64,000 bases of DNA, taken from Cellulosimicrobium sp. Marseille-Q4280. Its GTDB lineage: Bacteria > Actinomycetota > Actinomycetes > Actinomycetales > Cellulomonadaceae. Location of the stretch: contig NZ_CALPBY010000001.1 in the NCBI RefSeq assembly GCF_943181405.1, positions 1 to 64,000 on the forward strand. Direction: 5' to 3'. Under the pieces are notes generated by a model. It had not been told where the DNA came from and did no database searches. It saw nothing but the letters and a program-made list of their open reading frames with translations. The translations under genes were made by a program, and so were the position numbers. Below are positions 1-64,000 of the stretch, piece after piece; the stretch's first letter is position 1, and the number at the start of each line of letters is the position of its first letter.

Positions 1-1941
1 GACGGCGTCGTCGCGTACGCCGCGCTGCGCGGGGACGGACCCCAGGCCGTGGACTCGTCCGCCGTCGTGCGGTCGCGGCAGCAGGTCGCGCCGGGGGCCG
101 TCGAGGCCGACCTGCCCACGACGGTCGTCGAGCTCACCGCGGGCCCGTCCGACGGCGCCGCGGCGCGCCTCGCGCTCCCCGTGGAGGAGTGGCCCGGGCG
201 CCGGAACGCGTTCCTCGTCGAGCAGGCGGAGGTCGTGAGGGGGTGGGAGGTCGAGCCGGGGCGCCAGACGTCGTCGCGGCGGCTTGAGCTCGTCGGGCGG
301 CTGCCCGAGGGCACCGACCTGCGCGTCGGCGTCTCGCCCTACCTGTTGTACGACGCCCCGCTGCCGCCGGGCGTGCAGACGTCTGCCGACGGCGTGCGCG
401 GCTGGGGGGGCGGAGCCACGATCGTCGGCGCGGGTCGCCGCACCACGCCTGCGGGGGAGCGGGACGTCCTCGAGGTCCGCGAAGGGCTGCGGCGCAAGGC
501 CGACCCCTTCTCCGCGCTCCCGATGGCGCTCACGCCGTCCCCCGGGCCGCAGACCGGGCCGCTCGAGGCGGCCGTCGCCGGCGCTGCGCGTCGTGCGCTC
601 GAGACCTGGCGCGAGACCGGAGCGCTGCCGCTCGACGCGGCGTCGGACGTGCTGCTGCGCCGTCCTCCGCGGCTCGTCGGGCCAGGTGTGCTGCCGCGTC
701 CGGTCGGCGACGACCTCGTCGGCGCCGTCACCGCCGCCGTCGAGCGGCTCGACGGGTCGTACGTCGCGGTGCAGGGCCCACCCGGGACGGGCAAGACGTA
801 CGTCGGTTCGCACGTGATCGCGCGCCTCGTGGAGCGCGGGTGGCGGGTGGGGGTCGTCGCGCAGTCGCACGCCGTCGTCGAGAACATGCTGCGCGCCGTC
901 GTCGAGAAGGCCGGCGTGCCGGCAGGCATCGTCGCGAAGAAGCTCTCGGGCGACGGGCCGTCGCCCACCGCCGTGTGCGCGGAGCTCGACGGCGGCGCGC
1001 TCTCGACGTTCGCGACGGAGCCGGGCCCGCGCGTCGTCGGAGGCACCGCGTGGGACTTCTCGGCCGAGCGGCTCCCCGAGGGCACGCTCGACCTCCTCGT
1101 CGTCGACGAGGCGGGGCAGTTCTCGCTCGCCGCGACGGTCGCCGTCGCCCGCGCCGCGCGGAACCTCCTGCTGCTCGGCGACCCGCAGCAGCTGCCCCAG
1201 GTGAGCCAGGGCACCCACCCGGAGCCCGTCGACCGGTCCGCGCTCGGCTGGCTCGCCGACGGTCACCGCGTCCTCCCCGACGAGCTCGGGTACTTCCTGG
1301 CCCGCACGTGGCGCCTGCACCCGCGGCTCGCGGCGGCGGTCTCGACCCTCTCCTACGAGGACCGGCTGGGCGCTCAGCCTGTCGCCGCGCAGCGCCTGCT
1401 CGACGGTGTGCCGCCCGGGATCGAGCAGGTGCTCGTCGAGCACGCGGGCAACGGTGTCCGGTCCCGCGAGGAGGCGGCCGAGGTCGTCCGGCAGGTCGAG
1501 CGCCTCGTCGGGCGGTCGTGGACCACGTCGGTCGACGGGAGCGAGGTGGTCCGACCGCTCGGTCAGGCGGACGTCCTCGTCGTCGCCGCCTACAACGCGC
1601 AGGTCTGGGCCGTCCGGTCGGCGCTCGCCGCCGCCGGGTATCCGGACGTCCAGGTCGGGACCGTCGACCGCTTCCAGGGCAAGGAGGCGGTGGTCGTCGT
1701 CGTGACCCTCGCCGCGTCGTCCGCACGGGACGCCTCGCGCGGCCTCGGCTTCCTGCTCTCGCGGCACCGGATCAACGTCGCCGTGTCACGGGCGCAGTGG
1801 GCGGCGGTCGTCGTCCGGTCGCCCGCGCTCACGGACTACGCGCCGAGCACGCCCCGAGGGCTCGAGGAGCTGGGAGCGTTCCTCGGGCTGGGCGCCGCCC
1901 CGCCCGTCGTCGTCGACGAGCAGGGCGGTCCGGACCTCTAG
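1..1941 (+). CDS. RecB-like nuclease/SF1 DNA helicase (Dna2/UPF1-type), 5'-truncated
   Basis: The reading frame is open from base 1, so the gene begins upstream; 646 C-terminal residues are visible. All superfamily 1 helicase motifs are present. Walker A (GPPGTGKT) lies at visible residues 259-266, Walker B (DEAGQ) near 369, the GDPQQLPQ motif just after it, then TWRLHP (motif IV region), VDRFQGKE (motif V) and NVAVSRAQ (motif VI). This order is typical of Dna2/UPF1-like helicases and of the fused TM0106-type RecB nuclease-helicases of actinobacteria. The nuclease half would lie upstream of the window, so that assignment is an inference. The role is ATP-driven nucleic-acid unwinding, probably in DNA repair. 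The stop TAG overlaps the stop of the convergent gene by four bases (CTAG). Confidence 0.85.
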   Translation, partial: DGVVAYAALRGDGPQAVDSSAVVRSRQQVAPGAVEADLPTTVVELTAGPSDGAAARLALPVEEWPGRRNAFLVEQAEVVRGWEVEPGRQTSSRRLELVGRLPEGTDLRVGVSPYLLYDAPLPPGVQTSADGVRGWGGGATIVGAGRRTTPAGERDVLEVREGLRRKADPFSALPMALTPSPGPQTGPLEAAVAGAARRALETWRETGALPLDAASDVLLRRPPRLVGPGVLPRPVGDDLVGAVTAAVERLDGSYVAVQGPPGTGKTYVGSHVIARLVERGWRVGVVAQSHAVVENMLRAVVEKAGVPAGIVAKKLSGDGPSPTAVCAELDGGALSTFATEPGPRVVGGTAWDFSAERLPEGTLDLLVVDEAGQFSLAATVAVARAARNLLLLGDPQQLPQVSQGTHPEPVDRSALGWLADGHRVLPDELGYFLARTWRLHPRLAAAVSTLSYEDRLGAQPVAAQRLLDGVPPGIEQVLVEHAGNGVRSREEAAEVVRQVERLVGRSWTTSVDGSEVVRPLGQADVLVVAAYNAQVWAVRSALAAAGYPDVQVGTVDRFQGKEAVVVVVTLAASSARDASRGLGFLLSRHRINVAVSRAQWAAVVVRSPALTDYAPSTPRGLEELGAFLGLGAAPPVVVDEQGGPDL

Positions 1942-2714
1942 AACTCGCCGAACCCGCCGCCGAAGTCGTCGAACCCGCCGCCGAAGTCCCCGAAGCCGCC
2001 GTCACCGCCCGGGTCGGCACCGGCACCAGGGTCGGCGCCGGACGCCTCGACGGCGCCCGCGTCGCCGGCACCGGCGTCGCCACCGTCGCCCGCGCCCGGG
2101 TCCTCGCCACCCGACGCCGCAGCGGCGTCCTCCGCGACCGGCTGCGAGGGGTCGCCGAACGCGGGTCCGAACATCGCGTTCGCGACGGCCGAGCCGATGA
2201 CGACGCCCGCGACGGTCCCGAGCAGGCTCGAGCCGACCATCGAGCCGAACCCCGGCGCTCCGCCGGTCCGGCCGGCGAACGAGCGCTCCAGGGTGCCCGG
2301 CTGACGCATCTCGGCGCGCGTCGCCATGCGTGCGAGGTCCTGGGGCGTGTCGGTGAGGGCGCGCTCCGCGGGCGGCACGGCCGCGCCGAGCTCGGCGAGG
2401 ACCTGGCTCCGCTGCTGGGGCGTGAGCCGTGCGAACGCCTCCGCGTGCGCCTGCTCGACGGCGTCCGGCGGCGCCGTGCGGAGCATGTACCGGTACCGGT
2501 CGATCGCGACCTGGTCCGGCGTGCGCGGCGCACCCGGCACACCCGGCGCAGCCGGCGCGGCGTCGTCGGGCGTGCCGTAGGCGGGACCGCCCGGGGGGTA
2601 CTGCGTGGGGTATCGGTCCGGCTGCTGCGAGGGCGAGCCGTAGCCGCCCTGGGCGGAGGGGCCGCCCTGCGCGTCGCGCGGCTCGCGGCCGAGAAGTCGG
2701 TCGAGGAATCCCAT
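1938..2714 (-). CDS. Hypothetical Gly/Pro-rich protein with QAHAEAF-type domain
   Basis: 258 residues from an ATG that begins MGFLDRLLGR; an upstream in-frame start would add only basic low-complexity residues. After a Gly/Pro/Gln/Tyr linker (about 12-45) comes a helical block with RYRYMLRTAPPD and QAHAEAFARL, which recurs in uncharacterised actinobacterial proteins. A hydrophobic Gly/Val/Ala stretch (about residues 150-185) could be a membrane-associated hairpin. The C-terminus is Gly/Asp-rich and ends in FGGGF-type repeats. I do not recognise a function. It is convergent with the helicase gene and overlaps its stop codon, and it stands alone upstream of the cold-shock gene on the same strand. 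Confidence 0.75.
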   Translation of the reverse strand: MGFLDRLLGREPRDAQGGPSAQGGYGSPSQQPDRYPTQYPPGGPAYGTPDDAAPAAPGVPGAPRTPDQVAIDRYRYMLRTAPPDAVEQAHAEAFARLTPQQRSQVLAELGAAVPPAERALTDTPQDLARMATRAEMRQPGTLERSFAGRTGGAPGFGSMVGSSLLGTVAGVVIGSAVANAMFGPAFGDPSQPVAEDAAAASGGEDPGAGDGGDAGAGDAGAVEASGADPGAGADPGGDGGFGDFGGGFDDFGGGFGEF

Positions 2715-2880
2715 GTTCGTCCTCCGGGGTCGTCGTCGGCGGGCGTCCACCCACCACTCGGGGAACGAGCACGGGGCGCGACCGGTTCCTCGACCCTGCC
2801 GAGCCCAGGGTTGCCGGTCACCAGGGCCGGTCCGTGCCGCACGACCCGGGTTTCGGCGCGACCGGCCTGGCCCGGGCGCA

Positions 2881-2916
2881 CGAGTGCCCCCCGACCCGGA
2901 GGTCGAGGGGCACTCG
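2881..2916 (-). terminator. Hairpin terminator downstream of the cold-shock gene
   Basis: The arms CGAGTGCCCC and GGGGCACTCG are perfect complements, with an inner CGACC/GGTCG pair and a CGGA loop, giving about a 15-bp stem. It starts 36 bp past the cspA stop. No T-run follows, which is common for actinobacterial terminators. Confidence 0.75.
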
Positions 2917-2952
2917 TCAGATCAGTTCACGCAGCCTGACGGCCGCGGGAGA

Positions 2953-3156
2953 TCAGATCGCGCGGATGTTCTCCGCCTGCGGGCCCTTCGGGCCCTGCGT
3001 GACGTCGAACTCGACACGCTGGTTCTCCTCCAGCGTGCGGAAGCCCTGCGACTGGATCGCGGAGTAGTGCGCGAACACGTCGGCCGAGCCGTCCTCGGGG
3101 GCGATGAAGCCGTAGCCCTTCTCGCTGTTGAACCACTTCACGGTTCCGGTAGCCAT
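2953..3156 (-). CDS. cspA: Cold-shock protein (CspA family)
   Basis: 67 residues, the usual size of a single cold-shock domain. It starts at ATG with [10 protein letters not shown] and has GAAGGAG seven bases upstream; an upstream in-frame start adds ten residues with no support. The nucleic-acid-binding motifs are KGYGFI (RNP1) and VFAHYSAI (RNP2, with Ala and Tyr where Val and Phe are commoner). It ends QAENIRAI, typical of actinobacterial Csp proteins. The family binds single-stranded RNA and DNA and acts as an RNA chaperone or antiterminator. It is transcribed alone and followed by a strong hairpin. The long non-coding stretch upstream could hold a long, regulated 5' leader. Confidence 0.95.
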
Positions 3157-4027
3157 GGTTACTCCTTCAAGAGTGTCAACCTTCACCCCCCACGGTCGCG
3201 GGGGCGTACATCACAGGTGTTCGTCGTCAACTCTTGGGGTAACAAGGTCCGCCGGGGCTCCACCCGAGGGTGTCACCTCAGCGCGAGGACAAGCGAGGCA
3301 CTGCAATCTCGCGCACAACCGTACAGCCTTCGTCCGATCCTGGCTATGGATCTGGAGACTTCTCGTGAGAGAGTCCCCGGGCCGCGCGTCGGCTCGTCTC
3401 CGAGGCGTCGACCGGAGCTCGACGACCGGTACGACACGCCTCCGTTCGACCTCGCCCCGGGGCCTCACCAGCGGCTTCGCCCGCTCCCGCAGCACCGGAT
3501 CGAGCGGAGACCGGGCCCGTCCCGAGCGCACCGCGTGGTCGTCGCCGAGGCGAGCGCCGCCGTCGGGAGCGAGCGTGCGCGGCCGCGTGCGCCCCCGGTC
3601 CCGGAGACCGCGACGGTGCGCGGACCGGCCAGCGGGAGTGCCGCCGCGTCGGTGCCGCGCCGATCGCTCCGCCGCACGGGCGGGCTCCGGTCGCTGCCCG
3701 ACGATGGCTGGTACCGCCGTACCAGCACCGGTCCGAACAGAGACCTGCGCGTTACGAGTCGGTAACAACTGGTAGCCGTCCGTGAAACCCGACGCGCCTA
3801 GGTTCGCCGCACCCAGGTACGCGGAGAGCGCCCCCTCCCGCGGATTTGCCGGGCCGGAGGTCCCTGCCGCAGCGCGGGGACCTCCGGGTGGCGGTCCGCA
3901 GGCGGGTTTCGACTGTCGGTGACCTGTGTCACTATTCAGCACGCTATTCAGTGTTGAACTCAGCGATCGACCGTGGAGGCGTGCGGCTCACGCCACCTCC
4001 GCGGGGATCTGGACCACGGAGGTTGGC
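3157..4027. other. Non-coding gap between cspA and livK
   Basis: This 871-bp stretch holds no convincing gene; open frames here have Arg/Pro-rich shadow composition. It must carry the divergent promoters of cspA and livK. On the livK side I see GTGAC-N4-GTCAC (3919-3932) and CTATTCAG twice, 12 bp apart (3932-3939 and 3944-3951), in a locally AT-richer patch. A GTTAC-N6-GTAAC repeat lies at 3751-3766. I could not fix a confident promoter. Confidence 0.6.
3919..3951. promoter_or_regulatory. Candidate operator and repeat upstream of livK
   Basis: An inverted repeat GTGAC-CTGT-GTCAC (3919-3932) runs straight into two direct copies of CTATTCAG spaced 12 bp start to start. It lies about 75-110 bp upstream of the livK start, where a regulator of the Liv operon could bind. 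The arms equal those of the MarR boxes at 31704-31762, but the spacer is four bases rather than two, so the same regulator is unlikely. Confidence 0.35.
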
Positions 4028-5278
4028 ATGCATCGCACAGCACGACGGGCGAGCGGGGGTGCTGCCCTGCTCCTCGCGGCCACCCTCGTCCTGACCGCCT
4101 GCGGACCCCAGTCCCAGGGCGGCGACGACGAGACGACCGAGACCTCGACGGAGACCAGCGACGCGGACTCCGGGGAGCTCGGCATCGTCCCCTCCGTGCA
4201 GATCGACATCGAGGGCGCGGAGGTCGAGGCCGAGGCGGGTGGAGACGCCGTCGACCCGGCCGGCGACGGCAGCGCGGAGTGCGCGGAGGGCACCGCGATC
4301 GCGATGGCCGGGGCCCTCACGGGACCGAACGCCGCGCTCGGTCTCAACATCCAGTACGGCGCCCAGGTCGCCGTCGACGCGTTCAACGAGGCGAACCCGG
4401 GCTGCCAGGTGGAGCTCAAGCCGTTCGACACCGAGGGCGACCCGCAGAAGGCGACGCAGGTCGCACCGCAGATCGTCGGCGACGAGAGCGTCATCGGGCT
4501 CCTCGGCCCGGCCTTCTCGGGTGAGACGGCCGCGACGGGCGACGTGTTCAACCAGGCCGGCCTGCTGTCCCTCACGGCGTCGGCCACGAACCCCGACCTC
4601 ACGGCCAACGGCTGGACCAACTTCTTCCGCGGCCTCGCGAACGACGCCGTGCAGGGTCCGTCGGTCGCGAAGTACCTGGTGAACACCCAGGAGTTCGCGA
4701 GCGTCTGCGTCGTGGCGGACAACTCCGACTACGGCATCGGCCTCGCCGAGCAGATCACGACCGGTCTCGGCGACGCGGCGAACCCGGACTGCGCCGCCGA
4801 GGTGAAGACCGGTGACAAGGACTTCTCCGCAGCGGTCCAGATCATCGCGGGCGCCGACGCGGACGCGGTGTTCTACGCGGGCTACTACGCGGAGGCGGCA
4901 CCGTTCGTGCAGGGCCTGCGCGACGGCGGGGTGGACCTCCCGTTCGTCTCGGCGGACGGCACGAACGACCCGCAGTTCGTCGAGCAGGCGGGCGCCGCGT
5001 CCGAGGGCGCGATCCTCTCGTGCCCGTGCGGTCCCGCGCCCGACGACTTCGCGGCGACGTACGAGGAGTCGGCCGGCCAGGCGCCGGGCGTCTACTCGGT
5101 CGAGGGCTACGACCTCGCCACGATCATGCTGACCGGCATCGCGTCGGGCGTCACCGACCGCGCCGCGATGATCGACTACGTCGCGAACTACTCCGGTGAG
5201 GGCCTCGCCCGCAACTACGAGTGGGACGACATGGGCGAGCTCGCCTCCGCCCTCATCTGGATCTACGAGGTCCAGTAG
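4028..5278 (+). CDS. livK: Branched-chain amino acid ABC transporter, substrate-binding lipoprotein
   Basis: 416 residues starting at ATG (MHRTARR), with GGAGG five bases upstream; an upstream in-frame start would precede this ribosome site. A lipoprotein signal ends LTAC with the lipid-accepting Cys at residue 25. An unusually acidic Thr/Glu/Asp linker follows (about 27-80), and then the Leu/Ile/Val-binding fold, including the opening CAEGTAIAMAGALTGPNA and LLGPAFSGETAATG in the ligand cleft region. It captures branched-chain amino acids or related solutes outside the membrane and delivers them to LivH/LivM. It is the first gene of livKHMGF; the hairpin after it probably raises its level over the membrane subunits. 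The exact substrate cannot be read from sequence. Confidence 0.93.
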   Translation: MHRTARRASGGAALLLAATLVLTACGPQSQGGDDETTETSTETSDADSGELGIVPSVQIDIEGAEVEAEAGGDAVDPAGDGSAECAEGTAIAMAGALTGPNAALGLNIQYGAQVAVDAFNEANPGCQVELKPFDTEGDPQKATQVAPQIVGDESVIGLLGPAFSGETAATGDVFNQAGLLSLTASATNPDLTANGWTNFFRGLANDAVQGPSVAKYLVNTQEFASVCVVADNSDYGIGLAEQITTGLGDAANPDCAAEVKTGDKDFSAAVQIIAGADADAVFYAGYYAEAAPFVQGLRDGGVDLPFVSADGTNDPQFVEQAGAASEGAILSCPCGPAPDDFAATYEESAGQAPGVYSVEGYDLATIMLTGIASGVTDRAAMIDYVANYSGEGLARNYEWDDMGELASALIWIYEVQ

Positions 5279-5283
5279 TCCGA

Positions 5284-5350
5284 CGACGACGGGCGCCTCG
5301 CCCCGCACCCCGCCACCTGCGGGGCCCAGCGGGCGGGGCGCCCCGTCGTG
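5284..5350 (+). terminator. Intercistronic hairpin between livK and livH
   Basis: A perfect hairpin CCCCGC-CACCT-GCGGGG (5308-5324) sits inside a larger imperfect inverted repeat, in which GGGCGCC...CCCCGC on the left pairs with GCGGGGCGCCCC on the right. It occupies the 115-bp gap after livK. Such structures commonly stabilise the binding-protein message or partly stop transcription in ABC operons. Confidence 0.6.
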
Positions 5351-5393
5351 GACCACGACCTCGCACGATCCGAGCCAGAATCCAGGGAGCGTC

Positions 5394-6452
5394 ATGCCCG
5401 CTCTTGCCGACGCGCTGCTCGCCAGCGCGACCGCCGGTCCCCTCGTCCACCAGTCGCTCATCGACTTCGACCTCGCTGCCCTCGGCCGCAACTTCTGGGG
5501 CCTCACCATCGAGGGCCTCACGTACGGCGCGATCTACGCGCTCGTCGCCGTCGGCTACACGCTCGTCTACGGCGTGCTGCGGCTCATCAACTTCGCCCAC
5601 TCCGAGGTCTTCATGCTCGGGATGTTCGGGCAGTACGCGACCCTCCTGCTGCTCGGCTTCTACCCGAGCGGCGACGCGTACGACAAGGGCATCGCGCTCA
5701 CCGTGCTCTACCTCGGGATCGCGATGCTCGGCGGCATGCTCGTCGCGGGCGGCACGGCCGTCGGGCTCGAGCGCGTCGCGTACCGACCGCTGCGCAAGCG
5801 CGGCGCACCCTCGCTCGTGTTCCTCATCACGGCGATCGGCATGTCGTTCATCCTCCAGGAGTTCGTGCACTTCGTGCTGCCGAAGCTCACGGGCGGCACG
5901 CTCGGCGGCGTCAACGCGGAGCAGCCCATCCGGCTCGTGCAGCCGGAGGTGCAGTTCACCATCGGCGGCGCTCCCGTCACGAACATCACGCTGGTGATCA
6001 TCCTGTCGGCGCTCGTCCTCGCGCTGGCGACGGACATGTTCATCAACCGGACGAAGTTCGGGCGCGGCATCCGCGCCGTCGCGCAGGACCCGGTCACCGC
6101 GACCCTCATGGGCGTCTCGCGCGAGCGCGTCATCATGCTGACGTTCCTCATCGGCGGCATCCTCGCGGGTGCCGCGGCGCTGCTCTACACGCTGCGCGTG
6201 CCGAACGGGATCATCTACTCCGGCGGGTTCATCCTCGGCATCAAGGCCTTCTGCGCCGCGGTGCTCGGCGGGATCGGCAACCTGCGCGGCGCGCTGCTCG
6301 GCGGTCTGATCCTGGGCGTCATGGAGAACTACGGCCAGGTCGTGTTCGGCACGGAGTGGCGCGACGTCGTCGCCTTCGCCCTGCTGATCATCGTCCTGAT
6401 GTTCCGCCCGACGGGCATCCTCGGGGAGTCGCTGGGGAGGGCCCGCGCATGA
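5394..6452 (+). CDS. livH: Branched-chain amino acid ABC transporter permease LivH
   Basis: 352 residues from ATG (MPALADALL) with a GGGAG ribosome site; an upstream in-frame start would read through the intercistronic hairpin. It has about eight membrane segments. The family landmarks GLTYGAIYALVAVGYTLVYGVLRLINFAHSE... begin near residue 45, and QDPVTATLMGV is the cytoplasmic EAA-like loop that contacts the ATPases. It forms half of the inner-membrane channel with LivM. Its stop overlaps the livM start as ATGA, which indicates translational coupling. Confidence 0.95.
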   Translation: MPALADALLASATAGPLVHQSLIDFDLAALGRNFWGLTIEGLTYGAIYALVAVGYTLVYGVLRLINFAHSEVFMLGMFGQYATLLLLGFYPSGDAYDKGIALTVLYLGIAMLGGMLVAGGTAVGLERVAYRPLRKRGAPSLVFLITAIGMSFILQEFVHFVLPKLTGGTLGGVNAEQPIRLVQPEVQFTIGGAPVTNITLVIILSALVLALATDMFINRTKFGRGIRAVAQDPVTATLMGVSRERVIMLTFLIGGILAGAAALLYTLRVPNGIIYSGGFILGIKAFCAAVLGGIGNLRGALLGGLILGVMENYGQVVFGTEWRDVVAFALLIIVLMFRPTGILGESLGRARA

Positions 6453-7816
6453 GCACGTCGACACCAGCACCGCAGCCCGGCGGCGGCGCGCCGGTCCAGC
6501 TGCCGCCCGCCGGGCGCACGGCGACCAAGGACCGCCCGCACGGCGGCGTCGGGGACAGCTTCCGCCTCTGGTGGGACGCGCTCCCGCGCCCCGCCCAGTG
6601 GGCGGCGGGCGTCCCGTTCCTGATCTTCATCGCGCTCGTGCCGATCCTCAACATCCCCGTGCTGACCACGGTGGGCACGAACTTCGGCGGCGTCATGGCG
6701 CAGTTCGGCATGATCGCGCTCATCGCGATCGGCCTGAACGTCGTCGTCGGTCAGGCGGGCCTGCTCGACCTCGGGTACGTCGGCTTCTACGCGATCGGCG
6801 CGTACACCGTCGCGATCCTCACGAGCCCGGACAGCCCGTGGAACCAGACGGACGAGTGGCTCGCGACCGAGTGGGCCTGGCTCGCCGCGCTCCCGATCGC
6901 CGTCGCGATCACGGCGATCTCCGGACTGATCCTCGGTTCGCCGACCCTGCGCCTGCGCGGTGACTACCTCGCGATCGTCACTCTCGGGTTCGGCGAGATC
7001 GTGCGCCTGCTCGCCGACAACCTCGACGAGCTGACGGGCGGTGGCCAGGGCCTGCGCGGCGTGGCCTACCCCCGGCTCGGCGTCACGGAGGACCTGCCCA
7101 ACGGCGTCTTCTCCGCGGGCAACGCGAGCGGCACGCTCAACTCGGGCGTGTGGTGGTACTGGGTGAGCCTCGTCTTCATCGTCATCTCGCTGCTCTTCGT
7201 CGGGAACCTCGAGCGGTCGCGCGTCGGCCGCGCCTGGGTCGCGATCCGCGAGGACGAGGACGCGGCGGAGATCATGGGCGTCCCCACGTTCCGCTTCAAG
7301 CTGTGGGCGTTCATCATCGGCGCGTCGATCGGCGGCGTCGCGGGTGCGCTCTACGCGGGACAGGTCCAGTTCGTCATCCCGACGAACTTCAACGTCATCA
7401 ACTCCGTGCTCTTCCTGTGCGCCGTCGTGCTCGGCGGCCAGGGCAACAAGCTCGGCGTCATCCTCGGCGCGTTCATCATCGTGTACCTGCCGAACTTCTT
7501 CCTCGGCCGGACCGAGATCTTCGGCATCCCGATCAACGGCAACGAGATCGCGAGCTACCGGTACCTGTTCTTCGGCATCGCGCTCGTGGTGCTGATGATC
7601 TTCCGGCCGCAGGGCCTGATCCCCGTCCGGCAGAAGCTGCTCACCTACGGCCGTGAGCTCTACGTGGCGGCACGCCGGCTGGCCCGTTCCGGGAACGGAG
7701 CCGGCGGCTCGGCACGCCCGGGCGCTCCGGCGTCCGCAGCGGCGTCGGGCACCGGTGGCACGACGAGCGGCACGGTGAGCGGCACGGCGACCACGAGCGG
7801 GGAGGAGACCCGATGA
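6449..7816 (+). CDS. livM: Branched-chain amino acid ABC transporter permease LivM
   Basis: 455 residues, starting in the ATGA overlap with livH. A hydrophilic N-terminus (about 45 residues, Pro/Gly-rich) precedes roughly nine membrane segments. The LivM hallmarks are present: [25 protein letters not shown], then [18 protein letters not shown], and the ATPase-contact loop [14 protein letters not shown]. The protein ends in a low-complexity Gly/Ala/Ser/Thr tail of about 45 residues not needed by the family. It pairs with LivH as the translocation pore. The stop overlaps the livG start by ATGA. Confidence 0.95.
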
Positions 7817-8862
7817 GCACCCACGACCCGGGCGGCATCGGGGCCGGTGGCGAGCACGGCGACGAGCACCTCGCCGCCTCCGGCCGCGCCGACTCCACCC
7901 GCCCCGACACGTACATGCCGGGCGCGGTCCTGGACGAGCCGGTCATCGTCGACGTCGAGTCCGTGCGACCCGAGCTGGCGGACCCCGAGCTCGTCGACGC
8001 GATGGTCGCGCCGGACCGCGCCGTCCAGGCGAAGATCGGCGAGCCGCTCCTGCAGATGGAGCACGTCACCGTCCAGTTCGGCGGCCTCGTCGCGCTCGAC
8101 GACGTGACGTTCGACATCCGGCGCGGGGAGATCCTCGGTCTCATCGGCCCGAACGGCGCGGGCAAGACGACGGCGTTCAACGCGATGACGGGCGTGTACC
8201 GGCCCACCAAGGGCCAGGTCGTGTTCGACGGCGCTCCCCTCGGCGCGCTCAAGCGGTACCAGATCACGCAGCGCGGCATCGCCCGGACGTTCCAGAACAT
8301 CCGGCTGTTCAACGAGATGACGGCGCTGGAGAACGTCGTGGTGGGCACGGACGCGCGGCACCGCACGTCGGTGCCGGGCGCGCTGTTCCGCTCACCGCGG
8401 CACCGCCGCGAGGAGCGTGACGCGATCGACCGCGGCATGGCGCTCCTCGAGTTCGTCGGGGTCGGCGGCCGGGCGACGGAGAAGGCGCGCAACCTCTCCT
8501 ACGGCGACCAGCGCCGTCTGGAGATCGCCCGCGCGCTCGCCACGGAGCCGAAGCTGCTGTGCCTCGACGAGCCCGCGGCGGGCTTCAACCCGGCGGAGAA
8601 GGAGGCCCTCATGGACCTCATCCGCCACATCCGCGACGACGGCTATACGGTGCTGCTCATCGAGCACGACATGCGCCTCGTCCGCGGTGTCACGGACCGG
8701 ATCGTCGTGCTCGAGTTCGGCCGGGTCATCGCGGACGGCACTCCCGACGAGGTGACGAGCGACCCGAAGGTCATCGCCGCCTACCTGGGGGTCCCGGACG
8801 AGGAGCTGGTCGGGGACGCCGCCACCACGGACGAAGGAGGCAGCGGCGATGCCACTGCTTGA
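7813..8862 (+). CDS. livG: Branched-chain amino acid ABC transporter ATPase LivG
   Basis: 349 residues. The ABC domain starts only at about residue 79 ([14 protein letters not shown]). Walker A (GPNGAGKT) is at 112-119, followed by the signature [15 protein letters not shown], Walker B CLDEPAAG and the switch His in LIEHDMRLV. LivG proteins are usually about 255-290 residues, so the 78-residue acidic N-terminal extension is unusual. The start is fixed by the ATGA overlap with livM, which supports the extension as real; no closer start with a good ribosome site is obvious. It hydrolyses ATP with LivF to drive uptake. It overlaps livF by 14 bp. Confidence 0.93.
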
Positions 8863-9568
8863 GCTGCAGGACGTGACCGTCGCCTACGGGCGCATCGAGG
8901 CGGTCCGGGGGATCTCCATCACGGTCGAGGAGGGCGAGCTCGTCACGCTCATCGGCGCGAACGGCGCCGGGAAGACCACGACGATGCGCGCGATCTCGGG
9001 CATCCGGCCGGTCGCGCGCGGGCGGATCATCTTCGACGGCAAGGACATCACGCGCATGAAGGCGCACCTGCGCGTGCTCGAGGGCATCGTCCAGGCGCCG
9101 GAGGGTCGGGGCATCTTCCCGGGCATGACGGTGATCGAGAACCTCGAGATGGGCGCGTACTCCCGCACCTTCGCCACCAAGGCCGAGCACGACGAGACCC
9201 TCGACCGGGTGTTCGAGCTGTTCCCGCGCCTCGCGGAGCGCAAGGACCAGGTGGGTGGCACGATGTCCGGCGGCGAGCAGCAGATGCTCGCCATCGGGCG
9301 CGCCCTCATGGCGCGCCCGCGGCTGATGCTCCTCGACGAGCCGTCGATGGGCCTCGCCCCGATGGTGATCCAGCAGATCTTCCGGATCATCTCGGAGATC
9401 AACGCCCTGGGCACGACCGTCCTCCTCGTGGAGCAGAACGCCCAGCAGGCGCTCTCGCGGTCCCACCGCGCGTACGTCCTGGAGACGGGTGAGGTCGTCC
9501 GCGCCGGCGGCGGCAAGGAGCTCCTCGCGGACTCGAGCATCAAGGAGGCGTACCTGGGCGTCGCCTGA
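8849..9568 (+). CDS. livF: Branched-chain amino acid ABC transporter ATPase LivF
   Basis: 239 residues, the normal LivF length. Walker A (GANGAGKT) is at 36-43, the signature MSGGEQQMLAIGRAL and Walker B LLDEPSMGLAP follow, and the switch His position carries the LivF-type LVEQNAQQAL (Gln instead of His), as is normal for this subunit. It starts inside the end of livG, preceded by GGAGGCAGC. It is the last gene of the operon and forms the ATPase dimer with LivG. No clear terminator follows; only 38 bp separate it from the next start. Confidence 0.95.
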   Translation: MPLLELQDVTVAYGRIEAVRGISITVEEGELVTLIGANGAGKTTTMRAISGIRPVARGRIIFDGKDITRMKAHLRVLEGIVQAPEGRGIFPGMTVIENLEMGAYSRTFATKAEHDETLDRVFELFPRLAERKDQVGGTMSGGEQQMLAIGRALMARPRLMLLDEPSMGLAPMVIQQIFRIISEINALGTTVLLVEQNAQQALSRSHRAYVLETGEVVRAGGGKELLADSSIKEAYLGVA

Positions 9569-9606
9569 CGTCCGCGAGCGACGGCGAGCGCGCCTACCAT
9601 CGTCTC

Positions 9607-11493
9607 GTGCCCCTGCGACGCCGCGCGGCCGCTGCCGACCGCCACACGTTCGAGCTCGTCGACGACGGGTTCGACGACGAGCCCGACCTGGACGGGCCGT
9701 CGTCCGCCGGGTCTGCGGGGCGCGTCCACTGGACAGGTGGGACCGGCCCCGGCGTCCGGGCGCACGACGACGTCGACGCAGGCGCGATCCTCGACGGTCT
9801 CGCCGGAGACGACGGCAGGCGCTTCGGCGACGGCACGCAGGGCGACGACGGCACGTTCGGCGACGGCCCGGACGGACACGGCCCGGACGGACACGGCCCG
9901 GACGGCGACGGCCCGGACGGTGAGGCCGCGGAGCCGACGCCCCGGTCGCCCCGGCGCCGCCGTGCGGTCGTGGGCACCGCAGCGGCCGTCGTGCTCGTGC
10001 TCGGCGGGATGACGGCGGTCGACGCGGTCACGCAGCACCTCCAGACGGCGCGACTGCGCGACGCGCCCGGGGGTCTCGCACCGATCGGCGACGCGCCGCG
10101 CGTCGCGTGGGAGCTCGACATCGAGCTCGCGGGTCAGCCGCTCGGTGTGATGCCGGGTGCGCTCGTCGTGAACGACGGGAACGACGTCGTCGGGTACGAC
10201 CTCGACACGGGCGAGGAGGCCTGGCGGACGACGTTCGACGGGCCGACGTCGTGCGGCACGCTCGCCCAGTGGTACTCCGCGGTCTCCGTGGACGTCGAGG
10301 AGTCGTCGACGTGCGTGCCGTCCTTCGACGTCGCGGTCTCCGTGGCGAGCCCGGCTGAGGACTGGGACCCGGTGCCCGTCGCGGTGCTCGCCGCTGACGG
10401 CACGATCGAGGCGGCCCGGGAGCTCGGCCCGCCCTCCGGGCCGGTCGACGGCGCAGGTCCTGGTGAGGAGGTCCGCTGGATCCGCCCGTCCGCGGGCCCC
10501 GACGGGACGCTGCTCTGGGTCGGCCGCATCGGTCCGGAGGCGGAGCAGCAGGGCGAGAGGGTGCCTGTCGACGAGTCCACCGGGTTCGTCCCGGTCTCCG
10601 GCGACCCGCCCGACGTCGCGCTCGCGCTCCAGGACGTGGCGAGCGGCGACCTCCGGTGGAGCGCGGCCGTCCCCGCCAGGATGCGTGACGAGGCGTCGTA
10701 CGAGTGCGCCCAGTGGGGTGCCTCGGAGGGCAGCGGCGAGGAGGTCGCCACGGTCGACCTCGACCAGGCGTGGGGCTTCGGCACCCACCGAGCGGTGCAC
10801 GTGCAGGGCTGCGGCGTCACGGCGTCGTTCACCGCCGACGGCGTGCGCACCGACGACCCGGCCGTCGTGGGTGACGTCACCTTCGCGCACGGCGACGGCT
10901 ACCTGCGGGACCCGTCCGGCGGCTCGGTGATGTACGGCGGCTCGGGCCTGTACGACGAGTCGGGAGATCCGCTGCGGTCGGCGCTCCTCGCGGCGGACGG
11001 GTCGGTCGCCTGGGAGGCGCCGGGCCTGCTCGTGCCGCCGCTCGCGACCGACGGCCGGTCGGAGCTGCGCTTCGTCAAGACGGGTCTGACGATCGCCGCG
11101 TTCGACGGGTCGGGCGCCGAGCTGTGGGAGCCGGACACCGTGGGCACGCCCGAGCAGGTCCTCGTCGCGTCGGCCCCCGCCGTCCTCGTGTCGGTGCGGG
11201 GCGCGCTCGCGGCCCTCGACCCCGCGACGGGACGGACCCGGTGGAGCGTCGAACCGTCAGCGCTCGGCGGGTCGGGCTTCTCGTCCGGCTCGGTGATGCA
11301 GGCGTTCACCGACGGCCGTTCCGCGATCCTCGTCCTGAGCACCGCTGCGCCGTCGGCGGCCCTCGTCGCGATCGACCTCGCCGACGGCCGGGTGCTGTGG
11401 ACCGAGGAGGGCTTGCCGGACGCGTGGTCGTACCTCAGCGTCGAGGGGCGCCTCGTGTCCGTCGGCGAGCGCTCGGTCGCACTGCTCCGCTGA
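9607..11493 (+). CDS. Membrane-anchored PQQ-like beta-propeller protein
   Basis: 628 residues from GTG. An acidic N-terminal cytoplasmic tail (1-115) contains four copies of a five-residue GPDG(H/D) repeat. One membrane segment lies at about 120-138 after RRRR. The extracytoplasmic part carries PQQ/PQQ-like WD repeat signatures such as DLDTGEEAWRT, ALDPATGRTRWS and DLADGRVLWTEEG, so it should form a beta-propeller. The function is unknown; such actinobacterial proteins have no shown enzymatic activity and may be scaffolds. It follows livF by 38 bp but probably is not part of that system. The stop lies inside a 15-bp tandem duplication. Confidence 0.8.
   Translation: MPLRRRAAAADRHTFELVDDGFDDEPDLDGPSSAGSAGRVHWTGGTGPGVRAHDDVDAGAILDGLAGDDGRRFGDGTQGDDGTFGDGPDGHGPDGHGPDGDGPDGEAAEPTPRSPRRRRAVVGTAAAVVLVLGGMTAVDAVTQHLQTARLRDAPGGLAPIGDAPRVAWELDIELAGQPLGVMPGALVVNDGNDVVGYDLDTGEEAWRTTFDGPTSCGTLAQWYSAVSVDVEESSTCVPSFDVAVSVASPAEDWDPVPVAVLAADGTIEAARELGPPSGPVDGAGPGEEVRWIRPSAGPDGTLLWVGRIGPEAEQQGERVPVDESTGFVPVSGDPPDVALALQDVASGDLRWSAAVPARMRDEASYECAQWGASEGSGEEVATVDLDQAWGFGTHRAVHVQGCGVTASFTADGVRTDDPAVVGDVTFAHGDGYLRDPSGGSVMYGGSGLYDESGDPLRSALLAADGSVAWEAPGLLVPPLATDGRSELRFVKTGLTIAAFDGSGAELWEPDTVGTPEQVLVASAPAVLVSVRGALAALDPATGRTRWSVEPSALGGSGFSSGSVMQAFTDGRSAILVLSTAAPSAALVAIDLADGRVLWTEEGLPDAWSYLSVEGRLVSVGERSVALLR
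9865..9924 (+). repeat. Four tandem 15-bp coding repeats
   Basis: The unit GGCCCGGACGGACAC is repeated four times (9865, 9880, 9895, 9910), with changes mainly in the last four bases of units three and four. It encodes Gly-Pro-Asp-Gly-His/Asp in the cytoplasmic tail. The unit length is a multiple of three, so copy-number change would keep the frame. Confidence 0.9.
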
Positions 11494-11513
11494 GCGTCGC
11501 TCCGCTGAGCGTC
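11484..11513. repeat. 15-bp tandem duplication spanning a stop codon
   Basis: GCTCCGCTGAGCGTC occurs twice head to tail (11484-11498 and 11499-11513). The first copy carries the TGA of the propeller gene. It lies in the 32-bp convergent gap with the transglutaminase-like gene. Confidence 0.9.
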
Positions 11514-11525
11514 GTCGACACCCTG

Positions 11526-12476
11526 TCACTCCCGCGTCACCAGCAGGCGGCTCCCGGGTTCCCCGGTGACGTGCCAGACCGTCGTCCGGCCGGTGAGGTC
11601 CGTCGAGCCGAAGCGTCCCGCCGGGGACCACGTGGAGACGACCGGCCCGGGTCGCAGACGTGCGTCGTCGGCGGCCCACAGCGCCTCGAGCTCGAGCTCG
11701 GCCGCGGTGTCCCCGGCGTCGGCGCGGACGACGAGCCGCGCGACGCGGTCGGTCAGCGCGGCGTCCCGGGGGTCGACCGGGGACCGGAAGAACCGCGACG
11801 TTCCCCACGCGTCCCACAGGAGCAGCTCGGTCCGCATCCGGTGGGCGAGGTCGCCGAGCACGTAGCGCTGCACGATCGTCGGCCCGCCGAGCTCCGGGAG
11901 GCCGGGCGCGACGCCGTAGGCGGCAAGGTCCGTGCGGCCCTCGCGGTACGCGAGCCAGGCTTCCGCGGCGGTCTCGAAGGGTGCGCCCTCGCCCGTGGCG
12001 AGGTCGTGGACGTCGAACGCGCGCGAGCCGGCGGCCAGCTCGGGGTCGAACCGGACCCACCGCCCGGGCTCCCAGCGTTCCGCGACCACGTGGTCGGTGC
12101 GGAAGCCCTCGTCGAGGTAGCCGGCGAACCCGAGGCGCGTGCGCGCCGGGATCCCGTGCTCGCGCAGGATCGCCACCGCGAGCAGCGCGTGGTCGCGGCA
12201 GCAGCCGCCGACCTGCTGGGCGGGGTCGCGCGGGTCGGTGAGCGCGCGGCCGGGAGCGCGCCGGGTCGCGGTGTCGAGGATGGTCTCGACCCAGCGTCCG
12301 TCGACGTCGGCGAGCTGGTCGGGCGTGGGTGGGGTCGCCCCGGCCCGGTAGTGCACGACGGCGGCCGTGACCGCCGCGTGCAGGCTCGCCGGGTCGGTGG
12401 GGACGGCGTCGAGCAGGGTCGCGTGCGGCCCGGGGTCGGAGTACGGGCTGTGGGTGGCGTAGTCGGCGAGGTTCAT
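11526..12476 (-). CDS. Transglutaminase-like (cysteine protease fold) protein
   Basis: 316 residues. The transglutaminase-like core shows a plausible Cys-His-Asp triad: GCCRDHALLAVAIL (Cys92 or Cys93), TDHVVAERW (His129) and VRFDPEL (Asp144), with GIPARTRLGFAGY between them. No signal peptide is visible, so it is probably cytoplasmic. Family members can be amidases, peptidases or cross-linking enzymes; the substrate is unknown. The start ATG overlaps the stop of the upstream merR-type gene (ATGA), so the two are translationally coupled. The regulator may respond to a ligand handled by this enzyme, which is an inference from linkage only. Confidence 0.85.
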   Translation of the reverse strand: MNLADYATHSPYSDPGPHATLLDAVPTDPASLHAAVTAAVVHYRAGATPPTPDQLADVDGRWVETILDTATRRAPGRALTDPRDPAQQVGGCCRDHALLAVAILREHGIPARTRLGFAGYLDEGFRTDHVVAERWEPGRWVRFDPELAAGSRAFDVHDLATGEGAPFETAAEAWLAYREGRTDLAAYGVAPGLPELGGPTIVQRYVLGDLAHRMRTELLLWDAWGTSRFFRSPVDPRDAALTDRVARLVVRADAGDTAAELELEALWAADDARLRPGPVVSTWSPAGRFGSTDLTGRTTVWHVTGEPGSRLLVTRE

Positions 12477-13363
12477 GACGACACGGTGCGGTCTGCCCCT
12501 GGGGCAGGGTCAACCGGGACGACGACCTCGGCGACGAGCGCGTCGTCGTCGGTCGACCACGGCACCGGGTAGACCTCGCGCGTCGGGCCCGCGGGCCCCC
12601 CGCGCTCGCGGGCCGCCGCGAGGACCGCGCCGCTGTACGCGAGGATCTGCGGGTACCGGCAGTCGACCGCCGGCACGGGGACGACCAGCTCGGTGCGCGC
12701 GGGCTCGACGCGCAGGGCGACGCCTTCCGACGGGTCGACCGTCCCCTCGTACGGGACGCACGTCTCGATCCGGCCGGCCGCCGCGGTGCCTGGCGGCTCG
12801 TGGTAGACGACCCAGTGCTCCGAGCCCCACGTCGCGCCCTGCGCGTCGAGGTGCGCACGGATGCCGAGCACGTCCGCGGTGAACCGCGGGACGAGGCCTT
12901 CCTGGTCGACGAGCGCGGCGACGGTCGCGACCTTGCGCGCGGGGCAGCGGCGCTCGCGAACGGTGCCGGGTGGTCGCACCGGTGCCGGCTCCGGCAGCGC
13001 GCCGATCTGCCGAGCGGCGGCGTGGAGGGTGTCGCGTCGCGCCAGGAGCTCGGCCTGGTGCCCGGACCACCACGCGAGGAGGACGTCGCGCGCACGGTCG
13101 GGGGCGGCGTCGAGCACGTCCGCGATCGTGGCGAGCGGCATGTCGAGGCGGCGCAGCAGCGCGATCGAGCGACCTCGAGCGACCTGCGCGGCGGCGTACA
13201 CGCGGTACCCGGTGCGCGGGTGGACGCGCGCGGGGGCGAGGAGCCCGTTCGCGTCGTAGAGGCGCAGGGCCTTCGGGGACAGGCCCGACGCGCGGGCCAT
13301 GGCGCCGCTCGTCAGCTCGCCCGCCGCGGGGCTCGGGTGCGCGGCGCTCCGGTCCGTGTGCAC
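12473..13363 (-). CDS. MerR-family regulator with GyrI-like effector domain
   Basis: 296 residues from GTG (VHTDRS), placed so that the complete MerR helix-turn-helix (ELTSGAMARASGLSPKALRLYD, about residues 17-38) is included; a later ATG at MARASG would cut it. The wing GYRVYAAAQV and the dimer helix follow. The C-terminal half (about 125-290) resembles the small-molecule-binding GyrI/BmrR domain, so it is probably a drug- or ligand-sensing activator. It lies 56 bp downstream of the GGDEF gene on the same strand and overlaps the transglutaminase start by ATGA. Confidence 0.85.
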   Translation of the reverse strand: MHTDRSAAHPSPAAGELTSGAMARASGLSPKALRLYDANGLLAPARVHPRTGYRVYAAAQVARGRSIALLRRLDMPLATIADVLDAAPDRARDVLLAWWSGHQAELLARRDTLHAAARQIGALPEPAPVRPPGTVRERRCPARKVATVAALVDQEGLVPRFTADVLGIRAHLDAQGATWGSEHWVVYHEPPGTAAAGRIETCVPYEGTVDPSEGVALRVEPARTELVVPVPAVDCRYPQILAYSGAVLAAARERGGPAGPTREVYPVPWSTDDDALVAEVVVPVDPAPGADRTVSS

Positions 13364-13419
13364 GGGCCCGAGCGTACGGGCGCGGGGCTGGACGAGCGGC
13401 GCCGGACGAGCGGCGCCGG

Positions 13420-14451
13420 TCAGGCCGTGGCCGGCGCGTACGGCAGCACGGTCCGGACCAGCGCCAGGCGGTGCTCGGCCTCGCGGACCAGCTCGTCCGG
13501 GTCGGCCGCGCCGGCGACGGACCACACGGCGGCGGCGTCGACCGTCGGCCAGGCGGCTGCCGGGACGGGGCCCGACGGCCCGACGAGGCGTCCGAGCACG
13601 TCCTGCCGCAGCGCCTCGACCGACGCCGCGGCCTGGATGTCGTCCATGGCGGGCAGGGTCGCGAGGACGGCGAACCGGTCGCCGTCGACGCGGCCGGCCT
13701 CGCACCCGCCGGGCACCGCCGCGGCGAGCCGGGCGGCGACCTCGACGAGCACGGCGTCCCCGGCCTCCTGGCCGAAGCGGGCGTTGATCGCGGCCATGCC
13801 GTGCACGTCGAGCAGCAGGAGCACGACGCGCGTCCCGCCGCGCGCGACGAGGCGGCAGCGCCGGGTGAGCGAGTGCCACGTGGTGCCGCGCGTGGACAGG
13901 CCCGTCAGCGCGTCGTGCGACGACCGCTCGGCGAGCGTCCCGACGAGGGAACGCATGAGGTCGGCCGTGCTCGCGCTGCGCCAGGTCGACCCGGCGACGA
14001 GGACGTCGTCGTACCGGTGCTCCCCGGGGCGCTCCATCGCGAGGGTCGCGACCTCGGAGATCGACGCGTCGGGGCGCACGGCGAGCGGCGACCAGTCCGT
14101 GACGCTCTCGGTGGGTCGGCGCTCCAGCACGGCCCGGCCGTACCCGAGACGACCGGTGAGCGCCCCGGTGATGCCGGCCCGGGTCACGATGCCGGTGCGG
14201 TGGCCCCCCGCGTCGTCGTGCACGACGACGCACGCGACGTCGGCGGGGCGGAAGATCACCTCGAGCTGCCCGACGGGCATCGACGAGCCGACGGCGAGCA
14301 CGGGGCGCGCGAGCTCCGCGACGACCCCGACCCGGTGCGCGCGCGGGCGGACGGCGACGTGCTGGGCCAGCTCGGCGAGGGTGTCGTGCACACCGGAAGT
14401 GTGGCGTCGCCGCAACCCGGGGAGGAAGGTCCGGGTCGAGTGTTCCGGCAC
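13420..14451 (-). CDS. CBS-like/GGDEF protein with degenerate active site
   Basis: 343 residues from GTG; a second GTG 60 bp further in (14391) is an alternative start, and no strong ribosome site decides. Residues about 45-170 resemble a CBS-type sensory pair. The GGDEF fold follows from HDALTGLSTR (about 179), but its signature reads DGDRF (256-260) instead of GG(D/E)EF: the first Gly is Asp and the catalytic Glu is Arg. Diguanylate cyclase activity is therefore unlikely, and it may act as a GTP or ligand sensor. It is the first gene of a minus-strand unit with the MerR and transglutaminase genes and is divergent from oligopeptidase B. Confidence 0.8.
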   Translation of the reverse strand: MPEHSTRTFLPGLRRRHTSGVHDTLAELAQHVAVRPRAHRVGVVAELARPVLAVGSSMPVGQLEVIFRPADVACVVVHDDAGGHRTGIVTRAGITGALTGRLGYGRAVLERRPTESVTDWSPLAVRPDASISEVATLAMERPGEHRYDDVLVAGSTWRSASTADLMRSLVGTLAERSSHDALTGLSTRGTTWHSLTRRCRLVARGGTRVVLLLLDVHGMAAINARFGQEAGDAVLVEVAARLAAAVPGGCEAGRVDGDRFAVLATLPAMDDIQAAASVEALRQDVLGRLVGPSGPVPAAAWPTVDAAAVWSVAGAADPDELVREAEHRLALVRTVLPYAPATA

Positions 14452-14564
14452 TGTTCAGCGCGAGGACACCGACCGTTCGGCGGGGCGTCGCCCGGCGCCC
14501 GGCGGGACGTCGCCCGGGCGGGCTGCGGCCCCCCGGGACGAGCGCCGACCACTACCCTGGCCAG

Positions 14565-16988
14565 ATGCCCGACGACGTCATCGCGCCCTCGTCCACCTCC
14601 GCCGCCCGACCTGGCACCCGACCTGGCACCGCCCCCGTCACGCCCCCGGCCGCGGCACCCGTCGCTCCCCGCCGCCCGACGTCGCGCACCCACCACGGGG
14701 AGACGACCACCGACGACTACGAGTGGCTGCGCGACAAGGAGTCGCCGGAGGTGGTCGCGCACCTGGAGGCCGAGAACGCGTGGACCGAGCGTGAGCTCGC
14801 CCACCTCGCGCCCCTGCGCGGGCGGATCTTCGAGGAGATCAAGGGGCGCACGCTCGAGACGGACCTGTCCGTCCCCGTGCGCCAGGGTGACCACTGGTAC
14901 TACGCGCGGACGGTCGAGGGGCACCAGTACCCGGTGCACGCGCGCGCCCCGATCGATGCGACGCTCGGGAGCGACGCACCGTCGGCCTGGGTGCCGCCCG
15001 TGCTGGAGCCCGGGGTCCCCGTGCCCGGCGAGCAGGTGCTGCTCGACGACAACGTGGAGGCCGACGGGCACGACTTCTTCTCGCTCGGATCGTTCGACGT
15101 CTCGGTCGACGGTCGCCTCCTCGCGTACGCGGTCGACGTCGTGGGCGACGAGCGCTACGAGCTGCGCGTGCGGGACCTCACGACGGGGGAGGACCTGGCC
15201 GACGTCGTGCCGGGCACGTTCCCGGGCGCCGTCTTCTCGCCGGACGGCCGGTACGTGTTCTACCCGACCGTCGACGACGCGTGGCGCCCGTGGCGCGTGT
15301 GGCGCCACGAGGTCGGGACGCCGGCGACGCAGGACGTCGTGGTCCTCGAGGAGCCCGACGAGCGGTACTGGGTGGGCGTGGGGGTGTCGCGCTCGCAGCG
15401 GTTCGTCCAGATCGAGCTGGGTTCCAAGATCACGTCCGAGACGTGGCTGATCGACGCCGCCGACCCGGCGGGCGAGGCGCGCGTCGTCTGGCCGCGTCGC
15501 GAGGGCGTCGAGTACACGGTCGAGCACGCCGTCGTGCCGAGCACGTGGTTGTCGACGCCCGAGCACGGGGTCGGCGACGGGATCTCCCCGGATCCGGTGG
15601 GCGACCCCGTGCTCGGCGTGCCGACGACCGACGTGCTCCTCGTCCTCCACAACGACGGCGCGGAGAACTTCGAGCTCGCGGTCGTGGACGTCCCCGGCGC
15701 CACCACCGAGGCGGAGGCCGCCGCGACCGCCGCGACCGGGCCCGCCGGCGCGCGCGTCGTCGTGCCGCACGACCCGGCGACGCGGCTCGAGGGCGTCGAC
15801 GCGTTCGCCGGCCACCTCGTGCTGTCCTACCGGCGCGACGCCCTCTCGCGCGTGGGCGTGATCGACCTGTCGGCGCAGACGGCGCCCCGCCCGGCCGGGC
15901 TGCCGACCCCCGTCCGCACGGGCGGCACCGCCGCTCCCGGCGAGCCGTGGCACGTGCACGAGGTGGAGTTCGACGAGCCGCTGTTCACCGCGGGTCTCGG
16001 GCCGAACCCCGAGTGGGACCAGCCGACGGTCCGCCTCTCCTCCACGAGCTTCGTCACGCCCGCGACGGTCTACGACCTGCGCGTCGGGACGGACGAGCTG
16101 ACGCTGCTCAAGCGGCAGCCCGTGCTCGGCGGCTACGACCCCGCCGACTACGTGCAGCGCCGCGAGTGGGCGACCGCCGAGGACGGCACGCAGGTGCCGA
16201 TCTCGCTCGTGTGGCGCAGGGACGCCCTCGGCCTGGACGCGACGGGGACGGGCGCGGAGCCGGCGCCGCTGCTGCTGTACGGCTACGGGTCGTACGAGAT
16301 CAGCATCGACCCGGCGTTCTCGGTCTCCCGGCTGTCGCTGCTCGACCGGGGCGTCGTCTTCGCCGTCGCGCACGTGCGCGGCGGGGGAGAGCTGGGTCGC
16401 ACCTGGTACGACGACGGCAAGATGCTCGCCAAGACCAACACGTTCACCGACTTCGTCGCCGTGGCCCGGCACCTCGTCGAGACGGGCTGGACGAGCCCGC
16501 AGCAGATGGTCGCGCAGGGCGGCTCGGCCGGCGGGCTGCTCATGGGTGCGGTCACCAACCTCGCGCCCGAGCTGTTCGCCGGCGTCCTCGCCCAGGTGCC
16601 GTTCGTCGACGCGCTGACCTCGATCCTCGACCCGTCGCTCCCGCTGACCGTCGTCGAGTGGGACGAGTGGGGCGACCCCCTGCACGACCCCGAGGTCTAC
16701 CGGTACATGCGCTCGTACACGCCGTACGAGAACGTGCCCGACGACGCGTCCCGCTTCCCGCGGATCCTCGCCGTCACGAGCCTCAACGACACGCGCGTGC
16801 TGTACGTCGAGCCCGCGAAGTGGGTCGCGCGGCTGCGCGCGGCCGGCGCCCCGGCCCTGCTGCGCATCGAGATGAACGCCGGCCACGGCGGGGTGTCCGG
16901 GCGGTACGACTCGTGGCGAGAGGTCGCCTACGAGGACGCGTGGGTGCTCGACGTGCTCGGCCGCGCGGGCGGCGACGGGGCGGCATGA
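14565..16988 (+). CDS. ptrB: Oligopeptidase B (S9A serine peptidase)
   Basis: 807 residues, a little longer than typical because of a Pro/Thr/Ala-rich N-terminus of about 35. It has the S9 prolyl-oligopeptidase architecture: a propeller (about 40-470) with DYEWLRDKESPEV at its start, then an alpha/beta-hydrolase. The triad is visible as Ser654 (GGSAGG), Asp742 (SLNDTRV) and His774 (NAGHGG), with the oxyanion-region LLYGYGSYE. The family cleaves after basic residues in short peptides in the cytoplasm; no signal peptide is seen. The stop overlaps the next start by ATGA. Confidence 0.93.
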   Translation: MPDDVIAPSSTSAARPGTRPGTAPVTPPAAAPVAPRRPTSRTHHGETTTDDYEWLRDKESPEVVAHLEAENAWTERELAHLAPLRGRIFEEIKGRTLETDLSVPVRQGDHWYYARTVEGHQYPVHARAPIDATLGSDAPSAWVPPVLEPGVPVPGEQVLLDDNVEADGHDFFSLGSFDVSVDGRLLAYAVDVVGDERYELRVRDLTTGEDLADVVPGTFPGAVFSPDGRYVFYPTVDDAWRPWRVWRHEVGTPATQDVVVLEEPDERYWVGVGVSRSQRFVQIELGSKITSETWLIDAADPAGEARVVWPRREGVEYTVEHAVVPSTWLSTPEHGVGDGISPDPVGDPVLGVPTTDVLLVLHNDGAENFELAVVDVPGATTEAEAAATAATGPAGARVVVPHDPATRLEGVDAFAGHLVLSYRRDALSRVGVIDLSAQTAPRPAGLPTPVRTGGTAAPGEPWHVHEVEFDEPLFTAGLGPNPEWDQPTVRLSSTSFVTPATVYDLRVGTDELTLLKRQPVLGGYDPADYVQRREWATAEDGTQVPISLVWRRDALGLDATGTGAEPAPLLLYGYGSYEISIDPAFSVSRLSLLDRGVVFAVAHVRGGGELGRTWYDDGKMLAKTNTFTDFVAVARHLVETGWTSPQQMVAQGGSAGGLLMGAVTNLAPELFAGVLAQVPFVDALTSILDPSLPLTVVEWDEWGDPLHDPEVYRYMRSYTPYENVPDDASRFPRILAVTSLNDTRVLYVEPAKWVARLRAAGAPALLRIEMNAGHGGVSGRYDSWREVAYEDAWVLDVLGRAGGDGAA

Positions 16989-17908
16989 CCGAGGACGAGC
17001 GCCCGCCGGGTACCGCGCGGCTGCTGCTGCGCCCGCTGGGCTACCTGGCGATCGGGTGCGTGTGGCTCGCGATCGGGCTGTTCCTGCTCGGGGCCTACAC
17101 CGGGCTGGGCGTCGCGCAGGTGCTGTGGGGCGCCGACGTCGGGCCGATCTGGGAGATCGACGGTGAACCGATGGCCTGGGGTGCGGCGGCGCTCGTGGTC
17201 GTGCTCCTGGCCCCGATCGCGGGGCCCGCGGCGTGGTACCTCGGGTGCGCGTCGTGGCCGCTCGCCGCGCTGTCGTTCGTCTACGTCCTGCGTGCGGTGC
17301 GGCCCTCCTACCGGGGGGAGGAGCTGTCGTTCACGTCCTACGCCGCGCCCGGGACGACGCTCGGACCGCCGACCGCGACGAACGTCTCGCTGTCGCTCCA
17401 CCCGGTGCGCCGCTCCGGCGTGACGGACGTGCTCATGCGGTTCTACGTCTGCGGGTGGCAGCCGGACGTGCGGGACGTCGCCGCCACCCTGCCCGCCGGC
17501 TTCGGCTGGGCGGCCGCGACCGTCGCCGCCTCCCCGTTCCTCTCACCGGGCGTCCGGGCGCTGCTCGTCGCGGTCGCGCTCGTGCTCTACGGGGCGACGG
17601 CCGTGCTGCTGCGGCGCCGGTGGGTCTGGCGTTTCCACCGCGAGCGTCCGCGCCCGGGACGCCGCGAGCGGACGGTGGCGCAGTTCGACGGCAGCGGCGG
17701 GCCGGTCCTTCGCGACGGGCCGCGTGTCGTGCGGTCGAGGCCGCAGTCCGCGGCGCACCGCGAGCACGTCGAGGTGGAGCGTGCGCGGGCCCGGCAGGAG
17801 ACGGAGCCGCTCACCGCACTCACGAGCGACGCGATCGGCGAGCGACGCGAGCGGGCCCTCCGGGCTCGCGAGCGGAGGCTGCGCGAGCAGGGCCGGGCGG
17901 ACGGGTAG
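16985..17908 (+). CDS. Hypothetical membrane protein, coupled to oligopeptidase B
   Basis: 307 residues starting in the ATGA overlap with ptrB. Four or five hydrophobic segments are seen: about residues 14-40, 60-80, 83-100 and a pair at 165-205. A basic, charged cytoplasmic tail follows and ends in an Arg/Glu-rich, probably helical segment. I recognise no family. The start-stop overlap suggests co-expression with the peptidase, but nothing in the protein explains a shared role. Confidence 0.75.
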   Translation: MTEDERPPGTARLLLRPLGYLAIGCVWLAIGLFLLGAYTGLGVAQVLWGADVGPIWEIDGEPMAWGAAALVVVLLAPIAGPAAWYLGCASWPLAALSFVYVLRAVRPSYRGEELSFTSYAAPGTTLGPPTATNVSLSLHPVRRSGVTDVLMRFYVCGWQPDVRDVAATLPAGFGWAAATVAASPFLSPGVRALLVAVALVLYGATAVLLRRRWVWRFHRERPRPGRRERTVAQFDGSGGPVLRDGPRVVRSRPQSAAHREHVEVERARARQETEPLTALTSDAIGERRERALRARERRLREQGRADG

Positions 17909-18018
17909 GCCGACGAGCGCTGACCGTGCGGTCGCCGCTCGTCCCGGCACCGGGACCGGCGCGGTGGCGGGGAGAGGTCCCCGTGGACAACGGCGCGACG
18001 CTGAGTACGCTCGCGCGC

Positions 18019-19617
18019 ATGTCGACCTACAGCTCCTGGCGCTCGGACCACGGCAACATGCAGGCACTCTCCGAGGAGCTGGAGGCGCAGGCGGCGATGG
18101 CGCGCTCGCGCGAGGCGTCGCTCAACCGTCGCCTGCGGTCGCTCGAGGGCGACCTGTCGAGCCGTGTGGAGGTCCTCCAGCGCCTCGTCAACGCCCTGAT
18201 CGAGCTCGGCGAGGTGCGCGAGGAGCTCGCGCTCTTCACGCCCGCGCGCCGCGCGCGCGACGCCGCCCGCGCCCTCGTGCGCGCCGTCGTCTCGGGCGAG
18301 GGCGACGTGTCCTACCTGCGGCGCTCGCCGGACCTCGCCGACGTGCACGGGTACTGGCTCGTGCCGGCGGCGCTCGCCGTCGCCGACGTGCGCGAGGGGC
18401 GCCTCGACGACGACGCGGCGCAGGAGGCCCTCGTCCGCGACCGTCGGCGCGCGGCCGTCTTCCTCGTGGGGGTGTGCGCGCTCGTCGGGCACCCTGGCCT
18501 CGCTGAGCCCTGGCTGTCGTCGGTCCTCCACGCGCCCGCCGCGCCCGACGCGGGCTGGGGCAGCGCGACCGAGCTGTCGGCGCCCGACCCCGACGAGGGG
18601 GCGGTCGAGGCGCCCGTCACGGTCGCCGAGCGGGCGCTGTGGCTGGCCGCCGCGGCAGGCCTGCTCGGTCCCGCGGGCACGGAGAGCGTGCGCGACGCGC
18701 TCGCGCAGCGCGTCGGGCTGCTCGACGCCGGCGCTCGCGACCGCTTGCGCCTCGCGCTCCTCGCCGAGGCGCCCGCCCTCGGTGGGGGCGGCGACTCCTG
18801 GGGGAGCCCGTCGGGCGCTCGCGACGACCTCGAGGTCCTGCGCGCGTGGGCGGCGTGGGCGCGTGCGGCCTCCGACGGGCAGGGTGACGGTGCCTCGACC
18901 GAGCCCGCGCGAGCGGCGGTGCTGTCCGTCGTCTCCTCGGTCGTCGACGAGGGGGCGCCGGTCGAGCGTGACCTCCTCGGACGGGCCGAGACGCTCAGCG
19001 AGCGCGTCGGCCGGGCGCCGGGCGAGGAGCAGGAGTGGTCGGCGCCGGCCGAGAGCCTCGTCGACCTCCTCGCCGCGGACGCGCGCGGCGACGACCCGGA
19101 CCGCGCGCGGCTCGTCGCGCCGCTCCTCGCCGAGGACCTCAGGGCGGCCGCGCACGACCTCGCCGCGCGGCTCGCGGCCGAGCCGGCGCCGTCGCGGACG
19201 CTGCGGCTCGCCGGCCGGTCCGTCACCGTCACGCCCACGGACGACGGCGCGCGCCTCGCCACGACGGCACGCGCGGAGCTCGTCGCTCGACCGGTCGACG
19301 GGATCTCGTGGCCGGTCGTCGGAGGCCTGGCCGCCGTGGCCGTCGTCGCGCTCGTGCTGGCGGTCGTGGTGACGCCTGCCTGGTGGTTCGTCGTGGCGCT
19401 CGTCGGGGCGGTCGCGGGGTACCAGGCGGTCGGCGGCGCGCGTCGGGCACGCGACCAGCGCGAGCACGTCCGCCGTCAGCTCGAGCTGTTCGACGCCGAG
19501 ATCGTGCGCGCGCGGCAGGACGTGGCCGACGACGCGGAGCGGGCAGGGACCCGGTGCGAGGCGGTCGCTGAGGTCGTCGTCGAGCTCGACCAGGCGCTCG
19601 ACGGGGTCCGTGCCTGA
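18019..19617 (+). CDS. Hypothetical protein with N-terminal coiled coil and C-terminal membrane hairpin
   Basis: 532 residues from ATG (MSTYSSWRS); no strong Shine-Dalgarno is seen. The N-terminus (about 15-65) has heptad-like Leu/Glu/Arg spacing typical of a coiled coil. A long Ala/Arg/Glu-rich helical middle follows. Two hydrophobic segments lie at about 435-475 (AVVALVLAVVV and WWFVVALVGAVAGY), and then a further charged helix. No enzyme motif is visible. The topology would leave both long arms in the cytoplasm. It is transcribed after the previous membrane protein with a 110-bp gap. Confidence 0.75.
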   Translation: MSTYSSWRSDHGNMQALSEELEAQAAMARSREASLNRRLRSLEGDLSSRVEVLQRLVNALIELGEVREELALFTPARRARDAARALVRAVVSGEGDVSYLRRSPDLADVHGYWLVPAALAVADVREGRLDDDAAQEALVRDRRRAAVFLVGVCALVGHPGLAEPWLSSVLHAPAAPDAGWGSATELSAPDPDEGAVEAPVTVAERALWLAAAAGLLGPAGTESVRDALAQRVGLLDAGARDRLRLALLAEAPALGGGGDSWGSPSGARDDLEVLRAWAAWARAASDGQGDGASTEPARAAVLSVVSSVVDEGAPVERDLLGRAETLSERVGRAPGEEQEWSAPAESLVDLLAADARGDDPDRARLVAPLLAEDLRAAAHDLAARLAAEPAPSRTLRLAGRSVTVTPTDDGARLATTARAELVARPVDGISWPVVGGLAAVAVVALVLAVVVTPAWWFVVALVGAVAGYQAVGGARRARDQREHVRRQLELFDAEIVRARQDVADDAERAGTRCEAVAEVVVELDQALDGVRA

Positions 19618-19664
19618 CGGCCGTCCAGGGTCGTCGGGCAGCCGTCGTCGGGACCTCCGGCGGG

Positions 19665-19708
19665 CGGTTCGAACAGGGCTTCGAACGCTGGGTGAACTGT
19701 CGATGAAC
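19665..19708 (-). promoter_or_regulatory. PHO-box-like direct repeats upstream of the phosphate transporter gene
   Basis: Read on the minus strand, three adjacent 11-bp units occur: GTTCATCGACA, GTTCACCCAGC and GTTCGAAGCCC (19708 down to 19676). A fourth GTTCGAACCG-type unit is offset by one base. On the plus strand GAAC recurs at 19671, 19683, 19694 and 19705. This matches the known PhoP PHO-box pattern of Streptomyces (11-bp repeats opening with GTTCA). It ends 53 bp before the pit start. Confidence 0.65.
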
Positions 19709-19761
19709 ACTGGTCGAAGAATCCACAGGATGGTCGAGACCGCTCCCGGTGCGACCCCACC

Positions 19762-21015
19762 ATGGAGTACGTGACCGAGACGCTCCTGCTGGTGCTCGTC
19801 GTCGTGACGGCTCTCGCCTTCGACTTCACCAACGGTTTCCACGACACGGGCAACGCGATGGCCACCTCCATCGCCACACGCGCCCTCAAGCCCAAGACCG
19901 CCGTCGCGCTGTCGGCCGTCCTCAACCTCGTCGGCGCGTTCCTGTCGCTCGCCGTCGCCGCGACCATCGCCAAGGGCCTGGTCGACGCGAACGTCATCAC
20001 GCTCGAGGTGGTGCTCGCCGGTCTGGTGGGCGGCATCACCTGGAACCTGCTGACGTGGCTCCTCGGCCTGCCGTCGAGCTCGTCGCACGCCCTCATCGGC
20101 GGCGTCGTCGGGTCGGTGCTCGCGGCCGTCGGGACGTCGGGCGTCATCTGGACCGGCGTCGCCGCGAAGGTGCTGATCCCCGCGCTGCTCGCGCCGCTCG
20201 TCGCGATCGGCGTCGCGAGCGTCGGTACGTGGCTCGTCGCGCGGCTCACCCGCGACGTCCCCGAGGACACGAGCAACCGCGCGTTCCGCTGGGGCCAGGT
20301 CGGCTCCGCGTCGCTCGTCTCGCTCGCGCACGGCACCAACGACGCGCAGAAGTCGATGGGCATCATCCTGCTCGCGCTGATCGCGGGCGGCGCCGTCCCG
20401 GCCGACTCCGGGGTCCCGTTCTGGGTCATCCTGTCCTGCGCCCTCTTCATGGCGCTCGGCACCTACCTCGGCGGCTGGCGGATCATCCGCACCCTCGGCA
20501 AGGGCCTCGTCGAGATCGACTCCCGGCAGGGCATGGCCGCCGAGACGTCGTCCGCCGCGGTCATCCTCATGTCGGGCTTCTTCGGCTTCTCGCTCTCGAC
20601 GACGCACGTCGCGACCGGCTCGATCCTCGGCTCGGGCGTCGGCATGCCGGGCGCGAAGGTCCGCTGGGGCCTCGCGGGCCGCATGCTCGCCGCGTGGGGG
20701 CTGACGCTCCCCGCCGCGGGTGTCGTCGGCGCGGTGTGCTACTGGATCCAGGCGGGGATCGGCGGTGTGCTCGGCACCGCGGTCGTGTTCGGCATCCTCG
20801 TCGCGACGGCCGTCGCGATCTGGGTGGCGTCGCGCCGCAAGCCGGTCGACCACAACAACGTGAACGACGACTGGGAGGCCGCCGAGCCCGCCGGGGCCGA
20901 GCCCGTCGAGCCCGTGCTGGCCGACGTCGCCGCGACCCCGGCCGTCGTGGCCACCGACGCCCCGGTCCCGTCGACCACCGAGCCGCAGGGCGCGCGACAG
21001 CGCGCCGGCGTCTGA
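19762..21015 (+). CDS. pit: Inorganic phosphate transporter, PiT family
   Basis: 417 residues with about ten membrane segments. Both PiT signature repeats are present: DFTNGFHDTGNAMATSIATRAL near residue 21 and SLAHGTNDAQKSMGIILLAL near 190. The family performs ion-coupled low-affinity phosphate uptake, often as metal-phosphate. The start ATG follows CCCCACC with no good Shine-Dalgarno, but N-terminal conservation supports it. A PHO-box-like array lies just upstream, so PhoP control is likely. The small membrane protein 11 bp downstream is probably co-transcribed. Confidence 0.95.
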   Translation: MEYVTETLLLVLVVVTALAFDFTNGFHDTGNAMATSIATRALKPKTAVALSAVLNLVGAFLSLAVAATIAKGLVDANVITLEVVLAGLVGGITWNLLTWLLGLPSSSSHALIGGVVGSVLAAVGTSGVIWTGVAAKVLIPALLAPLVAIGVASVGTWLVARLTRDVPEDTSNRAFRWGQVGSASLVSLAHGTNDAQKSMGIILLALIAGGAVPADSGVPFWVILSCALFMALGTYLGGWRIIRTLGKGLVEIDSRQGMAAETSSAAVILMSGFFGFSLSTTHVATGSILGSGVGMPGAKVRWGLAGRMLAAWGLTLPAAGVVGAVCYWIQAGIGGVLGTAVVFGILVATAVAIWVASRRKPVDHNNVNDDWEAAEPAGAEPVEPVLADVAATPAVVATDAPVPSTTEPQGARQRAGV

Positions 21016-21026
21016 GAGGAACCCCC

Positions 21027-21311
21027 GTGTCCGAGTTCATCGAGATCGACTCGCTGCTCAAGGTCGTCGTCGCCGGCCTGATCGTCGGCGCCGGGCTGCC
21101 CGCGCTGTTCGCGCTGGGCGTCCGGCTCGCCGCCGGCCGGACCACCCCGGCCGCGGTGGACGCCGACGGCGTGCACATGACGCCGTCGGGCGAGGTCGTG
21201 ACGGTCGCGCGCCCGTCGACCGTGCGCATCATCGCGGCGGGCGTGTGCTTCCTGGTCGTCGTGCTCGCCATCGCCGGGGGGATCGTCTTCCTCGCCAACG
21301 GCGGTCACTGA
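21027..21311 (+). CDS. Small two-TM membrane protein next to pit
   Basis: 94 residues from GTG, with GAGAGGAA as ribosome site, 11 bp after pit. Two hydrophobic helices (about 10-33 and 68-90) flank a polar loop. Small proteins of this shape often follow pit genes in actinobacteria, so a role as accessory factor of the phosphate carrier is plausible but unproven. It ends four bases from the convergent GH3 gene. Confidence 0.8.
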   Translation: MSEFIEIDSLLKVVVAGLIVGAGLPALFALGVRLAAGRTTPAAVDADGVHMTPSGEVVTVARPSTVRIIAAGVCFLVVVLAIAGGIVFLANGGH

Positions 21312-21315
21312 CACC

Positions 21316-22527
21316 TCAGCGCAGGCGCGCCTTCGCGGCGAGCACGCGCTCGACCGCTGCGTCGACCGTCGCCGCGAACGCCGGGTCGCCCGACGCACGC
21401 TCCACGAGCGCGTCGGCCATCTCCGCCACGACGGACGGGTCCGCCGACGCGAGGACCATGTCGCCGCCGGCCTCGATCGTCAGGACGGCGCGCTCGGCCG
21501 GCGACCAGGCCTGCACCTGGGCCGCCGCCGAGACGTCGTCGGTGATCACGACGCCGTCGAAGCCGAGGTCTCCCCGCAGCATCCCGTCCACGACCACGGG
21601 CGAGAACGCCGCCGGGCGGCCCGGGTCGATCTGCGTGTAGACGGCGGTCGACGTCATGACGAACGCCGCGCCGGCCTCGATGCCCGACGCGAAGACGGCG
21701 ACCGACGGGTCGTCGCGCGTCGTGACGTCGTCGGTCACGCCCGCGTCCGTGTCGGTGTTCGCGGAGACGCGCCCGAGCCCGGGGAAGTGCTTGATCGTCA
21801 CGTCGACGCCCGAGGCCTCCATGCCCGCGCTGAACGCGTTCGCGTGCGACGTGACGGAGTCCGGGGTGAACCCGTAGGCCCGGTCGAAGTACCCGATCGG
21901 GGGGTTCTGCGCCGCCGACTGCTCGGGCACGAGGTCCATGACCGGGGCGAGGTTGAGGTTGACGCCCGCGGCGGCGAGCTCCGACCCCCACGTCGTCGCC
22001 TGGTCCTGCAGCGCGGCCGGCCCGAGGCGCGACTGGTCGAGCGCCGTCGGGATCTGCGAGAACCCGGGCCCGCGCAGCACCTGCACGTTCCCGCCCTCCT
22101 GGTCGGTCGCGACGAACAGCGGCGCGCCCTGCGTGGTCTCCCCCGACACGAGCGTCGTGAACCCGGCGACGAGGTCCAGCGTCGCGGCCGTCCCGGCCTG
22201 CGACCGCCCCGCGAGGAACACGTTCCCCACGTGGTGCTGGGCGACGGCGTCGTAGCTCACCTGCTGCGGCGAGCGCACGTCGACCCCGACCATGAGGAGC
22301 TGGCCCACCTTCTGCTCGAGCGTCCAGCCGGCGAGCGGGTCCGGGGCGGGCGTCGTGGGCGTGGGCGGGGTGGCCGACGGCGCGGGCTCGCCGGTGCTCG
22401 TGGCACCGGGCGTCGGGGGCGACGCGACGGTGGCCGGTCGCAGCACGTACCAGACCACGGCGGCGATCGCCGCCGCCGTCGCGACCACGGCCACGACCAC
22501 CCAGACGGTTCGGGCCCTGCTCGCCAT
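21316..22527 (-). CDS. Glycoside hydrolase family 3 protein, membrane-anchored
   Basis: 403 residues from ATG, with GGAGG upstream; a GTG seven codons earlier would start before that ribosome site. An N-terminal membrane segment (about 9-28) and a Pro/Thr linker (to about 62) place the enzyme outside the cell. The GH3 core shows KHFPGLGR and the nucleophile Asp in GVVITDDVS. In NagZ-type beta-N-acetylglucosaminidases KHFPGHG is followed by DSH, which supplies the catalytic His; here the region reads NTDTDAGVTDD with no His. It may be another GH3 activity or a non-canonical hexosaminidase. It is convergent with the pit unit. Confidence 0.85.
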   Translation of the reverse strand: MASRARTVWVVVAVVATAAAIAAVVWYVLRPATVASPPTPGATSTGEPAPSATPPTPTTPAPDPLAGWTLEQKVGQLLMVGVDVRSPQQVSYDAVAQHHVGNVFLAGRSQAGTAATLDLVAGFTTLVSGETTQGAPLFVATDQEGGNVQVLRGPGFSQIPTALDQSRLGPAALQDQATTWGSELAAAGVNLNLAPVMDLVPEQSAAQNPPIGYFDRAYGFTPDSVTSHANAFSAGMEASGVDVTIKHFPGLGRVSANTDTDAGVTDDVTTRDDPSVAVFASGIEAGAAFVMTSTAVYTQIDPGRPAAFSPVVVDGMLRGDLGFDGVVITDDVSAAAQVQAWSPAERAVLTIEAGGDMVLASADPSVVAEMADALVERASGDPAFAATVDAAVERVLAAKARLR

Positions 22528-22591
22528 GCGACCACCTCCGCCTGCCACCGTAGTGGGACGCGGTGTCCGTCAGCTGCCCGTCAGCTGCCCG

Positions 22592-23005
22592 TCAGTCGTG
22601 ACCGGCGAGCGTCGCGAGGGCCTTCGCCCACAGGGCGTGCGCTCGCTCGGCGCGGTCCGCCGTCTCGATGTTCTCCTCGAGGACGCGCACCTGCGTGCCG
22701 GCGTCGTCGGGCTCGAGCGTGATGGTGATGTCGTGGTAGTTCTCCGGGGCGTCGGGGAGCTCCATGGTGGGCGAGAAGTGGGTGAACCGGAGCAGGCGCG
22801 GGCGCTCGACCGCGACGACCTCTCCCCAGTCGGCGAACTCCCGGCCCATGTAGTGACCCTCGAACGTCACGGGGCTGCCCGGCTGGTAGTCCGTCTCGAC
22901 GTTCATGCCGAGCATCCACCGCGCGCCGGGGTGGACCATCTGGGACCACACCACCTCGGGCGGGCGAGCGACGTGGATCTCGGCGGTGGTGGAGTGGGGG
23001 GACAT
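22592..23005 (-). CDS. SRPBCC (START/AHSA1-like) domain protein
   Basis: 137 residues forming one SRPBCC fold. The opening EIHVARPPEVVWSQMVHP is the typical helix-grip N-terminus, the middle FEGHYMGREF/WGEVVAVERPRLLRF is strand-rich, and the long C-terminal helix ends WAKALATLAGHD. The fold binds hydrophobic ligands; no specific ligand can be named. GGAGG precedes the ATG. It lies upstream of the GH3 gene on the same strand (64 bp) and is divergent from the hydrolase gene. Confidence 0.85.
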   Translation of the reverse strand: MSPHSTTAEIHVARPPEVVWSQMVHPGARWMLGMNVETDYQPGSPVTFEGHYMGREFADWGEVVAVERPRLLRFTHFSPTMELPDAPENYHDITITLEPDDAGTQVRVLEENIETADRAERAHALWAKALATLAGHD

Positions 23006-23136
23006 GCGAACCTCCTGAGACGTGCGTGAAGCAGGGCCGTGGGGCAGGGCCTGGGAGCGACCGTAGACCGTCCGGGCGCACGTGGCAGCCCGGGCGGTGA
23101 TGGGCGGACCCGATCGAGCCTGGGTAGGTTCGTCGC

Positions 23137-24132
23137 GTGACCCGACTCGTGCTCCTCCACGGCCGCGACAACCAGGGCCTCGACGCGGAGGACCTCGAGC
23201 GGACGTGGCGCACGGTCCTGTCCGCGGGGCTCGCGGCAGCGGGCCGGCCGCGGCACGTGACCGACGACGACGCCTCCTTCGTCTACTACGGCGACACCCT
23301 CGCCGCGCTCGTCCGGGGTGACGGCACGCCTCCGCCCGTCACCGTGCACGCCGTGTCCGGCTCGCGGTGGGACCGGATCGACGTGGACCGACGCGCGGTC
23401 GCCGACCTGCCGGAGGACGAGCTGCGGTTCCTCGAGTCCGTCGCGTCCGAGGTGCTGCGCGCCGCGGGGGTGGGCGAGGCCCAGGTCGCGGTGGACGCGC
23501 GCGAGGGCGGTGCACCGACACCCCTGGGCGGTGCCGCGAGGGGTGCCCTGGGCAGCCTCGGGGAGCTGGGCGGCTGGGTCAACGCGCTGCTGTCCGCGCT
23601 CGACGCGTACGTCCCCGGGCTGAGCAGCGGCGTCCTCGTGCTGCTCGTGCGTGACGTCTGGGCGTACCTGCACGACGCGGACGTCCGACGGGTGATCGAC
23701 GACGCCGTCGCGGCCGCGGTGCCGACCGACGAGCCGGCGGTGGTCGTCGGGCACTCGTTCGGGTCGGTCGTCGCGTACTCGGTGCTGCGCGAGCACCCCG
23801 ACGCGCGACGCTGGGACGTGCCGCTGCTCCTCACGCTCGGGGCCCCGCTCGCCGTCCGCGCGATCCGGGACGCCCTCGCTGCGCGGGCGCCGCTGCGCGT
23901 GCCCGCCGAGGTGGACCAGTGGGTCGCGGTCCGTGACCGGCGCGACCCGCTCGCGTTCCACGGCCTGGGCCCCGCCGTGTTCCCGCTCGCACCGGGGTCG
24001 CCGCCGATCGAGGAGCTCGAGGTGGAGAACGACGCCCCGGGCCGCCACGCCGCCGCCGTCCTGCTCGACGACGGCCGCCTCCCCGCGGGATACCTCGCCC
24101 TCCCCGAGGTGGCGCGCCTCCTGCCGAGGTAG
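23137..24132 (+). CDS. Alpha/beta hydrolase-like protein
   Basis: 331 residues from GTG. It opens with the strand VLLHGRDNQG. The nucleophile elbow GHSFGS places Ser207 in the middle of the chain, as in lipase-type alpha/beta hydrolases. A late His (GRHAAAVL) and Asp could complete the triad, but I cannot assign them firmly. There is no signal peptide. The substrate is unknown. The gene ends CCGAGG-TAG-TACC; its stop codon lies inside the first copy of a repeated word in the convergent gap. Confidence 0.8.
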   Translation: MTRLVLLHGRDNQGLDAEDLERTWRTVLSAGLAAAGRPRHVTDDDASFVYYGDTLAALVRGDGTPPPVTVHAVSGSRWDRIDVDRRAVADLPEDELRFLESVASEVLRAAGVGEAQVAVDAREGGAPTPLGGAARGALGSLGELGGWVNALLSALDAYVPGLSSGVLVLLVRDVWAYLHDADVRRVIDDAVAAAVPTDEPAVVVGHSFGSVVAYSVLREHPDARRWDVPLLLTLGAPLAVRAIRDALAARAPLRVPAEVDQWVAVRDRRDPLAFHGLGPAVFPLAPGSPPIEELEVENDAPGRHAAAVLLDDGRLPAGYLALPEVARLLPR

Positions 24133-24226
24133 TACCCCGGTCCGCGAGGTAGCACCGTGGTTCCGCGAGGTAGTACCGCGGTCTCTACCGCGGTACTACC
24201 TCGCGCTGCTGCGGTACTACCTCGCG
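24124..24226. repeat. Inverted and direct repeat cluster (GCGAGGTAGTACC word) at a convergent junction
   Basis: The word CCGCGAGGTAGTACCGCGGT occurs three times forward (24124-24141, 24142-24161, 24163-24182, the first two diverged) and twice inverted (24187-24205, 24211-24226). Copy three and inverted copy one form a perfect 19-bp stem with a CTCT loop. The TAG stop codons of both flanking genes lie within copies. It probably works as a bidirectional terminator. Confidence 0.85.
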
Positions 24227-25374
24227 AGGGCGGCGCGGACGTCCGCGACGAACGCGTCCACGTCGGCGGCGGTGGTGTCCCACGCACACATCCAGCGCAC
24301 CTCGACGCGGTCGGGCGTCTCGCCCGCGCCCCAGTCGTAGAACCGGTGCCGCTCGCGCAGGGCCGCTACGACGGCGCGCGGCAGGGTCGCGAACACCGCG
24401 TTCGCCTCGGTGGGCTGCGTGAAGACGATGCCCGACGCCGCGGGCCGGGTTCCGCCGTCGGGCTCCGGCGCCGAGACGTCGGGGTGCGCGACGTCCGCCG
24501 GCGAGAGGTCTGCGAGTCCGGCACGCAGCCTCGCGGCCATCGCGTTCGCGGCCCGGGCGTTGCGCACCCACAGCTCGTCGGCGGCGGCCATCTCGTCGAC
24601 GTCCGCGACCGGGTCGCCGACGGGCTCGAAGAGCGCCAGGAGCTGCGCCGAGACGTACCGCATCTTCGAGGCGAGCTGCATCGTCGCCTTGCGGACGAAC
24701 TCCACGCCGTCGACGGCCGAGGGGTCGAGCACGACCACGGCCTCGCCCAGCGCGAGGCCGTTCTTGGTGCCGCCGAAGGACAGCACGTCCACGCCGGCGT
24801 CGGTCGTGAGCGCGCGCAGCGGGACGTCGAGCGCCACGGCGGCGTTCGCGAGGCGCGAGCCGTCGAGGTGGACGCGCATCCCGCGCGCGTGCGCGGCGTC
24901 CGAGATCTCGCGGAGCTCCTGCGGCGTGTAGACCGTGCCGAGCTCGGTGGTCTGCGTGACCGACACGACGAGCGGCTGGGCGCGGTGGGGGTCGCCGAGG
25001 TCGGCCGCGAACCGGTCGACGGCCTCGGGCGTCAGCCTCCCGTCGGGGGCGGGAACGGTGAGGACCTTGATCCCGCCGACCCGCTCGGGGGCGCCGTTCT
25101 CGTCCGTGTTCAGGTGCGCGTGCTCGGTCGCGACCACGGCGCCCCACCGGGGCAGCATCGACATCAGGGCGATGACGTTGGCGCCGGTGCCGGTGAGCAC
25201 CGGATAGGCGGTCGCCTCCCCGCCGAACCGGGCGCGCACCACCTCCTGCAACCGCGCCGTCCACGGGTCCTCGCCGTAGGAGACCTCGTGTCCGGCGCTC
25301 GCGGCGGCCAGCGCGGCGAGGACGTCGGGATGGGCGGGGGCGTAGTTGTCTGACGCGAACGAGCTCACGGGCAC
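24217..25374 (-). CDS. Threonine aldolase family PLP enzyme
   Basis: 385 residues from GTG (a second GTG two codons in is equally possible). The fold-type I PLP signature is complete: DGSRLANAAVALDVPL with Asp171, and SFGGTKNGLALGEA with the cofactor Lys204. It opens FASDNYAPAHPDVL, typical of low-specificity L-threonine aldolases, which cleave L-threonine or L-allo-threonine to glycine and acetaldehyde. It is cytoplasmic. No partner genes suggest a different aldol substrate. The stop codon lies in an inverted copy of the junction repeat. Confidence 0.9.
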   Translation of the reverse strand: MPVSSFASDNYAPAHPDVLAALAAASAGHEVSYGEDPWTARLQEVVRARFGGEATAYPVLTGTGANVIALMSMLPRWGAVVATEHAHLNTDENGAPERVGGIKVLTVPAPDGRLTPEAVDRFAADLGDPHRAQPLVVSVTQTTELGTVYTPQELREISDAAHARGMRVHLDGSRLANAAVALDVPLRALTTDAGVDVLSFGGTKNGLALGEAVVVLDPSAVDGVEFVRKATMQLASKMRYVSAQLLALFEPVGDPVADVDEMAAADELWVRNARAANAMAARLRAGLADLSPADVAHPDVSAPEPDGGTRPAASGIVFTQPTEANAVFATLPRAVVAALRERHRFYDWGAGETPDRVEVRWMCAWDTTAADVDAFVADVRAALAR

Positions 25375-25467
25375 AGCCTAGGCATGCGGCGCGCGAGCGG
25401 CCCCGTCCGGGCCTACCGTCGGGAGGGACGCCGACGTCGGCGTCGCACTCGACGCTGGAGGTGCGCG

Positions 25468-25842
25468 ATGACCACGATCCCCGACCCGGGCTCGGTGCCG
25501 GACGACCCGAACTTCACCGGTCTGCCGCGCGACGAGCGGGACACGTTCGCGAACCAGGCCGAGCCCACGGACCCTGCGGGACCGGCCGAGCCGACCGGTC
25601 CCGACCCCGGCGGTCCCGTCGAGCCCGGAGGTCCGGTCGAGCCGGTGCGGCCGGCCGAGCCCGTGGTGGAGCCCCCGAAGTCTCCCGGGCCGCCTGCCGA
25701 CCCCTCGGCGCCCCCGCACGAGCCGGTGCCGGGCGAGCCGGTCCCCGGCGAGCCGCGCCCGAGCGACCCCGTACCGGACGACCCGGGCTGGCCGTCCTCG
25801 CCCGGCCCGCCCGTCGGCCCCGACGAGCCGACGCACGGCTGA
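25468..25842 (+). CDS. Small Pro/Glu/Gly-rich low-complexity protein
   Basis: 124 residues from ATG with CTGGAGG upstream. After MTTIPDPGSVPDDPNF the chain is almost wholly Pro/Glu/Gly/Asp/Val, with repeating GPxEPxGP and VPGEP patterns. There is no membrane segment, no Cys and only one early aromatic cluster. Such proteins are expected to be disordered. I cannot assign a function. The clear ribosome site, the perfect terminator 38 bp downstream and the high third-position GC argue that the gene is real. Confidence 0.6.
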   Translation: MTTIPDPGSVPDDPNFTGLPRDERDTFANQAEPTDPAGPAEPTGPDPGGPVEPGGPVEPVRPAEPVVEPPKSPGPPADPSAPPHEPVPGEPVPGEPRPSDPVPDDPGWPSSPGPPVGPDEPTHG

Positions 25843-25880
25843 CGCTGGGCTGAGGCCCTGCGGACGCCCGAGACGGCCAC

Positions 25881-25915
25881 GACGCCCCGCCCGGGCAGGA
25901 CCCGGGCGGGGCGTC
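25881..25915. terminator. Perfect 15-bp hairpin between convergent genes
   Basis: GACGCCCCGCCCGGG and CCCGGGCGGGGCGTC are exact complements around a CAGGA loop. It lies midway in the 98-bp gap between the Pro-rich gene (+) and the GH13 gene (-), so it should stop transcription from both sides. Confidence 0.9.
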
Positions 25916-25940
25916 GCGCGTCACGGTGCCGTGCGTCGGC

Positions 25941-27644
25941 TCACAGGAGCCGACGCGCCTCCGGGTGCGTCACGCGCAGCCAGCGGAAGCCGTACCCGTC
26001 GAGGCGCACCTCGGCCGTCCCGTCCGGCGCCGGCTCGACGTCGTCGTGGTCCAGCAGGTCGACGAGCCGGGCGCCCTCGGGCAGCTCGCCGAGGGAGAGC
26101 GGCACGACGGCGGGGTCCGGTGACAGGTTGTGCAGCGTGACCATCGACGCGTCCTGCCACGTCGTGCGCAGCACGAGCACCGAGGGCTCCGGCTGGTCGA
26201 GGACGACGGCGTCGCCCCACCCGAGCTCGGGGCACTCCCGGTAGCGGTGCGCGAGCAGGCGCACGAAGGTCAGGAGCGAGTCGGGGTCGCGCCGCTGGTC
26301 GGCGACGTTGACGTGCTCGGGTGCGTAGCCGTCGTCGGGCAGGGGCGCGGCGAGACGTCGCGCGGGAGCGCGCGAGAATCCGCCGTTGTCCTGCGACGTC
26401 CACTGCATGGGGGTGCGCACGGCGAGACGGCCCGGCACGGCGAGGTTCTCGCCCATCCCGATCTCCTCGCCGTAGAACAGCACGGGCGTCCCGGGGAGCG
26501 CGAAGAGCAGCGAGTAGACCATCCGCAGCCGCCGCGGGTCCCCGCCCAGCATGGGCGGCAGCCGACGACGCAGCCCTCGCCCGTAGAGCTGCATGTCCTC
26601 CTCGGGGCCGAACGCCGCGAAGACCTCCTGGCGCTCGTCCTCGCTGAGCTTGTCGAGGGTGAGCTCGTCGTGGTTGCGCACGAACGTCGCCCACTGGGTG
26701 TCGTGCGGGATGGGCGGTCGTGCCCGCAGCGACGCGGCGAGCGGGCCGGCGTCGTGGCGCGCGAAGGCCAGGTACATGGCCTGCATGGCGTTGAAGTCGA
26801 ACTGCATCGTCAGCTCGGAGCTCGTCGTGCCGCCGGGGTCGCCGTCCGCCGGGTTCCCGTCGCCGAAGAAGCGCGCCTGGTCCGGGTAGGGCAGGTTGAC
26901 CTCGCCCATGAGGATCGCGTCGCCGGAGCGGCGGCCGAGGAACGCGCGCAGCACGCGGAGCATGTCGTGCGGGTCGTCGATCTCGTCGTCGGGGTTCGCG
27001 GCCGCGTCGGTCAGGGCGAACGGGACGGCGTCGACGCGGAAGCCCGAGATCCCCAGCTCGAGCCAGAAGCCGATCGTCTTGGCGATGGCGTCGCGGACCT
27101 TCGGGTTCGCCGTGTTGAGGTCCGGCTGGTGCCGGTAGAACCGGTGCCGGTACCACTCGCCGGTCTTCTCCTCGAGGGTCCAGATGCCGTCCTCCTGGTC
27201 GGGGAAGACGACCTGGTCCTTCGTGGACGGCGGCTCCTCGGCGCGCCACACGTAGAAGTCGCGGAACGGGTCGTCGGTCGAGCGGCGCGCGCTGCGGAAC
27301 CAGGGGTGGCGGTCCGACGTGTGGTTGATGACGAGGTCGACGATGACGCGGATGCCGCGGTCCCGCGCGGTGCGGACCAGCTCGACGACGTCGCCCATGT
27401 CGCCCAGGCGCGGGTCGACGCCGAGGAAGTCGGTGATGTCGTAGCCGTCGTCGCGCTCTGCGGTCGGGTAGAACGGCATGAGCCACAGGCACGTCACGCC
27501 GAGGTCGGCGAGGTGGTCGATGCGCTGCACGAGGCCGGGGAAGTCCCCGATGCCGTCGTCGTTCCAGTCCATGAACGTCTCGACGTCGAGGCAGTAGACG
27601 ACGGCGTTCTTCCACCACAGGTCGCCGGTGTCGCGGATGTTCAT
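25941..27644 (-). CDS. GH13 alpha-amylase family enzyme (trehalose synthase-like)
   Basis: 567 residues. The catalytic residues of family GH13 are all present: nucleophile Asp205 (GFRVDAVPF), acid/base Glu248 (LMGEVNLPY) and transition-state Asp326 (RNHDELT), with DLVINHTSDRHPWF (about 103-117) as region I. The opening WWKNAVVYCLDVETFMDWNDDGIGDF... and overall length resemble trehalose synthase/maltosyl-type enzymes. The Cys-Leu-Asp in place of the usual YQ-x-x-RSF suggests a divergent subgroup. There is no signal peptide. Its ATG overlaps the stop of the flavin-type oxidoreductase gene (ATGA), so the two are coupled. The substrate is probably an alpha-glucan, trehalose or maltose. Confidence 0.88.
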   Translation of the reverse strand: MNIRDTGDLWWKNAVVYCLDVETFMDWNDDGIGDFPGLVQRIDHLADLGVTCLWLMPFYPTAERDDGYDITDFLGVDPRLGDMGDVVELVRTARDRGIRVIVDLVINHTSDRHPWFRSARRSTDDPFRDFYVWRAEEPPSTKDQVVFPDQEDGIWTLEEKTGEWYRHRFYRHQPDLNTANPKVRDAIAKTIGFWLELGISGFRVDAVPFALTDAAANPDDEIDDPHDMLRVLRAFLGRRSGDAILMGEVNLPYPDQARFFGDGNPADGDPGGTTSSELTMQFDFNAMQAMYLAFARHDAGPLAASLRARPPIPHDTQWATFVRNHDELTLDKLSEDERQEVFAAFGPEEDMQLYGRGLRRRLPPMLGGDPRRLRMVYSLLFALPGTPVLFYGEEIGMGENLAVPGRLAVRTPMQWTSQDNGGFSRAPARRLAAPLPDDGYAPEHVNVADQRRDPDSLLTFVRLLAHRYRECPELGWGDAVVLDQPEPSVLVLRTTWQDASMVTLHNLSPDPAVVPLSLGELPEGARLVDLLDHDDVEPAPDGTAEVRLDGYGFRWLRVTHPEARRLL

Positions 27645-28633
27645 GCGGCACCTCCGGCCGTCGTCGAGGCGGCGGCCTCGCGGATCCGGGGCAGCAGCAC
27701 CTCGCCTGCGGCGTCGAGGAACGCGTCCTGCTCCTGGCCGACGTGGTGCAGGTAGACCGCGTCGAAACCGCACGCGGTCATCTCGGCGACGCGGTCGGCG
27801 AGGCGCTGGGCGTCGTGCTCCACGAGGACGGTCCCGCGGACCTCCTCGGGCCGCACGAGGTCCGCGACGGCGTCGAACTGCTCGGGCGTCTCGAGGTGCC
27901 AGTTGACGCTCGGCGGCAGGAGGTTCGAGCGCCACTGGTCGTGCGCGACGGCGAACGCGGCCTCGTCGTCCTCGCCCCACGCGACGTGCACCTGCAGGGC
28001 CAGCTCGCCGCGGCCACCGGCGTCGCGGTACTCGCCGACGACGCGGCGCAGCGACTCCACGGGCTGGTTCACGGTGACGAGGCCGTCGGCCCAGTCGGCG
28101 TGGCGGCGCGCGGTCCGCGGAGTGACCGCCGCGCCGACGAGCCGCGGGGCGACGTCGGGCAGCGACCACACGCGCGCCCGGTCCACGGTGACGTGCCCGT
28201 GGTGCGTGACCTCCTCGCCCGCGAGCAGCGCCCGCATGACGTCGGCGCACTCGCGCAGCCGCTCGTCGCGCTCCGCCTTCGTGGGCCAGCGGTCGCCCGT
28301 GACGTGCTCGTTCATGGCCTCGCCGGAGCCCAGCGCGGCCCAGAACCGGCCGGGGAACATGGAGCCGAGGGTCGCGATCGCCTGCGCGAGGATCACCGGG
28401 TGATAGCGCTGGCCCGGTGCGGTGACGACGCCGAACGGCAGGTCGGTCGTCGCGAGCGCGGCGCCGAGCCACGACCACGCGAAGCCGGACTCGCCCTGCC
28501 GCTCGCTCCACGGCGCGAGGTGGTCGGAGCACATCGCCGCGTCGAAGCCCACGTCCTGCGCACGCCGGGCGGCGGCGAGGAGGGGGCCGGGCGGGATCTG
28601 CTCGTGGGAGGAGTGGAATCCGAGGGTGACCAT
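27641..28633 (-). CDS. LLM-class (luciferase-like) flavin-type oxidoreductase
   Basis: 330 residues. The luciferase-like TIM-barrel family is recognised from TLGFHSSHEQIPPG, AMCSDHLAPWSERQGESGFAWSW... and GSGEAMNEHVTGDRWP. It resembles the TIGR03885 group of predicted non-F420 flavin oxidoreductases. The reaction is unknown. The last gene of the unit, a GH13 enzyme, overlaps it by ATGA; this pairing looks deliberate and may link sugar-polymer chemistry to a redox step (inference). It is divergent from the VanZ gene. Confidence 0.87.
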   Translation of the reverse strand: MVTLGFHSSHEQIPPGPLLAAARRAQDVGFDAAMCSDHLAPWSERQGESGFAWSWLGAALATTDLPFGVVTAPGQRYHPVILAQAIATLGSMFPGRFWAALGSGEAMNEHVTGDRWPTKAERDERLRECADVMRALLAGEEVTHHGHVTVDRARVWSLPDVAPRLVGAAVTPRTARRHADWADGLVTVNQPVESLRRVVGEYRDAGGRGELALQVHVAWGEDDEAAFAVAHDQWRSNLLPPSVNWHLETPEQFDAVADLVRPEEVRGTVLVEHDAQRLADRVAEMTACGFDAVYLHHVGQEQDAFLDAAGEVLLPRIREAAASTTAGGAA

Positions 28634-28752
28634 GGCGCCCAGTGAACCCAGAGTCGCGCCGGCCCGCGCGTCGAGGGCGGTTTCGGTGGAGGGCGCGTGG
28701 TGGTCCGGCGCACGGAGGAGCCCCGCGCCGCCCGGTTCCCTACGCTGTGGCG

Positions 28753-29211
28753 GTGCGCCTGCTGACCTGGACGTTCGTCGCCTACCTCGCCGCCGTCGGG
28801 GTCGTCACGCTGTGGCCGTCGCCGCAGTCCACCGCGGCGCCCGGCTGGGCGACGGCGACCCTGGACGCGCTGCACGGCCTGGGCGTCCCCATGACGCTCC
28901 CGGTGCTCGAGGCGTCCGCGAACGTCGTGATGTTCCTGCCGTTCGGGGTGCTCGGGCTGCCGCTGCTGCGCGCTGCGGTCGCGCGCCGCGGGCGCCGGGA
29001 ACCGGGCGTGGGGCGTGCCGTCGCGGTCGTGACCCTCGGGGCCGCCGCGCTGTCCACCGCGATCGAGCTGACGCAGAACCTCCTGCCCGGTCGGGTGCCC
29101 ACGGTGCAGGACGTCGTGCTCAACACCGCGGGGGCGCTGCTCGGCGCGCTCACGGTCGCGGTCGTGCTGGCTCTTCTCGGTCGACGAGGCCCAGTGCGGT
29201 CGACGGCGTAG
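28753..29211 (+). CDS. VanZ-family membrane protein
   Basis: 152 residues from GTG (VRLLTW); a GTG two codons earlier is possible. It has four membrane helices with the VanZ-like features ANVVMFLPFGVLGLPLLR, STAIELTQNLLPGRVPTVQDVVLNTAGALLG. VanZ of enterococci gives low-level teicoplanin resistance, but most VanZ-like proteins have no known role. The last 62 bp overlap the end of the convergent AraC-type gene, which is a long antisense overlap. Confidence 0.87.
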   Translation: MRLLTWTFVAYLAAVGVVTLWPSPQSTAAPGWATATLDALHGLGVPMTLPVLEASANVVMFLPFGVLGLPLLRAAVARRGRREPGVGRAVAVVTLGAAALSTAIELTQNLLPGRVPTVQDVVLNTAGALLGALTVAVVLALLGRRGPVRSTA

Positions 29212-30010
29212 GTCGGCGCGCGGCGGCGAGGGCGCTCGGCGTCTCCCCCGAGTACCGGACGACGTCGTGCGTGAGGTGGCTCTGGTCGGCGTACCCGTGG
29301 CGGGCGGCGATCTCGGCCAGCGGGAGCACGCCGAGGTCGGCGGAGGCGTGCTCGAAGCGGACGACGCCCGCCGCCCGCTTGGGCGTGAGGCCGACGTTCT
29401 CCGCGAACACCGTCGCGACGTGCCGGTGGCTCCAGCCCGTCTGGTCGACGAGGTCCGCGATGCGGGCCTGCCCGCCGCTCGCCCGGATCTGCCGCCACAT
29501 CCACGCGACCCACGGCGGGACCACGCCCGCGCTGCGCGCCGCGTGCCGGGTGAGCGCGGCCTCGACGAGCGTGAACCGCTGCTCCCAGCTCGCCGCGGAC
29601 GCGACGCGGTCGGCGAGGTCGTCGCCCAGGCCGGGGACGACGTCGTCCACCGCGACGACCCGACGGGCCACCTCTGCGCCGGGGACACCGAGGACGCGGC
29701 GGACGCCGAGCGGGGTGAGGTACACCTGCAGGCAGTCCATCGTCCCGGCGAACCGGGTCGTCGCGTGGCCACCCGACAGGCCGGCGACGAACGAGCGGTA
29801 GGAGCGGCCCGCCCCCGCCCCGTCCGCGAGGTCGACGACCTCGAGCGCGCCGTCGAAGGTGAGGACGAGCGGGAGCAGCGTCCCGGCCGGCTGACGACGC
29901 ATGACGGCGCCGGGGGCGCTCTCCGACAGCCCGACCATGCCGGCGACCAGCCCGGCGAGGCCCGGCCCCGGGCGGTGCCGGACGAGCGAGACGCGGTGGC
30001 CGTCGTCCAT
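29150..30010 (-). CDS. AraC-family transcriptional regulator
   Basis: 286 residues from ATG (MDDGHRVS); an upstream GTG would add 16 residues. The N-terminal half is a cupin-like sensor region (about 1-140). The C-terminal AraC HTH pair is seen as ARIADLVDQTGWSHRHVATVFAENVGLTPKR and LAEIAARHGYADQSHLTHDVVRYSGETPSAL. It is divergent from the RibD-C/DHFR-like gene with 93 bp between starts, so it probably controls that gene. It overlaps the VanZ gene tail by 62 bp. Confidence 0.9.
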   Translation of the reverse strand: MDDGHRVSLVRHRPGPGLAGLVAGMVGLSESAPGAVMRRQPAGTLLPLVLTFDGALEVVDLADGAGAGRSYRSFVAGLSGGHATTRFAGTMDCLQVYLTPLGVRRVLGVPGAEVARRVVAVDDVVPGLGDDLADRVASAASWEQRFTLVEAALTRHAARSAGVVPPWVAWMWRQIRASGGQARIADLVDQTGWSHRHVATVFAENVGLTPKRAAGVVRFEHASADLGVLPLAEIAARHGYADQSHLTHDVVRYSGETPSALAAARRPTPSTALGLVDREEPARPRP

Positions 30011-30103
30011 GACGGCAGTATGGCGCGCAGCGCGGCCGGTCCGGTACCGCCAGGTCACCTTTCTTCAAGCCGGCGCCGGGTCGCAGACACCAGCATCGAC
30101 GTC

Positions 30104-30709
30104 ATGAGACGACTGGTGATCATCGAGTTCCTGACCGTCGACGGCGTGATGCAAGGCCTCGGCTCGCCCGAGGAGGACACGGACGGCGGCTTCGCCCACG
30201 GCGGCTGGGGCGCGCCCTACGCGGCAGCGGTCCACGAGGCCGTCGCCGCGGACGGGTTCGGCCGGACGACCGGCTATCTCCTCGGCCGGCGCACCTACGA
30301 GAAGATGGCGGCGTACTGGCCCCAAGCACCCGCTGACGACCCGATGGCGCGGCACCTGAACGAGACGCCCAAGCACGTGGCGACACGGACCCTCACCGAC
30401 CTCGGCTGGGAGGGCGCGCACGTCCTCGACGGCGAGCTGGAGGCAGCCGTACCGCGGCTCAAGACGGCAGGCGACGGCGACCTCGCCGTCCTGGGGAGCG
30501 GCGACCTGGCCCACCAGCTGATGGTGCGGGGTCTCGTCGACGAGCTCCGCCTCTTCGTCCACCCGGTGCTGCTCGGCACCGGCAAGCGGCTGTTCCGGGA
30601 GCTCCCCGTGCCACGGCCCCTCCGGCTCACGGCGTGCTCCACCACCAGCCTCGGCACGCTGGCGCTGTCGTACGACGTGCTCGGCCCCGGCACCGCGACG
30701 CCGTCCTAG
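30104..30709 (+). CDS. RibD C-terminal/DHFR-like domain protein
   Basis: 201 residues from ATG (MRRLVIIEF). The fold resembles the reductase domain of RibD and dihydrofolate reductase: FLTVDGVMQG, then GYLLGRRTYEKMAAYWP, LGSGDLAHQLMVRGLVDELRLFVHPVLLGTGKRLF. Proteins of this class bind NADPH, but the physiological reaction is usually unknown. The divergent AraC gene probably regulates it. It ends six bases before the convergent YchJ gene. Confidence 0.88.
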   Translation: MRRLVIIEFLTVDGVMQGLGSPEEDTDGGFAHGGWGAPYAAAVHEAVAADGFGRTTGYLLGRRTYEKMAAYWPQAPADDPMARHLNETPKHVATRTLTDLGWEGAHVLDGELEAAVPRLKTAGDGDLAVLGSGDLAHQLMVRGLVDELRLFVHPVLLGTGKRLFRELPVPRPLRLTACSTTSLGTLALSYDVLGPGTATPS

Positions 30710-30715
30710 CGGTAC

Positions 30716-31171
30716 CTAGCGCAGATCGCCGTTGACGTACGTCCAGCGCCCGTCCTCCCGGACGAACCGGCTCTCCTCGTGCAGCCGGCCACGCGTCGCG
30801 GGGCCGCCGGTGCGCGAGCGGTGGTGGGCGACGAACTCGACGACTCCCGTCGCGTCGAACGGCCCGCCGGCCTCGACCCGCACGACGTCGAGGCGCCGCC
30901 ACTCGAGGTCGTCGTCGAGCTCGAGCGTCGTGGGCCGGGTGGACGGGTGCCAGGTCGCGAGGAGGTAGTCGGCGTCGCCGACCGCGAACGCGCTGTAGCG
31001 CGAGCGCATGAGCGCCTCGGCAGTCGGCGCGTACGGGCCTGTCGTGTCGCCGACCGGCTCGGTGCGGAGGGCCGCGTGGTACCGGCCGCAGCACGCGCCG
31101 TAGGCGTCGCCGGACAGGCACGGGCACCGCGCGTCGTCGGGCACGGCCCGCCTGCCGGGGGACACGTTCAC
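30716..31171 (-). CDS. YchJ-family (UPF0225) SEC-C motif protein
   Basis: 151 residues from GTG, fixed by the GTGA overlap with the marR-type gene. An N-terminal SEC-C zinc motif CPCLSGDAYGACCGRYH lies near residues 14-30, followed by the YchJ/NTF2-like domain (SRYSAFAVGDADYLLATWHPSTRP...HHRSRTG... HEESRFVREDGRWTYV). The molecular role is not known. Translational coupling to the MarR regulator places it under the same redox-type control suggested below. Confidence 0.9.
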   Translation of the reverse strand: MNVSPGRRAVPDDARCPCLSGDAYGACCGRYHAALRTEPVGDTTGPYAPTAEALMRSRYSAFAVGDADYLLATWHPSTRPTTLELDDDLEWRRLDVVRVEAGGPFDATGVVEFVAHHRSRTGGPATRGRLHEESRFVREDGRWTYVNGDLR

Positions 31172-31680
31172 GACGCCGCCCCCGTGGGTGCCGCTCGGCG
31201 TGCGGCGGGCGCGCCGGGCCGGCCGGAGCGCTCGACCGCGTCGACGACGCGGTGGGCGACGTCCTCGAGCCGCGCGAGCCCGTCGGGACCCAGCGGCTCG
31301 AACAGGACCTCGCGCAGCAGCTCGGTGTGACCGCGGACCGCCCGGAGCAGTGCACGGCGTCCGGGGTTGCTCAGCACGATCCAGGTCCCGCGTGCGTCGT
31401 CGACGCACTCGGTCCGCTCGAGCAGCCCGCGCTCGGCCATCCGGCGGGACAGGTGGGAGACGCGGCTGCGCTCCCAGTCGAGCGCGGCAGCGAGCTCGCC
31501 CGTGCGCAGCGCGCGGTCGTCGGCGGCGTGCAGCACCGACAGCACCTGGAACTCCGCCGGCGACAGGTCGCCGTCCGTGCGCATGGCGGCCTCGAGCACC
31601 CGGTCGAGCGAGCGTCGCATCGTGAGGTAGGCGTCCCACGCGTCCCGCTCGGCGTCGTCGAGGATCGGGTGTCCCGTCAT
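31168..31680 (-). CDS. MarR-family transcriptional regulator
   Basis: 170 residues from ATG (MTGHPILDD), with AGGAT upstream; an upstream start would run into the operator region. The winged helix is seen in LSPAEFQVLSVLHAADDRALRTGELAAALDWERSRVSHLSRRMAERGLLER, followed by the wing VDDARGTWIVLSNPGRRAL. It is divergent from a flavin reductase gene, and the 98-bp gap holds three copies of an inverted repeat, so it almost surely represses itself and that gene. The YchJ-type gene is coupled downstream. The ligand is unknown; quinones, oxidants or phenolics are usual for this family. Confidence 0.92.
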   Translation of the reverse strand: MTGHPILDDAERDAWDAYLTMRRSLDRVLEAAMRTDGDLSPAEFQVLSVLHAADDRALRTGELAAALDWERSRVSHLSRRMAERGLLERTECVDDARGTWIVLSNPGRRALLRAVRGHTELLREVLFEPLGPDGLARLEDVAHRVVDAVERSGRPGAPAARRAAPTGAAS

Positions 31681-31703
31681 GCGGATGATCCTACCGTCGA
31701 TGC

Positions 31704-31762
31704 GTGACACGTCACCGAGGACGCGTTACGGTGACACATCACCAATTTCGGTGACACGTCAC
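31704..31762. promoter_or_regulatory. Three MarR-type operator boxes
   Basis: GTGACACGTCAC (31704-31715), GTGACACATCAC (31731-31742) and GTGACACGTCAC (31751-31762) share GTGAC arms with GTCAC or ATCAC partners around a two-base spacer. They lie 24 bp upstream of the marR start and 17 bp upstream of the flavin reductase start, spaced 27 and 20 bp. This is the arrangement expected for autoregulation and control of the divergent gene. Confidence 0.8.
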
Positions 31763-31778
31763 TTTCCCTGGAGGAACC

Positions 31779-32369
31779 ATGACCTCGACCCCGCGCATCG
31801 CGATCCTCGTCGGGAGCACGCGCACCGGCCGCAACAGTGCAGGCGTCGCGCACTGGGTGCTCGACCGGGCCGCGCAGCGGTCCGACGCGACCTTCGAGGT
31901 CGTCGACCTCGCCGACCACCCGCTCCCGCACCTCGACGAGGCGCTCCCGCCGCGGATGCAGCAGTACGAGAACCCGCTCGCGTGGGAGTGGTCGCGCGTG
32001 ATCGACGGCTTCGACGGGTACGTCGTCGTGACCCCCGAGTACAACCACGCGCCGGCCGCCGTGCTGAAGAACGCGATGGACTGGCTCTACCACGAGTGGG
32101 CGGACAAGGCCGTGGGCTTCGTCGGCTACGGGGTCCAGGGCGGGTCGCGGGCCGTCGAGCAGCTGCGGCTCGTCGCGGGCGAGCTCCAGCTCGCGGACGT
32201 ACGCACGCAGGTCGGCCTGTCGCTCTACGACGACTTCGAGGAGTACGCCCGGCTGGCGCCGCGCGCGCGGCACGAGGGGGACCTCGACGCCATGCTCGAC
32301 GAGCTCGTCGCGTGGAGCGTCGCGCTCGCGACCGTGCGGGAGCGCAGGGCGGCCGTCGCCGCGGCGTGA
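31779..32369 (+). CDS. NAD(P)H-dependent FMN reductase (flavodoxin fold)
   Basis: 196 residues with CTGGAGG upstream. The FMN-binding loop is VGSTRTGRNSAGVAHW near the N-terminus, and VVVTPEYNHAPAAVLKNAMDWL is the family's central signature. It reduces FMN, quinones, azo compounds or chromate in known members; the substrate here is unknown. It is cytoplasmic. Three MarR boxes lie immediately upstream, so the divergent MarR protein is its likely repressor. A double hairpin follows. Confidence 0.93.
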   Translation: MTSTPRIAILVGSTRTGRNSAGVAHWVLDRAAQRSDATFEVVDLADHPLPHLDEALPPRMQQYENPLAWEWSRVIDGFDGYVVVTPEYNHAPAAVLKNAMDWLYHEWADKAVGFVGYGVQGGSRAVEQLRLVAGELQLADVRTQVGLSLYDDFEEYARLAPRARHEGDLDAMLDELVAWSVALATVRERRAAVAAA

Positions 32370-32412
32370 CCCACCGGTGCGCGGGAACCTGCGACCCGCA
32401 CGGGACCCCGCG

Positions 32413-32486
32413 CGACGGCGCCCGCCCACCGGAGGGTGAGCGGGCGCCGTCGGGCCTGCTGGTCGCCCGGGGTCACGACCCGGGCG
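32413..32486. terminator. Double hairpin between convergent genes
   Basis: The first hairpin pairs CGACGGCGCCCGC (32413-32425) with GCGGGCGCCGTCG (32440-32452) over 13 perfect bp, with four more pairs inside. The second pairs CGCCCGGG (32464-32471) with CCCGGGCG (32479-32486). Together they separate the flavin reductase gene (+) from the LVIVD gene (-). Confidence 0.88.
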
Positions 32487-32495
32487 GGACGTGGG

Positions 32496-34280
32496 TCAGT
32501 CCTGCGGGTCCCACGGACCCCAGCGGTCGCCGGGCTCCTGGTTCCGCGTCCACCACTTGGCGGTGTACTCGGTGCCCTCGTGCGTCACGGTGTCGCCCTT
32601 GACGTACACGCGCGTCGGCTTCCACGCGCCGACGCCCGCGGAGTCGACGCCCGCGATCTCCTCCCACGGACCCCACGGGTCGCCCGGCGTCTGGCCCTTG
32701 GTCCACCACTGGGCCTTCCAGACGGCGCCCCCGTACGTGACGACCGCGCCGCCCTGGTACGCGGTGCCCTTGGCCCAGGCCGCCGGCTCCTCGTACGTCG
32801 GCTGGGCCTGCGGGTTGAGCTCGTCCGTCAGGACGGACTTCGCGGCGTTGGTGATCGGGTCGTCGAGCAGCAGGACGTCGAGGCCCTGCTGGATGTCGTT
32901 CGAGATGATCGCGCCGTTGTACCAGTACGCCGACCACGAGCCACCGAGGATCAGGCGCTCGGTCGACAGCGGGCCACGGTCGAACCACGCGATCTCGACG
33001 GGGTTCGCCGAGTCCGTGAAGTCCCACACCGAGATGCCGCCCTGGTACCAGGCCTGGACCATGATGTCGCGGCCCGGGACGGGGATGAGCGAGCCGTTGT
33101 GCGCGACGCAGTTCTCCGTCGGCGCCTGCTCACGGCTGATCTTGTAGTAGCTCTTGAAGACGAGCTGGCCGTCGACGATGTCGTAGATCGCGTCGGCGCC
33201 CTTCTCCGGGCCGACGGTCGCGTTGCACGTCGGTGCGCCGCCGCCGCCGAGCTCGTCGGTGAAGACGACCTTCGTGCCCTCGTTGTTGAACGTCGCCGAG
33301 TGCCAGAACGCGAAGTTCTCCGTGTCCCGGACCACCTCCGTCACGACGGGGTGCGCGCGGTCGGTGATGTCCATGAGGACGCCGTCGCCCATGCACGCGC
33401 CCGCCGCGATGTCCTTCGACGGGTACGTCGTGATGTCGTGGCAGCCCGACGTCGTGCTCGAGCCGTTGCCACCGGGGTTGCCCCCGTCCGGGAAGAGGAC
33501 GGGCGTCGACACCACGGCCGACGACGCCGGGTCGTCGAGCGGGACCTGCACGACCGAGATGAGGTCGTGCGGCGGCTGGCAGTCGGGGAACGACGCGCTC
33601 GGGCTGTACGACGAGACGTAGACGAAGAGGTCCTCGCCGTCCTTGCTCGGCGCGAGCGAGTGCGTGTGGGAGCCGCACTGCGTCTCGACCGACGCGACGT
33701 ACTGCGGCGACGTCGGCTCGGAGATGTCGAAGACCTTGATGCCCTCCCACGACTCCTTGACCGTGGCGCTCTGCGCGACGTTGTCGCACGAGTCGTTGCT
33801 GCGCGACGAGTCCGTGCTGAGCACGAGGAGGTCGCCGTGGACGGAGATGTCGTTCTGCGAGCCCGAGCAGACGACCTGCGCCACCTGTTCCGGGTTCCGC
33901 GGGTCCGCGACGTCGTAGACCGTGAAGCCGCCGTAGTTGCCGGCGAACGCGTACCGTCCCTGGAACGCGAGGTCGGAGCTGTACTGGCCCTCGGGGGCGA
34001 ACGCGCCGTTCTTCGGGATGTTCGCGACGTGGGTCAGGTTGGGGCTGCCGGCGACCTCTCCCGGTGCCAGGACGTCTGCGGCCTGGGCGAGAGGGGCGAG
34101 GCGCTGGGCGGGCAGCTCTGCGGTGGACTGCTCGACGATCTCCGCGACGGCCTCGGGCGAGCCGTCGGACGGCTCGGCGAGGGCTGGTGCGGCGACCGCG
34201 AGGGAGGAGACGGCGAGTCCTGCGGCGAGTGCTGAGGCGACGATGCCCCGGCGTCGTTGCCTGTGCGTCGGTTGATGCAC
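32496..34280 (-). CDS. Secreted LVIVD-repeat propeller with two chitin-binding (CBM5/12) modules
   Basis: 594 residues from GTG, with AAGGAGG upstream. A signal peptide (RRR, hydrophobic core, cleavage after APALA near residue 34) sends it out. LVIVD-type propeller repeats follow: GRYAFAGNYGGFTVYDVADPRNPEQV, then GIKVFDISEPTSPQYVASV, VLMDITDRAHPVVTEV and GISVWDFTDSANPVEIAWF. The last about 95 residues are two CBM5/12 modules, each with W...Y..G..V.y.G..wka.WWT.g..PG...GPW. It therefore probably binds chitin or a similar polymer; no catalytic site is evident. It is divergent from a DUF305 lipoprotein and may share its promoter region. Confidence 0.88.
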   Translation of the reverse strand: MHQPTHRQRRRGIVASALAAGLAVSSLAVAAPALAEPSDGSPEAVAEIVEQSTAELPAQRLAPLAQAADVLAPGEVAGSPNLTHVANIPKNGAFAPEGQYSSDLAFQGRYAFAGNYGGFTVYDVADPRNPEQVAQVVCSGSQNDISVHGDLLVLSTDSSRSNDSCDNVAQSATVKESWEGIKVFDISEPTSPQYVASVETQCGSHTHSLAPSKDGEDLFVYVSSYSPSASFPDCQPPHDLISVVQVPLDDPASSAVVSTPVLFPDGGNPGGNGSSTTSGCHDITTYPSKDIAAGACMGDGVLMDITDRAHPVVTEVVRDTENFAFWHSATFNNEGTKVVFTDELGGGGAPTCNATVGPEKGADAIYDIVDGQLVFKSYYKISREQAPTENCVAHNGSLIPVPGRDIMVQAWYQGGISVWDFTDSANPVEIAWFDRGPLSTERLILGGSWSAYWYNGAIISNDIQQGLDVLLLDDPITNAAKSVLTDELNPQAQPTYEEPAAWAKGTAYQGGAVVTYGGAVWKAQWWTKGQTPGDPWGPWEEIAGVDSAGVGAWKPTRVYVKGDTVTHEGTEYTAKWWTRNQEPGDRWGPWDPQD

Positions 34281-34391
34281 GGGGGAAACACCTCCTTGGT
34301 AGGGTTCTGCGAATTCTGACGGGCAATTCGAGGCTCGGCTACCCAAACCGGACACTTTCTGGCGAAGTTTTACACGGAGGGAACGGGCGGC
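34281..34391. promoter_or_regulatory. Divergent promoter region with CGAATT inverted repeat
   Basis: The 111-bp gap between the LVIVD and DUF305 genes is much richer in A and T than its surroundings. It contains CGAATT-N9-AATTCG (34310-34330), an inverted repeat suited to a dimeric regulator. Clear -10/-35 boxes cannot be fixed. Confidence 0.45.
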
Positions 34392-35111
34392 GTGAGGAGT
34401 TTTCCTGGCGGTAACGTGCGGCGGCGTCGGCGCACGGTGGTTCTGACCTGCGCGGTCGTCCTCCCGGCGGTCCTCCTCGCGTCGGCCTGCACGGGCGACG
34501 GCGACGCGTCGGCCACGCCGTCGAGCGTCGTCGTGCAGCCGGAGCGGCCTGGCGAGGACGCGTCGACGACGGCGCCCGAGGACTTCGAGGGCCCGCCGTC
34601 CACGGGGGAGTGGAACCAGGCCGACGTCACGTTCGTGACGAGCATGATCGGGCACCACCTCCAGGCGCTGGACATGGCGGCGCTCGCGCCCGAGCGGGCG
34701 CAGGCGCCCGACGTGGGCGCCTTCGCCGAGCGCGTCACCGCCGCGCAGGGCCCCGAGATCCACGCGCTCGCCGCGTGGCTCCAGGAGCGCGAGCTGCCGG
34801 TCCCCGCCGAGGTCGAGTCGCTCGACGGCACCGGGCCGCGCGTCCCCGACACCGGGCACGACCACGAGCACGACGGGATGGCCGGCATGCTCAGCCCGGA
34901 GCAGATGACGGCCCTCGAGGCCGCGACGGGGGACGAGTTCGACCGCCTGTTCCTCGAGGGCATGATCCAGCACCACCAGGGCGCGCTCGACATGGTCGAC
35001 GTCGTGCTCGTCGACGGGCAGGACACGTACGCGCTCGAGATCGCCGCCGACACCGCGGCCGGCCAGGGTGCCGAGATCGACCGCCTGCGCGGTCTGCTCG
35101 ACACGCTCTGA
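34392..35111 (+). CDS. DUF305 lipoprotein (ferritin-like, copper-linked family)
   Basis: 239 residues from GTG, with GGAGG eleven bases upstream. A lipoprotein signal ends LASAC with the lipid Cys at residue 33. Two DUF305 repeats follow: FVTSMIGHHLQALDMAALA and FLEGMIQHHQGALDMVDVVL, each with paired His and a Met. The connecting loop HDHEHDGMAGM is rich in possible metal ligands. DUF305 proteins are often linked to copper handling, so metal binding at the cell surface is likely (family knowledge plus visible residues). It is divergent from the LVIVD gene. Confidence 0.9.
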   Translation: MRSFPGGNVRRRRRTVVLTCAVVLPAVLLASACTGDGDASATPSSVVVQPERPGEDASTTAPEDFEGPPSTGEWNQADVTFVTSMIGHHLQALDMAALAPERAQAPDVGAFAERVTAAQGPEIHALAAWLQERELPVPAEVESLDGTGPRVPDTGHDHEHDGMAGMLSPEQMTALEAATGDEFDRLFLEGMIQHHQGALDMVDVVLVDGQDTYALEIAADTAAGQGAEIDRLRGLLDTL

Positions 35112-35119
35112 GGCGCGCC

Positions 35120-35170
35120 GACCTGTCCGGACCGTGGGACCCGGCGGGGGGTCCGCGCCGTCGACAGGTC
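35120..35170. terminator. Inverted repeat spanning the DUF305/DUF6571 convergent gap
   Basis: GACCTGTC (35120-35127) pairs with GACAGGTC (35163-35170), and a GGACCC...GGGTCC pair lies inside. The right arm includes two bases of the minus-strand gene's stop codon. Confidence 0.6.
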
Positions 35171-37415
35171 AGGGGACGGAAGAGCCGGGCGGGACCGCGA
35201 GCGACGTCCCGCGGTACGGGGCGAGGTCGGCCGCCTGCTGGAACGGGGCGCCGAAGCCGCTGCGGTCCGCGCCGTCCTCGGTCCGGACGAACGGCGCCGC
35301 CCGGTCCGCGGCGTCCTCCGGAGGTACCCCGTCCGCGACCAGTGCGGCGACGACGAGGTCGTGAGCCCGCGAGCGCAGGACCGTGCTCTCGGCCGTGCCC
35401 TCCGCGCTCGCCCGGTCGACCGTCGTCGTGAGTCCGGAGTCGAGGTCGACCAGGTGGCCCTCGACCACGGCGAGCGCCGGCGTGGTCAGCACGGCAGCGC
35501 CGGGTGCGACATCGCCCAGCACGCCCATGAGGAACCCGATGCGGGACTCGTAGCGCTCGGCAGCGTCCACCGCGGAGGCGACGTCGGCGCGGTGCATGCT
35601 GCCGACGATCACCCCGGCGTCGGACAGCGCCTTGTCGTGCGCGTCGAGCGCCCGCACGACGCCGGTGCGCAGCTCAGGGTCCGTCGGATCCGGCTGCGCC
35701 GGCGTCGGGCCGAGCGCGTCGACCACGGTCGCGTCGTGGTGCGCGAGCATCGTCGCGGTCCAGGACCGCACGCCGTCGGCCGACGCCATCGTCGCGGAGA
35801 GCGTCCGGGACAGGGCGTCCGGCTCCAGCAGGGGAAGGGTGCGGCCACCGCTCCCGTCGGGCCGCGGTGGTCCGACGTAGACTCCGACGGCGTCGAACGG
35901 CTGCTGTGCGGCGAAACTCGTGTCGAACGCCTCGACGTAGGGCGCGTAGGCGGCCGCGAGATCCGTCTGGGCGGTGGGTGACAGGGAGACGGCGGCGAGG
36001 CCGCGCGGTGCGTCCCAGGTCACCCGGGACAGCAGCAGCGCCGCGCTCTCCCGGTCCGTCTCCGACGGGCTCGCCGCTCCGTGCTCGACCGCGGCCCGGA
36101 CGACCGCGGCGACACCCTCGCCCTCGTCCGGCCAGCCGCCGAGGGGGACGGCACCCACCCAGAGCGCGGACCGGGCGGCGACGAGGTCGTGGTCCGCGTC
36201 GCCGGCGAGAAAGCGCAGCGACTCCTCGGGGGAGCCCGCGAGCCCGCTCAGCGCGGCGCTCATGACGAACCGCCCGTCGCGCTCGAAGGAGAGGGCGGCC
36301 AGGGGGTCGGGCGAGGCGGCGTCGGCCTGCCGCTGCGCGTCGAGGCGTTCCAGCGCCCCGCGGTGCACCCGGGGTGCGCCGTGCGCCGCGCCGAGGAGCG
36401 CCGTGGCCGTCGCGGACCACCCGACGGGGATCGTGACCGTCCCCAGGTCGTCGACCACGGCCGCGCCGAGCGCCTCCTGCTCCTCGGGTGCGAGCGAGGA
36501 CGCCCACGGGCCGAACGTGCCCGCGACCGCGAGGGCGATCGCGCCGTGGTGCGTCCCGGGGTGGAGGACGGAACCGTCGGGCCTGAGGTGGCCGCCCTCC
36601 AGCAGCACGTAGAGGTCCCCGGGCGGGGTCGTGGCGTAGAAGGCGGACCAGAACGCCTCGTCCGTCCCCGCCGCGCCGACGACCCGGGCGAGCTCCTCGA
36701 CCGCCGCCGTCTCGCCGTCGTCGTCCAGCCCACGAGCGGCGAGGCGGTCGACGAGGGTGGCGGCCGCCAGACCCGAGAGCGTCGACGCCGCGCTCGCCGT
36801 GGCGCCGCCGCCCGACCACGTGGTGCGGAACGCCGACGCCTGCCCGCCCGAGGCGATCCACGCGCTCACGGCACGGACGTCCGTGAGCGGACCGAGCTGC
36901 GCCGCCGCGCGCCGCGACTCGGCCTGCTTCGCCTCGCGTGCGGCGCGCCAGTCCTCCTCGGCCCGACGCACCTCGTCGTGCGCCTCGGCCACGCGCCGGG
37001 CGGCGTCCCCCAGCGCGCTCCCGTGGGCAGCGCCCCACGTCTCGAGGAACGGGGCCCGGTGCAGCGCGTCCAGCTCGGCGTCCCTGCGGTGCACGTCGTC
37101 CAGCGCGGACCGACGTCGCGCGATCGCTGCCGCTGCCTCGAGCTGGCGGCCGAGGAGGAGGTCGGCCTGTCCGTGCAGGACGCGCGCCGCGGCGTCGAGC
37201 ACCGCGCCCTGGGTGGACGCGCGCCGGGTGAGGTCGTCGAGCCGTCCGAGGGCGAGCGCGACGGCGTCGCCGCGCTGGGGCGCGACGGCCGCGCGCACGC
37301 GCGAGAGCTCGTCGCCCGCGACCCCGAGCGCGTCACGAGCCCGGGCCAGCGCCGCGGCCGTCCCGTGCAGCGCGGCGGAGTCTCCCGTCAGCGGCAGGTA
37401 CTCGACGTCGGTCAT
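35169..37415 (-). CDS. DUF6571-like large protein with WXG/LXG-like N-terminal helices
   Basis: 748 residues from ATG, one base after the upstream gene's stop. The first about 170 residues are long Ala/Arg/Glu helices with LXG/WXG100-like character (LARARDALGVAGDELSRVRAAV, EVRRAEEDWRAAREAK). The rest (about 230-740) matches the general layout of DUF6571 proteins: TDEAFWSAFYATTPPGDLYVLL, an Ala-rich middle, SADGVRSWTATMLAHHDATVV. No signal peptide or catalytic motif is seen. DUF6571 proteins are found next to WXG-like partners in actinobacteria; type VII export is possible but unproven here, as no ESX genes are in the window. Confidence 0.7.
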   Translation of the reverse strand: MTDVEYLPLTGDSAALHGTAAALARARDALGVAGDELSRVRAAVAPQRGDAVALALGRLDDLTRRASTQGAVLDAAARVLHGQADLLLGRQLEAAAAIARRRSALDDVHRRDAELDALHRAPFLETWGAAHGSALGDAARRVAEAHDEVRRAEEDWRAAREAKQAESRRAAAQLGPLTDVRAVSAWIASGGQASAFRTTWSGGGATASAASTLSGLAAATLVDRLAARGLDDDGETAAVEELARVVGAAGTDEAFWSAFYATTPPGDLYVLLEGGHLRPDGSVLHPGTHHGAIALAVAGTFGPWASSLAPEEQEALGAAVVDDLGTVTIPVGWSATATALLGAAHGAPRVHRGALERLDAQRQADAASPDPLAALSFERDGRFVMSAALSGLAGSPEESLRFLAGDADHDLVAARSALWVGAVPLGGWPDEGEGVAAVVRAAVEHGAASPSETDRESAALLLSRVTWDAPRGLAAVSLSPTAQTDLAAAYAPYVEAFDTSFAAQQPFDAVGVYVGPPRPDGSGGRTLPLLEPDALSRTLSATMASADGVRSWTATMLAHHDATVVDALGPTPAQPDPTDPELRTGVVRALDAHDKALSDAGVIVGSMHRADVASAVDAAERYESRIGFLMGVLGDVAPGAAVLTTPALAVVEGHLVDLDSGLTTTVDRASAEGTAESTVLRSRAHDLVVAALVADGVPPEDAADRAAPFVRTEDGADRSGFGAPFQQAADLAPYRGTSLAVPPGSSVP

Positions 37416-37416
37416 G

Positions 37417-37818
37417 TCACGCCACCCGCGCCTGTGCGGGCGGTACGGCCGACGGCACGCCCCTCACCGCTCCCACGCCCGGCACCGGTCCCACGGCCCG
37501 CACCGCTCCCGACGGCACGAGGATCTCGGCGAGGCCCCGCGCCGCCCCGGTCTCCGCGCCGTCGAGCAGTGCCGCCGCCTCGCGGAGCGCCCCCGCGAGC
37601 TGGTCGAGCTCGGTGAGCAGGAGCCGCCGCGCCGGACCCCACGCGCCGAGCAGCCCGGCGACCGCGTCGGCGAGCACCGTGTCTCCCGCCGCCACCGGAT
37701 CGACCGCCCGGTCCGCGATCTCCGGACCGCCGACCGCGAGGAGCGCACCGGCCGCCCCCGCCGTCAGCGCAGCCGCGAGCGCCAGCGCCTCGGTGTCCAC
37801 CTCGACGTGCGCCACCAC
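37417..37818 (-). CDS. Small Ala-rich WXG100/PE-like protein
   Basis: 133 residues from one of two adjacent GTG codons (37818 or 37815), with AGGGGGT upstream. The chain is Ala/Leu/Val-rich and helical through about residue 95, including DTVLADAVAGLLGAWGPARRLLLTELDQLAGALREAAALL, where a W-x-x... turn recalls helical-hairpin type VII partners. A Pro/Val/Gly tail follows. It precedes the DUF6571 gene by one base, so the two form an operon and perhaps a complex. The family assignment is tentative. Confidence 0.65.
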   Translation of the reverse strand: MVAHVEVDTEALALAAALTAGAAGALLAVGGPEIADRAVDPVAAGDTVLADAVAGLLGAWGPARRLLLTELDQLAGALREAAALLDGAETGAARGLAEILVPSGAVRAVGPVPGVGAVRGVPSAVPPAQARVA

Positions 37819-37991
37819 CGACCCCCTGTCGTCGCGGTCCCGAGGGCCGGCGGTCCTCGATCCGGTGCGACGCTAGCAACCGCGCGCCCGGTGACAGGGG
37901 TTGTCCACAGGCGCTGGTGGCGCGCGGACCAGGACCGATCGTTACGCTGCGGAGCATCGCGGGCGGCCCGCGACCAGGGAGGCGATCGGGC

Positions 37992-38993
37992 GTGAGCAGG
38001 TCGGGGGAGCGGGGACGCGTCGTCGTCGTGGGCTCCGCGAACGTCGACCTCGTCGTGGACGTGCTGCGGCACCCGGGCGCGGGGGAGACGGTGCTCGGCG
38101 GCGACCTGCGCCGGTCGCCGGGCGGGAAGGGCGCGAACCAGGCCGTCGCGGCCGCGCGCGCCGGGGGTGCGGACACGACCTTCGTCGGCGCGGTCGGTCA
38201 CGACGACGGCGCGGGGTTGCTTCTCGCGTCCCTCGACGCGGCGGGCGTGCGGACCGACCGCGTCGCGCGCCTCGACGCGGCCACCGGCACCGCCCTCATC
38301 ACCGTCTCGCCCGACGGCGAGAACACGATCGTCGTCGCCCCGGGCGCCAACGCCCACGTCCGGCTCGGCGCCGAGGACGCCGCGCGGGTCGCCGCGGCCG
38401 ACGCCGTGCTGGCCCAGCTCGAGGTGCCGCTCGACGTCGTGCGCGACGCGGCGGCCGCACGCCGCCCGGGCGTCCCGATGATCCTCAACGCCGCGCCCTC
38501 TCGCGACCTCCCCGACGACGTGTGGGCTGTCGTCGACGTGCTCATCGTCAACGAGCACGAGGCCGCCGACCTCGCCGGCTCGCTCGGCTCGGCAGGAACG
38601 GGTGCGGCCGGCTCGGCTGGTGCCGCAGGCCACGACCGCACCGGCGACGCGCAGGGCGCCGGGGCGCTCGCGGTCCTGCTGCTCGCGCGCGTCCCGGCGG
38701 TCGTCGTGACGCTCGGAGCGGCCGGGTGCCTCGTCGCCCGGCGCGCACAGGGCGCGGGGGCGGAGCCCGAGGTCGTCGTCGTCCCCGCGTTCCCCGCCGA
38801 CGTCGTCGACACGACGGGGGCGGGGGACACGTTCTGCGGCGTCCTCGCGGCCGCCCTCGCCCGCGGGGCGGACCTCACCGAGGCCGCACGCCGCGCAGCG
38901 GCCGCCGGCGCGCTCGCCGTCGGGCGCCCGGGAGCGCAGGACGCCGTCCCGGACGAGGCCGACGTCGTCGCCCTGGCCGCGGCGAGGGGCTGA
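37992..38993 (+). CDS. rbsK: Ribokinase (PfkB family sugar kinase)
   Basis: 333 residues from GTG, with GGGAGG upstream. The PfkB signatures are present: GSANVDLVVDVLRHPGAGETVLGGDL near the start, GGKGANQAVAAARAGG, and the C-terminal DTTGAGDTFCGVLAAAL with the catalytic Asp in GAGD. An Ala/Gly/Ser insertion lies near residue 200. It phosphorylates D-ribose or a related sugar with ATP in the cytoplasm. No ribose transporter is adjacent. It is divergent from the WXG-like gene and convergent with the asparaginase. Confidence 0.9.
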   Translation: MSRSGERGRVVVVGSANVDLVVDVLRHPGAGETVLGGDLRRSPGGKGANQAVAAARAGGADTTFVGAVGHDDGAGLLLASLDAAGVRTDRVARLDAATGTALITVSPDGENTIVVAPGANAHVRLGAEDAARVAAADAVLAQLEVPLDVVRDAAAARRPGVPMILNAAPSRDLPDDVWAVVDVLIVNEHEAADLAGSLGSAGTGAAGSAGAAGHDRTGDAQGAGALAVLLLARVPAVVVTLGAAGCLVARRAQGAGAEPEVVVVPAFPADVVDTTGAGDTFCGVLAAALARGADLTEAARRAAAAGALAVGRPGAQDAVPDEADVVALAAARG

Positions 38994-39008
38994 CGAGAAC
39001 AGGACGGA

Positions 39009-39078
39009 CGACCGCCGAGCACGGGGTCAGCGACCGGAATCCTCAGGAGACGGTCGCCGATCCCGTGCTCGGCGGTCG
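39009..39078. terminator. Long 28-bp hairpin between ribokinase and asparaginase genes
   Basis: The left arm 39009-39036 and right arm 39051-39078 pair over 28 positions with one mismatch and one G-T pair; the outer 17 bp (CGACCGCCGAGCACGGG) are perfect. The loop is about 14 bases. The left arm shares the 13-mer ACCGCCGAGCACG with the hairpin at 44485-44547. Confidence 0.88.
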
Positions 39079-39119
39079 CCGACCCGGTGGTCGGCTGCTG
39101 GGTGCGAGTCAGCCGGGCG

Positions 39120-40727
39120 TCAGCAGGTCGTCGCGGGGTAGGCGACGGTCTTCACCGTCTGGATGCCCTTGCCGTCGACGTTCTTGTAGGCGATGAGCTT
39201 GGCCTCGCCCGCCGCGAGCTCGGCGACCTTCGCCGGGATGGTGTGCTTCACGGTCTGCCCCGCCGGGATCTTCGTGAACTTGTACCCGCCCGCCGGGCTC
39301 TCGACGCGCAGGTCGACCGGCACGGCGTCGGAGCTGGTGATCTCGATCGTCAGCTCGGCCTTCTGGGCCTTGCACGACGGCGTCGCGGTCCCGGAGAACA
39401 GCACGGCGGTGCTGCCCGGCGTGGCGCCGACCGTGTCCGCCGTCGCCGACTGGTCGAACGACGCGTTGCCGTAGGTCGCGAACCAGCCCTGCGCCGTCGC
39501 GAAGTCCTCGGTGAACGCGCGCGACAGGAGGAGCAGGAGCCGCGCCTTGATCGCCGTGAGGTCGCCGCCCGCGATGAGGCCGTTGCCCGAGCCGTACGAC
39601 GACCCGGAGCCGGTGCGCGTCGTCGAGACGAACCACACGCCCTTGTCGCGGATCGCGGCGCTGCGGGCCTGGCTCATCGCGGACGAGATGCCGCCCGCGC
39701 CGGTGCCCGCGGTGACGATCCCCTTGACGCCCGCGTTCGCGAACGCCGTGACCGGCTCGCCGCCCGCCTGCTGGTACGACATGAGGATCTCGGTCCGGGG
39801 CAGGTTCTCGGGCGCGACGTCCGTCAGGTCGAACGGCGTGAACCAGTCCTCGGTGTCGCACGTCATGACGCGGGCCGGGGCGCGGCCGAGCGTGATGTTG
39901 TCGCCGTCGATCCAGCCGAGCACGCCGTACTCGCGGGTCTGGAACGTGTCGGTGCGGTACGAGTTCGACTTGGTGACCTCGCGGGCCGCCTGGATCTCGT
40001 CGTTGAGCATGAGCACCGTGCCGAAGCAGTACGTCTGCTGGGACGCCGCGACCTTGATCGCGTTGTACAGGTTGGCCGGCGCGTCGGTACCGAACACGAG
40101 GCTGTCCTCGGGGCCGTCTCCCGACCCCCACGGGCGCATCGAGCCGGACGTCACCACGGGCTTGCGGGACTGCACGGTGAGGTCGAGCCAGTACGCGAAC
40201 TCCTCCTGCGTGTCCGTGCCGGTCGTCACGACGACGGCGTCCGCCGTCTCGAGCTGCTTCTCGACCTCGAGCGTCAGCGCGTGGAACTGCGCGATCGAGT
40301 AGCCGGACGAGCCGGCGTTGCCGAACTGCACCGCGGTCACGTCGGCGACGGCGTCGAGCTCGGGCCGCAGCGTGTCCAGCATGTCCTCCATGAGGTACGT
40401 GCCCGCGCGATAGCTCGTGAACGTGTCGCGGCCCGTGGCCTTGCCGGCCATGGTGCCGCCGGTCGCGACGACGACGACCTTCGGCTTGGTGCTCGCGGCG
40501 TTCGCGGTCGCGGTGCTGTACCGGGCGGACGCGATGCCGAGCGGGTTCGTCGCCGCGCCTGCGGCGAGCACGGGAGGCTGTGCGCCGTCGGCCCGCGCGG
40601 CGGCGGCCGTGGCGCGCGAGTCGGCGACCGAGTACGCGACGGTCGCGACGACCGCGGCGAGCGCGAGCGCGACGGCGACGACGAGCGCGACGACGCGCCC
40701 GGAGAGGGTCAGTGTGAGCGTTCTCAA
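39120..40727 (-). CDS. Secreted type II L-asparaginase with C-terminal extension
   Basis: 535 residues. The start is taken as TTG (LRTLTLTL), with GGAAGG seven bases upstream; no ATG or GTG fits between the hydrophobic segment and this ribosome site. A membrane or signal segment (about 10-33) is followed by a linker. The asparaginase active site is intact: VATGGTMAG with Thr92, TTGTDTQEEFAYW with Thr171-Asp172, and REVTKSNS with the catalytic Lys. It hydrolyses Asn (and perhaps Gln) outside the membrane. The usual enzyme is about 330-350 residues; the last roughly 105 (from GATPGSTAVLF, with a Cys pair) form an extra beta-rich domain. Confidence 0.88.
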   Translation of the reverse strand: MRTLTLTLSGRVVALVVAVALALAAVVATVAYSVADSRATAAAARADGAQPPVLAAGAATNPLGIASARYSTATANAASTKPKVVVVATGGTMAGKATGRDTFTSYRAGTYLMEDMLDTLRPELDAVADVTAVQFGNAGSSGYSIAQFHALTLEVEKQLETADAVVVTTGTDTQEEFAYWLDLTVQSRKPVVTSGSMRPWGSGDGPEDSLVFGTDAPANLYNAIKVAASQQTYCFGTVLMLNDEIQAAREVTKSNSYRTDTFQTREYGVLGWIDGDNITLGRAPARVMTCDTEDWFTPFDLTDVAPENLPRTEILMSYQQAGGEPVTAFANAGVKGIVTAGTGAGGISSAMSQARSAAIRDKGVWFVSTTRTGSGSSYGSGNGLIAGGDLTAIKARLLLLLSRAFTEDFATAQGWFATYGNASFDQSATADTVGATPGSTAVLFSGTATPSCKAQKAELTIEITSSDAVPVDLRVESPAGGYKFTKIPAGQTVKHTIPAKVAELAAGEAKLIAYKNVDGKGIQTVKTVAYPATTC

Positions 40728-40812
40728 GGTGTGGCCTTCCGTCGGTGGTCCCTGCGCGCCCGACGCTAGGCACTGCGTGTTGCCTGCGGGTTGCCCGGGT
40801 GTAAGAAGTACG

Positions 40813-40864
40813 CGCGTCCAGGAACCCCGCGTGTCCAGGAGGCGCACGCGTCCAGAAACCCCGC
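40813..40864. repeat. 18-bp direct repeat upstream of the MFS gene
   Basis: CGCGTCCAGGAACCCCGC (40813-40830) and CGCGTCCAGAAACCCCGC (40847-40864) differ at one base and start 34 bp apart, with a partial third GTGTCCAGGA between them. It lies in the divergent gap between the asparaginase and MFS genes. Confidence 0.85.
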
Positions 40865-40915
40865 AGTCCGGGCGTCGACCCGCGCACGTGCATCGCCCAC
40901 GTGCAGCCGGACTGC
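40863..40915. promoter_or_regulatory. Nested inverted repeat upstream of the MFS exporter
   Basis: Outer arms GCAGTCCGG (40863-40871) and CCGGACTGC (40907-40915) enclose inner arms GCACGTG (40884-40890) and CACGTGC (40898-40904). It ends 48 bp before the MFS start and is a likely operator or leader structure. Confidence 0.65.
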
Positions 40916-40963
40916 CGCCGTGCCATGCTCCGACGAGCGAGCTTCGCACCCGGGGGAGGGGCT

Positions 40964-42973
40964 GTGAGCACAGCGTTGCCGGAGACCGAGCTGCCGAAGC
41001 GCAGGGTCTACCTCGTCTTCGCCGGGCTCATGCTCGCGATGCTCCTCGCCGCGCTCGACCAGACCATCGTCGCGACGGCGCTGCCCACGATCGTGTCGGA
41101 CCTCGGCGGCGCGGAGCACCTGTCCTGGGTCGTCACCGCGTACATGCTCGCGTCCACCGCGACGACCGTGCTGTGGGGAAAGCTGGGCGACCTCGTCGGG
41201 CGCAAGCCGCTGTTCGTCGTCTGCATCCTCATCTTCCTCGCCGGCTCGATGCTCGCCGGCACCTCCCAGACCATGGGGCAGCTCATCGCGTGGCGCGCCG
41301 TGCAGGGCGTCGGCGGCGGCGGCCTCATGGTGCTCGCGCAGGCGATCATCGGCGACGTCGTCTCGCCGCGCGAGCGCGGTCGCTACCAGGGCCTGTTCGG
41401 CGCCGTCTTCGGGGTCTCGTCCGTGGCCGGTCCGCTGCTCGGCGGGTTCTTCGTCGACAACCTCGACTGGCGCTGGGTCTTCTACATCAACGTGCCGATC
41501 GGGGTCGTCGCCCTGGTCACGGTCGTCGCGGTGCTCCCGCGGATCGCGTCGACCAAGCACCCGAGCATCGACTACGCGGGCATCATCCTGCTCGGCGTCA
41601 TCGCGACGGCCATCGTGCTCGTCACGAGCCTCGGCGGCACCACGTGGGGCTGGAGCTCCGTCCAGGTGTACGGGCTCGCGGCGGTCGCCGTCGTGTCGCT
41701 CGTCGCGTTCGTGCTCGTCGAGCAGCGCGCCGCGGAGCCCGTGCTGCCGCTGCGCCTCTTCAGCAACCGGGTCTTCAGCACGGCGGCCGTCGTCGGCTTC
41801 GCGGTCGGGTTCGCGATGTTCGGTGCCATCACCTTCCTGCCCCTCTACCTGCAGCAGGTCAAGGGGGCCACCCCCACGGCGTCGGGCCTCCAGATGACGC
41901 CCATGATGCTCGGGCTCCTGCTGACGTCGATCGGGTCCGGGCAGATCATCTCCCGCACGGGCCGCTACAAGGTGTTCCCCATCGCCGGGACGGCGATCAC
42001 GGCCGTCGGGCTGTACCTGCTGTCCCTCATGGGGCGCGACACGACGACGCTGCAGGCCGGCCTCAGCATGTTCGTCCTCGGCCTGGGGCTCGGCATGGTC
42101 AACCAGGTGCTCGTCCTCGCGGTGCAGAACGCCGTCGAGTACCGCGACCTCGGCACCGGCACGTCCGGCGCCACGTTCTTCCGCACGATCGGCTCGTCCG
42201 TGGGCGTCGCCGTGTTCGGCACGATCTTCGCGAACCGGCTCACCGCGGACCTCACGACCGGCGTCCCCCCGGACGCCCAGGGCCCGTGCGGGCCGGACGC
42301 GCTCGCGGCGTCGAGCGCCGCGCTCGCGCAGTGCCCGACGGACGTCCAGGACTGGTTCCTCGACGCCTATGCCGACTCGCTCTCGACCGTCTTCCTGTGG
42401 GCCGTGCCCGTGGCGGTCCTCGCGTTCGGCCTGTCGTGGCTCCTGCCGGAGACCACGCTCCGCACGTCCGCGCGCGACGGCGCCACACCCGACCGCGCCG
42501 AGGTGGCCGGCCACTCCGCCGGCGAGGCGTTCGCCCTGCCGTCGAGCCGCACGTCGCTCGAGGAGCTGCGGATGATCCTGTGGCGGCGCGTGGGCGTGCG
42601 CGACCCGCTCGCGGTGTACCGGTTCATCGCCCCCGAGGTCGGGCTCGAGCCCGGCCAGGCCTGGATGGTCACGCGCGCGTCGCTCAAGGGCTCGCGGTCC
42701 GTCCGGACCATGGCGGAGCGTTCCGGCCGGACGGAGGACCGGGTGCGCGACGTCGCGCGGTCCCTCGCCGAGCGCGGCCTCGTCACCGTCGAGGACGACC
42801 GGGACACCGTCGTCGCCACCGACGCCGGGCACGCCGCGGCCGCCGCGCTGCGAGCGGCCGAGCGGGACCGTCTCGCCCGGTACGTGGAGGGCTGGGACCA
42901 CGAGCCGGACGTCGACGAGCTCGTGGAGCAGTTCGCCGACGACGTGCTAGCGGACCCGGTGCACGACCGCTGA
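40964..42973 (+). CDS. DHA2-type MFS drug exporter fused to a winged-helix domain
   Basis: 669 residues from GTG with GGGAGGG upstream; an upstream ATG would read through the inverted repeat. Residues about 10-500 are a 14-helix DHA2 exporter: LDQTIVATALPTIV (motif D1), GKLGDLVGRKPLF (motif A), RAVQGVGGGGLMVLAQ (motif C-like region). Residues about 540-640 add a cytoplasmic winged-helix, MarR-like segment (SVRTMAERSGRTEDRVRDVARSLAERGLVTVEDD). Such a tail is not part of ordinary MFS proteins and may sense or bind DNA near the membrane. A PLP decarboxylase follows after 37 bp. Confidence 0.9.
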   Translation: MSTALPETELPKRRVYLVFAGLMLAMLLAALDQTIVATALPTIVSDLGGAEHLSWVVTAYMLASTATTVLWGKLGDLVGRKPLFVVCILIFLAGSMLAGTSQTMGQLIAWRAVQGVGGGGLMVLAQAIIGDVVSPRERGRYQGLFGAVFGVSSVAGPLLGGFFVDNLDWRWVFYINVPIGVVALVTVVAVLPRIASTKHPSIDYAGIILLGVIATAIVLVTSLGGTTWGWSSVQVYGLAAVAVVSLVAFVLVEQRAAEPVLPLRLFSNRVFSTAAVVGFAVGFAMFGAITFLPLYLQQVKGATPTASGLQMTPMMLGLLLTSIGSGQIISRTGRYKVFPIAGTAITAVGLYLLSLMGRDTTTLQAGLSMFVLGLGLGMVNQVLVLAVQNAVEYRDLGTGTSGATFFRTIGSSVGVAVFGTIFANRLTADLTTGVPPDAQGPCGPDALAASSAALAQCPTDVQDWFLDAYADSLSTVFLWAVPVAVLAFGLSWLLPETTLRTSARDGATPDRAEVAGHSAGEAFALPSSRTSLEELRMILWRRVGVRDPLAVYRFIAPEVGLEPGQAWMVTRASLKGSRSVRTMAERSGRTEDRVRDVARSLAERGLVTVEDDRDTVVATDAGHAAAAALRAAERDRLARYVEGWDHEPDVDELVEQFADDVLADPVHDR

Positions 42974-43010
42974 CCCGGCGCGCACGAGCGCGAACGACCT
43001 GGGAGGACCG

Positions 43011-44384
43011 ATGGAGGAGACCGGCGCCGCGCTGCGGCGTGCGCACGCCCACGCGACGGAGTGGCTGGACTCGCTCGCGACGCGACCCGTCCCGCCCCGC
43101 GCGGCCGTCGACGACGTCGTGGCCGCGCTGGGCACGGACCTCCCCGCGGGCCCGACGCCGGCCGCGGACGTCGTCGACCTCCTCGCCGCCGCGTGCGACC
43201 CGGGTCTCACGGCGATGCCCTCGGGGCGCTTCTACGGCATGGTCATCGGCGGCAGCCACCCGGCGGCGCTCGCCGCGGACTGGCTCACGAGCGCGTGGGA
43301 CCAGAACTCCGCGCTGCGGACGGTCACGCCGGCGCACACGGCGGTCGAGGACGTCGCGAGCGCGTGGCTGCTCGACCTCCTCGGCCTCCCGCCCGCGAGC
43401 GCGGTCGGGTTCGTCACCGGCGCGACGACGGCGAACTTCACGGCGCTCGCGGCGGCGCGGGGCGAGGTCCTGCGCCGGGTCGGGTGGGACGTGCGCCGCG
43501 ACGGGCTCGCGGGGGCGCCGCGCGTGCGCGTGCTCGTGGGTGCGGAGCGGCACGAGTCGGTCGACCTCGCGCTGTCCTACCTCGGCCTCGGCGTGCCGGA
43601 GGTGGTGCCCGCGGACGACCAGGGCCGCATCCGGACCGACGCGCTGGCCGCGGCGCTCGACGCGGGCTCGCACTCCGACGGGCCGCCGCCGATCGTCCTC
43701 CTCCAGGCCGGGAACGTGCACTCGGGCGCGTTCGACCCGTTCACCGACGCGGTCGACGTCGCGCACCGGCACGGCGCGTGGGTGCACGTCGACGGCGCGT
43801 TCGGGCTGTTCGCGGCCGCCTCGCCGACGTACCGGCACCTCGTCGCGGGCTACGAGGCCGCCGACTCCTGGGCGACCGACGCGCACAAGACGCTCAACGT
43901 GCCGTACGACTGCGGTCTCGCGATCGTCGCGGACCCGGTCCCGCTGCGCGCGGCGATGGGCATGCACGGCGACTACCTCATCCAGAGCGACGCGGGCGAC
44001 CCGTTCGACAAGGTCCCCGAGCTGTCCCGCCGGGGCCGGGCGTTCCCGGTCTGGGCGGTGCTGCGCTCGCTCGGGCGCGAGGGCGTCGTCGACCTCGTCG
44101 ACGGGTTCTGCCGCCACGCGGCCGCGTTCGCGGACGGGCTGCGCGCGCTGGACGGCGTCGAGGTGCTGCACGAGGTCGTCTTCACGCAGGTGTGCGCGTC
44201 CTTCGGCAGCGACGAGCGCACGCAGGACGTCGTGCGCCGCGTGCTCGAGGACGGCACGGCGTGGATGTCCGGCTCGCGCTGGCACGACCGGGCCGTGCTG
44301 CGCATCTCGGTGAGCAGCTGGGCCACGACCGACGCCGACGTCCGGACGAGCCTCGACGCCCTGGCCCGCGCGGCGTCCGCCTGA
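43011..44384 (+). CDS. PLP-dependent group II-type decarboxylase/aspartate aminotransferase-fold enzyme
   Basis: 457 residues with GGGAGG upstream. The PLP site is DAHKTLNVPYDCG, with HVDGAFGLFAA upstream, as in glutamate/tryptophan/tyrosine decarboxylases. The N-terminal FYGMVIGGSHPAALAADWLTSAWDQN and FVTGATTANFTALAAAR are the family's substrate and phosphate loops. It should decarboxylate an amino acid, or act as an amine-producing lyase; the substrate cannot be read. It lies 37 bp after the exporter gene, so an amine made here might be exported by the MFS protein (inference). Confidence 0.87.
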   Translation: MEETGAALRRAHAHATEWLDSLATRPVPPRAAVDDVVAALGTDLPAGPTPAADVVDLLAAACDPGLTAMPSGRFYGMVIGGSHPAALAADWLTSAWDQNSALRTVTPAHTAVEDVASAWLLDLLGLPPASAVGFVTGATTANFTALAAARGEVLRRVGWDVRRDGLAGAPRVRVLVGAERHESVDLALSYLGLGVPEVVPADDQGRIRTDALAAALDAGSHSDGPPPIVLLQAGNVHSGAFDPFTDAVDVAHRHGAWVHVDGAFGLFAAASPTYRHLVAGYEAADSWATDAHKTLNVPYDCGLAIVADPVPLRAAMGMHGDYLIQSDAGDPFDKVPELSRRGRAFPVWAVLRSLGREGVVDLVDGFCRHAAAFADGLRALDGVEVLHEVVFTQVCASFGSDERTQDVVRRVLEDGTAWMSGSRWHDRAVLRISVSSWATTDADVRTSLDALARAASA

Positions 44385-44406
44385 CGCGTCGAAGGCGTGG
44401 CGCACC

Positions 44407-44486
44407 GCCGACGCGAGGCACCCCCGACGCGAGGTACCGCCGACGCGAGGTACCGCCGACGCGAGGTACCGCCGACGCGAGGTACC
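44407..44486. repeat. Five tandem 16-bp units next to a long hairpin
   Basis: The unit GCCGACGCGAGGTACC is repeated five times (44407, 44423, 44439, 44455, 44471); only units one and two carry changes. It starts 22 bp after the decarboxylase stop and runs into the left arm of the 29-bp hairpin. Confidence 0.93.
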
Positions 44487-44547
44487 GCCGAGCACGACAT
44501 CGCGGTCGTTCTCGGGGTGAGAACGACCGCGAGGTCATGTTCGGCGG
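44485..44547. terminator. Long 29-bp hairpin between convergent genes
   Basis: The left arm 44485-44513 and right arm 44519-44547 pair over 29 positions with only three imperfect pairs (two of them G-T) around a GGGGT loop. It overlaps the last codons of the ScyD/E-like reading frame as it stands (which ends at 44535), but would lie 38 bp beyond the stop of the frame-corrected gene (44593). Confidence 0.88.
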
Positions 44548-45848
44548 TGAGCAGCGTCGTGCTCGACGGCGCCCCCCGGCAGGCCGGCGGGCTCAGCGGT
44601 CCCGGTCGAACCAGCCGCCGAGGCCGTGCCGGTCGCCCCGCCAGTCGTCACGCCCTGAGCCCCAGCCGCCGTGGCCGCTGTGACCCCCGTGGCCCCCGTG
44701 GCCCGGCCGTGACCCCCGTGACCCTTCGTCTTGCCGAGGCTCACGGTGGTGACGCGGCCGTCGGGCGGCGCGCCCTCGCCCGGGAGCGCGTTCGTCGTCG
44801 CGACGAGGCCCTTGCCCGTCCACTCGACGGCGCCGGGGAGAGGTACCTCGACGAGCGTGCGGAGCCGGCCGCGCTCGACGACGGAGATCTTGCCGCCGAA
44901 CAGCTCGGCCACGTAGACCGTCCCCGTCGGGGTGACGGCGAGGTCGGTGGCGGTGACGAAGCCGGTCGCGATCTGGCGCACGGTGCCGCGCCAGGGGTCG
45001 ACGGTGAACACCACACCGCGCGCGACGTCCGGGTCCTCCGGGCCGCCGGGGAGCGCGGTCACGTAGAGCTGGCCCCGCGGCCCGACCTCGACGTCGGTCG
45101 GCACGGGCTCCCACCAGTACGTCTCGCCCACGACGCACTCCGGCCACCCGACCTGGCCCGCGACGTCCGCGGTCACGACCAGGGGCTGAGGTGGCAGGAC
45201 CGCGACCGTGCGCAGGCCGCGACGGTCGTGCGCGAGGATCGCGTTCATGCCGGCGTCGGCGACGTACGTCGTGCCGCGCGAGGTCGTCGTCGCGTACGGG
45301 TGGGCGTCGACGATCCCCGTGTACGTCCCGGGCAGGAAGGCGTCCTCGGAGATCTGGTCGAGGCACGCCGGGTCCGTCTCGAGCAGCCCGTACGTCACGT
45401 CCCCGTCCGGGTTGCTCGCCGTCTCGAACGCGTGCACGTCGGCGAGCACGGTCGGTGCGCCCACGGGCGTGCCGCCGCGGTCCGTCCGGACCGTCTTGAG
45501 CACCGCCGACAGCGACGTGTCGCTCTCGCCGTAGAAGGTCTCGGTGAAGGTGATCGTCCGGTCCGCGTACGACACGCCCCCGACCTCGTGCCCGGCCTCC
45601 GCGCCGTGGAGCACGGTGGTGGTCCCGTCGCGTGCGACGGACGTGAGCAGCCCGGCGAAGTCCTGCGAGACGTAGGTGATGCCGTGCGGGCCGACGGCGA
45701 GGCTCAGGGGCCCGAGGAGCCCGCCGGTGACGTCCTTGACGGTGGGTGGGCGGGGTTCGGGCCGGCCGCCGCCGTGCGCGACGGCGGGGGTGGCGGCCAG
45801 CAGCAGCGTCGTGGCCGCGGCGGCCAGGACGGTGGGAACGCGTCTCAT
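44535..45848 (-). CDS. Secreted ScyD/ScyE-family propeller protein, probable C-terminal frameshift
   Basis: 437 residues as read, from ATG (MRRVPTV). A signal peptide ends near AVA-HGGG (residues 1-25). The ScyD/ScyE-type NHL-like propeller follows: GPLSLAVGPHGITYVSQDFAGLL, YVADAGMNAILAHD, GQLYVTALPGGPEDPDVARGVVFTVDP, YVAELFGGKISVVE. After KTKGHGGHG (about residue 381) the frame becomes Ala/Thr/Gly with lower third-position GC. One extra base in the CCC run at 44702-44704 would restore a Gly/His/Trp/Asp-rich tail ending WFDRDR with a stop at 44593. The function is unknown; the homologues' role in scytonemin loci does not apply here. Confidence 0.8.
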   Translation of the reverse strand: MRRVPTVLAAAATTLLLAATPAVAHGGGRPEPRPPTVKDVTGGLLGPLSLAVGPHGITYVSQDFAGLLTSVARDGTTTVLHGAEAGHEVGGVSYADRTITFTETFYGESDTSLSAVLKTVRTDRGGTPVGAPTVLADVHAFETASNPDGDVTYGLLETDPACLDQISEDAFLPGTYTGIVDAHPYATTTSRGTTYVADAGMNAILAHDRRGLRTVAVLPPQPLVVTADVAGQVGWPECVVGETYWWEPVPTDVEVGPRGQLYVTALPGGPEDPDVARGVVFTVDPWRGTVRQIATGFVTATDLAVTPTGTVYVAELFGGKISVVERGRLRTLVEVPLPGAVEWTGKGLVATTNALPGEGAPPDGRVTTVSLGKTKGHGGHGRATGATGVTAATAAGAQGVTTGGATGTASAAGSTGTAEPAGLPGGAVEHDAAHRRT

Positions 45849-46146
45849 GGGTGTGCTCCAAGGTCCGGCAGTGCCCGACACCCGCAAGGGGACGGCCCGC
45901 GGTAGCGGGCACGCGAGGTCCGGGCGTGTTCAGGGATGTCGTCGGGCCGGACGACGGAGGCGCGCGTCGCGGGGCGACCGTGCCGGGGGCCGGCGGAGCC
46001 GGCCGCAGTTTCGGTGAGAGGTGGCTGTGACTCAGCAGTGAGCACGAGCCTCCACGAGTGTGCACCCTCCGGTCGGGGCCGCGCCAGAGCCCGGTCCCGG
46101 CCGGAGGGGTGAGATCCCGGATGAAGATCCCGGACGCGATGAGCGC
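45849..46146. other. Gap between ScyD/E-like and EEP genes
   Basis: This 298-bp stretch has no convincing gene. Both flanking genes are on the minus strand, so it should hold the promoter of the ScyD/E-like gene and the end of the EEP transcript. I see only a short GGCCGGCGGAGCCGGCC palindrome near 45990 that might act as a terminator. Confidence 0.5.
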
Positions 46147-47511
46147 TCAGCGCACCGCGACGTCGACCCACACGAGGCGGTGGTCGCTGCTCGGGAACGG
46201 GTAGACGCCCGTGAGCCGCGACAGCGGGTCGGCCTGGACCGGCCAGAACACGCCGGCGTCGCGCACGCGCAGGTCGCGCGACGGGAGCACGTAGTCGGCG
46301 CGCAGGTTGCCGGGCGCGGTGTCGGCGAAGTCCGCGGTGTCGTACGCGGGGTCGCCCTCGTGCGTCGCGTTCGCGCCGCCCTGCAGCGCGGCGGCCTCCG
46401 GCCCGCCCTCCGACGTGGGCAGCGGGTCGGTGATGCGCCGGTGGTCGAGGAGCTGGTCGATCGCCGCGTCCACGGAGTCACCGTCGAGCGGGTCGGCGTT
46501 CTGGTCGCCCAGGATCACGAACGACTCGCTCGGTCGCAGCCCACCGCGACGGCCGTCGTCGTCGTAGACGTACCGCGAGGCCTTGCCCGGCGTGACGTAG
46601 TCCGCCCAGAAGCGGATCTCGTCGTGGTTGCGGCGGCCGTTGCGGTCCTCGGGGCCGTCGAAGGTGGGCGGCGTCGGGTGCGAGGCGAGCACGTGCACGG
46701 TGCGCTTGCCGACGCGGACGGGGACGTCCCAGTGCGACTTGCTCGACAGGCGCACGACCTCGAGCTCCTCGGGCGTGAACCAGTCCGCCGGCTCAGGCGT
46801 CGCCGGGTCGTCCGGCAGGAGCGCGCCCGGCATGTCCTTCCAGAGGAACTCCTGGAACGTGCGGACGTCGCGCGTGTCGATCGGGTACCGCGACAGGACC
46901 GCCATGCCGTACTGCCCCTCGAACACGCCGAACCCGAGGGCGTCGTCCCCGCCGCCCACCGTCCCGTCGTTGTTGAGGTCGAACCCGCTGGGGATCCCCG
47001 TGTTCGACGGCGCCACGTACGCGTACCGGTACTCGATCGGCTGCGCGCCGCCCTGCGGGACCTCGAGGTAGTTGTCGCGGAACAGGTCGACGGCGCGGTG
47101 GTCGGGGACGTAGTCGAACTCGTTGAGGAGCACGACGTCCGGGCGCGTGCGCTGCAGGACCTCGGCGATCGTGGCGGCCTGCGCGTCGTCGGGCGTCGAC
47201 AGGTCGGCCTCCAGCTCGCCCGCGGCGGCGCGGTTGAGGCTCGCGTTGTACGTCGCGACGCGCAGCGTCTCGCCCTTCCCGTGCCCGCTCCCGCCGCCAG
47301 GCCCGCTCCCGCCTCCGTGGCCGTGGCCGTGGCCGCCGCCGTTCCCGTGGCCGCCGCCGTGGGCGACGGCGGCCCCCGCCGACGCGCCGACGGCACCCAG
47401 CGCCAGGGTGGCGGTGAGCGCCGCGGCCAGCGCCGTGCGGGTCCGCGGGCGGGTGCGGGGACGGCTCGTGGTGGGGGTCGTGGTGCGGGATCGCGCGGTA
47501 CTCGTGGTCAC
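46147..47511 (-). CDS. Secreted endonuclease/exonuclease/phosphatase (EEP) family protein
   Basis: 454 residues from GTG with GAGGGAG upstream. A signal peptide (Arg/Thr-rich n-region, core ALAAALTATLALGAV, cleavage near AVAHGG) and a Gly/His-rich spacer (about 50-80) precede the EEP fold. Catalytic marks are ATYNASLNR, VVLLNEFD (metal Glu), HVLASHP, ILGDQNADP (Asp/Asn) and the final SSDHRLVWVDV (Asp-His). The fold cleaves phosphodiesters or phosphomonoesters in the extracellular space: a secreted nuclease or lipid phosphatase. It could release phosphate, fitting the nearby GDPD, but I see no PHO box here. Confidence 0.88.
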   Translation of the reverse strand: MTTSTARSRTTTPTTSRPRTRPRTRTALAAALTATLALGAVGASAGAAVAHGGGHGNGGGHGHGHGGGSGPGGGSGHGKGETLRVATYNASLNRAAAGELEADLSTPDDAQAATIAEVLQRTRPDVVLLNEFDYVPDHRAVDLFRDNYLEVPQGGAQPIEYRYAYVAPSNTGIPSGFDLNNDGTVGGGDDALGFGVFEGQYGMAVLSRYPIDTRDVRTFQEFLWKDMPGALLPDDPATPEPADWFTPEELEVVRLSSKSHWDVPVRVGKRTVHVLASHPTPPTFDGPEDRNGRRNHDEIRFWADYVTPGKASRYVYDDDGRRGGLRPSESFVILGDQNADPLDGDSVDAAIDQLLDHRRITDPLPTSEGGPEAAALQGGANATHEGDPAYDTADFADTAPGNLRADYVLPSRDLRVRDAGVFWPVQADPLSRLTGVYPFPSSDHRLVWVDVAVR

Positions 47512-47605
47512 GGTCGGGCTCCCTCGTCGTCGACGGATCGTCCCCGCCACCGTACGAGGTCGGGGTGACGCCGGGAAGACCGGGAGGTGACTCCCCGGCG
47601 TCGGG

Positions 47606-47791
47606 TCAGAGCAGCCGCCGGGCCTTCTGGGCCAGCCCGTCGACGGAGCGCAGCCCGCGCGAGAGCGTCGTCGGCCCGCCGTGCTTCGCCTCCGTGCGAT
47701 CCGCGATCGCCCGCGCGACCCGCGTCGCGACGGGGATGAGCACGGCCACGATGACGAGCGTGCGCAGCCGGCGTCCGAAGAATGCCCACAT
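47606..47791 (-). CDS. Small single-TM hypothetical protein
   Basis: 61 residues from ATG (MWAFFGRR), with GGAGG nine bases upstream. One hydrophobic segment (RTLVIVAVLIPVATRVARAI, about 11-30) is followed by a basic tail. Similar tiny membrane proteins are common in Micrococcales and have no known role. It lies 94 bp upstream of the EEP gene on the same strand and is divergent from the VOC gene. Confidence 0.7.
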   Translation of the reverse strand: MWAFFGRRLRTLVIVAVLIPVATRVARAIADRTEAKHGGPTTLSRGLRSVDGLAQKARRLL

Positions 47792-47945
47792 GGTCGTGCC
47801 TCCGGGGTGTCGAGGTCGTCGGACCCTGACCGTAGGGCGGCACCCCGGTGCTCGCGCGGCGGGAAGGGTCCGGCCCTTGCGGAGGCGGGCTCCACGGGCC
47901 GAAGGTGGGACGGGGCCGCGCGCAGCGGCACGGACGGAGATCGAG

Positions 47946-48785
47946 ATGACGGACCAGCAGCCGGGCGGACCGGTCCCGCGCACCTATCCCCACGGCGTGC
48001 CGTGCTGGGTGGACACCGAGCAGCCCGACGTCGACGCGGCGCTCGCGTTCTACGGCACGGTGTTCGGCTGGTCCTTCGAGGACCGGCTCCCGCCCGGGAC
48101 GGACGGCCGGTACGTCGTCGCGTCGCTCGGCGGGCAGCCCGTCGCGGCCATCGCCTCGGGGGAGGGGCCCGCGCAGTGGGTGACGTACGTCGCGGTCGAC
48201 GACGTCGACGCGGCGGCGCGAGGCGTCGAGGACCTGGAGGGCGAGGTCCTCGCAGGGCCGACGACGGTCGGCTCCGCGGGCCGGATGGCCGTCGTGCGCG
48301 ACCGCCAGGGCGCGACGTGCCGGTTCTGGGAGCCGGACGAACGCCTCGGGGCCCAGCGCGTCAACGAGCCCGGGACGTGGAACTTCAGCATCCTGCGGAC
48401 GCCCGACCCCGAGCGGGCGCTGCACTTCTACGGGCCGCTGCTCGGGTGGGAGGTGAGTCCCGACCTCGGCGCCGGCATGGTGCGCGTGCCCGGGTACGGG
48501 GACCACCTGGCGCGGACGTCCGACCCCGGGATCCACGAGCGGCAGGCGAAGCTGCCCCCGGGGTTCGCCGACGTCGCCGCCGGGATCGAGCGGGCCGACG
48601 GCCCCGCGCGCTTCGTCGTGACGTTCGCCGTCGCCGACCGCGACGCGTCCGTCACGACCGCCGAGCGTGCGGGCGCGGCCGTCCTGTCGACGGTCGAGAC
48701 GGACTGGTCGCGCGATGCGGTGGTCCGCGACCCGCAGGGTGCCGAGCTCACGCTCTCGCAGTTCGCCCCGAAGCAGCCCGTCTGA
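47946..48785 (+). CDS. VOC (glyoxalase-like) protein with two tandem domains
   Basis: 279 residues. Two vicinal-oxygen-chelate domains of about 130 residues are seen: HGVPCWVDTEQPDVDAALAFYGTVFGWSFE... at the start, and TWNFSILRTPDPERALHFYGPLLGWEV near residue 140. Each ends with a conserved DRQGATCRFWEP or DPQGAELTLSQF strand. Metal ligands at the usual His/Glu sites cannot be assigned with certainty. Members include dioxygenases, antibiotic-binding and glyoxalase enzymes; the role here is unknown. Confidence 0.9.
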   Translation: MTDQQPGGPVPRTYPHGVPCWVDTEQPDVDAALAFYGTVFGWSFEDRLPPGTDGRYVVASLGGQPVAAIASGEGPAQWVTYVAVDDVDAAARGVEDLEGEVLAGPTTVGSAGRMAVVRDRQGATCRFWEPDERLGAQRVNEPGTWNFSILRTPDPERALHFYGPLLGWEVSPDLGAGMVRVPGYGDHLARTSDPGIHERQAKLPPGFADVAAGIERADGPARFVVTFAVADRDASVTTAERAGAAVLSTVETDWSRDAVVRDPQGAELTLSQFAPKQPV

Positions 48786-48814
48786 CGGACGGACCCCGGG
48801 TCGCGCGTCCTGAA

Positions 48815-48877
48815 CGCCGAACCCCGGGTCGCACGGCGATCGGACGGTCGATCGCCGCGCAACCCGGGGGTTCGGCG
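48815..48877. terminator. Long imperfect hairpin between VOC and GDPD genes
   Basis: The arms 48815-48842 and 48849-48877 pair over about 28 bp with one bulge and a few G-T or mismatched pairs around a GACGGT loop. An extra copy of ACCCCGGGTCGC precedes it at 48792. The arm base carries the GCCGA core also seen in other junction elements. Confidence 0.8.
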
Positions 48878-48905
48878 AACGGGTCAGTGGTGCGTCAGTG
48901 GCGCG

Positions 48906-50843
48906 TCAGCGTGCCGCGAGGTGGTCGATCTCCGCGGCGAGACGTTCGACCGTCGTGTCGTCGTCCACGTGCTTCGTCACGCTGCGCACGAGGCGGTCCC
49001 AGTCCTCGCGTTCCAGGGCGGAGAGCAGCTGCTGGAGCTGGCCCGTGCTCACGTCGAGCCCGGCGAGCCGGGCGCGCAGGCCCTCGGCGGTGACGGTCAC
49101 GACGACGGTCCGCTCCGCCGTCGCCTCGCCGCCCTCGCCGGTCGCCGTCGCGACGACGGTGTGCTCGCCGAGCGCGAGGCCGCCGGCGGGGATCGTGGCG
49201 CCGTTCTCGACCGGCTCGCCGTCGAGCGTGAGCACGACCTCGTCGGCGTCGGTGGACGACGCGGCGGCGACGAGCGTCTGACCGCGCTCGACCTCGGTGC
49301 CCTCGGCCGGGCTGACGATGCTGACGGTCGGGGCGGGGGCCTGGGGGTCGACCGCCTGGCCCTGCGCCTCCTTCCAGCCGACGAACGCCCCGGCGCGGTC
49401 GGTGATGACGCCGTCGACACCGATCTCGGTGAGCCGCTTCCAGTCCGCCGCCGAGTTCACGGTGTACGGCATGACGGCGATCCCTGCCGCGTTGAGCTCT
49501 CCGACGACGCCCGGCCGCGCGAGCAGCGCCGCCGCAGACGGGTTGTACATGACCGCGCCGAGCTCCTGCGCGACGGCGACCGGGTCGGCGTCGAGCGCGC
49601 CACGGAGCAGGCCGCGCGGGATCTGCGGCGCGTGCTCGCGCGCGTACCGGAGAGCGTTCACGTCGAACGACTGCAGGACGACGCGGTCCTCGATCCCGGC
49701 GTCCACGATCATGTCGACGACGCGCTCCACCTCGGCGGACGTCTCCGGCCCCTTGATCTCGAGGAGCATCGTCGACGATCCGGTCCCCACGAGCTCCAGC
49801 ATGTCGGCGAACGTCGGCAGGCGCTGGCCCGCGAACGCCGGGCTGAACCAGGAGCCGGCGTCGAGCCCGGCGAGGTACGACGACTGCAGCTGTGCGACGT
49901 CGCCCGACCCGTCGGTCGTCCGGTCGACGGTCTGGTCGTGGCTCACCACGGGGACGCCGTCCGCGGACGTGTGCACGTCGATCTCGACGTACTCGGCACC
50001 GGTGCGCATGCCCGCGGCGTATGCGGCGAGCGTGTTCTCCGGGGCGACCGACGAGTAGCCGCGGTGGGCGACCGTGACCGGCAGCTCGCCGTCGTCGCCG
50101 ACCCAGGACGCGGGCTCGATCTCCGTGACGCTGACGTCGTCGATGCTCACGGTGGCGCCTGCTGTGACGAACCCGAGCGCGCCGCCGTCGGTCCGGTCGA
50201 TGCGACCCTCGAGCACCTCCCGGCCGTCGAGGGCCCACGTCGCCTGCGCGCCCTGCACCTCGACGGCGAGCGCGACGTCGCGGCCGGTGCCCGCGTCGAA
50301 CGGCGCCGACGCGGTGTACGGGACGTTCCACGCGTTCGCGCGCGTGCGCTGCGCGATCTCGACGCCGTTGCTCGCGGTCGAGGTGCTGCGCAGCACGGCC
50401 TGCCACCACGGCACGGCCCCGTCGGGCGCGACGTCGAGGATCGCGCCCGCCCAGCGGGAGGCGTTGTCGACCTGCTCGAAGCGCAGCGTCGCCTCGAGGC
50501 GGTAGTTCTCGAGCGAATCGCCGAACGTGATGCGTGCGGGCGAGGAGCCGTCGGGCGCGTCGCCCACGAGCCGGCCGTCCCGGACCTGCCAGTCGCCGAG
50601 GACGGGCGTCCAGCCGGCGGGGAGCGCGTCGCCGTCGAACGTCTCGGTGAGCACGACGTCGCCCGGTTCCAGGGCGAGCACGGCGGGCACCGCGCCGGCA
50701 CCGGGAGCGGCGGGGAGCGACGCGGCACCGGCGGCGCCGGGGGCGAGCGTCCCGGCGGCGACCGTGGCGGCGACGAGCGCCGCGGCGAGGCCGGAGCGCC
50801 TCGCGGCGGGTCTGCGGGTCGGGCGGGTGGTGGTGACGGTCAT
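48906..50843 (-). CDS. Secreted glycerophosphodiester phosphodiesterase, multidomain
   Basis: 645 residues from ATG with GGAGGA upstream. A signal peptide ends near GAAGA (about 40). Residues about 60-250 form a LamG/concanavalin-type domain (ETFDGDALPAGW...). The GDPD barrel follows at about 265-500 with the catalytic pair VAHRGYSSVAPENT and EIDVHTSADGVPVVSHD, then LEIKGPETSAEVERV and GVDGVITDRAGAFVGW. An Ig-like domain (about 510-585) and a small helical C-terminal domain (about 590-645, resembling FIMAH) complete it. It releases alcohol and glycerol-3-phosphate from glycerophosphodiesters or teichoic-acid-like material outside the cell. Confidence 0.9.
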   Translation of the reverse strand: MTVTTTRPTRRPAARRSGLAAALVAATVAAGTLAPGAAGAASLPAAPGAGAVPAVLALEPGDVVLTETFDGDALPAGWTPVLGDWQVRDGRLVGDAPDGSSPARITFGDSLENYRLEATLRFEQVDNASRWAGAILDVAPDGAVPWWQAVLRSTSTASNGVEIAQRTRANAWNVPYTASAPFDAGTGRDVALAVEVQGAQATWALDGREVLEGRIDRTDGGALGFVTAGATVSIDDVSVTEIEPASWVGDDGELPVTVAHRGYSSVAPENTLAAYAAGMRTGAEYVEIDVHTSADGVPVVSHDQTVDRTTDGSGDVAQLQSSYLAGLDAGSWFSPAFAGQRLPTFADMLELVGTGSSTMLLEIKGPETSAEVERVVDMIVDAGIEDRVVLQSFDVNALRYAREHAPQIPRGLLRGALDADPVAVAQELGAVMYNPSAAALLARPGVVGELNAAGIAVMPYTVNSAADWKRLTEIGVDGVITDRAGAFVGWKEAQGQAVDPQAPAPTVSIVSPAEGTEVERGQTLVAAASSTDADEVVLTLDGEPVENGATIPAGGLALGEHTVVATATGEGGEATAERTVVVTVTAEGLRARLAGLDVSTGQLQQLLSALEREDWDRLVRSVTKHVDDDTTVERLAAEIDHLAAR

Positions 50844-51057
50844 CGTCGGGTCCTCCAGGCGTCGTGCTGACGGTTGCCCTGACGACGCTAGGAACACCGG
50901 GTGGCCCCCGCGCGACGAGCGGACGAACACCGCGCGTCGGTCGGGTGACGTCCCGAACCGGCCGGCCGGCCGTCCGGGCACCGCGGGAGCTCATCGTCCG
51001 GAGGGCGCGCCGGCGTCGGTGGGGCGACCGGCGCCGGCGCGCCTCCCGGGGTCGGGA

Positions 51058-52023
51058 TCAGCAGTACAGGTTCGCACCCGTCGTCGTGCCGAGGATCTGC
51101 GCGAACCGCTGGAACGCGGTCACGCGGGACTGGACCTGCGCCGGGTTGCCGCCGTTGCACTCGATCGACCCGTTGATCGACCGGATCGACTCGCCGAACC
51201 CGGCGCCGCCGACGATCGCCTGGTGCCCGGACATCGTGCCCGCGCCCGACTGCGTGTTCCAGAACCAGAGGCCCGTCTTCCACGCGACGGCCGGGTCGGT
51301 CTCCACGAGGTACGGGTTGTTGAGCAGGTCGATGCCGAGCGCGTCGCCCGCAGCCTTGTAGTTGTAGTTCCAGCTCAGCTGGACCGGGCCCTTGCCGTAG
51401 TACGCGCTCTGGCCCGCGGGGCAGCCGTACGGCTGCGAACGGTCGCAGTAGTGCGGGTAGTTGGCCGTGTTGATCTCCTTGACGTAGACCAGGCCGCCGG
51501 TCTCGTGGTTGACGTTCGCGAGGAACGCCGCGGCCTCGCGCTTCGCGATCTCCGTGCCGCCCGCCGACGCGAACTGCGGGTAGGCCGAGAGCGCCGCGAC
51601 CAGGCCGTCGTACGTGTAGAACGGGTTCCGGTTCGGGAACATCTGGTCGAACTGCGCCCGGCTGACGACGAAGCCGCCGGGCGTGCCCGGGTCGGTCGGG
51701 CCACCGGGGTCGGTCGTGCCGGCGCACGCGCCCTGCGAGCGCCACACGCCCCACTCGCCGGTGGTGCCGGGGCGCTCGTTCTGGGTCCACCAGCCTGCGC
51801 GCCAGTTCTGGCCGCCGTGCGACACGACGGCGCCACCGGTGTACACGGCGCCCGCGCTCCACGCGGGGGCGCACGCCGTGGCGGCCTGGGCGGACGGCGT
51901 CGGGCCGGCCGTGGTCAGCGCGAGCGCAGCGACGAGCGCCAGGGTGAGCGCGAGCAGCGCGGCGAGCGGCCGGGACAGCGGGGCCGGGAGCCGGGAGACA
52001 CGGGTCTGAGCGGGGGAGTGCAT
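51058..52023 (-). CDS. Secreted GH19 chitinase with N-terminal CBM5/12 module
   Basis: 321 residues. The signal peptide ends near AQAA (about 48). A chitin-binding CBM5/12 module lies at 52-100 (AWSAGAVYTGGAVVSHGGQNWRAGWWTQ...), then a Thr/Pro/Gly linker, then the GH19 catalytic domain (about 118-321). The catalytic acid Glu174 (NHETGG) and base Glu183 (YVKE) are nine residues apart, as in the Streptomyces ChiC type, with YYGKGPVQLSWNYNYKAAG forming the cleft. It is an endo-chitinase acting by inversion, also known for antifungal activity. The CBM is of the same type as in the LVIVD protein at 32496-34280. Confidence 0.95.
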   Translation of the reverse strand: MHSPAQTRVSRLPAPLSRPLAALLALTLALVAALALTTAGPTPSAQAATACAPAWSAGAVYTGGAVVSHGGQNWRAGWWTQNERPGTTGEWGVWRSQGACAGTTDPGGPTDPGTPGGFVVSRAQFDQMFPNRNPFYTYDGLVAALSAYPQFASAGGTEIAKREAAAFLANVNHETGGLVYVKEINTANYPHYCDRSQPYGCPAGQSAYYGKGPVQLSWNYNYKAAGDALGIDLLNNPYLVETDPAVAWKTGLWFWNTQSGAGTMSGHQAIVGGAGFGESIRSINGSIECNGGNPAQVQSRVTAFQRFAQILGTTTGANLYC

Positions 52024-52363
52024 CGGTGCACCTCTCGTCGGGATCGGGTCACCGACGAGCCTGTGCCGCCCGCCCTGGGATGGACAACCCCCGTACGGGG
52101 AACCCCGTAGTCGTCCGTCCCGCGTCCGGTCGCCCGGCTCCCGTGGCGTTCCGTCCGCCCGGCGTCCACGACGGCGCGCGCGGGTCTACCATCCGACCGC
52201 TCGTTCCTCGCGGCCTCCCGCCAGACCCGCCACGACCCGCGCGCGCCGTCGTTCCCGCCGGGCTCTCCGTGCGTCCCGGTCGGCTGCCGCGCTCCCGTCC
52301 CGGCGCCGTCCCACCTCGGCCCGTTCGTGCGAGGGGCGACGGGACGTGCCTCCGTGCTCGGCT
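52024..52363. other. Gap upstream of the chitinase gene, with 12-bp palindrome
   Basis: No gene is evident in these 340 bp. The perfect palindrome CCCCGTACGGGG (52089-52100), followed by a second CCCCGT half, lies about 66 bp upstream of the chitinase start and could be a regulator site. The rest is GC-rich and featureless to me. Confidence 0.55.
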
Positions 52364-53083
52364 CTAGCCCGGCACGGTCGCCGAGCGCGCGGCGACCACC
52401 GAGGGGTCGACCGGGACGCCGCCCGGGGGCAGCGGGGCGGGCCGTGCCGCGACCGAGCCGTGGCCCGCGACGTCGACGCCGACCGAGACGGCGCGCGCGG
52501 TGCCGTCGGTCACCTCGACCGTCGAGACGGACGCGTTCGGCAGCGCGGCGAGGCACGTCGGGTCGAGCGTCGCGAGGTAGGCGCCGAGCGTCAGCCCGTG
52601 CCCGACGACGAGCACGTCCCGGTCCTGCGTCGCACCCGGGCGGGCGGCGTCGTCGTGCGCGGCGACGATGCGGTCGAACACCGCGGCGACGCGGGCCATG
52701 AAGTCTGCCCCCGGCTCTCCCCCGCCGACGCCCGGGTGGGTGCCGGCGAGGACGGCGGGGACGAGCTCGGACCACGGCTCGACCGCGTCGAGCTCGTGCT
52801 CGGGCCGGCGCTCGAACGTGCCGAACGACAGCTCGCGCAGGTCGTGGTCGACCGTCATGGTCAGGTCGGGGTGGTGACGCAGGATCTCCATCGCCGTGAG
52901 GACGGCCCGGCCTTGCGGCGAGGAGTACGCGGTGTGGAAGTCGTGGCGCGCGAGGTGCTGCGCCGTCACGCGGACGCCGGCGCGGCCGGTGCGCGTGAGG
53001 GGGGAGTCGCACGCGCCCTGGAGATGGCGGCGCGCGTTGAGGACGGTCTGCCCGTGGCGGACGAGCGTGATCGTGAGGGTCAT
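52364..53083 (-). CDS. Histidine phosphatase (phosphoglycerate-mutase-like) protein
   Basis: 239 residues from ATG with GGAAGGG upstream. The branch-1 histidine phosphatase signature LVRHGQTVLN carries the phospho-acceptor His, and GHGLTLG is the second His motif; RELSFGTFERRPEHELD supplies the acid Glu. It removes phosphate from a sugar, cofactor or protein in the cytoplasm; the substrate is unknown. The C-terminal 30 residues are a Pro/Ala/Val tail. It stands alone between the chitinase and a membrane protein gene. Confidence 0.9.
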   Translation of the reverse strand: MTLTITLVRHGQTVLNARRHLQGACDSPLTRTGRAGVRVTAQHLARHDFHTAYSSPQGRAVLTAMEILRHHPDLTMTVDHDLRELSFGTFERRPEHELDAVEPWSELVPAVLAGTHPGVGGGEPGADFMARVAAVFDRIVAAHDDAARPGATQDRDVLVVGHGLTLGAYLATLDPTCLAALPNASVSTVEVTDGTARAVSVGVDVAGHGSVAARPAPLPPGGVPVDPSVVAARSATVPG

Positions 53084-53181
53084 CGTCGGTGTGCCCTTCC
53101 GGTGGTTCCCGGTGTCGCGGTCGACCGCGACGCTAGCGCGCCGAGGTGACCGGGCGGCGTCGGGCAGGGGTCCGGGAGGAG

Positions 53182-54408
53182 TCAGGCAGGGGTCCGGTCG
53201 GTGACCGGGCGCGCTCGCTGCCCCGCGCCCTCGCCCTGCACCTGCTCGTCCCGCTGCGCCAGCTCGTCCCGTGCCGCGTCCTCGCCCTCCTCGCCGTGGT
53301 CCGGAACCGCGGGGTCCTCCGTGGCCACCGGCGCCGGAGCGGGCCAGGGGTCCTCGACGGGGACGCCCTCCGGCACGACGGTCCCCGCGTGCCGGTGGAC
53401 CAGGACGGTCAGCAGCGCGACGACCCAGCCGAGCCCGATGCCCCAGGCCAGGGCGTCCTGCACCGGGGGCAGCACCTGGTTCAGGTCCGGTCCGGACAGC
53501 GACCCGAACACCTCGAGGCGGTGCGCCACCTCGCGCACCGCGGCGGCGGTCGCCGCCGCGGCGACGCACGCGAACCACACCGCGAGCCCCAGCGCGACGC
53601 GGCCGGTCGCCGGCGGCAGCCGCCGCGTCGCGAGCGCCACGAGCACGCCGACGACGAGCGCGACGACGCCGAGCAGCCCCAGCTCGACCGGCTGGTCGAG
53701 GAGGTCCTGCGGGCTCTCGCCCCAGCGCATCGCGGGCGGCGGGACGCGGCCGTCGAGCGGGCCGAGGACGTCGCGCGCCCACGACGTCGCGAGCAGCACC
53801 TGGCGCGCGAGCCCGGCGCCCGCCCACACGGCGACCGCCGACACCACGGCCGTGAGCACCGCGGGCAGGATCCGCACGTGCGGCAGGGCGCGCGCGTGCC
53901 GCGACCCCGCCGGGTCGTCGCGCCGGTCGTTGAGCGCGAGCGTCACGACGACGGCGAGGCCCACCACCCAGCCGTTCACCAGGCCCCAGTACCCGTCCAC
54001 GAGCGCGCCGAGGAGACCCGACGTGCGCTCCGCCGTCCACGGCAGCGTCATGCCCGAGAACCAGCGCGCGGTCCCCGCGCCGACGGCCGCCGCCACCACG
54101 GTGAACCACACCGCGAGGAAGGCCGCCCAGCGGCCCGTCCACAGCGGGAGGCGCCGTACCGCGAGGAACGTGCCGAGCGCGGCGACGGCGCCCGCGAGGA
54201 CCGCGGTGAGGACCGCGCTCCCGGTCAGCGGCTCGCCGCCGAGAACGAGGCCGGTCGGGTGCGGCAGGACGGTCCGGACGATCGCGCCGTGGACGAGGTA
54301 GGTGGCGTTCGCGTGCACCCAGTCGGCGGCCTGGCCCGTCAGCAGCCACAGCAGCGCGGTGAGCAGTCCGGCGACGGCGACGGGAGGGGCGGTCCTCGAT
54401 GACGGCAT
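53182..54408 (-). CDS. Polytopic membrane protein of unknown function
   Basis: 408 residues from ATG (MPSSRTAPP). About eight hydrophobic segments run to residue 345, in two similar halves: each half has a W-rich turn (RRLPLWTGRWAAFLAVWF and RRLPPATGRVALGLAVWF), which points to an internal duplication. The last about 60 residues are acidic and Gln/Glu-rich, probably cytoplasmic. No transport or enzyme motif is recognised. The two halves could form a pore or carrier-like fold, but that is speculation. Confidence 0.75.
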   Translation of the reverse strand: MPSSRTAPPVAVAGLLTALLWLLTGQAADWVHANATYLVHGAIVRTVLPHPTGLVLGGEPLTGSAVLTAVLAGAVAALGTFLAVRRLPLWTGRWAAFLAVWFTVVAAAVGAGTARWFSGMTLPWTAERTSGLLGALVDGYWGLVNGWVVGLAVVVTLALNDRRDDPAGSRHARALPHVRILPAVLTAVVSAVAVWAGAGLARQVLLATSWARDVLGPLDGRVPPPAMRWGESPQDLLDQPVELGLLGVVALVVGVLVALATRRLPPATGRVALGLAVWFACVAAAATAAAVREVAHRLEVFGSLSGPDLNQVLPPVQDALAWGIGLGWVVALLTVLVHRHAGTVVPEGVPVEDPWPAPAPVATEDPAVPDHGEEGEDAARDELAQRDEQVQGEGAGQRARPVTDRTPA

Positions 54409-54540
54409 CCTGCGAGGGTAGTGGCACCCGGGTGTCACGAAGCACGTCGAGCCGGACATCTCCGGCGGGCGCCGGAGGGGCGCGAGGTCGACCAGGCACG
54501 TCGTGGAGCTGACCGGCTGACGGGTCGTAGGGTGGGCGCC

Positions 54541-55086
54541 GTGCCGACCGCCGCCGACCTCGCCGCCGCCGTCGGGCAGCGGCTCGAGCAGACGCCCTAC
54601 CGGATCGTCGACCCGCGCCCGGACGGGTTCACGATGCAGCTCGACCTCGCCGACGCGCGCTGGTGGGGCGTGCTGTCCCGCAGCGGTCTGCGGGAGACGT
54701 ACGACTTCGTCGTCCGGGTCGAGCCGGACGGGCCGGGCTACTCGATCCTCGAACGCCGGACGCAGGTCGAGTGGGTCGTCGGCGCGCACGGCCCGCAGCC
54801 ACGGCTCGGAGGGGTGCTCTCGGCGTCCCGGTTCGACGGGACGAGCTGGACGTACTCGGCGAAGATCCGGGTCGGGCTCGACGACGAGGGGCGGCTGCGC
54901 GCCGTCGTCGCCTACGCGTTCTCGCCGGTCCACGGCCGCCGCATCATCCGGGAGGCGGCGAGCTCGCTCGGGCTGCGCCTGCGGATGACCGGGCGGTCGA
55001 AGGTCGCCCTCGGGGCGGCGATCCTCGGCGGTGTGGTGGCGGTCCTCGGCGTCGTCGTCGCGATCGTGGCGTCCGGCGCCGCCTGA
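54541..55086 (+). CDS. Hypothetical protein with C-terminal membrane anchor
   Basis: 181 residues from GTG (VPTAADLAAA). A strand-rich cytoplasmic region (residues about 20-125: RIVDPRPDGFTMQLDLADARWWG, ETYDFVVRVEPDGPGYSILERRTQVEW) is followed by a basic helix and one hydrophobic segment at the end (about 158-178). I recognise no family. It is divergent from the polytopic membrane protein, 132 bp apart, and is followed by an alpha/beta hydrolase gene. Confidence 0.7.
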   Translation: MPTAADLAAAVGQRLEQTPYRIVDPRPDGFTMQLDLADARWWGVLSRSGLRETYDFVVRVEPDGPGYSILERRTQVEWVVGAHGPQPRLGGVLSASRFDGTSWTYSAKIRVGLDDEGRLRAVVAYAFSPVHGRRIIREAASSLGLRLRMTGRSKVALGAAILGGVVAVLGVVVAIVASGAA

Positions 55087-55264
55087 CGCGCACGCCGTCC
55101 CGGCGGACGACCGCCGAGCCCGCGGGACCCGCGGAGGCGAGCCGGGCGCGACGACCGCAACCGAGGCCGATCAGTTCTCGTCGGTCCCCGCGTCTACCGT
55201 CCATGAACGCCGACCCGCCGCGCAGAGCGGCCGGGCCAGCAGGACCGACGACGCGGAGGCTGAC

Positions 55265-56131
55265 ATGAGCGAGCGCACCACCCACACCCTGGACGTGCCC
55301 GGTGCCGTCCTCACCTACGACGTGATCGAGCCCGGCACCCCGGGCGACCAGCCGCCGCTCGTCGTCATGGGCTCGCCGATGGGGGCCTCCGGCTTCACGC
55401 AGCTCGCCGAGCTGTTCGGCGACCGCACCGTCGTCCTCTACGACCCGCGCGGAGCCGAGCGCAGCACGCTCGCGCCCGGCGGCGAGGTGACCATGCCGCT
55501 GCACGCGGACGACCTGCACCGGATCGTCGAGGCGCTCGGCATCGGCCCGGTCGACGTCTTCGGGTCGAGCGGCGGCGGGATCGTCGGCCTGTCCTGGATC
55601 GAGCAGCACCCGGAGGACCTGCGCACCTTCGTCGCGCACGAGCCGCCGCTCACGGCCGTGCTCGAGGACCGCGAGGTCGCCGACGCGGCGGAGCTCGACA
55701 TCGTGGCCACCTACCACCGGGACGGGTACGGGCCGGCGATGGCGAAGTTCATCGCCCTCATCAGCCATGTCGGCCCGCTGCCGGCCGACTACCTCGACCG
55801 CCCCGCGCCCGACCCCGCCATGTTCGGGATGCCGACCGAGGACGACGGCTCCCGCGACGACGTGCTGCTGTACGGCAACCTCGCGGCCCAGCCGCTGTAC
55901 GCGCCGGACGTCGAGGCCCTGCGGTCGTCCGGGGTGCGGATCGTCCCCGCGGTCAGCGCGGACGGCGAGGGCACGCTCGCCTGGCGCGGCGGGGTCGCCG
56001 TCGCCGGGGCGCTCGGCGTCGAGGCCGTGACGTTCCCCGGCGACCACGGCGGCTTCATGGTCAGCGAGTGGTCGCCGGACAACGACCCCGCGGCGTTCGC
56101 GAAGACCCTGCGCGAGGTGCTCGCGGGCTGA
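55265..56131 (+). CDS. Alpha/beta hydrolase
   Basis: 288 residues from ATG. The opening beta strands LVVMGSPMGASGFTQLAELF and VVLYDPRGAERS are typical of the fold. The nucleophile elbow FGSSGGGIVGL carries the catalytic Ser, and the late PGDHGGF gives the His. The acid residue is not certain. It resembles esterases or peroxidase-like hydrolases acting on small substrates. The gap upstream (178 bp) is non-coding; the convergent gap downstream carries an unusual repeat cluster. Confidence 0.88.
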   Translation: MSERTTHTLDVPGAVLTYDVIEPGTPGDQPPLVVMGSPMGASGFTQLAELFGDRTVVLYDPRGAERSTLAPGGEVTMPLHADDLHRIVEALGIGPVDVFGSSGGGIVGLSWIEQHPEDLRTFVAHEPPLTAVLEDREVADAAELDIVATYHRDGYGPAMAKFIALISHVGPLPADYLDRPAPDPAMFGMPTEDDGSRDDVLLYGNLAAQPLYAPDVEALRSSGVRIVPAVSADGEGTLAWRGGVAVAGALGVEAVTFPGDHGGFMVSEWSPDNDPAAFAKTLREVLAG

Positions 56132-56140
56132 CCCGCGCGT

Positions 56141-56265
56141 CGAGATCGGCAGTGCGGCGTGAGACCGGTCCTCCAGAGGGCCGGTCTCACGTCATTCTGC
56201 CGATCTCGCGTCCTTCTGCCGATCTCACGTCCTTCTGCCGATCTCACGTCTCGCTGTCGATCTCA
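56141..56265. repeat. Hairpin and four tandem 19-bp units at a convergent junction
   Basis: CGAGATCGGCAG (56141-56152) pairs with CTGCCGATCTCG (56197-56208), and inside it CGTGAGACCGG (56158-56168) pairs with CCGGTCTCACG (56181-56191). From 56190 a 19-bp unit (CGTCCTTCTGCCGATCTCA) is repeated four times to 56265. The last unit contains the stop codon of the minus-strand bPH gene. Confidence 0.9.
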
Positions 56266-56901
56266 GGGCTCCGTCGTCCCGTAGACGGGGCGCGAGAAGG
56301 CGAGGACGATCCCCAGCCCCTGGCGCGCGGCGAGGAGCGAGCGGTCGTCGGGGTGGTCCAGGAGGTGGCGCAGCACGAGCGCGACCGCCTCGGCGTCGAC
56401 GAGGTCGACGGCGCCCAGGTCTGGTGCGGCACCCGGCGCGCGCGCCCGCAGGAGGTCCTCGCCCTCGGCCAGGACGATGCGGGCCCCGTCGTGCAGGTCC
56501 ACGGCCACGGACGGACGGCGCTCGCCCGGCACGACCCGCACGTCGGCGACGTCGTCCCAGCGCACGACGACGCGCGTCGTCTCCGTGCGACCCGTCGGCA
56601 GCTCGACCCCGTCGGGTCGCAGGACGACCGACCCGCGCAGCGGGGCGCGCACGTACAGACCGAGACCGCACGCGAACCCGAGCGCCGCCAGGGCGGCCAC
56701 GAACCCGGCGAACCCCTCCTCGGCACGCAGCGCCAGCACGGACAGCACCACGCACCCGCCGAGCAGGGCGACGAGGATCAGCAGCACCGCGAGGAAGTCC
56801 ACGAAGGGCGAGAGGCGCTCGCGGCCGCGCACTCCGCGGCGCACGCGAGTCCAGACCATCGCGCGCCGGTGCACGGGCACGGGTCGAGCGGTGCGGGTCA
56901 C
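56263..56901 (-). CDS. Membrane protein with bacterial PH-like domain
   Basis: 212 residues from GTG at 56901; an ATG at 56859 (198 residues) is an alternative and neither has a strong ribosome site. Two hydrophobic helices (about 32-52 and 58-78) precede a PH-like sheet: RGSVVLRPDGVELPTGRTETTRVVVRWDDVADVRVVPGERRPSVAVDL. The C-terminal Leu/Asp-rich helix ends in a region with DHPDDRSLLAARQG. No function is known for this class. Its stop codon is in a tandem repeat. Confidence 0.75.
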   Translation of the reverse strand: MTRTARPVPVHRRAMVWTRVRRGVRGRERLSPFVDFLAVLLILVALLGGCVVLSVLALRAEEGFAGFVAALAALGFACGLGLYVRAPLRGSVVLRPDGVELPTGRTETTRVVVRWDDVADVRVVPGERRPSVAVDLHDGARIVLAEGEDLLRARAPGAAPDLGAVDLVDAEAVALVLRHLLDHPDDRSLLAARQGLGIVLAFSRPVYGTTEP

Positions 56902-56987
56902 GGGACCAGTGTCCCGGATCCGTGGACCGCGTCGGCCCGGGTCGGCCGACGGCGACGTCCCGGGTCGGCGGTGGACGACCTCCCGCC

Positions 56988-58097
56988 TCAGCGGATGCGG
57001 ACGCCTGCCTCGCGGAGCGCGTCGAGCATCGCGTCGAGGCCGAACGCGTCGACGGGACCCAGCGCGCCGGTACCCCGGACGCCGTCCTCGGCCGCCCGCA
57101 GAGCACCCCACGCGAGGAACCGGGCGGTGAGGTCGTAGGGGTCCGGCCCGTCGAGGCGGACGCGCCGCAGCAGCGCGCCGTCGGCGTCGCGGGCGTCGGC
57201 GACCACGTGGCTCCGCGACCGCGCGCGTCTCGCGGCGTCGGGGCCGCCGGACGAGCCGGTCGACCTGGCTTCGAGCACGCGGCGCACCCGGGGGCCGAGG
57301 CCGGGGACCCGGAGCGCGCCGGTGAGGACCGCCGTCGCCGCGGGCACGAGCCGCAGCGAGGGGGTCCTCGCGCCGATCACGACGTCGACGTCGCGCAGAC
57401 CGGGCGCGAGCGCCGGCAGGGTGAACGGCTCGGTGCCGCCCGCCGAGACGCCCCGGACCCGCCGTCCGTGCCCGAGCTCGAAGGTCACGACCCGCGCGCC
57501 GACCCGCTCCGCGCGCAGGCGCCCGCCGCGGAAGGCGTACGACGGCTCGAGCACGACCCGCGCCGCGCTCGCCCGGGTGCCACCGCTGATGCCGCCCCCG
57601 CCGCTGCCGAAGTAGCCGATGCTCAGCCGCGTCGTGGCGTCACCCGCCTCGCGGAGCGCGAGGGCGCCTGCGACGTTGCCGGGCACCCAGTCGTGGCCGA
57701 ACGCCGTGAGGAGCGCCGTGCCCGCCGCGTGGGCACGCGGGCCGTATCGCTCGACGACGTCGCGGATGAACGCGGGCTCGCCGGTCGAGTCGAGATAGAC
57801 CGCGCCGGTGTCGATCGCAGCCTCGATCGCCGGGCCGCCGTGCCGCACGAAGGGACCCACCATCGACACGAGCACGTCGCCGTGCTCGACGAGCGCGCGC
57901 ACCGTGGCCGGGTCGTCGACGTCGGCGATCGCCGTCTCGAGCCGCGGACCGGTCACGCTCGTCAGGTCGTCGACGAGCGACGCCAGCCTGTCGCGCGACC
58001 GCCCGGCGAGCAAGGGGCGCGCCCCGAGACGCACGAGCTCGTGCGCGACGAGCGTTCCGGTGTATCCCGTGGCGCCGAGCAGGACGATCCGCTGCAT
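56988..58097 (-). CDS. Saccharopine dehydrogenase-like/trans-acting enoyl reductase family protein
   Basis: 369 residues from ATG (MQRIVLLGATGYTG), where the Rossmann nucleotide-binding motif GATGYTG begins at residue 8. Further family features are LLAGRSRDRL (phosphate-binding Arg/Ser), VLVSMVGPFVRHGGPAIEAAIDTGAVYLDSTGEP and GHDWVPGNVAG. It is an NAD(P)-dependent oxidoreductase related to saccharopine dehydrogenase and to the mycobacterial trans-acting enoyl reductase; no polyketide genes are nearby, so the substrate is unknown. Confidence 0.87.
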   Translation of the reverse strand: MQRIVLLGATGYTGTLVAHELVRLGARPLLAGRSRDRLASLVDDLTSVTGPRLETAIADVDDPATVRALVEHGDVLVSMVGPFVRHGGPAIEAAIDTGAVYLDSTGEPAFIRDVVERYGPRAHAAGTALLTAFGHDWVPGNVAGALALREAGDATTRLSIGYFGSGGGGISGGTRASAARVVLEPSYAFRGGRLRAERVGARVVTFELGHGRRVRGVSAGGTEPFTLPALAPGLRDVDVVIGARTPSLRLVPAATAVLTGALRVPGLGPRVRRVLEARSTGSSGGPDAARRARSRSHVVADARDADGALLRRVRLDGPDPYDLTARFLAWGALRAAEDGVRGTGALGPVDAFGLDAMLDALREAGVRIR

Positions 58098-58180
58098 CCG
58101 GTGAGCGTACGAGCGCGACGGCGTCCTCGCGCGCTCCCAGCCGCCTGCGGAGGTGGCATCGCTCCCACATGCTGAGCGCT

Positions 58181-58194
58181 CTGTCGATCGACAG
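58181..58194. promoter_or_regulatory. 14-bp perfect palindrome upstream of the laccase promoter
   Basis: CTGTCGATCGACAG is fully self-complementary. It lies 40 bp before the TTGACA hexamer, between the divergent saccharopine-dehydrogenase-like and laccase genes, so it could be an operator for either one. Confidence 0.55.
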
Positions 58195-58234
58195 GGGACT
58201 TTTGCGCGTTGGCGACAAAACTTCCGTACACCTG

Positions 58235-58263
58235 TTGACACCGCTGTCTAGGTGGGGTGTGAT
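58235..58263 (+). promoter_or_regulatory. Sigma70-type promoter candidate for the laccase unit
   Basis: TTGACA (58235-58240) and TGTGAT (58258-58263) are separated by 17 bp. The -35 box is a consensus match, and the -10 box fits three of six with the key final T. The start of transcription would leave a leader of about 350 bases. Confidence 0.5.
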
Positions 58264-58621
58264 GAATCTCAGTTGCCCCTGGAATCCACCGGGGGATCCG
58301 GACGTCGGGCCCAGGGGAAGCCGGGCGTCCGGACCGACCGCCGGCCCGCACGCATCGCGGCGTGCACCGGCACGGCCCTCGCTGGCCCTGGACCTCCTCG
58401 CGGCTCGGGTACCTGCCCACCGCGCGGTGCGCCCCGCCCGTCCGACAACCTGATCACGCCTCCGACGTACCTCCAGCGCGGGAACGACCCCGCGTCCTCA
58501 GTCGTGCCCTCGCGGCACGGGCCCCGGCCCGCGACCGCTCGATCGAAAGACGTGGCACCGAACGCCGCGGCGCGCCGACGCGCCGGGTCGACTCGGCATG
58601 CCTCCGTCCGGAAGGAGAACC

Positions 58622-59773
58622 ATGTCCGCACCGACGACAGACGGTGAGTCCCCCACGAAGCCGCTGTCCCGACGCTCCCTGCTCGTCGGGGCCGGCGTCG
58701 TCGCCGCGAGCCCCGCGGCGGCGCTCGTGCTCGGCTCGGGAGGCAGCGTCGTCGCGGCCGCGCCCGCGGCCGCCGCAGGCTCGACCGCCGCGGCACCCGT
58801 CGCCGCCGCGGCGAGCGGCACCCGCAAGATCACGATGTACGCGGAGCGCATCGACGACCGGACCGTCGGCTACGGGCTCGAGCCGGGGAAGGCCACGGTG
58901 CCCGGCCCGATCCTCGAGATGTGGGAGGGCGAGACGCTCGAGATCACGCTGGTCAACACCACCGACCAGCGGCTGTCGATCCACCCCCACGGCGTGAACT
59001 ACGACGTCAACAGCGACGGGAGCCCCTTCAACGACTCGTTCAACGAGCCGGGGGAGACCCGCACGTACGTCTGGTCGACCGTGCCGATGCGCCGCGACCG
59101 CGGCATCTGGATGCCCGGGAGCGCCGGCTACTGGCACTACCACGACCACGCGTGGGGCGAGCACGGGACGCCGGGCATCGCCGCCGGGCTGTACGGCGCG
59201 CTCGTCGTGCGCCGGGTCGGGGACGTGCTGCCCGAGAAGCAGTTCACCGTCGTGTTCAACGACATGCTCATCAACAACAAGGCCGCTCCGGACACGCCGA
59301 TGTTCGAGGCGAACCTCGGGGAGCGCGTCGAGTTCATCTGCATCGGGCACGGCAACACGTTCCACACGTTCCACCTGCACGCGCACCGCTGGGCGAACAA
59401 CCGCACCGGTCTGCTGTCCGGGCGTGAGGACGTGACCCAGGTCGTGGACAACCGCGACCTCAACCCCGGCGACGCGTTCGGGTTCCAGGTCGTCGCCGGG
59501 CTGGGGGTCGGGGCCGGCGCGTGGATGTACCACTGCCACGTCCAGTTCCACGCCGACGGCGGGATGGCCGGCATCTTCCTCGTCCGCAACGCCGACGGCA
59601 GCATGCCGACCGGTGCCCAGGAGTCCATCGACCGCTTCCAGGCGCACGGCGGGCACGCGGCGTCGGGCACGTCCAGCGGGACGACGGCGACCACGGAGCC
59701 CGGGGCGGACGCCGCCCCCACGGACCACGGCGTGGCGGGCCTGCCGCCGCTGGCGGTGCACACCGACCACTGA
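58622..59773 (+). CDS. Tat-exported small laccase-type multicopper oxidase
   Basis: 383 residues from ATG with AAGGAGAA upstream. A Tat signal (SRRSLLVG near 16-23) and an Ala-rich hydrophobic segment export it. Two cupredoxin domains of the small-laccase kind carry all copper motifs: HPHG (121-124), WHYHDHAW (His172, 174, 176), HTFHLHAH (His248-255) and YHCHVQFHADGGM (Cys305 and flanking His/Met for type 1 copper). It oxidises phenolic or metal substrates with O2. A His/Asp/Thr-rich tail of about 50 residues follows. The next gene encodes a PQQ-type sugar dehydrogenase fusion 98 bp away, suggesting a joint redox role. Confidence 0.93.
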   Translation: MSAPTTDGESPTKPLSRRSLLVGAGVVAASPAAALVLGSGGSVVAAAPAAAAGSTAAAPVAAAASGTRKITMYAERIDDRTVGYGLEPGKATVPGPILEMWEGETLEITLVNTTDQRLSIHPHGVNYDVNSDGSPFNDSFNEPGETRTYVWSTVPMRRDRGIWMPGSAGYWHYHDHAWGEHGTPGIAAGLYGALVVRRVGDVLPEKQFTVVFNDMLINNKAAPDTPMFEANLGERVEFICIGHGNTFHTFHLHAHRWANNRTGLLSGREDVTQVVDNRDLNPGDAFGFQVVAGLGVGAGAWMYHCHVQFHADGGMAGIFLVRNADGSMPTGAQESIDRFQAHGGHAASGTSSGTTATTEPGADAAPTDHGVAGLPPLAVHTDH

Positions 59774-59871
59774 CCCGGTTCCCGCACCACCAGGAGCCGT
59801 ACCACCAGCCGTTCCACCCCGGCGCCCGGTCCCGTCCGGGTGCACCGCACCGATGACGAAGGAGTTGGAGA

Positions 59872-62800
59872 GTGCTATCCAGACGTGCAACGTCCCCCAC
59901 CACGAGAGGGCGCTCCCGACCGGGAGCGCTCCGCTCGGTCGCCGTGGGTCTGACGAGCGTCGCGCTCGTCGCGAGCGCGGCCGTGATCCCGGCGTCCGCC
60001 CAGTCCGGCCTGACCACGGGCACCACCCCGACGGCGGCGCAGCCCGCCGCCGTGAAGACCGCGACGAACGCAGCGCCCGTGCGCGTGCTCGTCTTCCACG
60101 GCGCCCCGGACGCGCAGGACGACCCGGTCGTCGACGCGACGCAGGCCCTCTCGCAGCTCGGGTCCGCGAACGGGTTCGAGGTCGAGGCGTCGTCCGACCC
60201 GGCGGTCTTCACCGAGGCCGCGCTGAGCGACTACCGCGGCGTCGTCATGCTGTCGGCCGAGGGCATCGAGCTGAGCGCCGCCCAGGAGGCGGCGCTCCAG
60301 GCCTACGTGAACGGCGGCGGCGGGTTCCTCGGCGTGCGTGACGCGGCGCGCGCCCAGGAGGCGTCGCAGTGGTTCACGGGCCTCGTCGGCGCGCGCATCG
60401 CCGGCGCCCAGCCCGACGCCGCGGACGTCGCCGAGGTCACCGCGACCGCGGAGAACCCGCCGAACGAGGACGCACCGAACCTCGTCGACGGCGACCCCGG
60501 CACGAAGTGGCTCGCGTTCGAGCCCACCGCGACGATCACCCTGCGGCTCGAGGAGCCGCTCGAGCTCGCGCGCTACACGCTCATCTCGGCCAACGACTCC
60601 GCGGGTCGCGACCCGCAGAACTGGACGCTGCAGGGCTCGACGGACGGCGAGACGTGGGTCGACGTCGACGAGCGCAGCGACGAGGACTTCCCGCAGCGCT
60701 TCCAGCCGCGCGACTTCGACGTCGAGAGCGACACCGCCTACGGGTGGTACCGGCTCGACATCACGCAGAACGCGGGCGAGGGGCTGACGCAGCTCGCCGA
60801 GATCTCGCTGTTCGACGACGAGTCGGTGAACCAGCCGGCGCCCGAGATCCCGGTCGAGACGCGCACGGTCGACCTCATCGACCGGCAGCACCCCGCGACC
60901 GCGGAGCTGCCGCTCACGTGGGAGCGCGACGACAAGTGGCTCGACTGGGCCGACAGCCCGGCCGGCGAGGTGCACACGGTCGCGCAGGTCGAGCCGGGCC
61001 CCGACGCCGGGCCGACGACGAACCCCTTCCACCCGGTGTCCTGGTGCCGCGACTACGACGGCGGCCGCTCCTTCTACACCGGCATGGGGGGCACGCCGGA
61101 GAGCTGGGCGGACGAGTCGTTCCGGCAGCACCTGCTCGGCGCGCTGCAGTGGACGACGGGCGTCGTGCGCGGCGACTGCCAGGCCACGATCGCGTCGAAC
61201 TACACGACCGAGCGCCTCTCGGCCCCGAACACCGCGGGCCAGCTCGACCAGAACGGTGAGCCGCACGGCCTGACGATCGCGCCCGACGGCACGGTCTTCT
61301 ACATCGGCCGCGGCGCGTGCCCGACCGGTCCGATCCCGTCGTGGTCCAACCCCGACGTGGGCCTGGGCTGCGGCACGATCCACCAGTGGGACCCGGAGAC
61401 GGGTGAGGTCGACCTGCTGACGACGCTCGAGGTCATGGGCAACCGCGGCAGCGGCGACGAGCTGGTGAAGAACGAGGAGGGCCTGCTCGGCATCACGCCG
61501 GACCCGAACTTCGCCGAGAACCACCACCTCTACGTCTTCTGGATGCCGCACGAGTCGATCGACACCGAGCGCCGCGTCGGCATGCGGACCGTCTCGCGGT
61601 TCACGTACGACCCCGCGGGGCCGAGCATCGACCAGAGCACGCGCGTCGACCTGCTCGAGTGGGAGACGCAGATCCACAGCTGCTGCCACGCGGGCGGCGG
61701 CATGGCGTTCGACGACGACGGGAACCTCTACATCGGCTCGGGCGACAACAACTCGTCCGGCGGCTCGAACGGCTACTCCGGCAACAACTGGACGCAGGAG
61801 TACGCCGGGATCAGCTTCCAGGACGCGCGCCGCACGTCGGGCAACACGAACGACCTCAACGGCAAGATCCTGCGGATCCACCCCGAGGCCGACGGCACGT
61901 ACACCATCCCAGACGACAACCTCTTCCCGGTGGGCGAGTACCCCGCCGACAAGACGCGCCCCGAGATCTACGTCATGGGCGTGCGCAACATCTCGCGCCT
62001 GCAGATCGACCCCGATACCGACTGGCTGACCGCCGCGTGGGTGGGGCCGGACGCCGGCATGCCGGACCCCGAGCTCGGCCCGGCCAAGTACGAGACGGCG
62101 ACGATCATCACGTCCGCCGGCAACCAGGGCTGGCCGTACTGCATGGGCAACCGCCAGCCGTACCGTGACCGGAGCAACGAGGACGCGAGCGTCCTCACCG
62201 GCTGGTACGACTGCGACAACCCGAAGAACACGTCGCCGCGCAACACCGGTCTGGTCGACATCCCGCCGGTGCGCGACAACATGATCTGGTACTCGCCGAG
62301 CGGCGGCGGCCCGGTCTTCCCGATCGGCGAGGACGGCATCCCGTCCTACGAGGACGACGAGGCCACCTACACGATCCCGTGGCTCCGCGGTGGCGGCCAG
62401 GCCGTCATGTCCGGCCCGACGTACCGCACGTCGCAGGTCGACCCCGAGTCGGACGTCGCCTGGCCGTCGTACTGGGAGGGCAAGTGGTTCCTCGGTGACC
62501 AGTCGAACTCGAACAACCGCACCGCGGTGACGGTCGACCCGGACGCCGTGGAGTCGCAGGGCGCCCCGGCGTTCATGGAGGACCTGCGCCAGATCCTCCC
62601 GGGCGGTCGTGGTGACGACCTGGTGCAGAGCTGGATGGACGCGAAGTTCGGTCCCGACGGCGCGCTGTACCTGCTCGACTACGCGGGCGGCTTCTTCAGC
62701 CTCGACCCGAACCAGAAGCTCGTGCGCGTCACGTACGACGGCGGGGCACCCACCCCGCTGCCGACCGCCACCGCGGCGAGCATCCAGGGCGACCCGCTGA

Positions 62801-63867
62801 CGGTGGCCTTCACGGGCGCCCGCTCCGGCGGCGTGTCCTACCAGTGGGACTTCGGCGACGGCTCGACGTCGACCAAGGCGAACCCGCGGCACACCTACCC
62901 GCGGGTGGGCGAGTACGAGGCGACGCTGACCGTCACGTACGCCGACGGCACCACGGAGACGGTCACGGCCGACGCGAGCACGACGTGCACGCTGCCGGAC
63001 GACCGCGAGACCGTCTTCTTCGGCGAGTTCGACTCCGGCGTCGCCAACGACGACCTGGGCGGCTGCACCATCGCCGACCTGTTCCAGGACGAGAAGGAGT
63101 GGGACACGCACCAGAAGTTCCTGCGCCACGTGAAGGCCGTCGCGAAGAGCCTCTTCGACGACAGCCGCATCACGGGCTCGGAGCGCAACGCTCTGGTGAA
63201 CGCGGCCGCGCGGTCGCAGATCGGCGTCGACCCGGGCGGGTACCGGACGATCTTCGACGGCACCCAGGAGTCGCTGTTCGACTGGAAGCAGGCGCCTGGC
63301 GGCAGGTTCGTGCTGCAGCCCGACGGGTCGCTCCGCTCGGAAGGCGGCCTGGGGATGCTCTGGTACGCGGCCGAGGAGCTCGGGGACTTCTCCGTGAAGC
63401 TCCTGTACCGCGACATCTCGGAGGGGAACACCTTCGCGAACAGCGGTGTCTTCACCCGGTTCCCGAACCCTGACGCCCCCGGCGACGTCGAGTGCGCCGA
63501 GGGTCAGTCCCCGGCGTGGGTCGCGATCTCGTGCGGTCACGAGATCCAGATCTACGACGGCACGACGGGCGAGCCGCAGAAGACCGGCTCGGTCTACAAC
63601 TTCGACCCGGTCGGTCTCGACACCCCGGGGCTGAAGCCGAAGGGCGAGTGGAACGAGTACGAGATCCGGGTGGTCGGCCAGCAGTACACGATCATCCGCA
63701 ACGGCGAGGTCATCAACGAGTTCGAGAACTCGCCCGGCCAGGAGTCGTCGCGCGCGGGCGACCCGCCGACCGACCTGCGTCAGTTCGAGCGCGGGTTCAT
63801 CGGGCTGCAGAACCACGGGAACGCGGACCTCATCGAGTTCCGTGACGTCCGGGTGGCCGACCTGTAG
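59872..63867 (+). CDS. Secreted ThuA/discoidin/PQQ-dehydrogenase/PKD/DUF1080 multidomain protein
   Basis: 1331 residues from GTG, with GAAGGAG upstream. After a signal peptide (to about 45, cleavage near SAQSG) the domains are: ThuA-like part one (about 63-180, VLVFHGAPDAQ), discoidin/F5-8 type C (about 186-318), ThuA-like part two (about 329-437, HPVSWCRDYDGGRSFYTGMG), a glucose/sorbosone-dehydrogenase-type PQQ propeller (about 446-957, GLLGITPDPNF, HAGGGMAFDDDGNLYIGSGD, NDLNGKILRIHP), a PKD domain (about 958-1045, WDFGDGS) and a DUF1080/3-keto-glycoside hydrolase-like lectin fold (about 1123-1331, TIFDGTQESLFDW). The ThuA fold is thus split by the discoidin insert. It probably acts outside the cell on carbohydrate: oxidation by the propeller and keto-sugar cleavage by DUF1080 (inference). 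Confidence 0.88.
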   Translation: MLSRRATSPTTRGRSRPGALRSVAVGLTSVALVASAAVIPASAQSGLTTGTTPTAAQPAAVKTATNAAPVRVLVFHGAPDAQDDPVVDATQALSQLGSANGFEVEASSDPAVFTEAALSDYRGVVMLSAEGIELSAAQEAALQAYVNGGGGFLGVRDAARAQEASQWFTGLVGARIAGAQPDAADVAEVTATAENPPNEDAPNLVDGDPGTKWLAFEPTATITLRLEEPLELARYTLISANDSAGRDPQNWTLQGSTDGETWVDVDERSDEDFPQRFQPRDFDVESDTAYGWYRLDITQNAGEGLTQLAEISLFDDESVNQPAPEIPVETRTVDLIDRQHPATAELPLTWERDDKWLDWADSPAGEVHTVAQVEPGPDAGPTTNPFHPVSWCRDYDGGRSFYTGMGGTPESWADESFRQHLLGALQWTTGVVRGDCQATIASNYTTERLSAPNTAGQLDQNGEPHGLTIAPDGTVFYIGRGACPTGPIPSWSNPDVGLGCGTIHQWDPETGEVDLLTTLEVMGNRGSGDELVKNEEGLLGITPDPNFAENHHLYVFWMPHESIDTERRVGMRTVSRFTYDPAGPSIDQSTRVDLLEWETQIHSCCHAGGGMAFDDDGNLYIGSGDNNSSGGSNGYSGNNWTQEYAGISFQDARRTSGNTNDLNGKILRIHPEADGTYTIPDDNLFPVGEYPADKTRPEIYVMGVRNISRLQIDPDTDWLTAAWVGPDAGMPDPELGPAKYETATIITSAGNQGWPYCMGNRQPYRDRSNEDASVLTGWYDCDNPKNTSPRNTGLVDIPPVRDNMIWYSPSGGGPVFPIGEDGIPSYEDDEATYTIPWLRGGGQAVMSGPTYRTSQVDPESDVAWPSYWEGKWFLGDQSNSNNRTAVTVDPDAVESQGAPAFMEDLRQILPGGRGDDLVQSWMDAKFGPDGALYLLDYAGGFFSLDPNQKLVRVTYDGGAPTPLPTATAASIQGDPLTVAFTGARSGGVSYQWDFGDGSTSTKANPRHTYPRVGEYEATLTVTYADGTTETVTADASTTCTLPDDRETVFFGEFDSGVANDDLGGCTIADLFQDEKEWDTHQKFLRHVKAVAKSLFDDSRITGSERNALVNAAARSQIGVDPGGYRTIFDGTQESLFDWKQAPGGRFVLQPDGSLRSEGGLGMLWYAAEELGDFSVKLLYRDISEGNTFANSGVFTRFPNPDAPGDVECAEGQSPAWVAISCGHEIQIYDGTTGEPQKTGSVYNFDPVGLDTPGLKPKGEWNEYEIRVVGQQYTIIRNGEVINEFENSPGQESSRAGDPPTDLRQFERGFIGLQNHGNADLIEFRDVRVADL

Positions 63868-63901
63868 CACCCACCGGGCCGCCCGCGCGGCGCAGCGGCT
63901 T

Positions 63902-63920
63902 CCCGGGGCGCCGCCCCGGG
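63902..63920 (+). terminator. Short GC hairpin after the ThuA/PQQ fusion gene
   Basis: CCCGGGG (63902-63908) pairs with CCCCGGG (63914-63920) around a five-base loop, followed by TTCTT. It lies 35 bp past the stop and may reduce read-through to the next gene. Confidence 0.55.
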
Positions 63921-63974
63921 GTTCTTCCGTACGACCGACCTGAACCACCGCACATCGACGAGGAGTGCACCCCC

Positions 63975-64000
63975 ATGGAACGACACAGCGCGAGAGCGCG
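63975..64000 (+). CDS. Start of a further gene, cut by the window end
   Basis: ATG (MERHSARA...) with AGGAG nine bases upstream, 107 bp after the fusion gene and in the same direction. Only eight codons are visible. The basic N-terminus would suit a secreted or Tat protein; nothing more can be said. Confidence 0.5.

Follow-up and report, generated by a model that had tools for sequence, protein, structure and literature searches.

Conserved adjacency of laccase, ThuA-propeller and cupredoxin genes suggests a secreted oxidative sugar system in Cellulosimicrobium and related bacteria

At the end of the 64,000-nucleotide stretch of Cellulosimicrobium sp. Marseille-Q4280 DNA analysed here (the window), genes for a two-domain laccase, a ThuA-propeller fusion protein and a cupredoxin protein follow one another on the + strand. 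Linkage of the trio is conserved, which supports the original prediction of one secreted system, to which the products of all three genes would belong. The conserved adjacency further suggests that these proteins jointly oxidize sugar outside the cell with O2. Literature searches were carried out for the gene set and for DUF1080 chemistry, with most subscription journals lying outside the search, and the matches listed included no published account of the linked set of laccase, ThuA-propeller and cupredoxin. As the domain scores exceeded their cut-offs and the propeller was 72-91% identical across 80 fetched loci, we conclude that the locus is real and more than a chance arrangement. Among named relatives, Cellulosimicrobium comes closest, with 89-91% identity in the propeller.

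The laccase gene extends from 58598 to 59773 (+ strand, 391 aa, with an in-frame ATG at 58622, the start taken in the original prediction, as an alternative) and encodes a twin-arginine-type signal. Two cupredoxin domains of the multicopper-oxidase type scored above their Pfam cut-offs (PF07731 and PF07732; Cu-oxidase_2, 66 bits; Cu-oxidase_3, 49 bits), and the protein gave a long match to solved two-domain laccases (PDB 3t9w, E 5.8e-126). The TAT-signal profile scored 15.8 bits, below its cut-off of 22.7, but the sequence does show an RR motif; this motif and the Pfam domains agree with the Tat-type small laccase that had been predicted. Residues H129, H131, H182, H184, H256, H259, H261, H263, H312, C313, H314, H318 and M323, which we take to be the T1 and T2/T3 copper ligands, were kept in 78/78 or 79/79 aligned loci. 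The domain make-up, copper ligands and Tat-type signal are common to SLAC, Ssl1 and their relatives. However, partner genes of SLAC/Ssl1-type laccases are not discussed in the passages of the literature consulted, whereas the window laccase adjoins the propeller protein and the cupredoxin.

The original prediction had placed a 1331-residue protein 98 bp after the laccase, and the two reading frames are indeed 98 bases apart on the + strand. The second frame (59872-63867, GTG start) encodes a secreted fusion in which all five predicted domains exceeded their Pfam cut-offs (ThuA, 172 bits; F5/8 type C, 40; GSDH, 72; PKD_4, 59; DUF1080/3keto-disac_hyd, 107), but the discoidin domain lies inside ThuA and not after it. 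This insertion (F5_8C, 60436-60801, residues 189-310), which is related to modules of the GH92 mannosidase 7nsn, splits ThuA (PF06283) into two stretches, one at 60064-60417 (approximately residues 65-182, with the limit placed by eye) and the other at 60850-61155 (residues 327-428, the best stretch, profile positions 111-209). The GSDH-type propeller (61192-62736, residues 441-955) and the PKD domain (62761-62973, residues 964-1034) follow on the same strand, and then a helical 78-aa module (62992-63225, residues 1041-1118) and the DUF1080 domain (63238-63855, residues 1123-1328). Within this genome the 78-aa module was found only here and at the C-terminus of the cupredoxin protein. The DUF1080 domain, also anticipated, is full-length (PF06439, 106.7 bits, profile positions 1-186 of 187). 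Its best solved match, 3imm, with which it has EIQI-D, WN and GxIGLQ stretches in common, is named only as a putative glycosylhydrolase. In the passages seen of PMC9007349, BT2157 and the proposed CCNA_01705 are DUF1080 3-keto-disaccharide hydrolases, and here too the PF06439 match runs across the profile. Unlike in the BT2157-type hydrolases, the DUF1080 domain of these loci is fused to a propeller or a cupredoxin, and its activity is putative.

A further gene had been predicted on the + strand after the fusion; it starts at 63976 and encodes a cupredoxin/Ig-repeat protein of 823 aa. Its first 25 bases (63976-64000) lie in the window, and the gene runs past the window end to contig position 66447 (contig 63976-66447; L007:6976-9447). 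The protein contains an N-terminal cupredoxin domain (about residues 56-168), Ig-like repeats and the C-terminal 78-aa module. A Pfam search of the protein returned no cupredoxin match, and the PDB profile matches were modest (auracyanin A, E 7.6e-5; plastocyanin, 2.7e-4). The type-1 copper ligands are H105, C151, H156 and M159, and this His/Cys/His/Met set was invariant in 79/79 cupredoxins.

Among the 80 loci the laccase was found in 79, the cupredoxin in 79 and both in 78, with all three genes within 6 kb (laccase matches within 4.2 kb and cupredoxin within 5.4 kb of the propeller). L097 has no laccase, L119 has no cupredoxin, and the laccase match of L046 spans more than one frame. The predicted-gene cluster of the laccase held 62 loci as against 79 by match, a gap that reflects frame picking or clustering and not the loss of divergent laccases to other clusters. 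Four gene orders occurred in the 78 loci: laccase-fusion-cupredoxin in 63, cupredoxin upstream on the other strand in 10, fusion-cupredoxin-laccase in three and cupredoxin-laccase-fusion in two. All other predicted-gene clusters were confined to at most 27 of the 80 loci, which speaks against a fourth conserved gene.

Co-occurrence within 10 kb was also assessed in three genome samples. Laccase, propeller and both were present in 42, 41 and 41 of 296 genomes (class), in 125, 121 and 118 of 199 (genus g54, all pairs on opposite strands), and in 30, 27 and 27 of 121 (family, the cupredoxin being in the same 27); as the sampled genomes are related and not independent, Fisher values for these counts overstate significance. 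These samples rule out a linkage confined to close relatives, so that the predicted wider association with the laccase was borne out by the genome-neighbourhood survey (78/80 loci; 41/42 laccase-bearing class genomes). A laccase without a propeller occurred in 7/125 (g54), 3/30 (family) and 1/42 (class) cases, and a propeller without a laccase in 3/121 (g54). Eight exceptional loci were inspected by predicted frames. No propeller was seen beside the laccase in G523, G561 and G577 (of the seven g54 cases) or G043 (of the three family cases), and G574 had no laccase within 12 kb. In G484 the propeller is located at the end of a contig, and in G602 two short matches are next to a laccase-like frame. 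In G136, the class case, which may reflect an assembly gap, a cupredoxin is found next to two laccases where a contig begins. All linked propellers (84/84) fell in one clade with support 1.0. This genome has six propeller matches but a single laccase match and a single cupredoxin match, and the propeller paralogues were rejected as members of the system on this ground.

In the short form, which is probably from Streptomyces, the order in S. fungicidicus is laccase, ThuA-GSDH protein and cupredoxin-Ig-DUF1080 protein. The laccase matches 5lhl and 3cg8, the latter presumably the S. coelicolor enzyme, over nearly its full length, and ThuA is one stretch. DUF1080 is carried by the cupredoxin protein and not by the propeller protein; in the short-form loci L230 and L231 cupredoxin and DUF1080 are on one frame. 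The original prediction that one polypeptide both oxidizes and cleaves the sugar fails for this form because the placing of DUF1080 varies, and the short-form propeller protein without DUF1080 speaks against that arrangement as a defining feature. As judged from these domain arrangements, the core is the laccase, the ThuA-propeller and the cupredoxin, around which the location of DUF1080 varies, as do discoidin and PKD themselves.

The predicted PQQ-type sugar dehydrogenase domain does have the GSDH fold (PF07995 family). Alignment to 1c9u (sGDH) placed a base-type histidine at His606, preceded by Cys604-Cys605, and an Arg-Asn pair at 705-706; Gly-Pro is at 736-737. We take sGDH H144 to be the base, and the roles of H144 and Arg228-Asn229 are assumed here. 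The base-type His, Arg-Asn and Gly-Pro were invariant in 84/84 linked propellers and 9/9 other homologues. In contrast, the positions of sGDH Lys377, Arg406 and Arg408, presumably those that hold PQQ, are replaced: the Lys by S, C, Y or T, the first Arg mostly by S and the second by M in 84/84, these positions being mapped only through E. coli YliI. In the class sample pqqC was present in 4/41 propeller holders; the other 37, this genome included, had no PqqC match. A PQQ enzyme does not strictly require that its host synthesize PQQ, as uptake is possible. Because of the replaced positions and the rarity of pqqC, we consider PQQ doubtful as the cofactor and do not hold to a confident PQQ dependence. 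The prediction thus held for the base His and Arg-Asn and not for the Lys/Arg/Arg positions, and the cofactor is unproven. Compared with the PQQ sugar dehydrogenases (sGDH, Asd/YliI, PF07995), the linked clade differs in these replacements, in the Cys-Cys before the His, in three extra invariant histidines (His465, His504 and His602), in the ThuA fusion and in the linked cupredoxin and laccase.

We propose that the ThuA-propeller protein oxidizes a carbohydrate, perhaps bound via discoidin and PKD, and that electrons would pass singly to the type-1 copper of the adjoining cupredoxin protein. The laccase would re-oxidize the cupredoxin and reduce O2 to water, while DUF1080, which here belongs to the propeller protein but in the short form to the cupredoxin protein, would cleave the oxidized, probably 3-keto, sugar. 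Taken whole, this secreted three-protein oxidative sugar system has, in our judgement, an even chance of being correct. The original prediction had a mediator carry the electrons; this mediator is most likely the cupredoxin protein and not a diffusible compound. We regard it as unlikely that the linked actinomycete small laccases are dedicated terminal oxidases and not primarily phenol oxidases, serving O2-driven extracellular glycan cleavage via the cupredoxin with a propeller cofactor other than classical PQQ; that cofactor would perhaps be a metal site built around the three extra histidines.

Two-domain laccases oxidize phenols, and lignin degradation has been examined with a laccase-negative S. 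ipomoeae, according to the parts of PMC5675413 consulted. In a version of the scheme with a mediator, the laccase would make phenol or lignin radicals and quinones, which the propeller would reduce while oxidizing sugar, with the cupredoxin as an accessory. We find this doubtful: the cupredoxin does not look optional, because it is linked as tightly as the laccase (27/27 in the family; 79/80 loci) and, in the short form, is part of one polypeptide with DUF1080. In addition, the part seen of a recent study (PMC13151041) doubts efficient in vivo lignin oxidation by a two-domain oxidase that belongs to a different superfamily.

HHIP, which has the same fold as the propeller, is not known to be an enzyme, and this counts against the proposed system. 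A propeller that likewise only binds glycans, with the cupredoxin storing or delivering copper for the laccase in a wall- or polymer-bound assembly, is nevertheless improbable in view of the invariant base-type His, Arg-Asn and Gly-Pro, the fusion of homologues with plastocyanin or cytochrome c, and the retention of DUF1080 under reshuffling. Many of the sampled genomes are related and, within the set tested, the linkage arose once, as expected if unrelated secreted proteins were simply co-inherited. The linkage has, however, survived four gene orders and the move of DUF1080 between genes, it persists at a laccase identity of only ~43% (L088 and L105, both inside the laccase cluster), and no other cluster is comparably frequent; we consider mere co-inheritance very unlikely.

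Small laccases are copper enzymes that soil actinomycetes secrete; they have been structurally solved and are used in biotechnology. In the sections consulted, PMC5675413 describes the native-host function of bacterial laccases as unclear in most cases and PMC13151041 the roles of two-domain oxidases as poorly understood. The fixed partner pair provides a concrete hypothesis for small laccases, natural electron donor included. If true, the proposed system would add an O2-driven, copper-based route to the ways in which bacteria oxidize sugars extracellularly, and would give context to ThuA-propeller proteins.

Carrier fusions occur elsewhere, as plastocyanin-GSDH in the haloarchaeon Halocatena and as GSDH-PKD-cytochrome c-CBM6 in Runella (Bacteroidota). 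As here, the propeller is tied to a one-electron carrier; there, however, the carrier is on the same chain, and the stretches of about 13 kb shown for each have no laccase annotation. The Agrobacterium 3-keto-glycoside operon comprises GlycDH, a Gfo oxidoreductase and two TIM-barrel-type proteins in the passages seen of PMC10628242. Its logic of oxidation followed by cleavage is alike, but the oxidizing enzyme is another one and those passages contain no laccase or cupredoxin. Genes of the types present in that operon also give the trio a sugar context: among the ten loci with the cupredoxin on the other strand, a Gfo/Idh/MocA oxidoreductase cluster was present in seven, a xylose-isomerase-like TIM barrel cluster in seven, and both in six.

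Two open reading frames were called on the forward strand, a laccase gene encoding 391 aa (58598..59773) and, 98 bases further on, a gene encoding a 1331-aa fusion protein (59872..63867). Pfam placed multicopper-oxidase domains in the laccase and ThuA, discoidin, GSDH, PKD and DUF1080 domains in the fusion, each above the cut-off. The genes are thus those of the original prediction, which described a laccase beside a ThuA-PQQ dehydrogenase-DUF1080 fusion. The ThuA match of the fusion was split, with the discoidin domain sitting between the two stretches. Only the first 25 bases of a third gene lie inside the window, and the remainder was taken from the genome. Its 823-aa product, which looks to carry a signal peptide, contains a predicted N-terminal cupredoxin domain, Ig-like repeats and a C-terminal module. 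This 78-aa module is also present in the fusion, between PKD and DUF1080; the genome holds only these two copies, and in neither protein did the best-scoring stretch of any Pfam family fall on it. Downstream of the trio, after a few other genes, comes one of the HipA family (L007:13220-14341, in the stretch holding the third gene).

A propeller-domain scan with one genome per species yielded 304 related stretches; the analysis used the best 80. The propellers of these best 80 of 304 were 72-91% identical to the query and came from Cellulosimicrobium, Isoptericola, Oerskovia, Georgenia, Promicromonospora, Amycolatopsis, Prauserella, Micromonospora, Actinoplanes, Streptomyces and others, including three MAGs by title (L059, L069, L118). 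Using tblastn (E up to 1e-4), the laccase was found in 79 of these best 80 loci, the cupredoxin in 79 and both in 78; at this threshold no laccase was found beside the propeller in L097 and no cupredoxin in L119. The laccase match of L046 was spread across frames, and those of L088 and L105 were only ~43% identical, that of L088 still being a two-domain multicopper oxidase by Pfam. The laccase lay at most 4.2 kb and the cupredoxin at most 5.4 kb from the propeller, and the 78 complete loci showed four gene orders. Propeller, PKD, DUF1080 and ThuA matches were present in 80/80 loci and discoidin in 76/80. Clustering of predicted proteins recovered the fusion in 80 loci, the cupredoxin protein in 78 and the laccase in 62, the last by a cruder method than the tblastn count of 79; no further cluster occurred in more than 27 loci. 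One cluster, in 27/80 loci (L059, L061, L070, L071, L074, L082 and others), is a secreted-looking protein of ~337 aa without a Pfam match, which in L082 (14166-15179) starts directly after the cupredoxin gene and is a possible fourth component in a subset of loci. A second GSDH-PKD-CBM6 protein lies near the trio in L108 (14851-17325), and its cluster occurs in 8/80 loci.

As the 80 loci were the best matches to one query, query-independent genome samples, drawn by relatedness, were also surveyed, with counts made by script. In the family sample (121 genomes; laccase E below 1e-100, propeller orthologue at least 79% identity, cupredoxin E below 1e-40) we found the laccase in 30 genomes, the propeller orthologue in 27 and the cupredoxin in 27. 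All three genes were adjacent in 27 genomes and three had the laccase alone. Weaker, uncounted matches occurred for the laccase in 21 more genomes, for the propeller in 24 more (39-46% identity among the matches listed) and for one cupredoxin. The class and genus surveys covered the laccase and propeller. The class sample (296 genomes; laccase E up to 1e-50, propeller E up to 1e-120) gave 42 laccases, 41 propellers and 41 genomes with both, 1.3-2.5 kb separating the matches. In genus g54 (199 genomes; laccase E up to 1e-60) the counts were 125, 121 and 118, with seven genomes having the laccase only and three the propeller only; the two genes were on opposite strands in 118/118, with gaps of 1.2-1.5 kb. 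Fisher values for co-occurrence were tiny but count related genomes as independent. The laccase linkage beyond close relatives, on which the original prediction had been made to depend beforehand, holds widely across the 80 loci and the class and g54 samples.

As Pfam gave no cupredoxin match for the 823-aa protein, its ligands and relatives were examined. His105, Cys151, His156 and Met159 were invariant in the alignment of all 79 loci carrying the cupredoxin, and in 35/35 sequences of a smaller alignment drawn from the 78 near-full-length proteins. Searched against the PDB, a cupredoxin profile had matches to auracyanin A at E 7.6e-5 and to plastocyanin at 2.7e-4.

Genus g54 is probably Streptomyces, since the propeller of S. 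fungicidicus is 93-94% identical to its closest g54 members. In this genus the propeller protein has a short ThuA-propeller layout, and in 7/7 loci of this type that were read (L210-L216) it is followed by a cupredoxin match. On S. fungicidicus plasmid p1 a LacI regulator and laccase are followed on the other strand by ThuA-GSDH (809 aa) and cupredoxin-Ig-module-DUF1080 (730 aa, annotated as a family 16 glycoside hydrolase), and in L230 and L231 one frame carries cupredoxin and DUF1080. From these layouts we conclude that DUF1080 belongs to the propeller protein in long-form loci and to the cupredoxin protein in short-form ones, the parts being rearranged yet retained. The long form also occurs in some named Streptomyces (e.g. 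L101, L108). In L231 (5077-6888; genome G602 of g54) a ThuA-discoidin start lies past the laccase-like frame of the short-form locus, at the contig end, so that both forms may stand side by side.

In homologues from other phyla, propeller and electron carrier share one chain: the haloarchaeon Halocatena salina encodes plastocyanin-GSDH and Runella slithyformis GSDH-PKD-cytochrome c-CBM6, with no laccase among the annotated genes of either stretch. Because of these fusions, our main independent reason, we think that the propeller passes on single electrons. On the reading we favour most, the trio would form an extracellular oxidative sugar system in which the cupredoxin is a protein that shuttles electrons between the propeller and the laccase. 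We consider it likely that the three proteins act together; for the whole mechanism we consider the case evenly balanced. The native-host function of bacterial laccases is described as unclear in most cases (PMC5675413) and the roles of two-domain oxidases as poorly understood (PMC13151041). Passages of PMC7036934 and PMC12705666 mention small laccases without propeller or cupredoxin partners, and a literature search for the laccase/ThuA-propeller/cupredoxin gene set found no description among the papers listed.

The DUF1080 domain of the fusion is full length, and residues including Glu1224, Gln1226, Asp1229, Trp1260, Asn1261 and His1315 do not vary across the aligned loci. It shares EIQI-D, WN and GxIGLQ stretches with the solved structure 3imm, labelled only a putative secreted glycosylhydrolase. 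BT2157 is reported as a 3-ketotrehalose hydrolase, THTE_1561 is named as an endo-xanthanase/lichenase, and a DUF1080 3'-ketolactose hydrolase has been proposed (PMC9007349). Among the ten loci with the cupredoxin on the other strand, a Gfo/Idh/MocA oxidoreductase cluster occurred in 7, a xylose-isomerase-like TIM barrel cluster in 7, both in 6 and a ROK-family cluster in 10 (families assigned by Pfam on the L108 members). Genes of the first two kinds also stand in a described operon, which encodes a Gfo oxidoreductase together with two proteins of the sugar phosphate isomerase type; of these, a TIM barrel protein is reported to split 3-keto glycosides (PMC10628242). The neighbours circumstantially favour a 3-keto route. 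The Halocatena locus also has sugar phosphate isomerase/epimerase and Gfo/Idh/MocA genes; clustering of the 80 loci found neither Gfo/Idh/MocA nor TIM barrel genes recurring near window-type loci. Cleavage of 3-keto sugars by DUF1080 and PQQ as the propeller cofactor are both possible, and we consider each, to the same degree, somewhat less likely than not.

The haloarchaeal plastocyanin-GSDH fusion (L218:5473-7368) has genes for an ABC transporter next to it, along with those for the sugar phosphate isomerase/epimerase and the Gfo/Idh/MocA protein. Elsewhere in the window's genome, two similar large PA14-DUF7133-CBM35-DUF1080 proteins are encoded (L008:6364-9846 and L009:8356-11757), the former situated between the gene of a LacI regulator and one of the UxaC family. 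A 580-aa DUF1080 protein and a molybdopterin oxidoreductase lie ~2 kb apart on the same strand (L010:3808-6186 and 8009-9751). Three large arabinan-type enzymes stand in a row in L011 (5109-16575), an alpha-L-arabinofuranosidase bearing a DUF1080-like stretch, a GH127 and a GH43.
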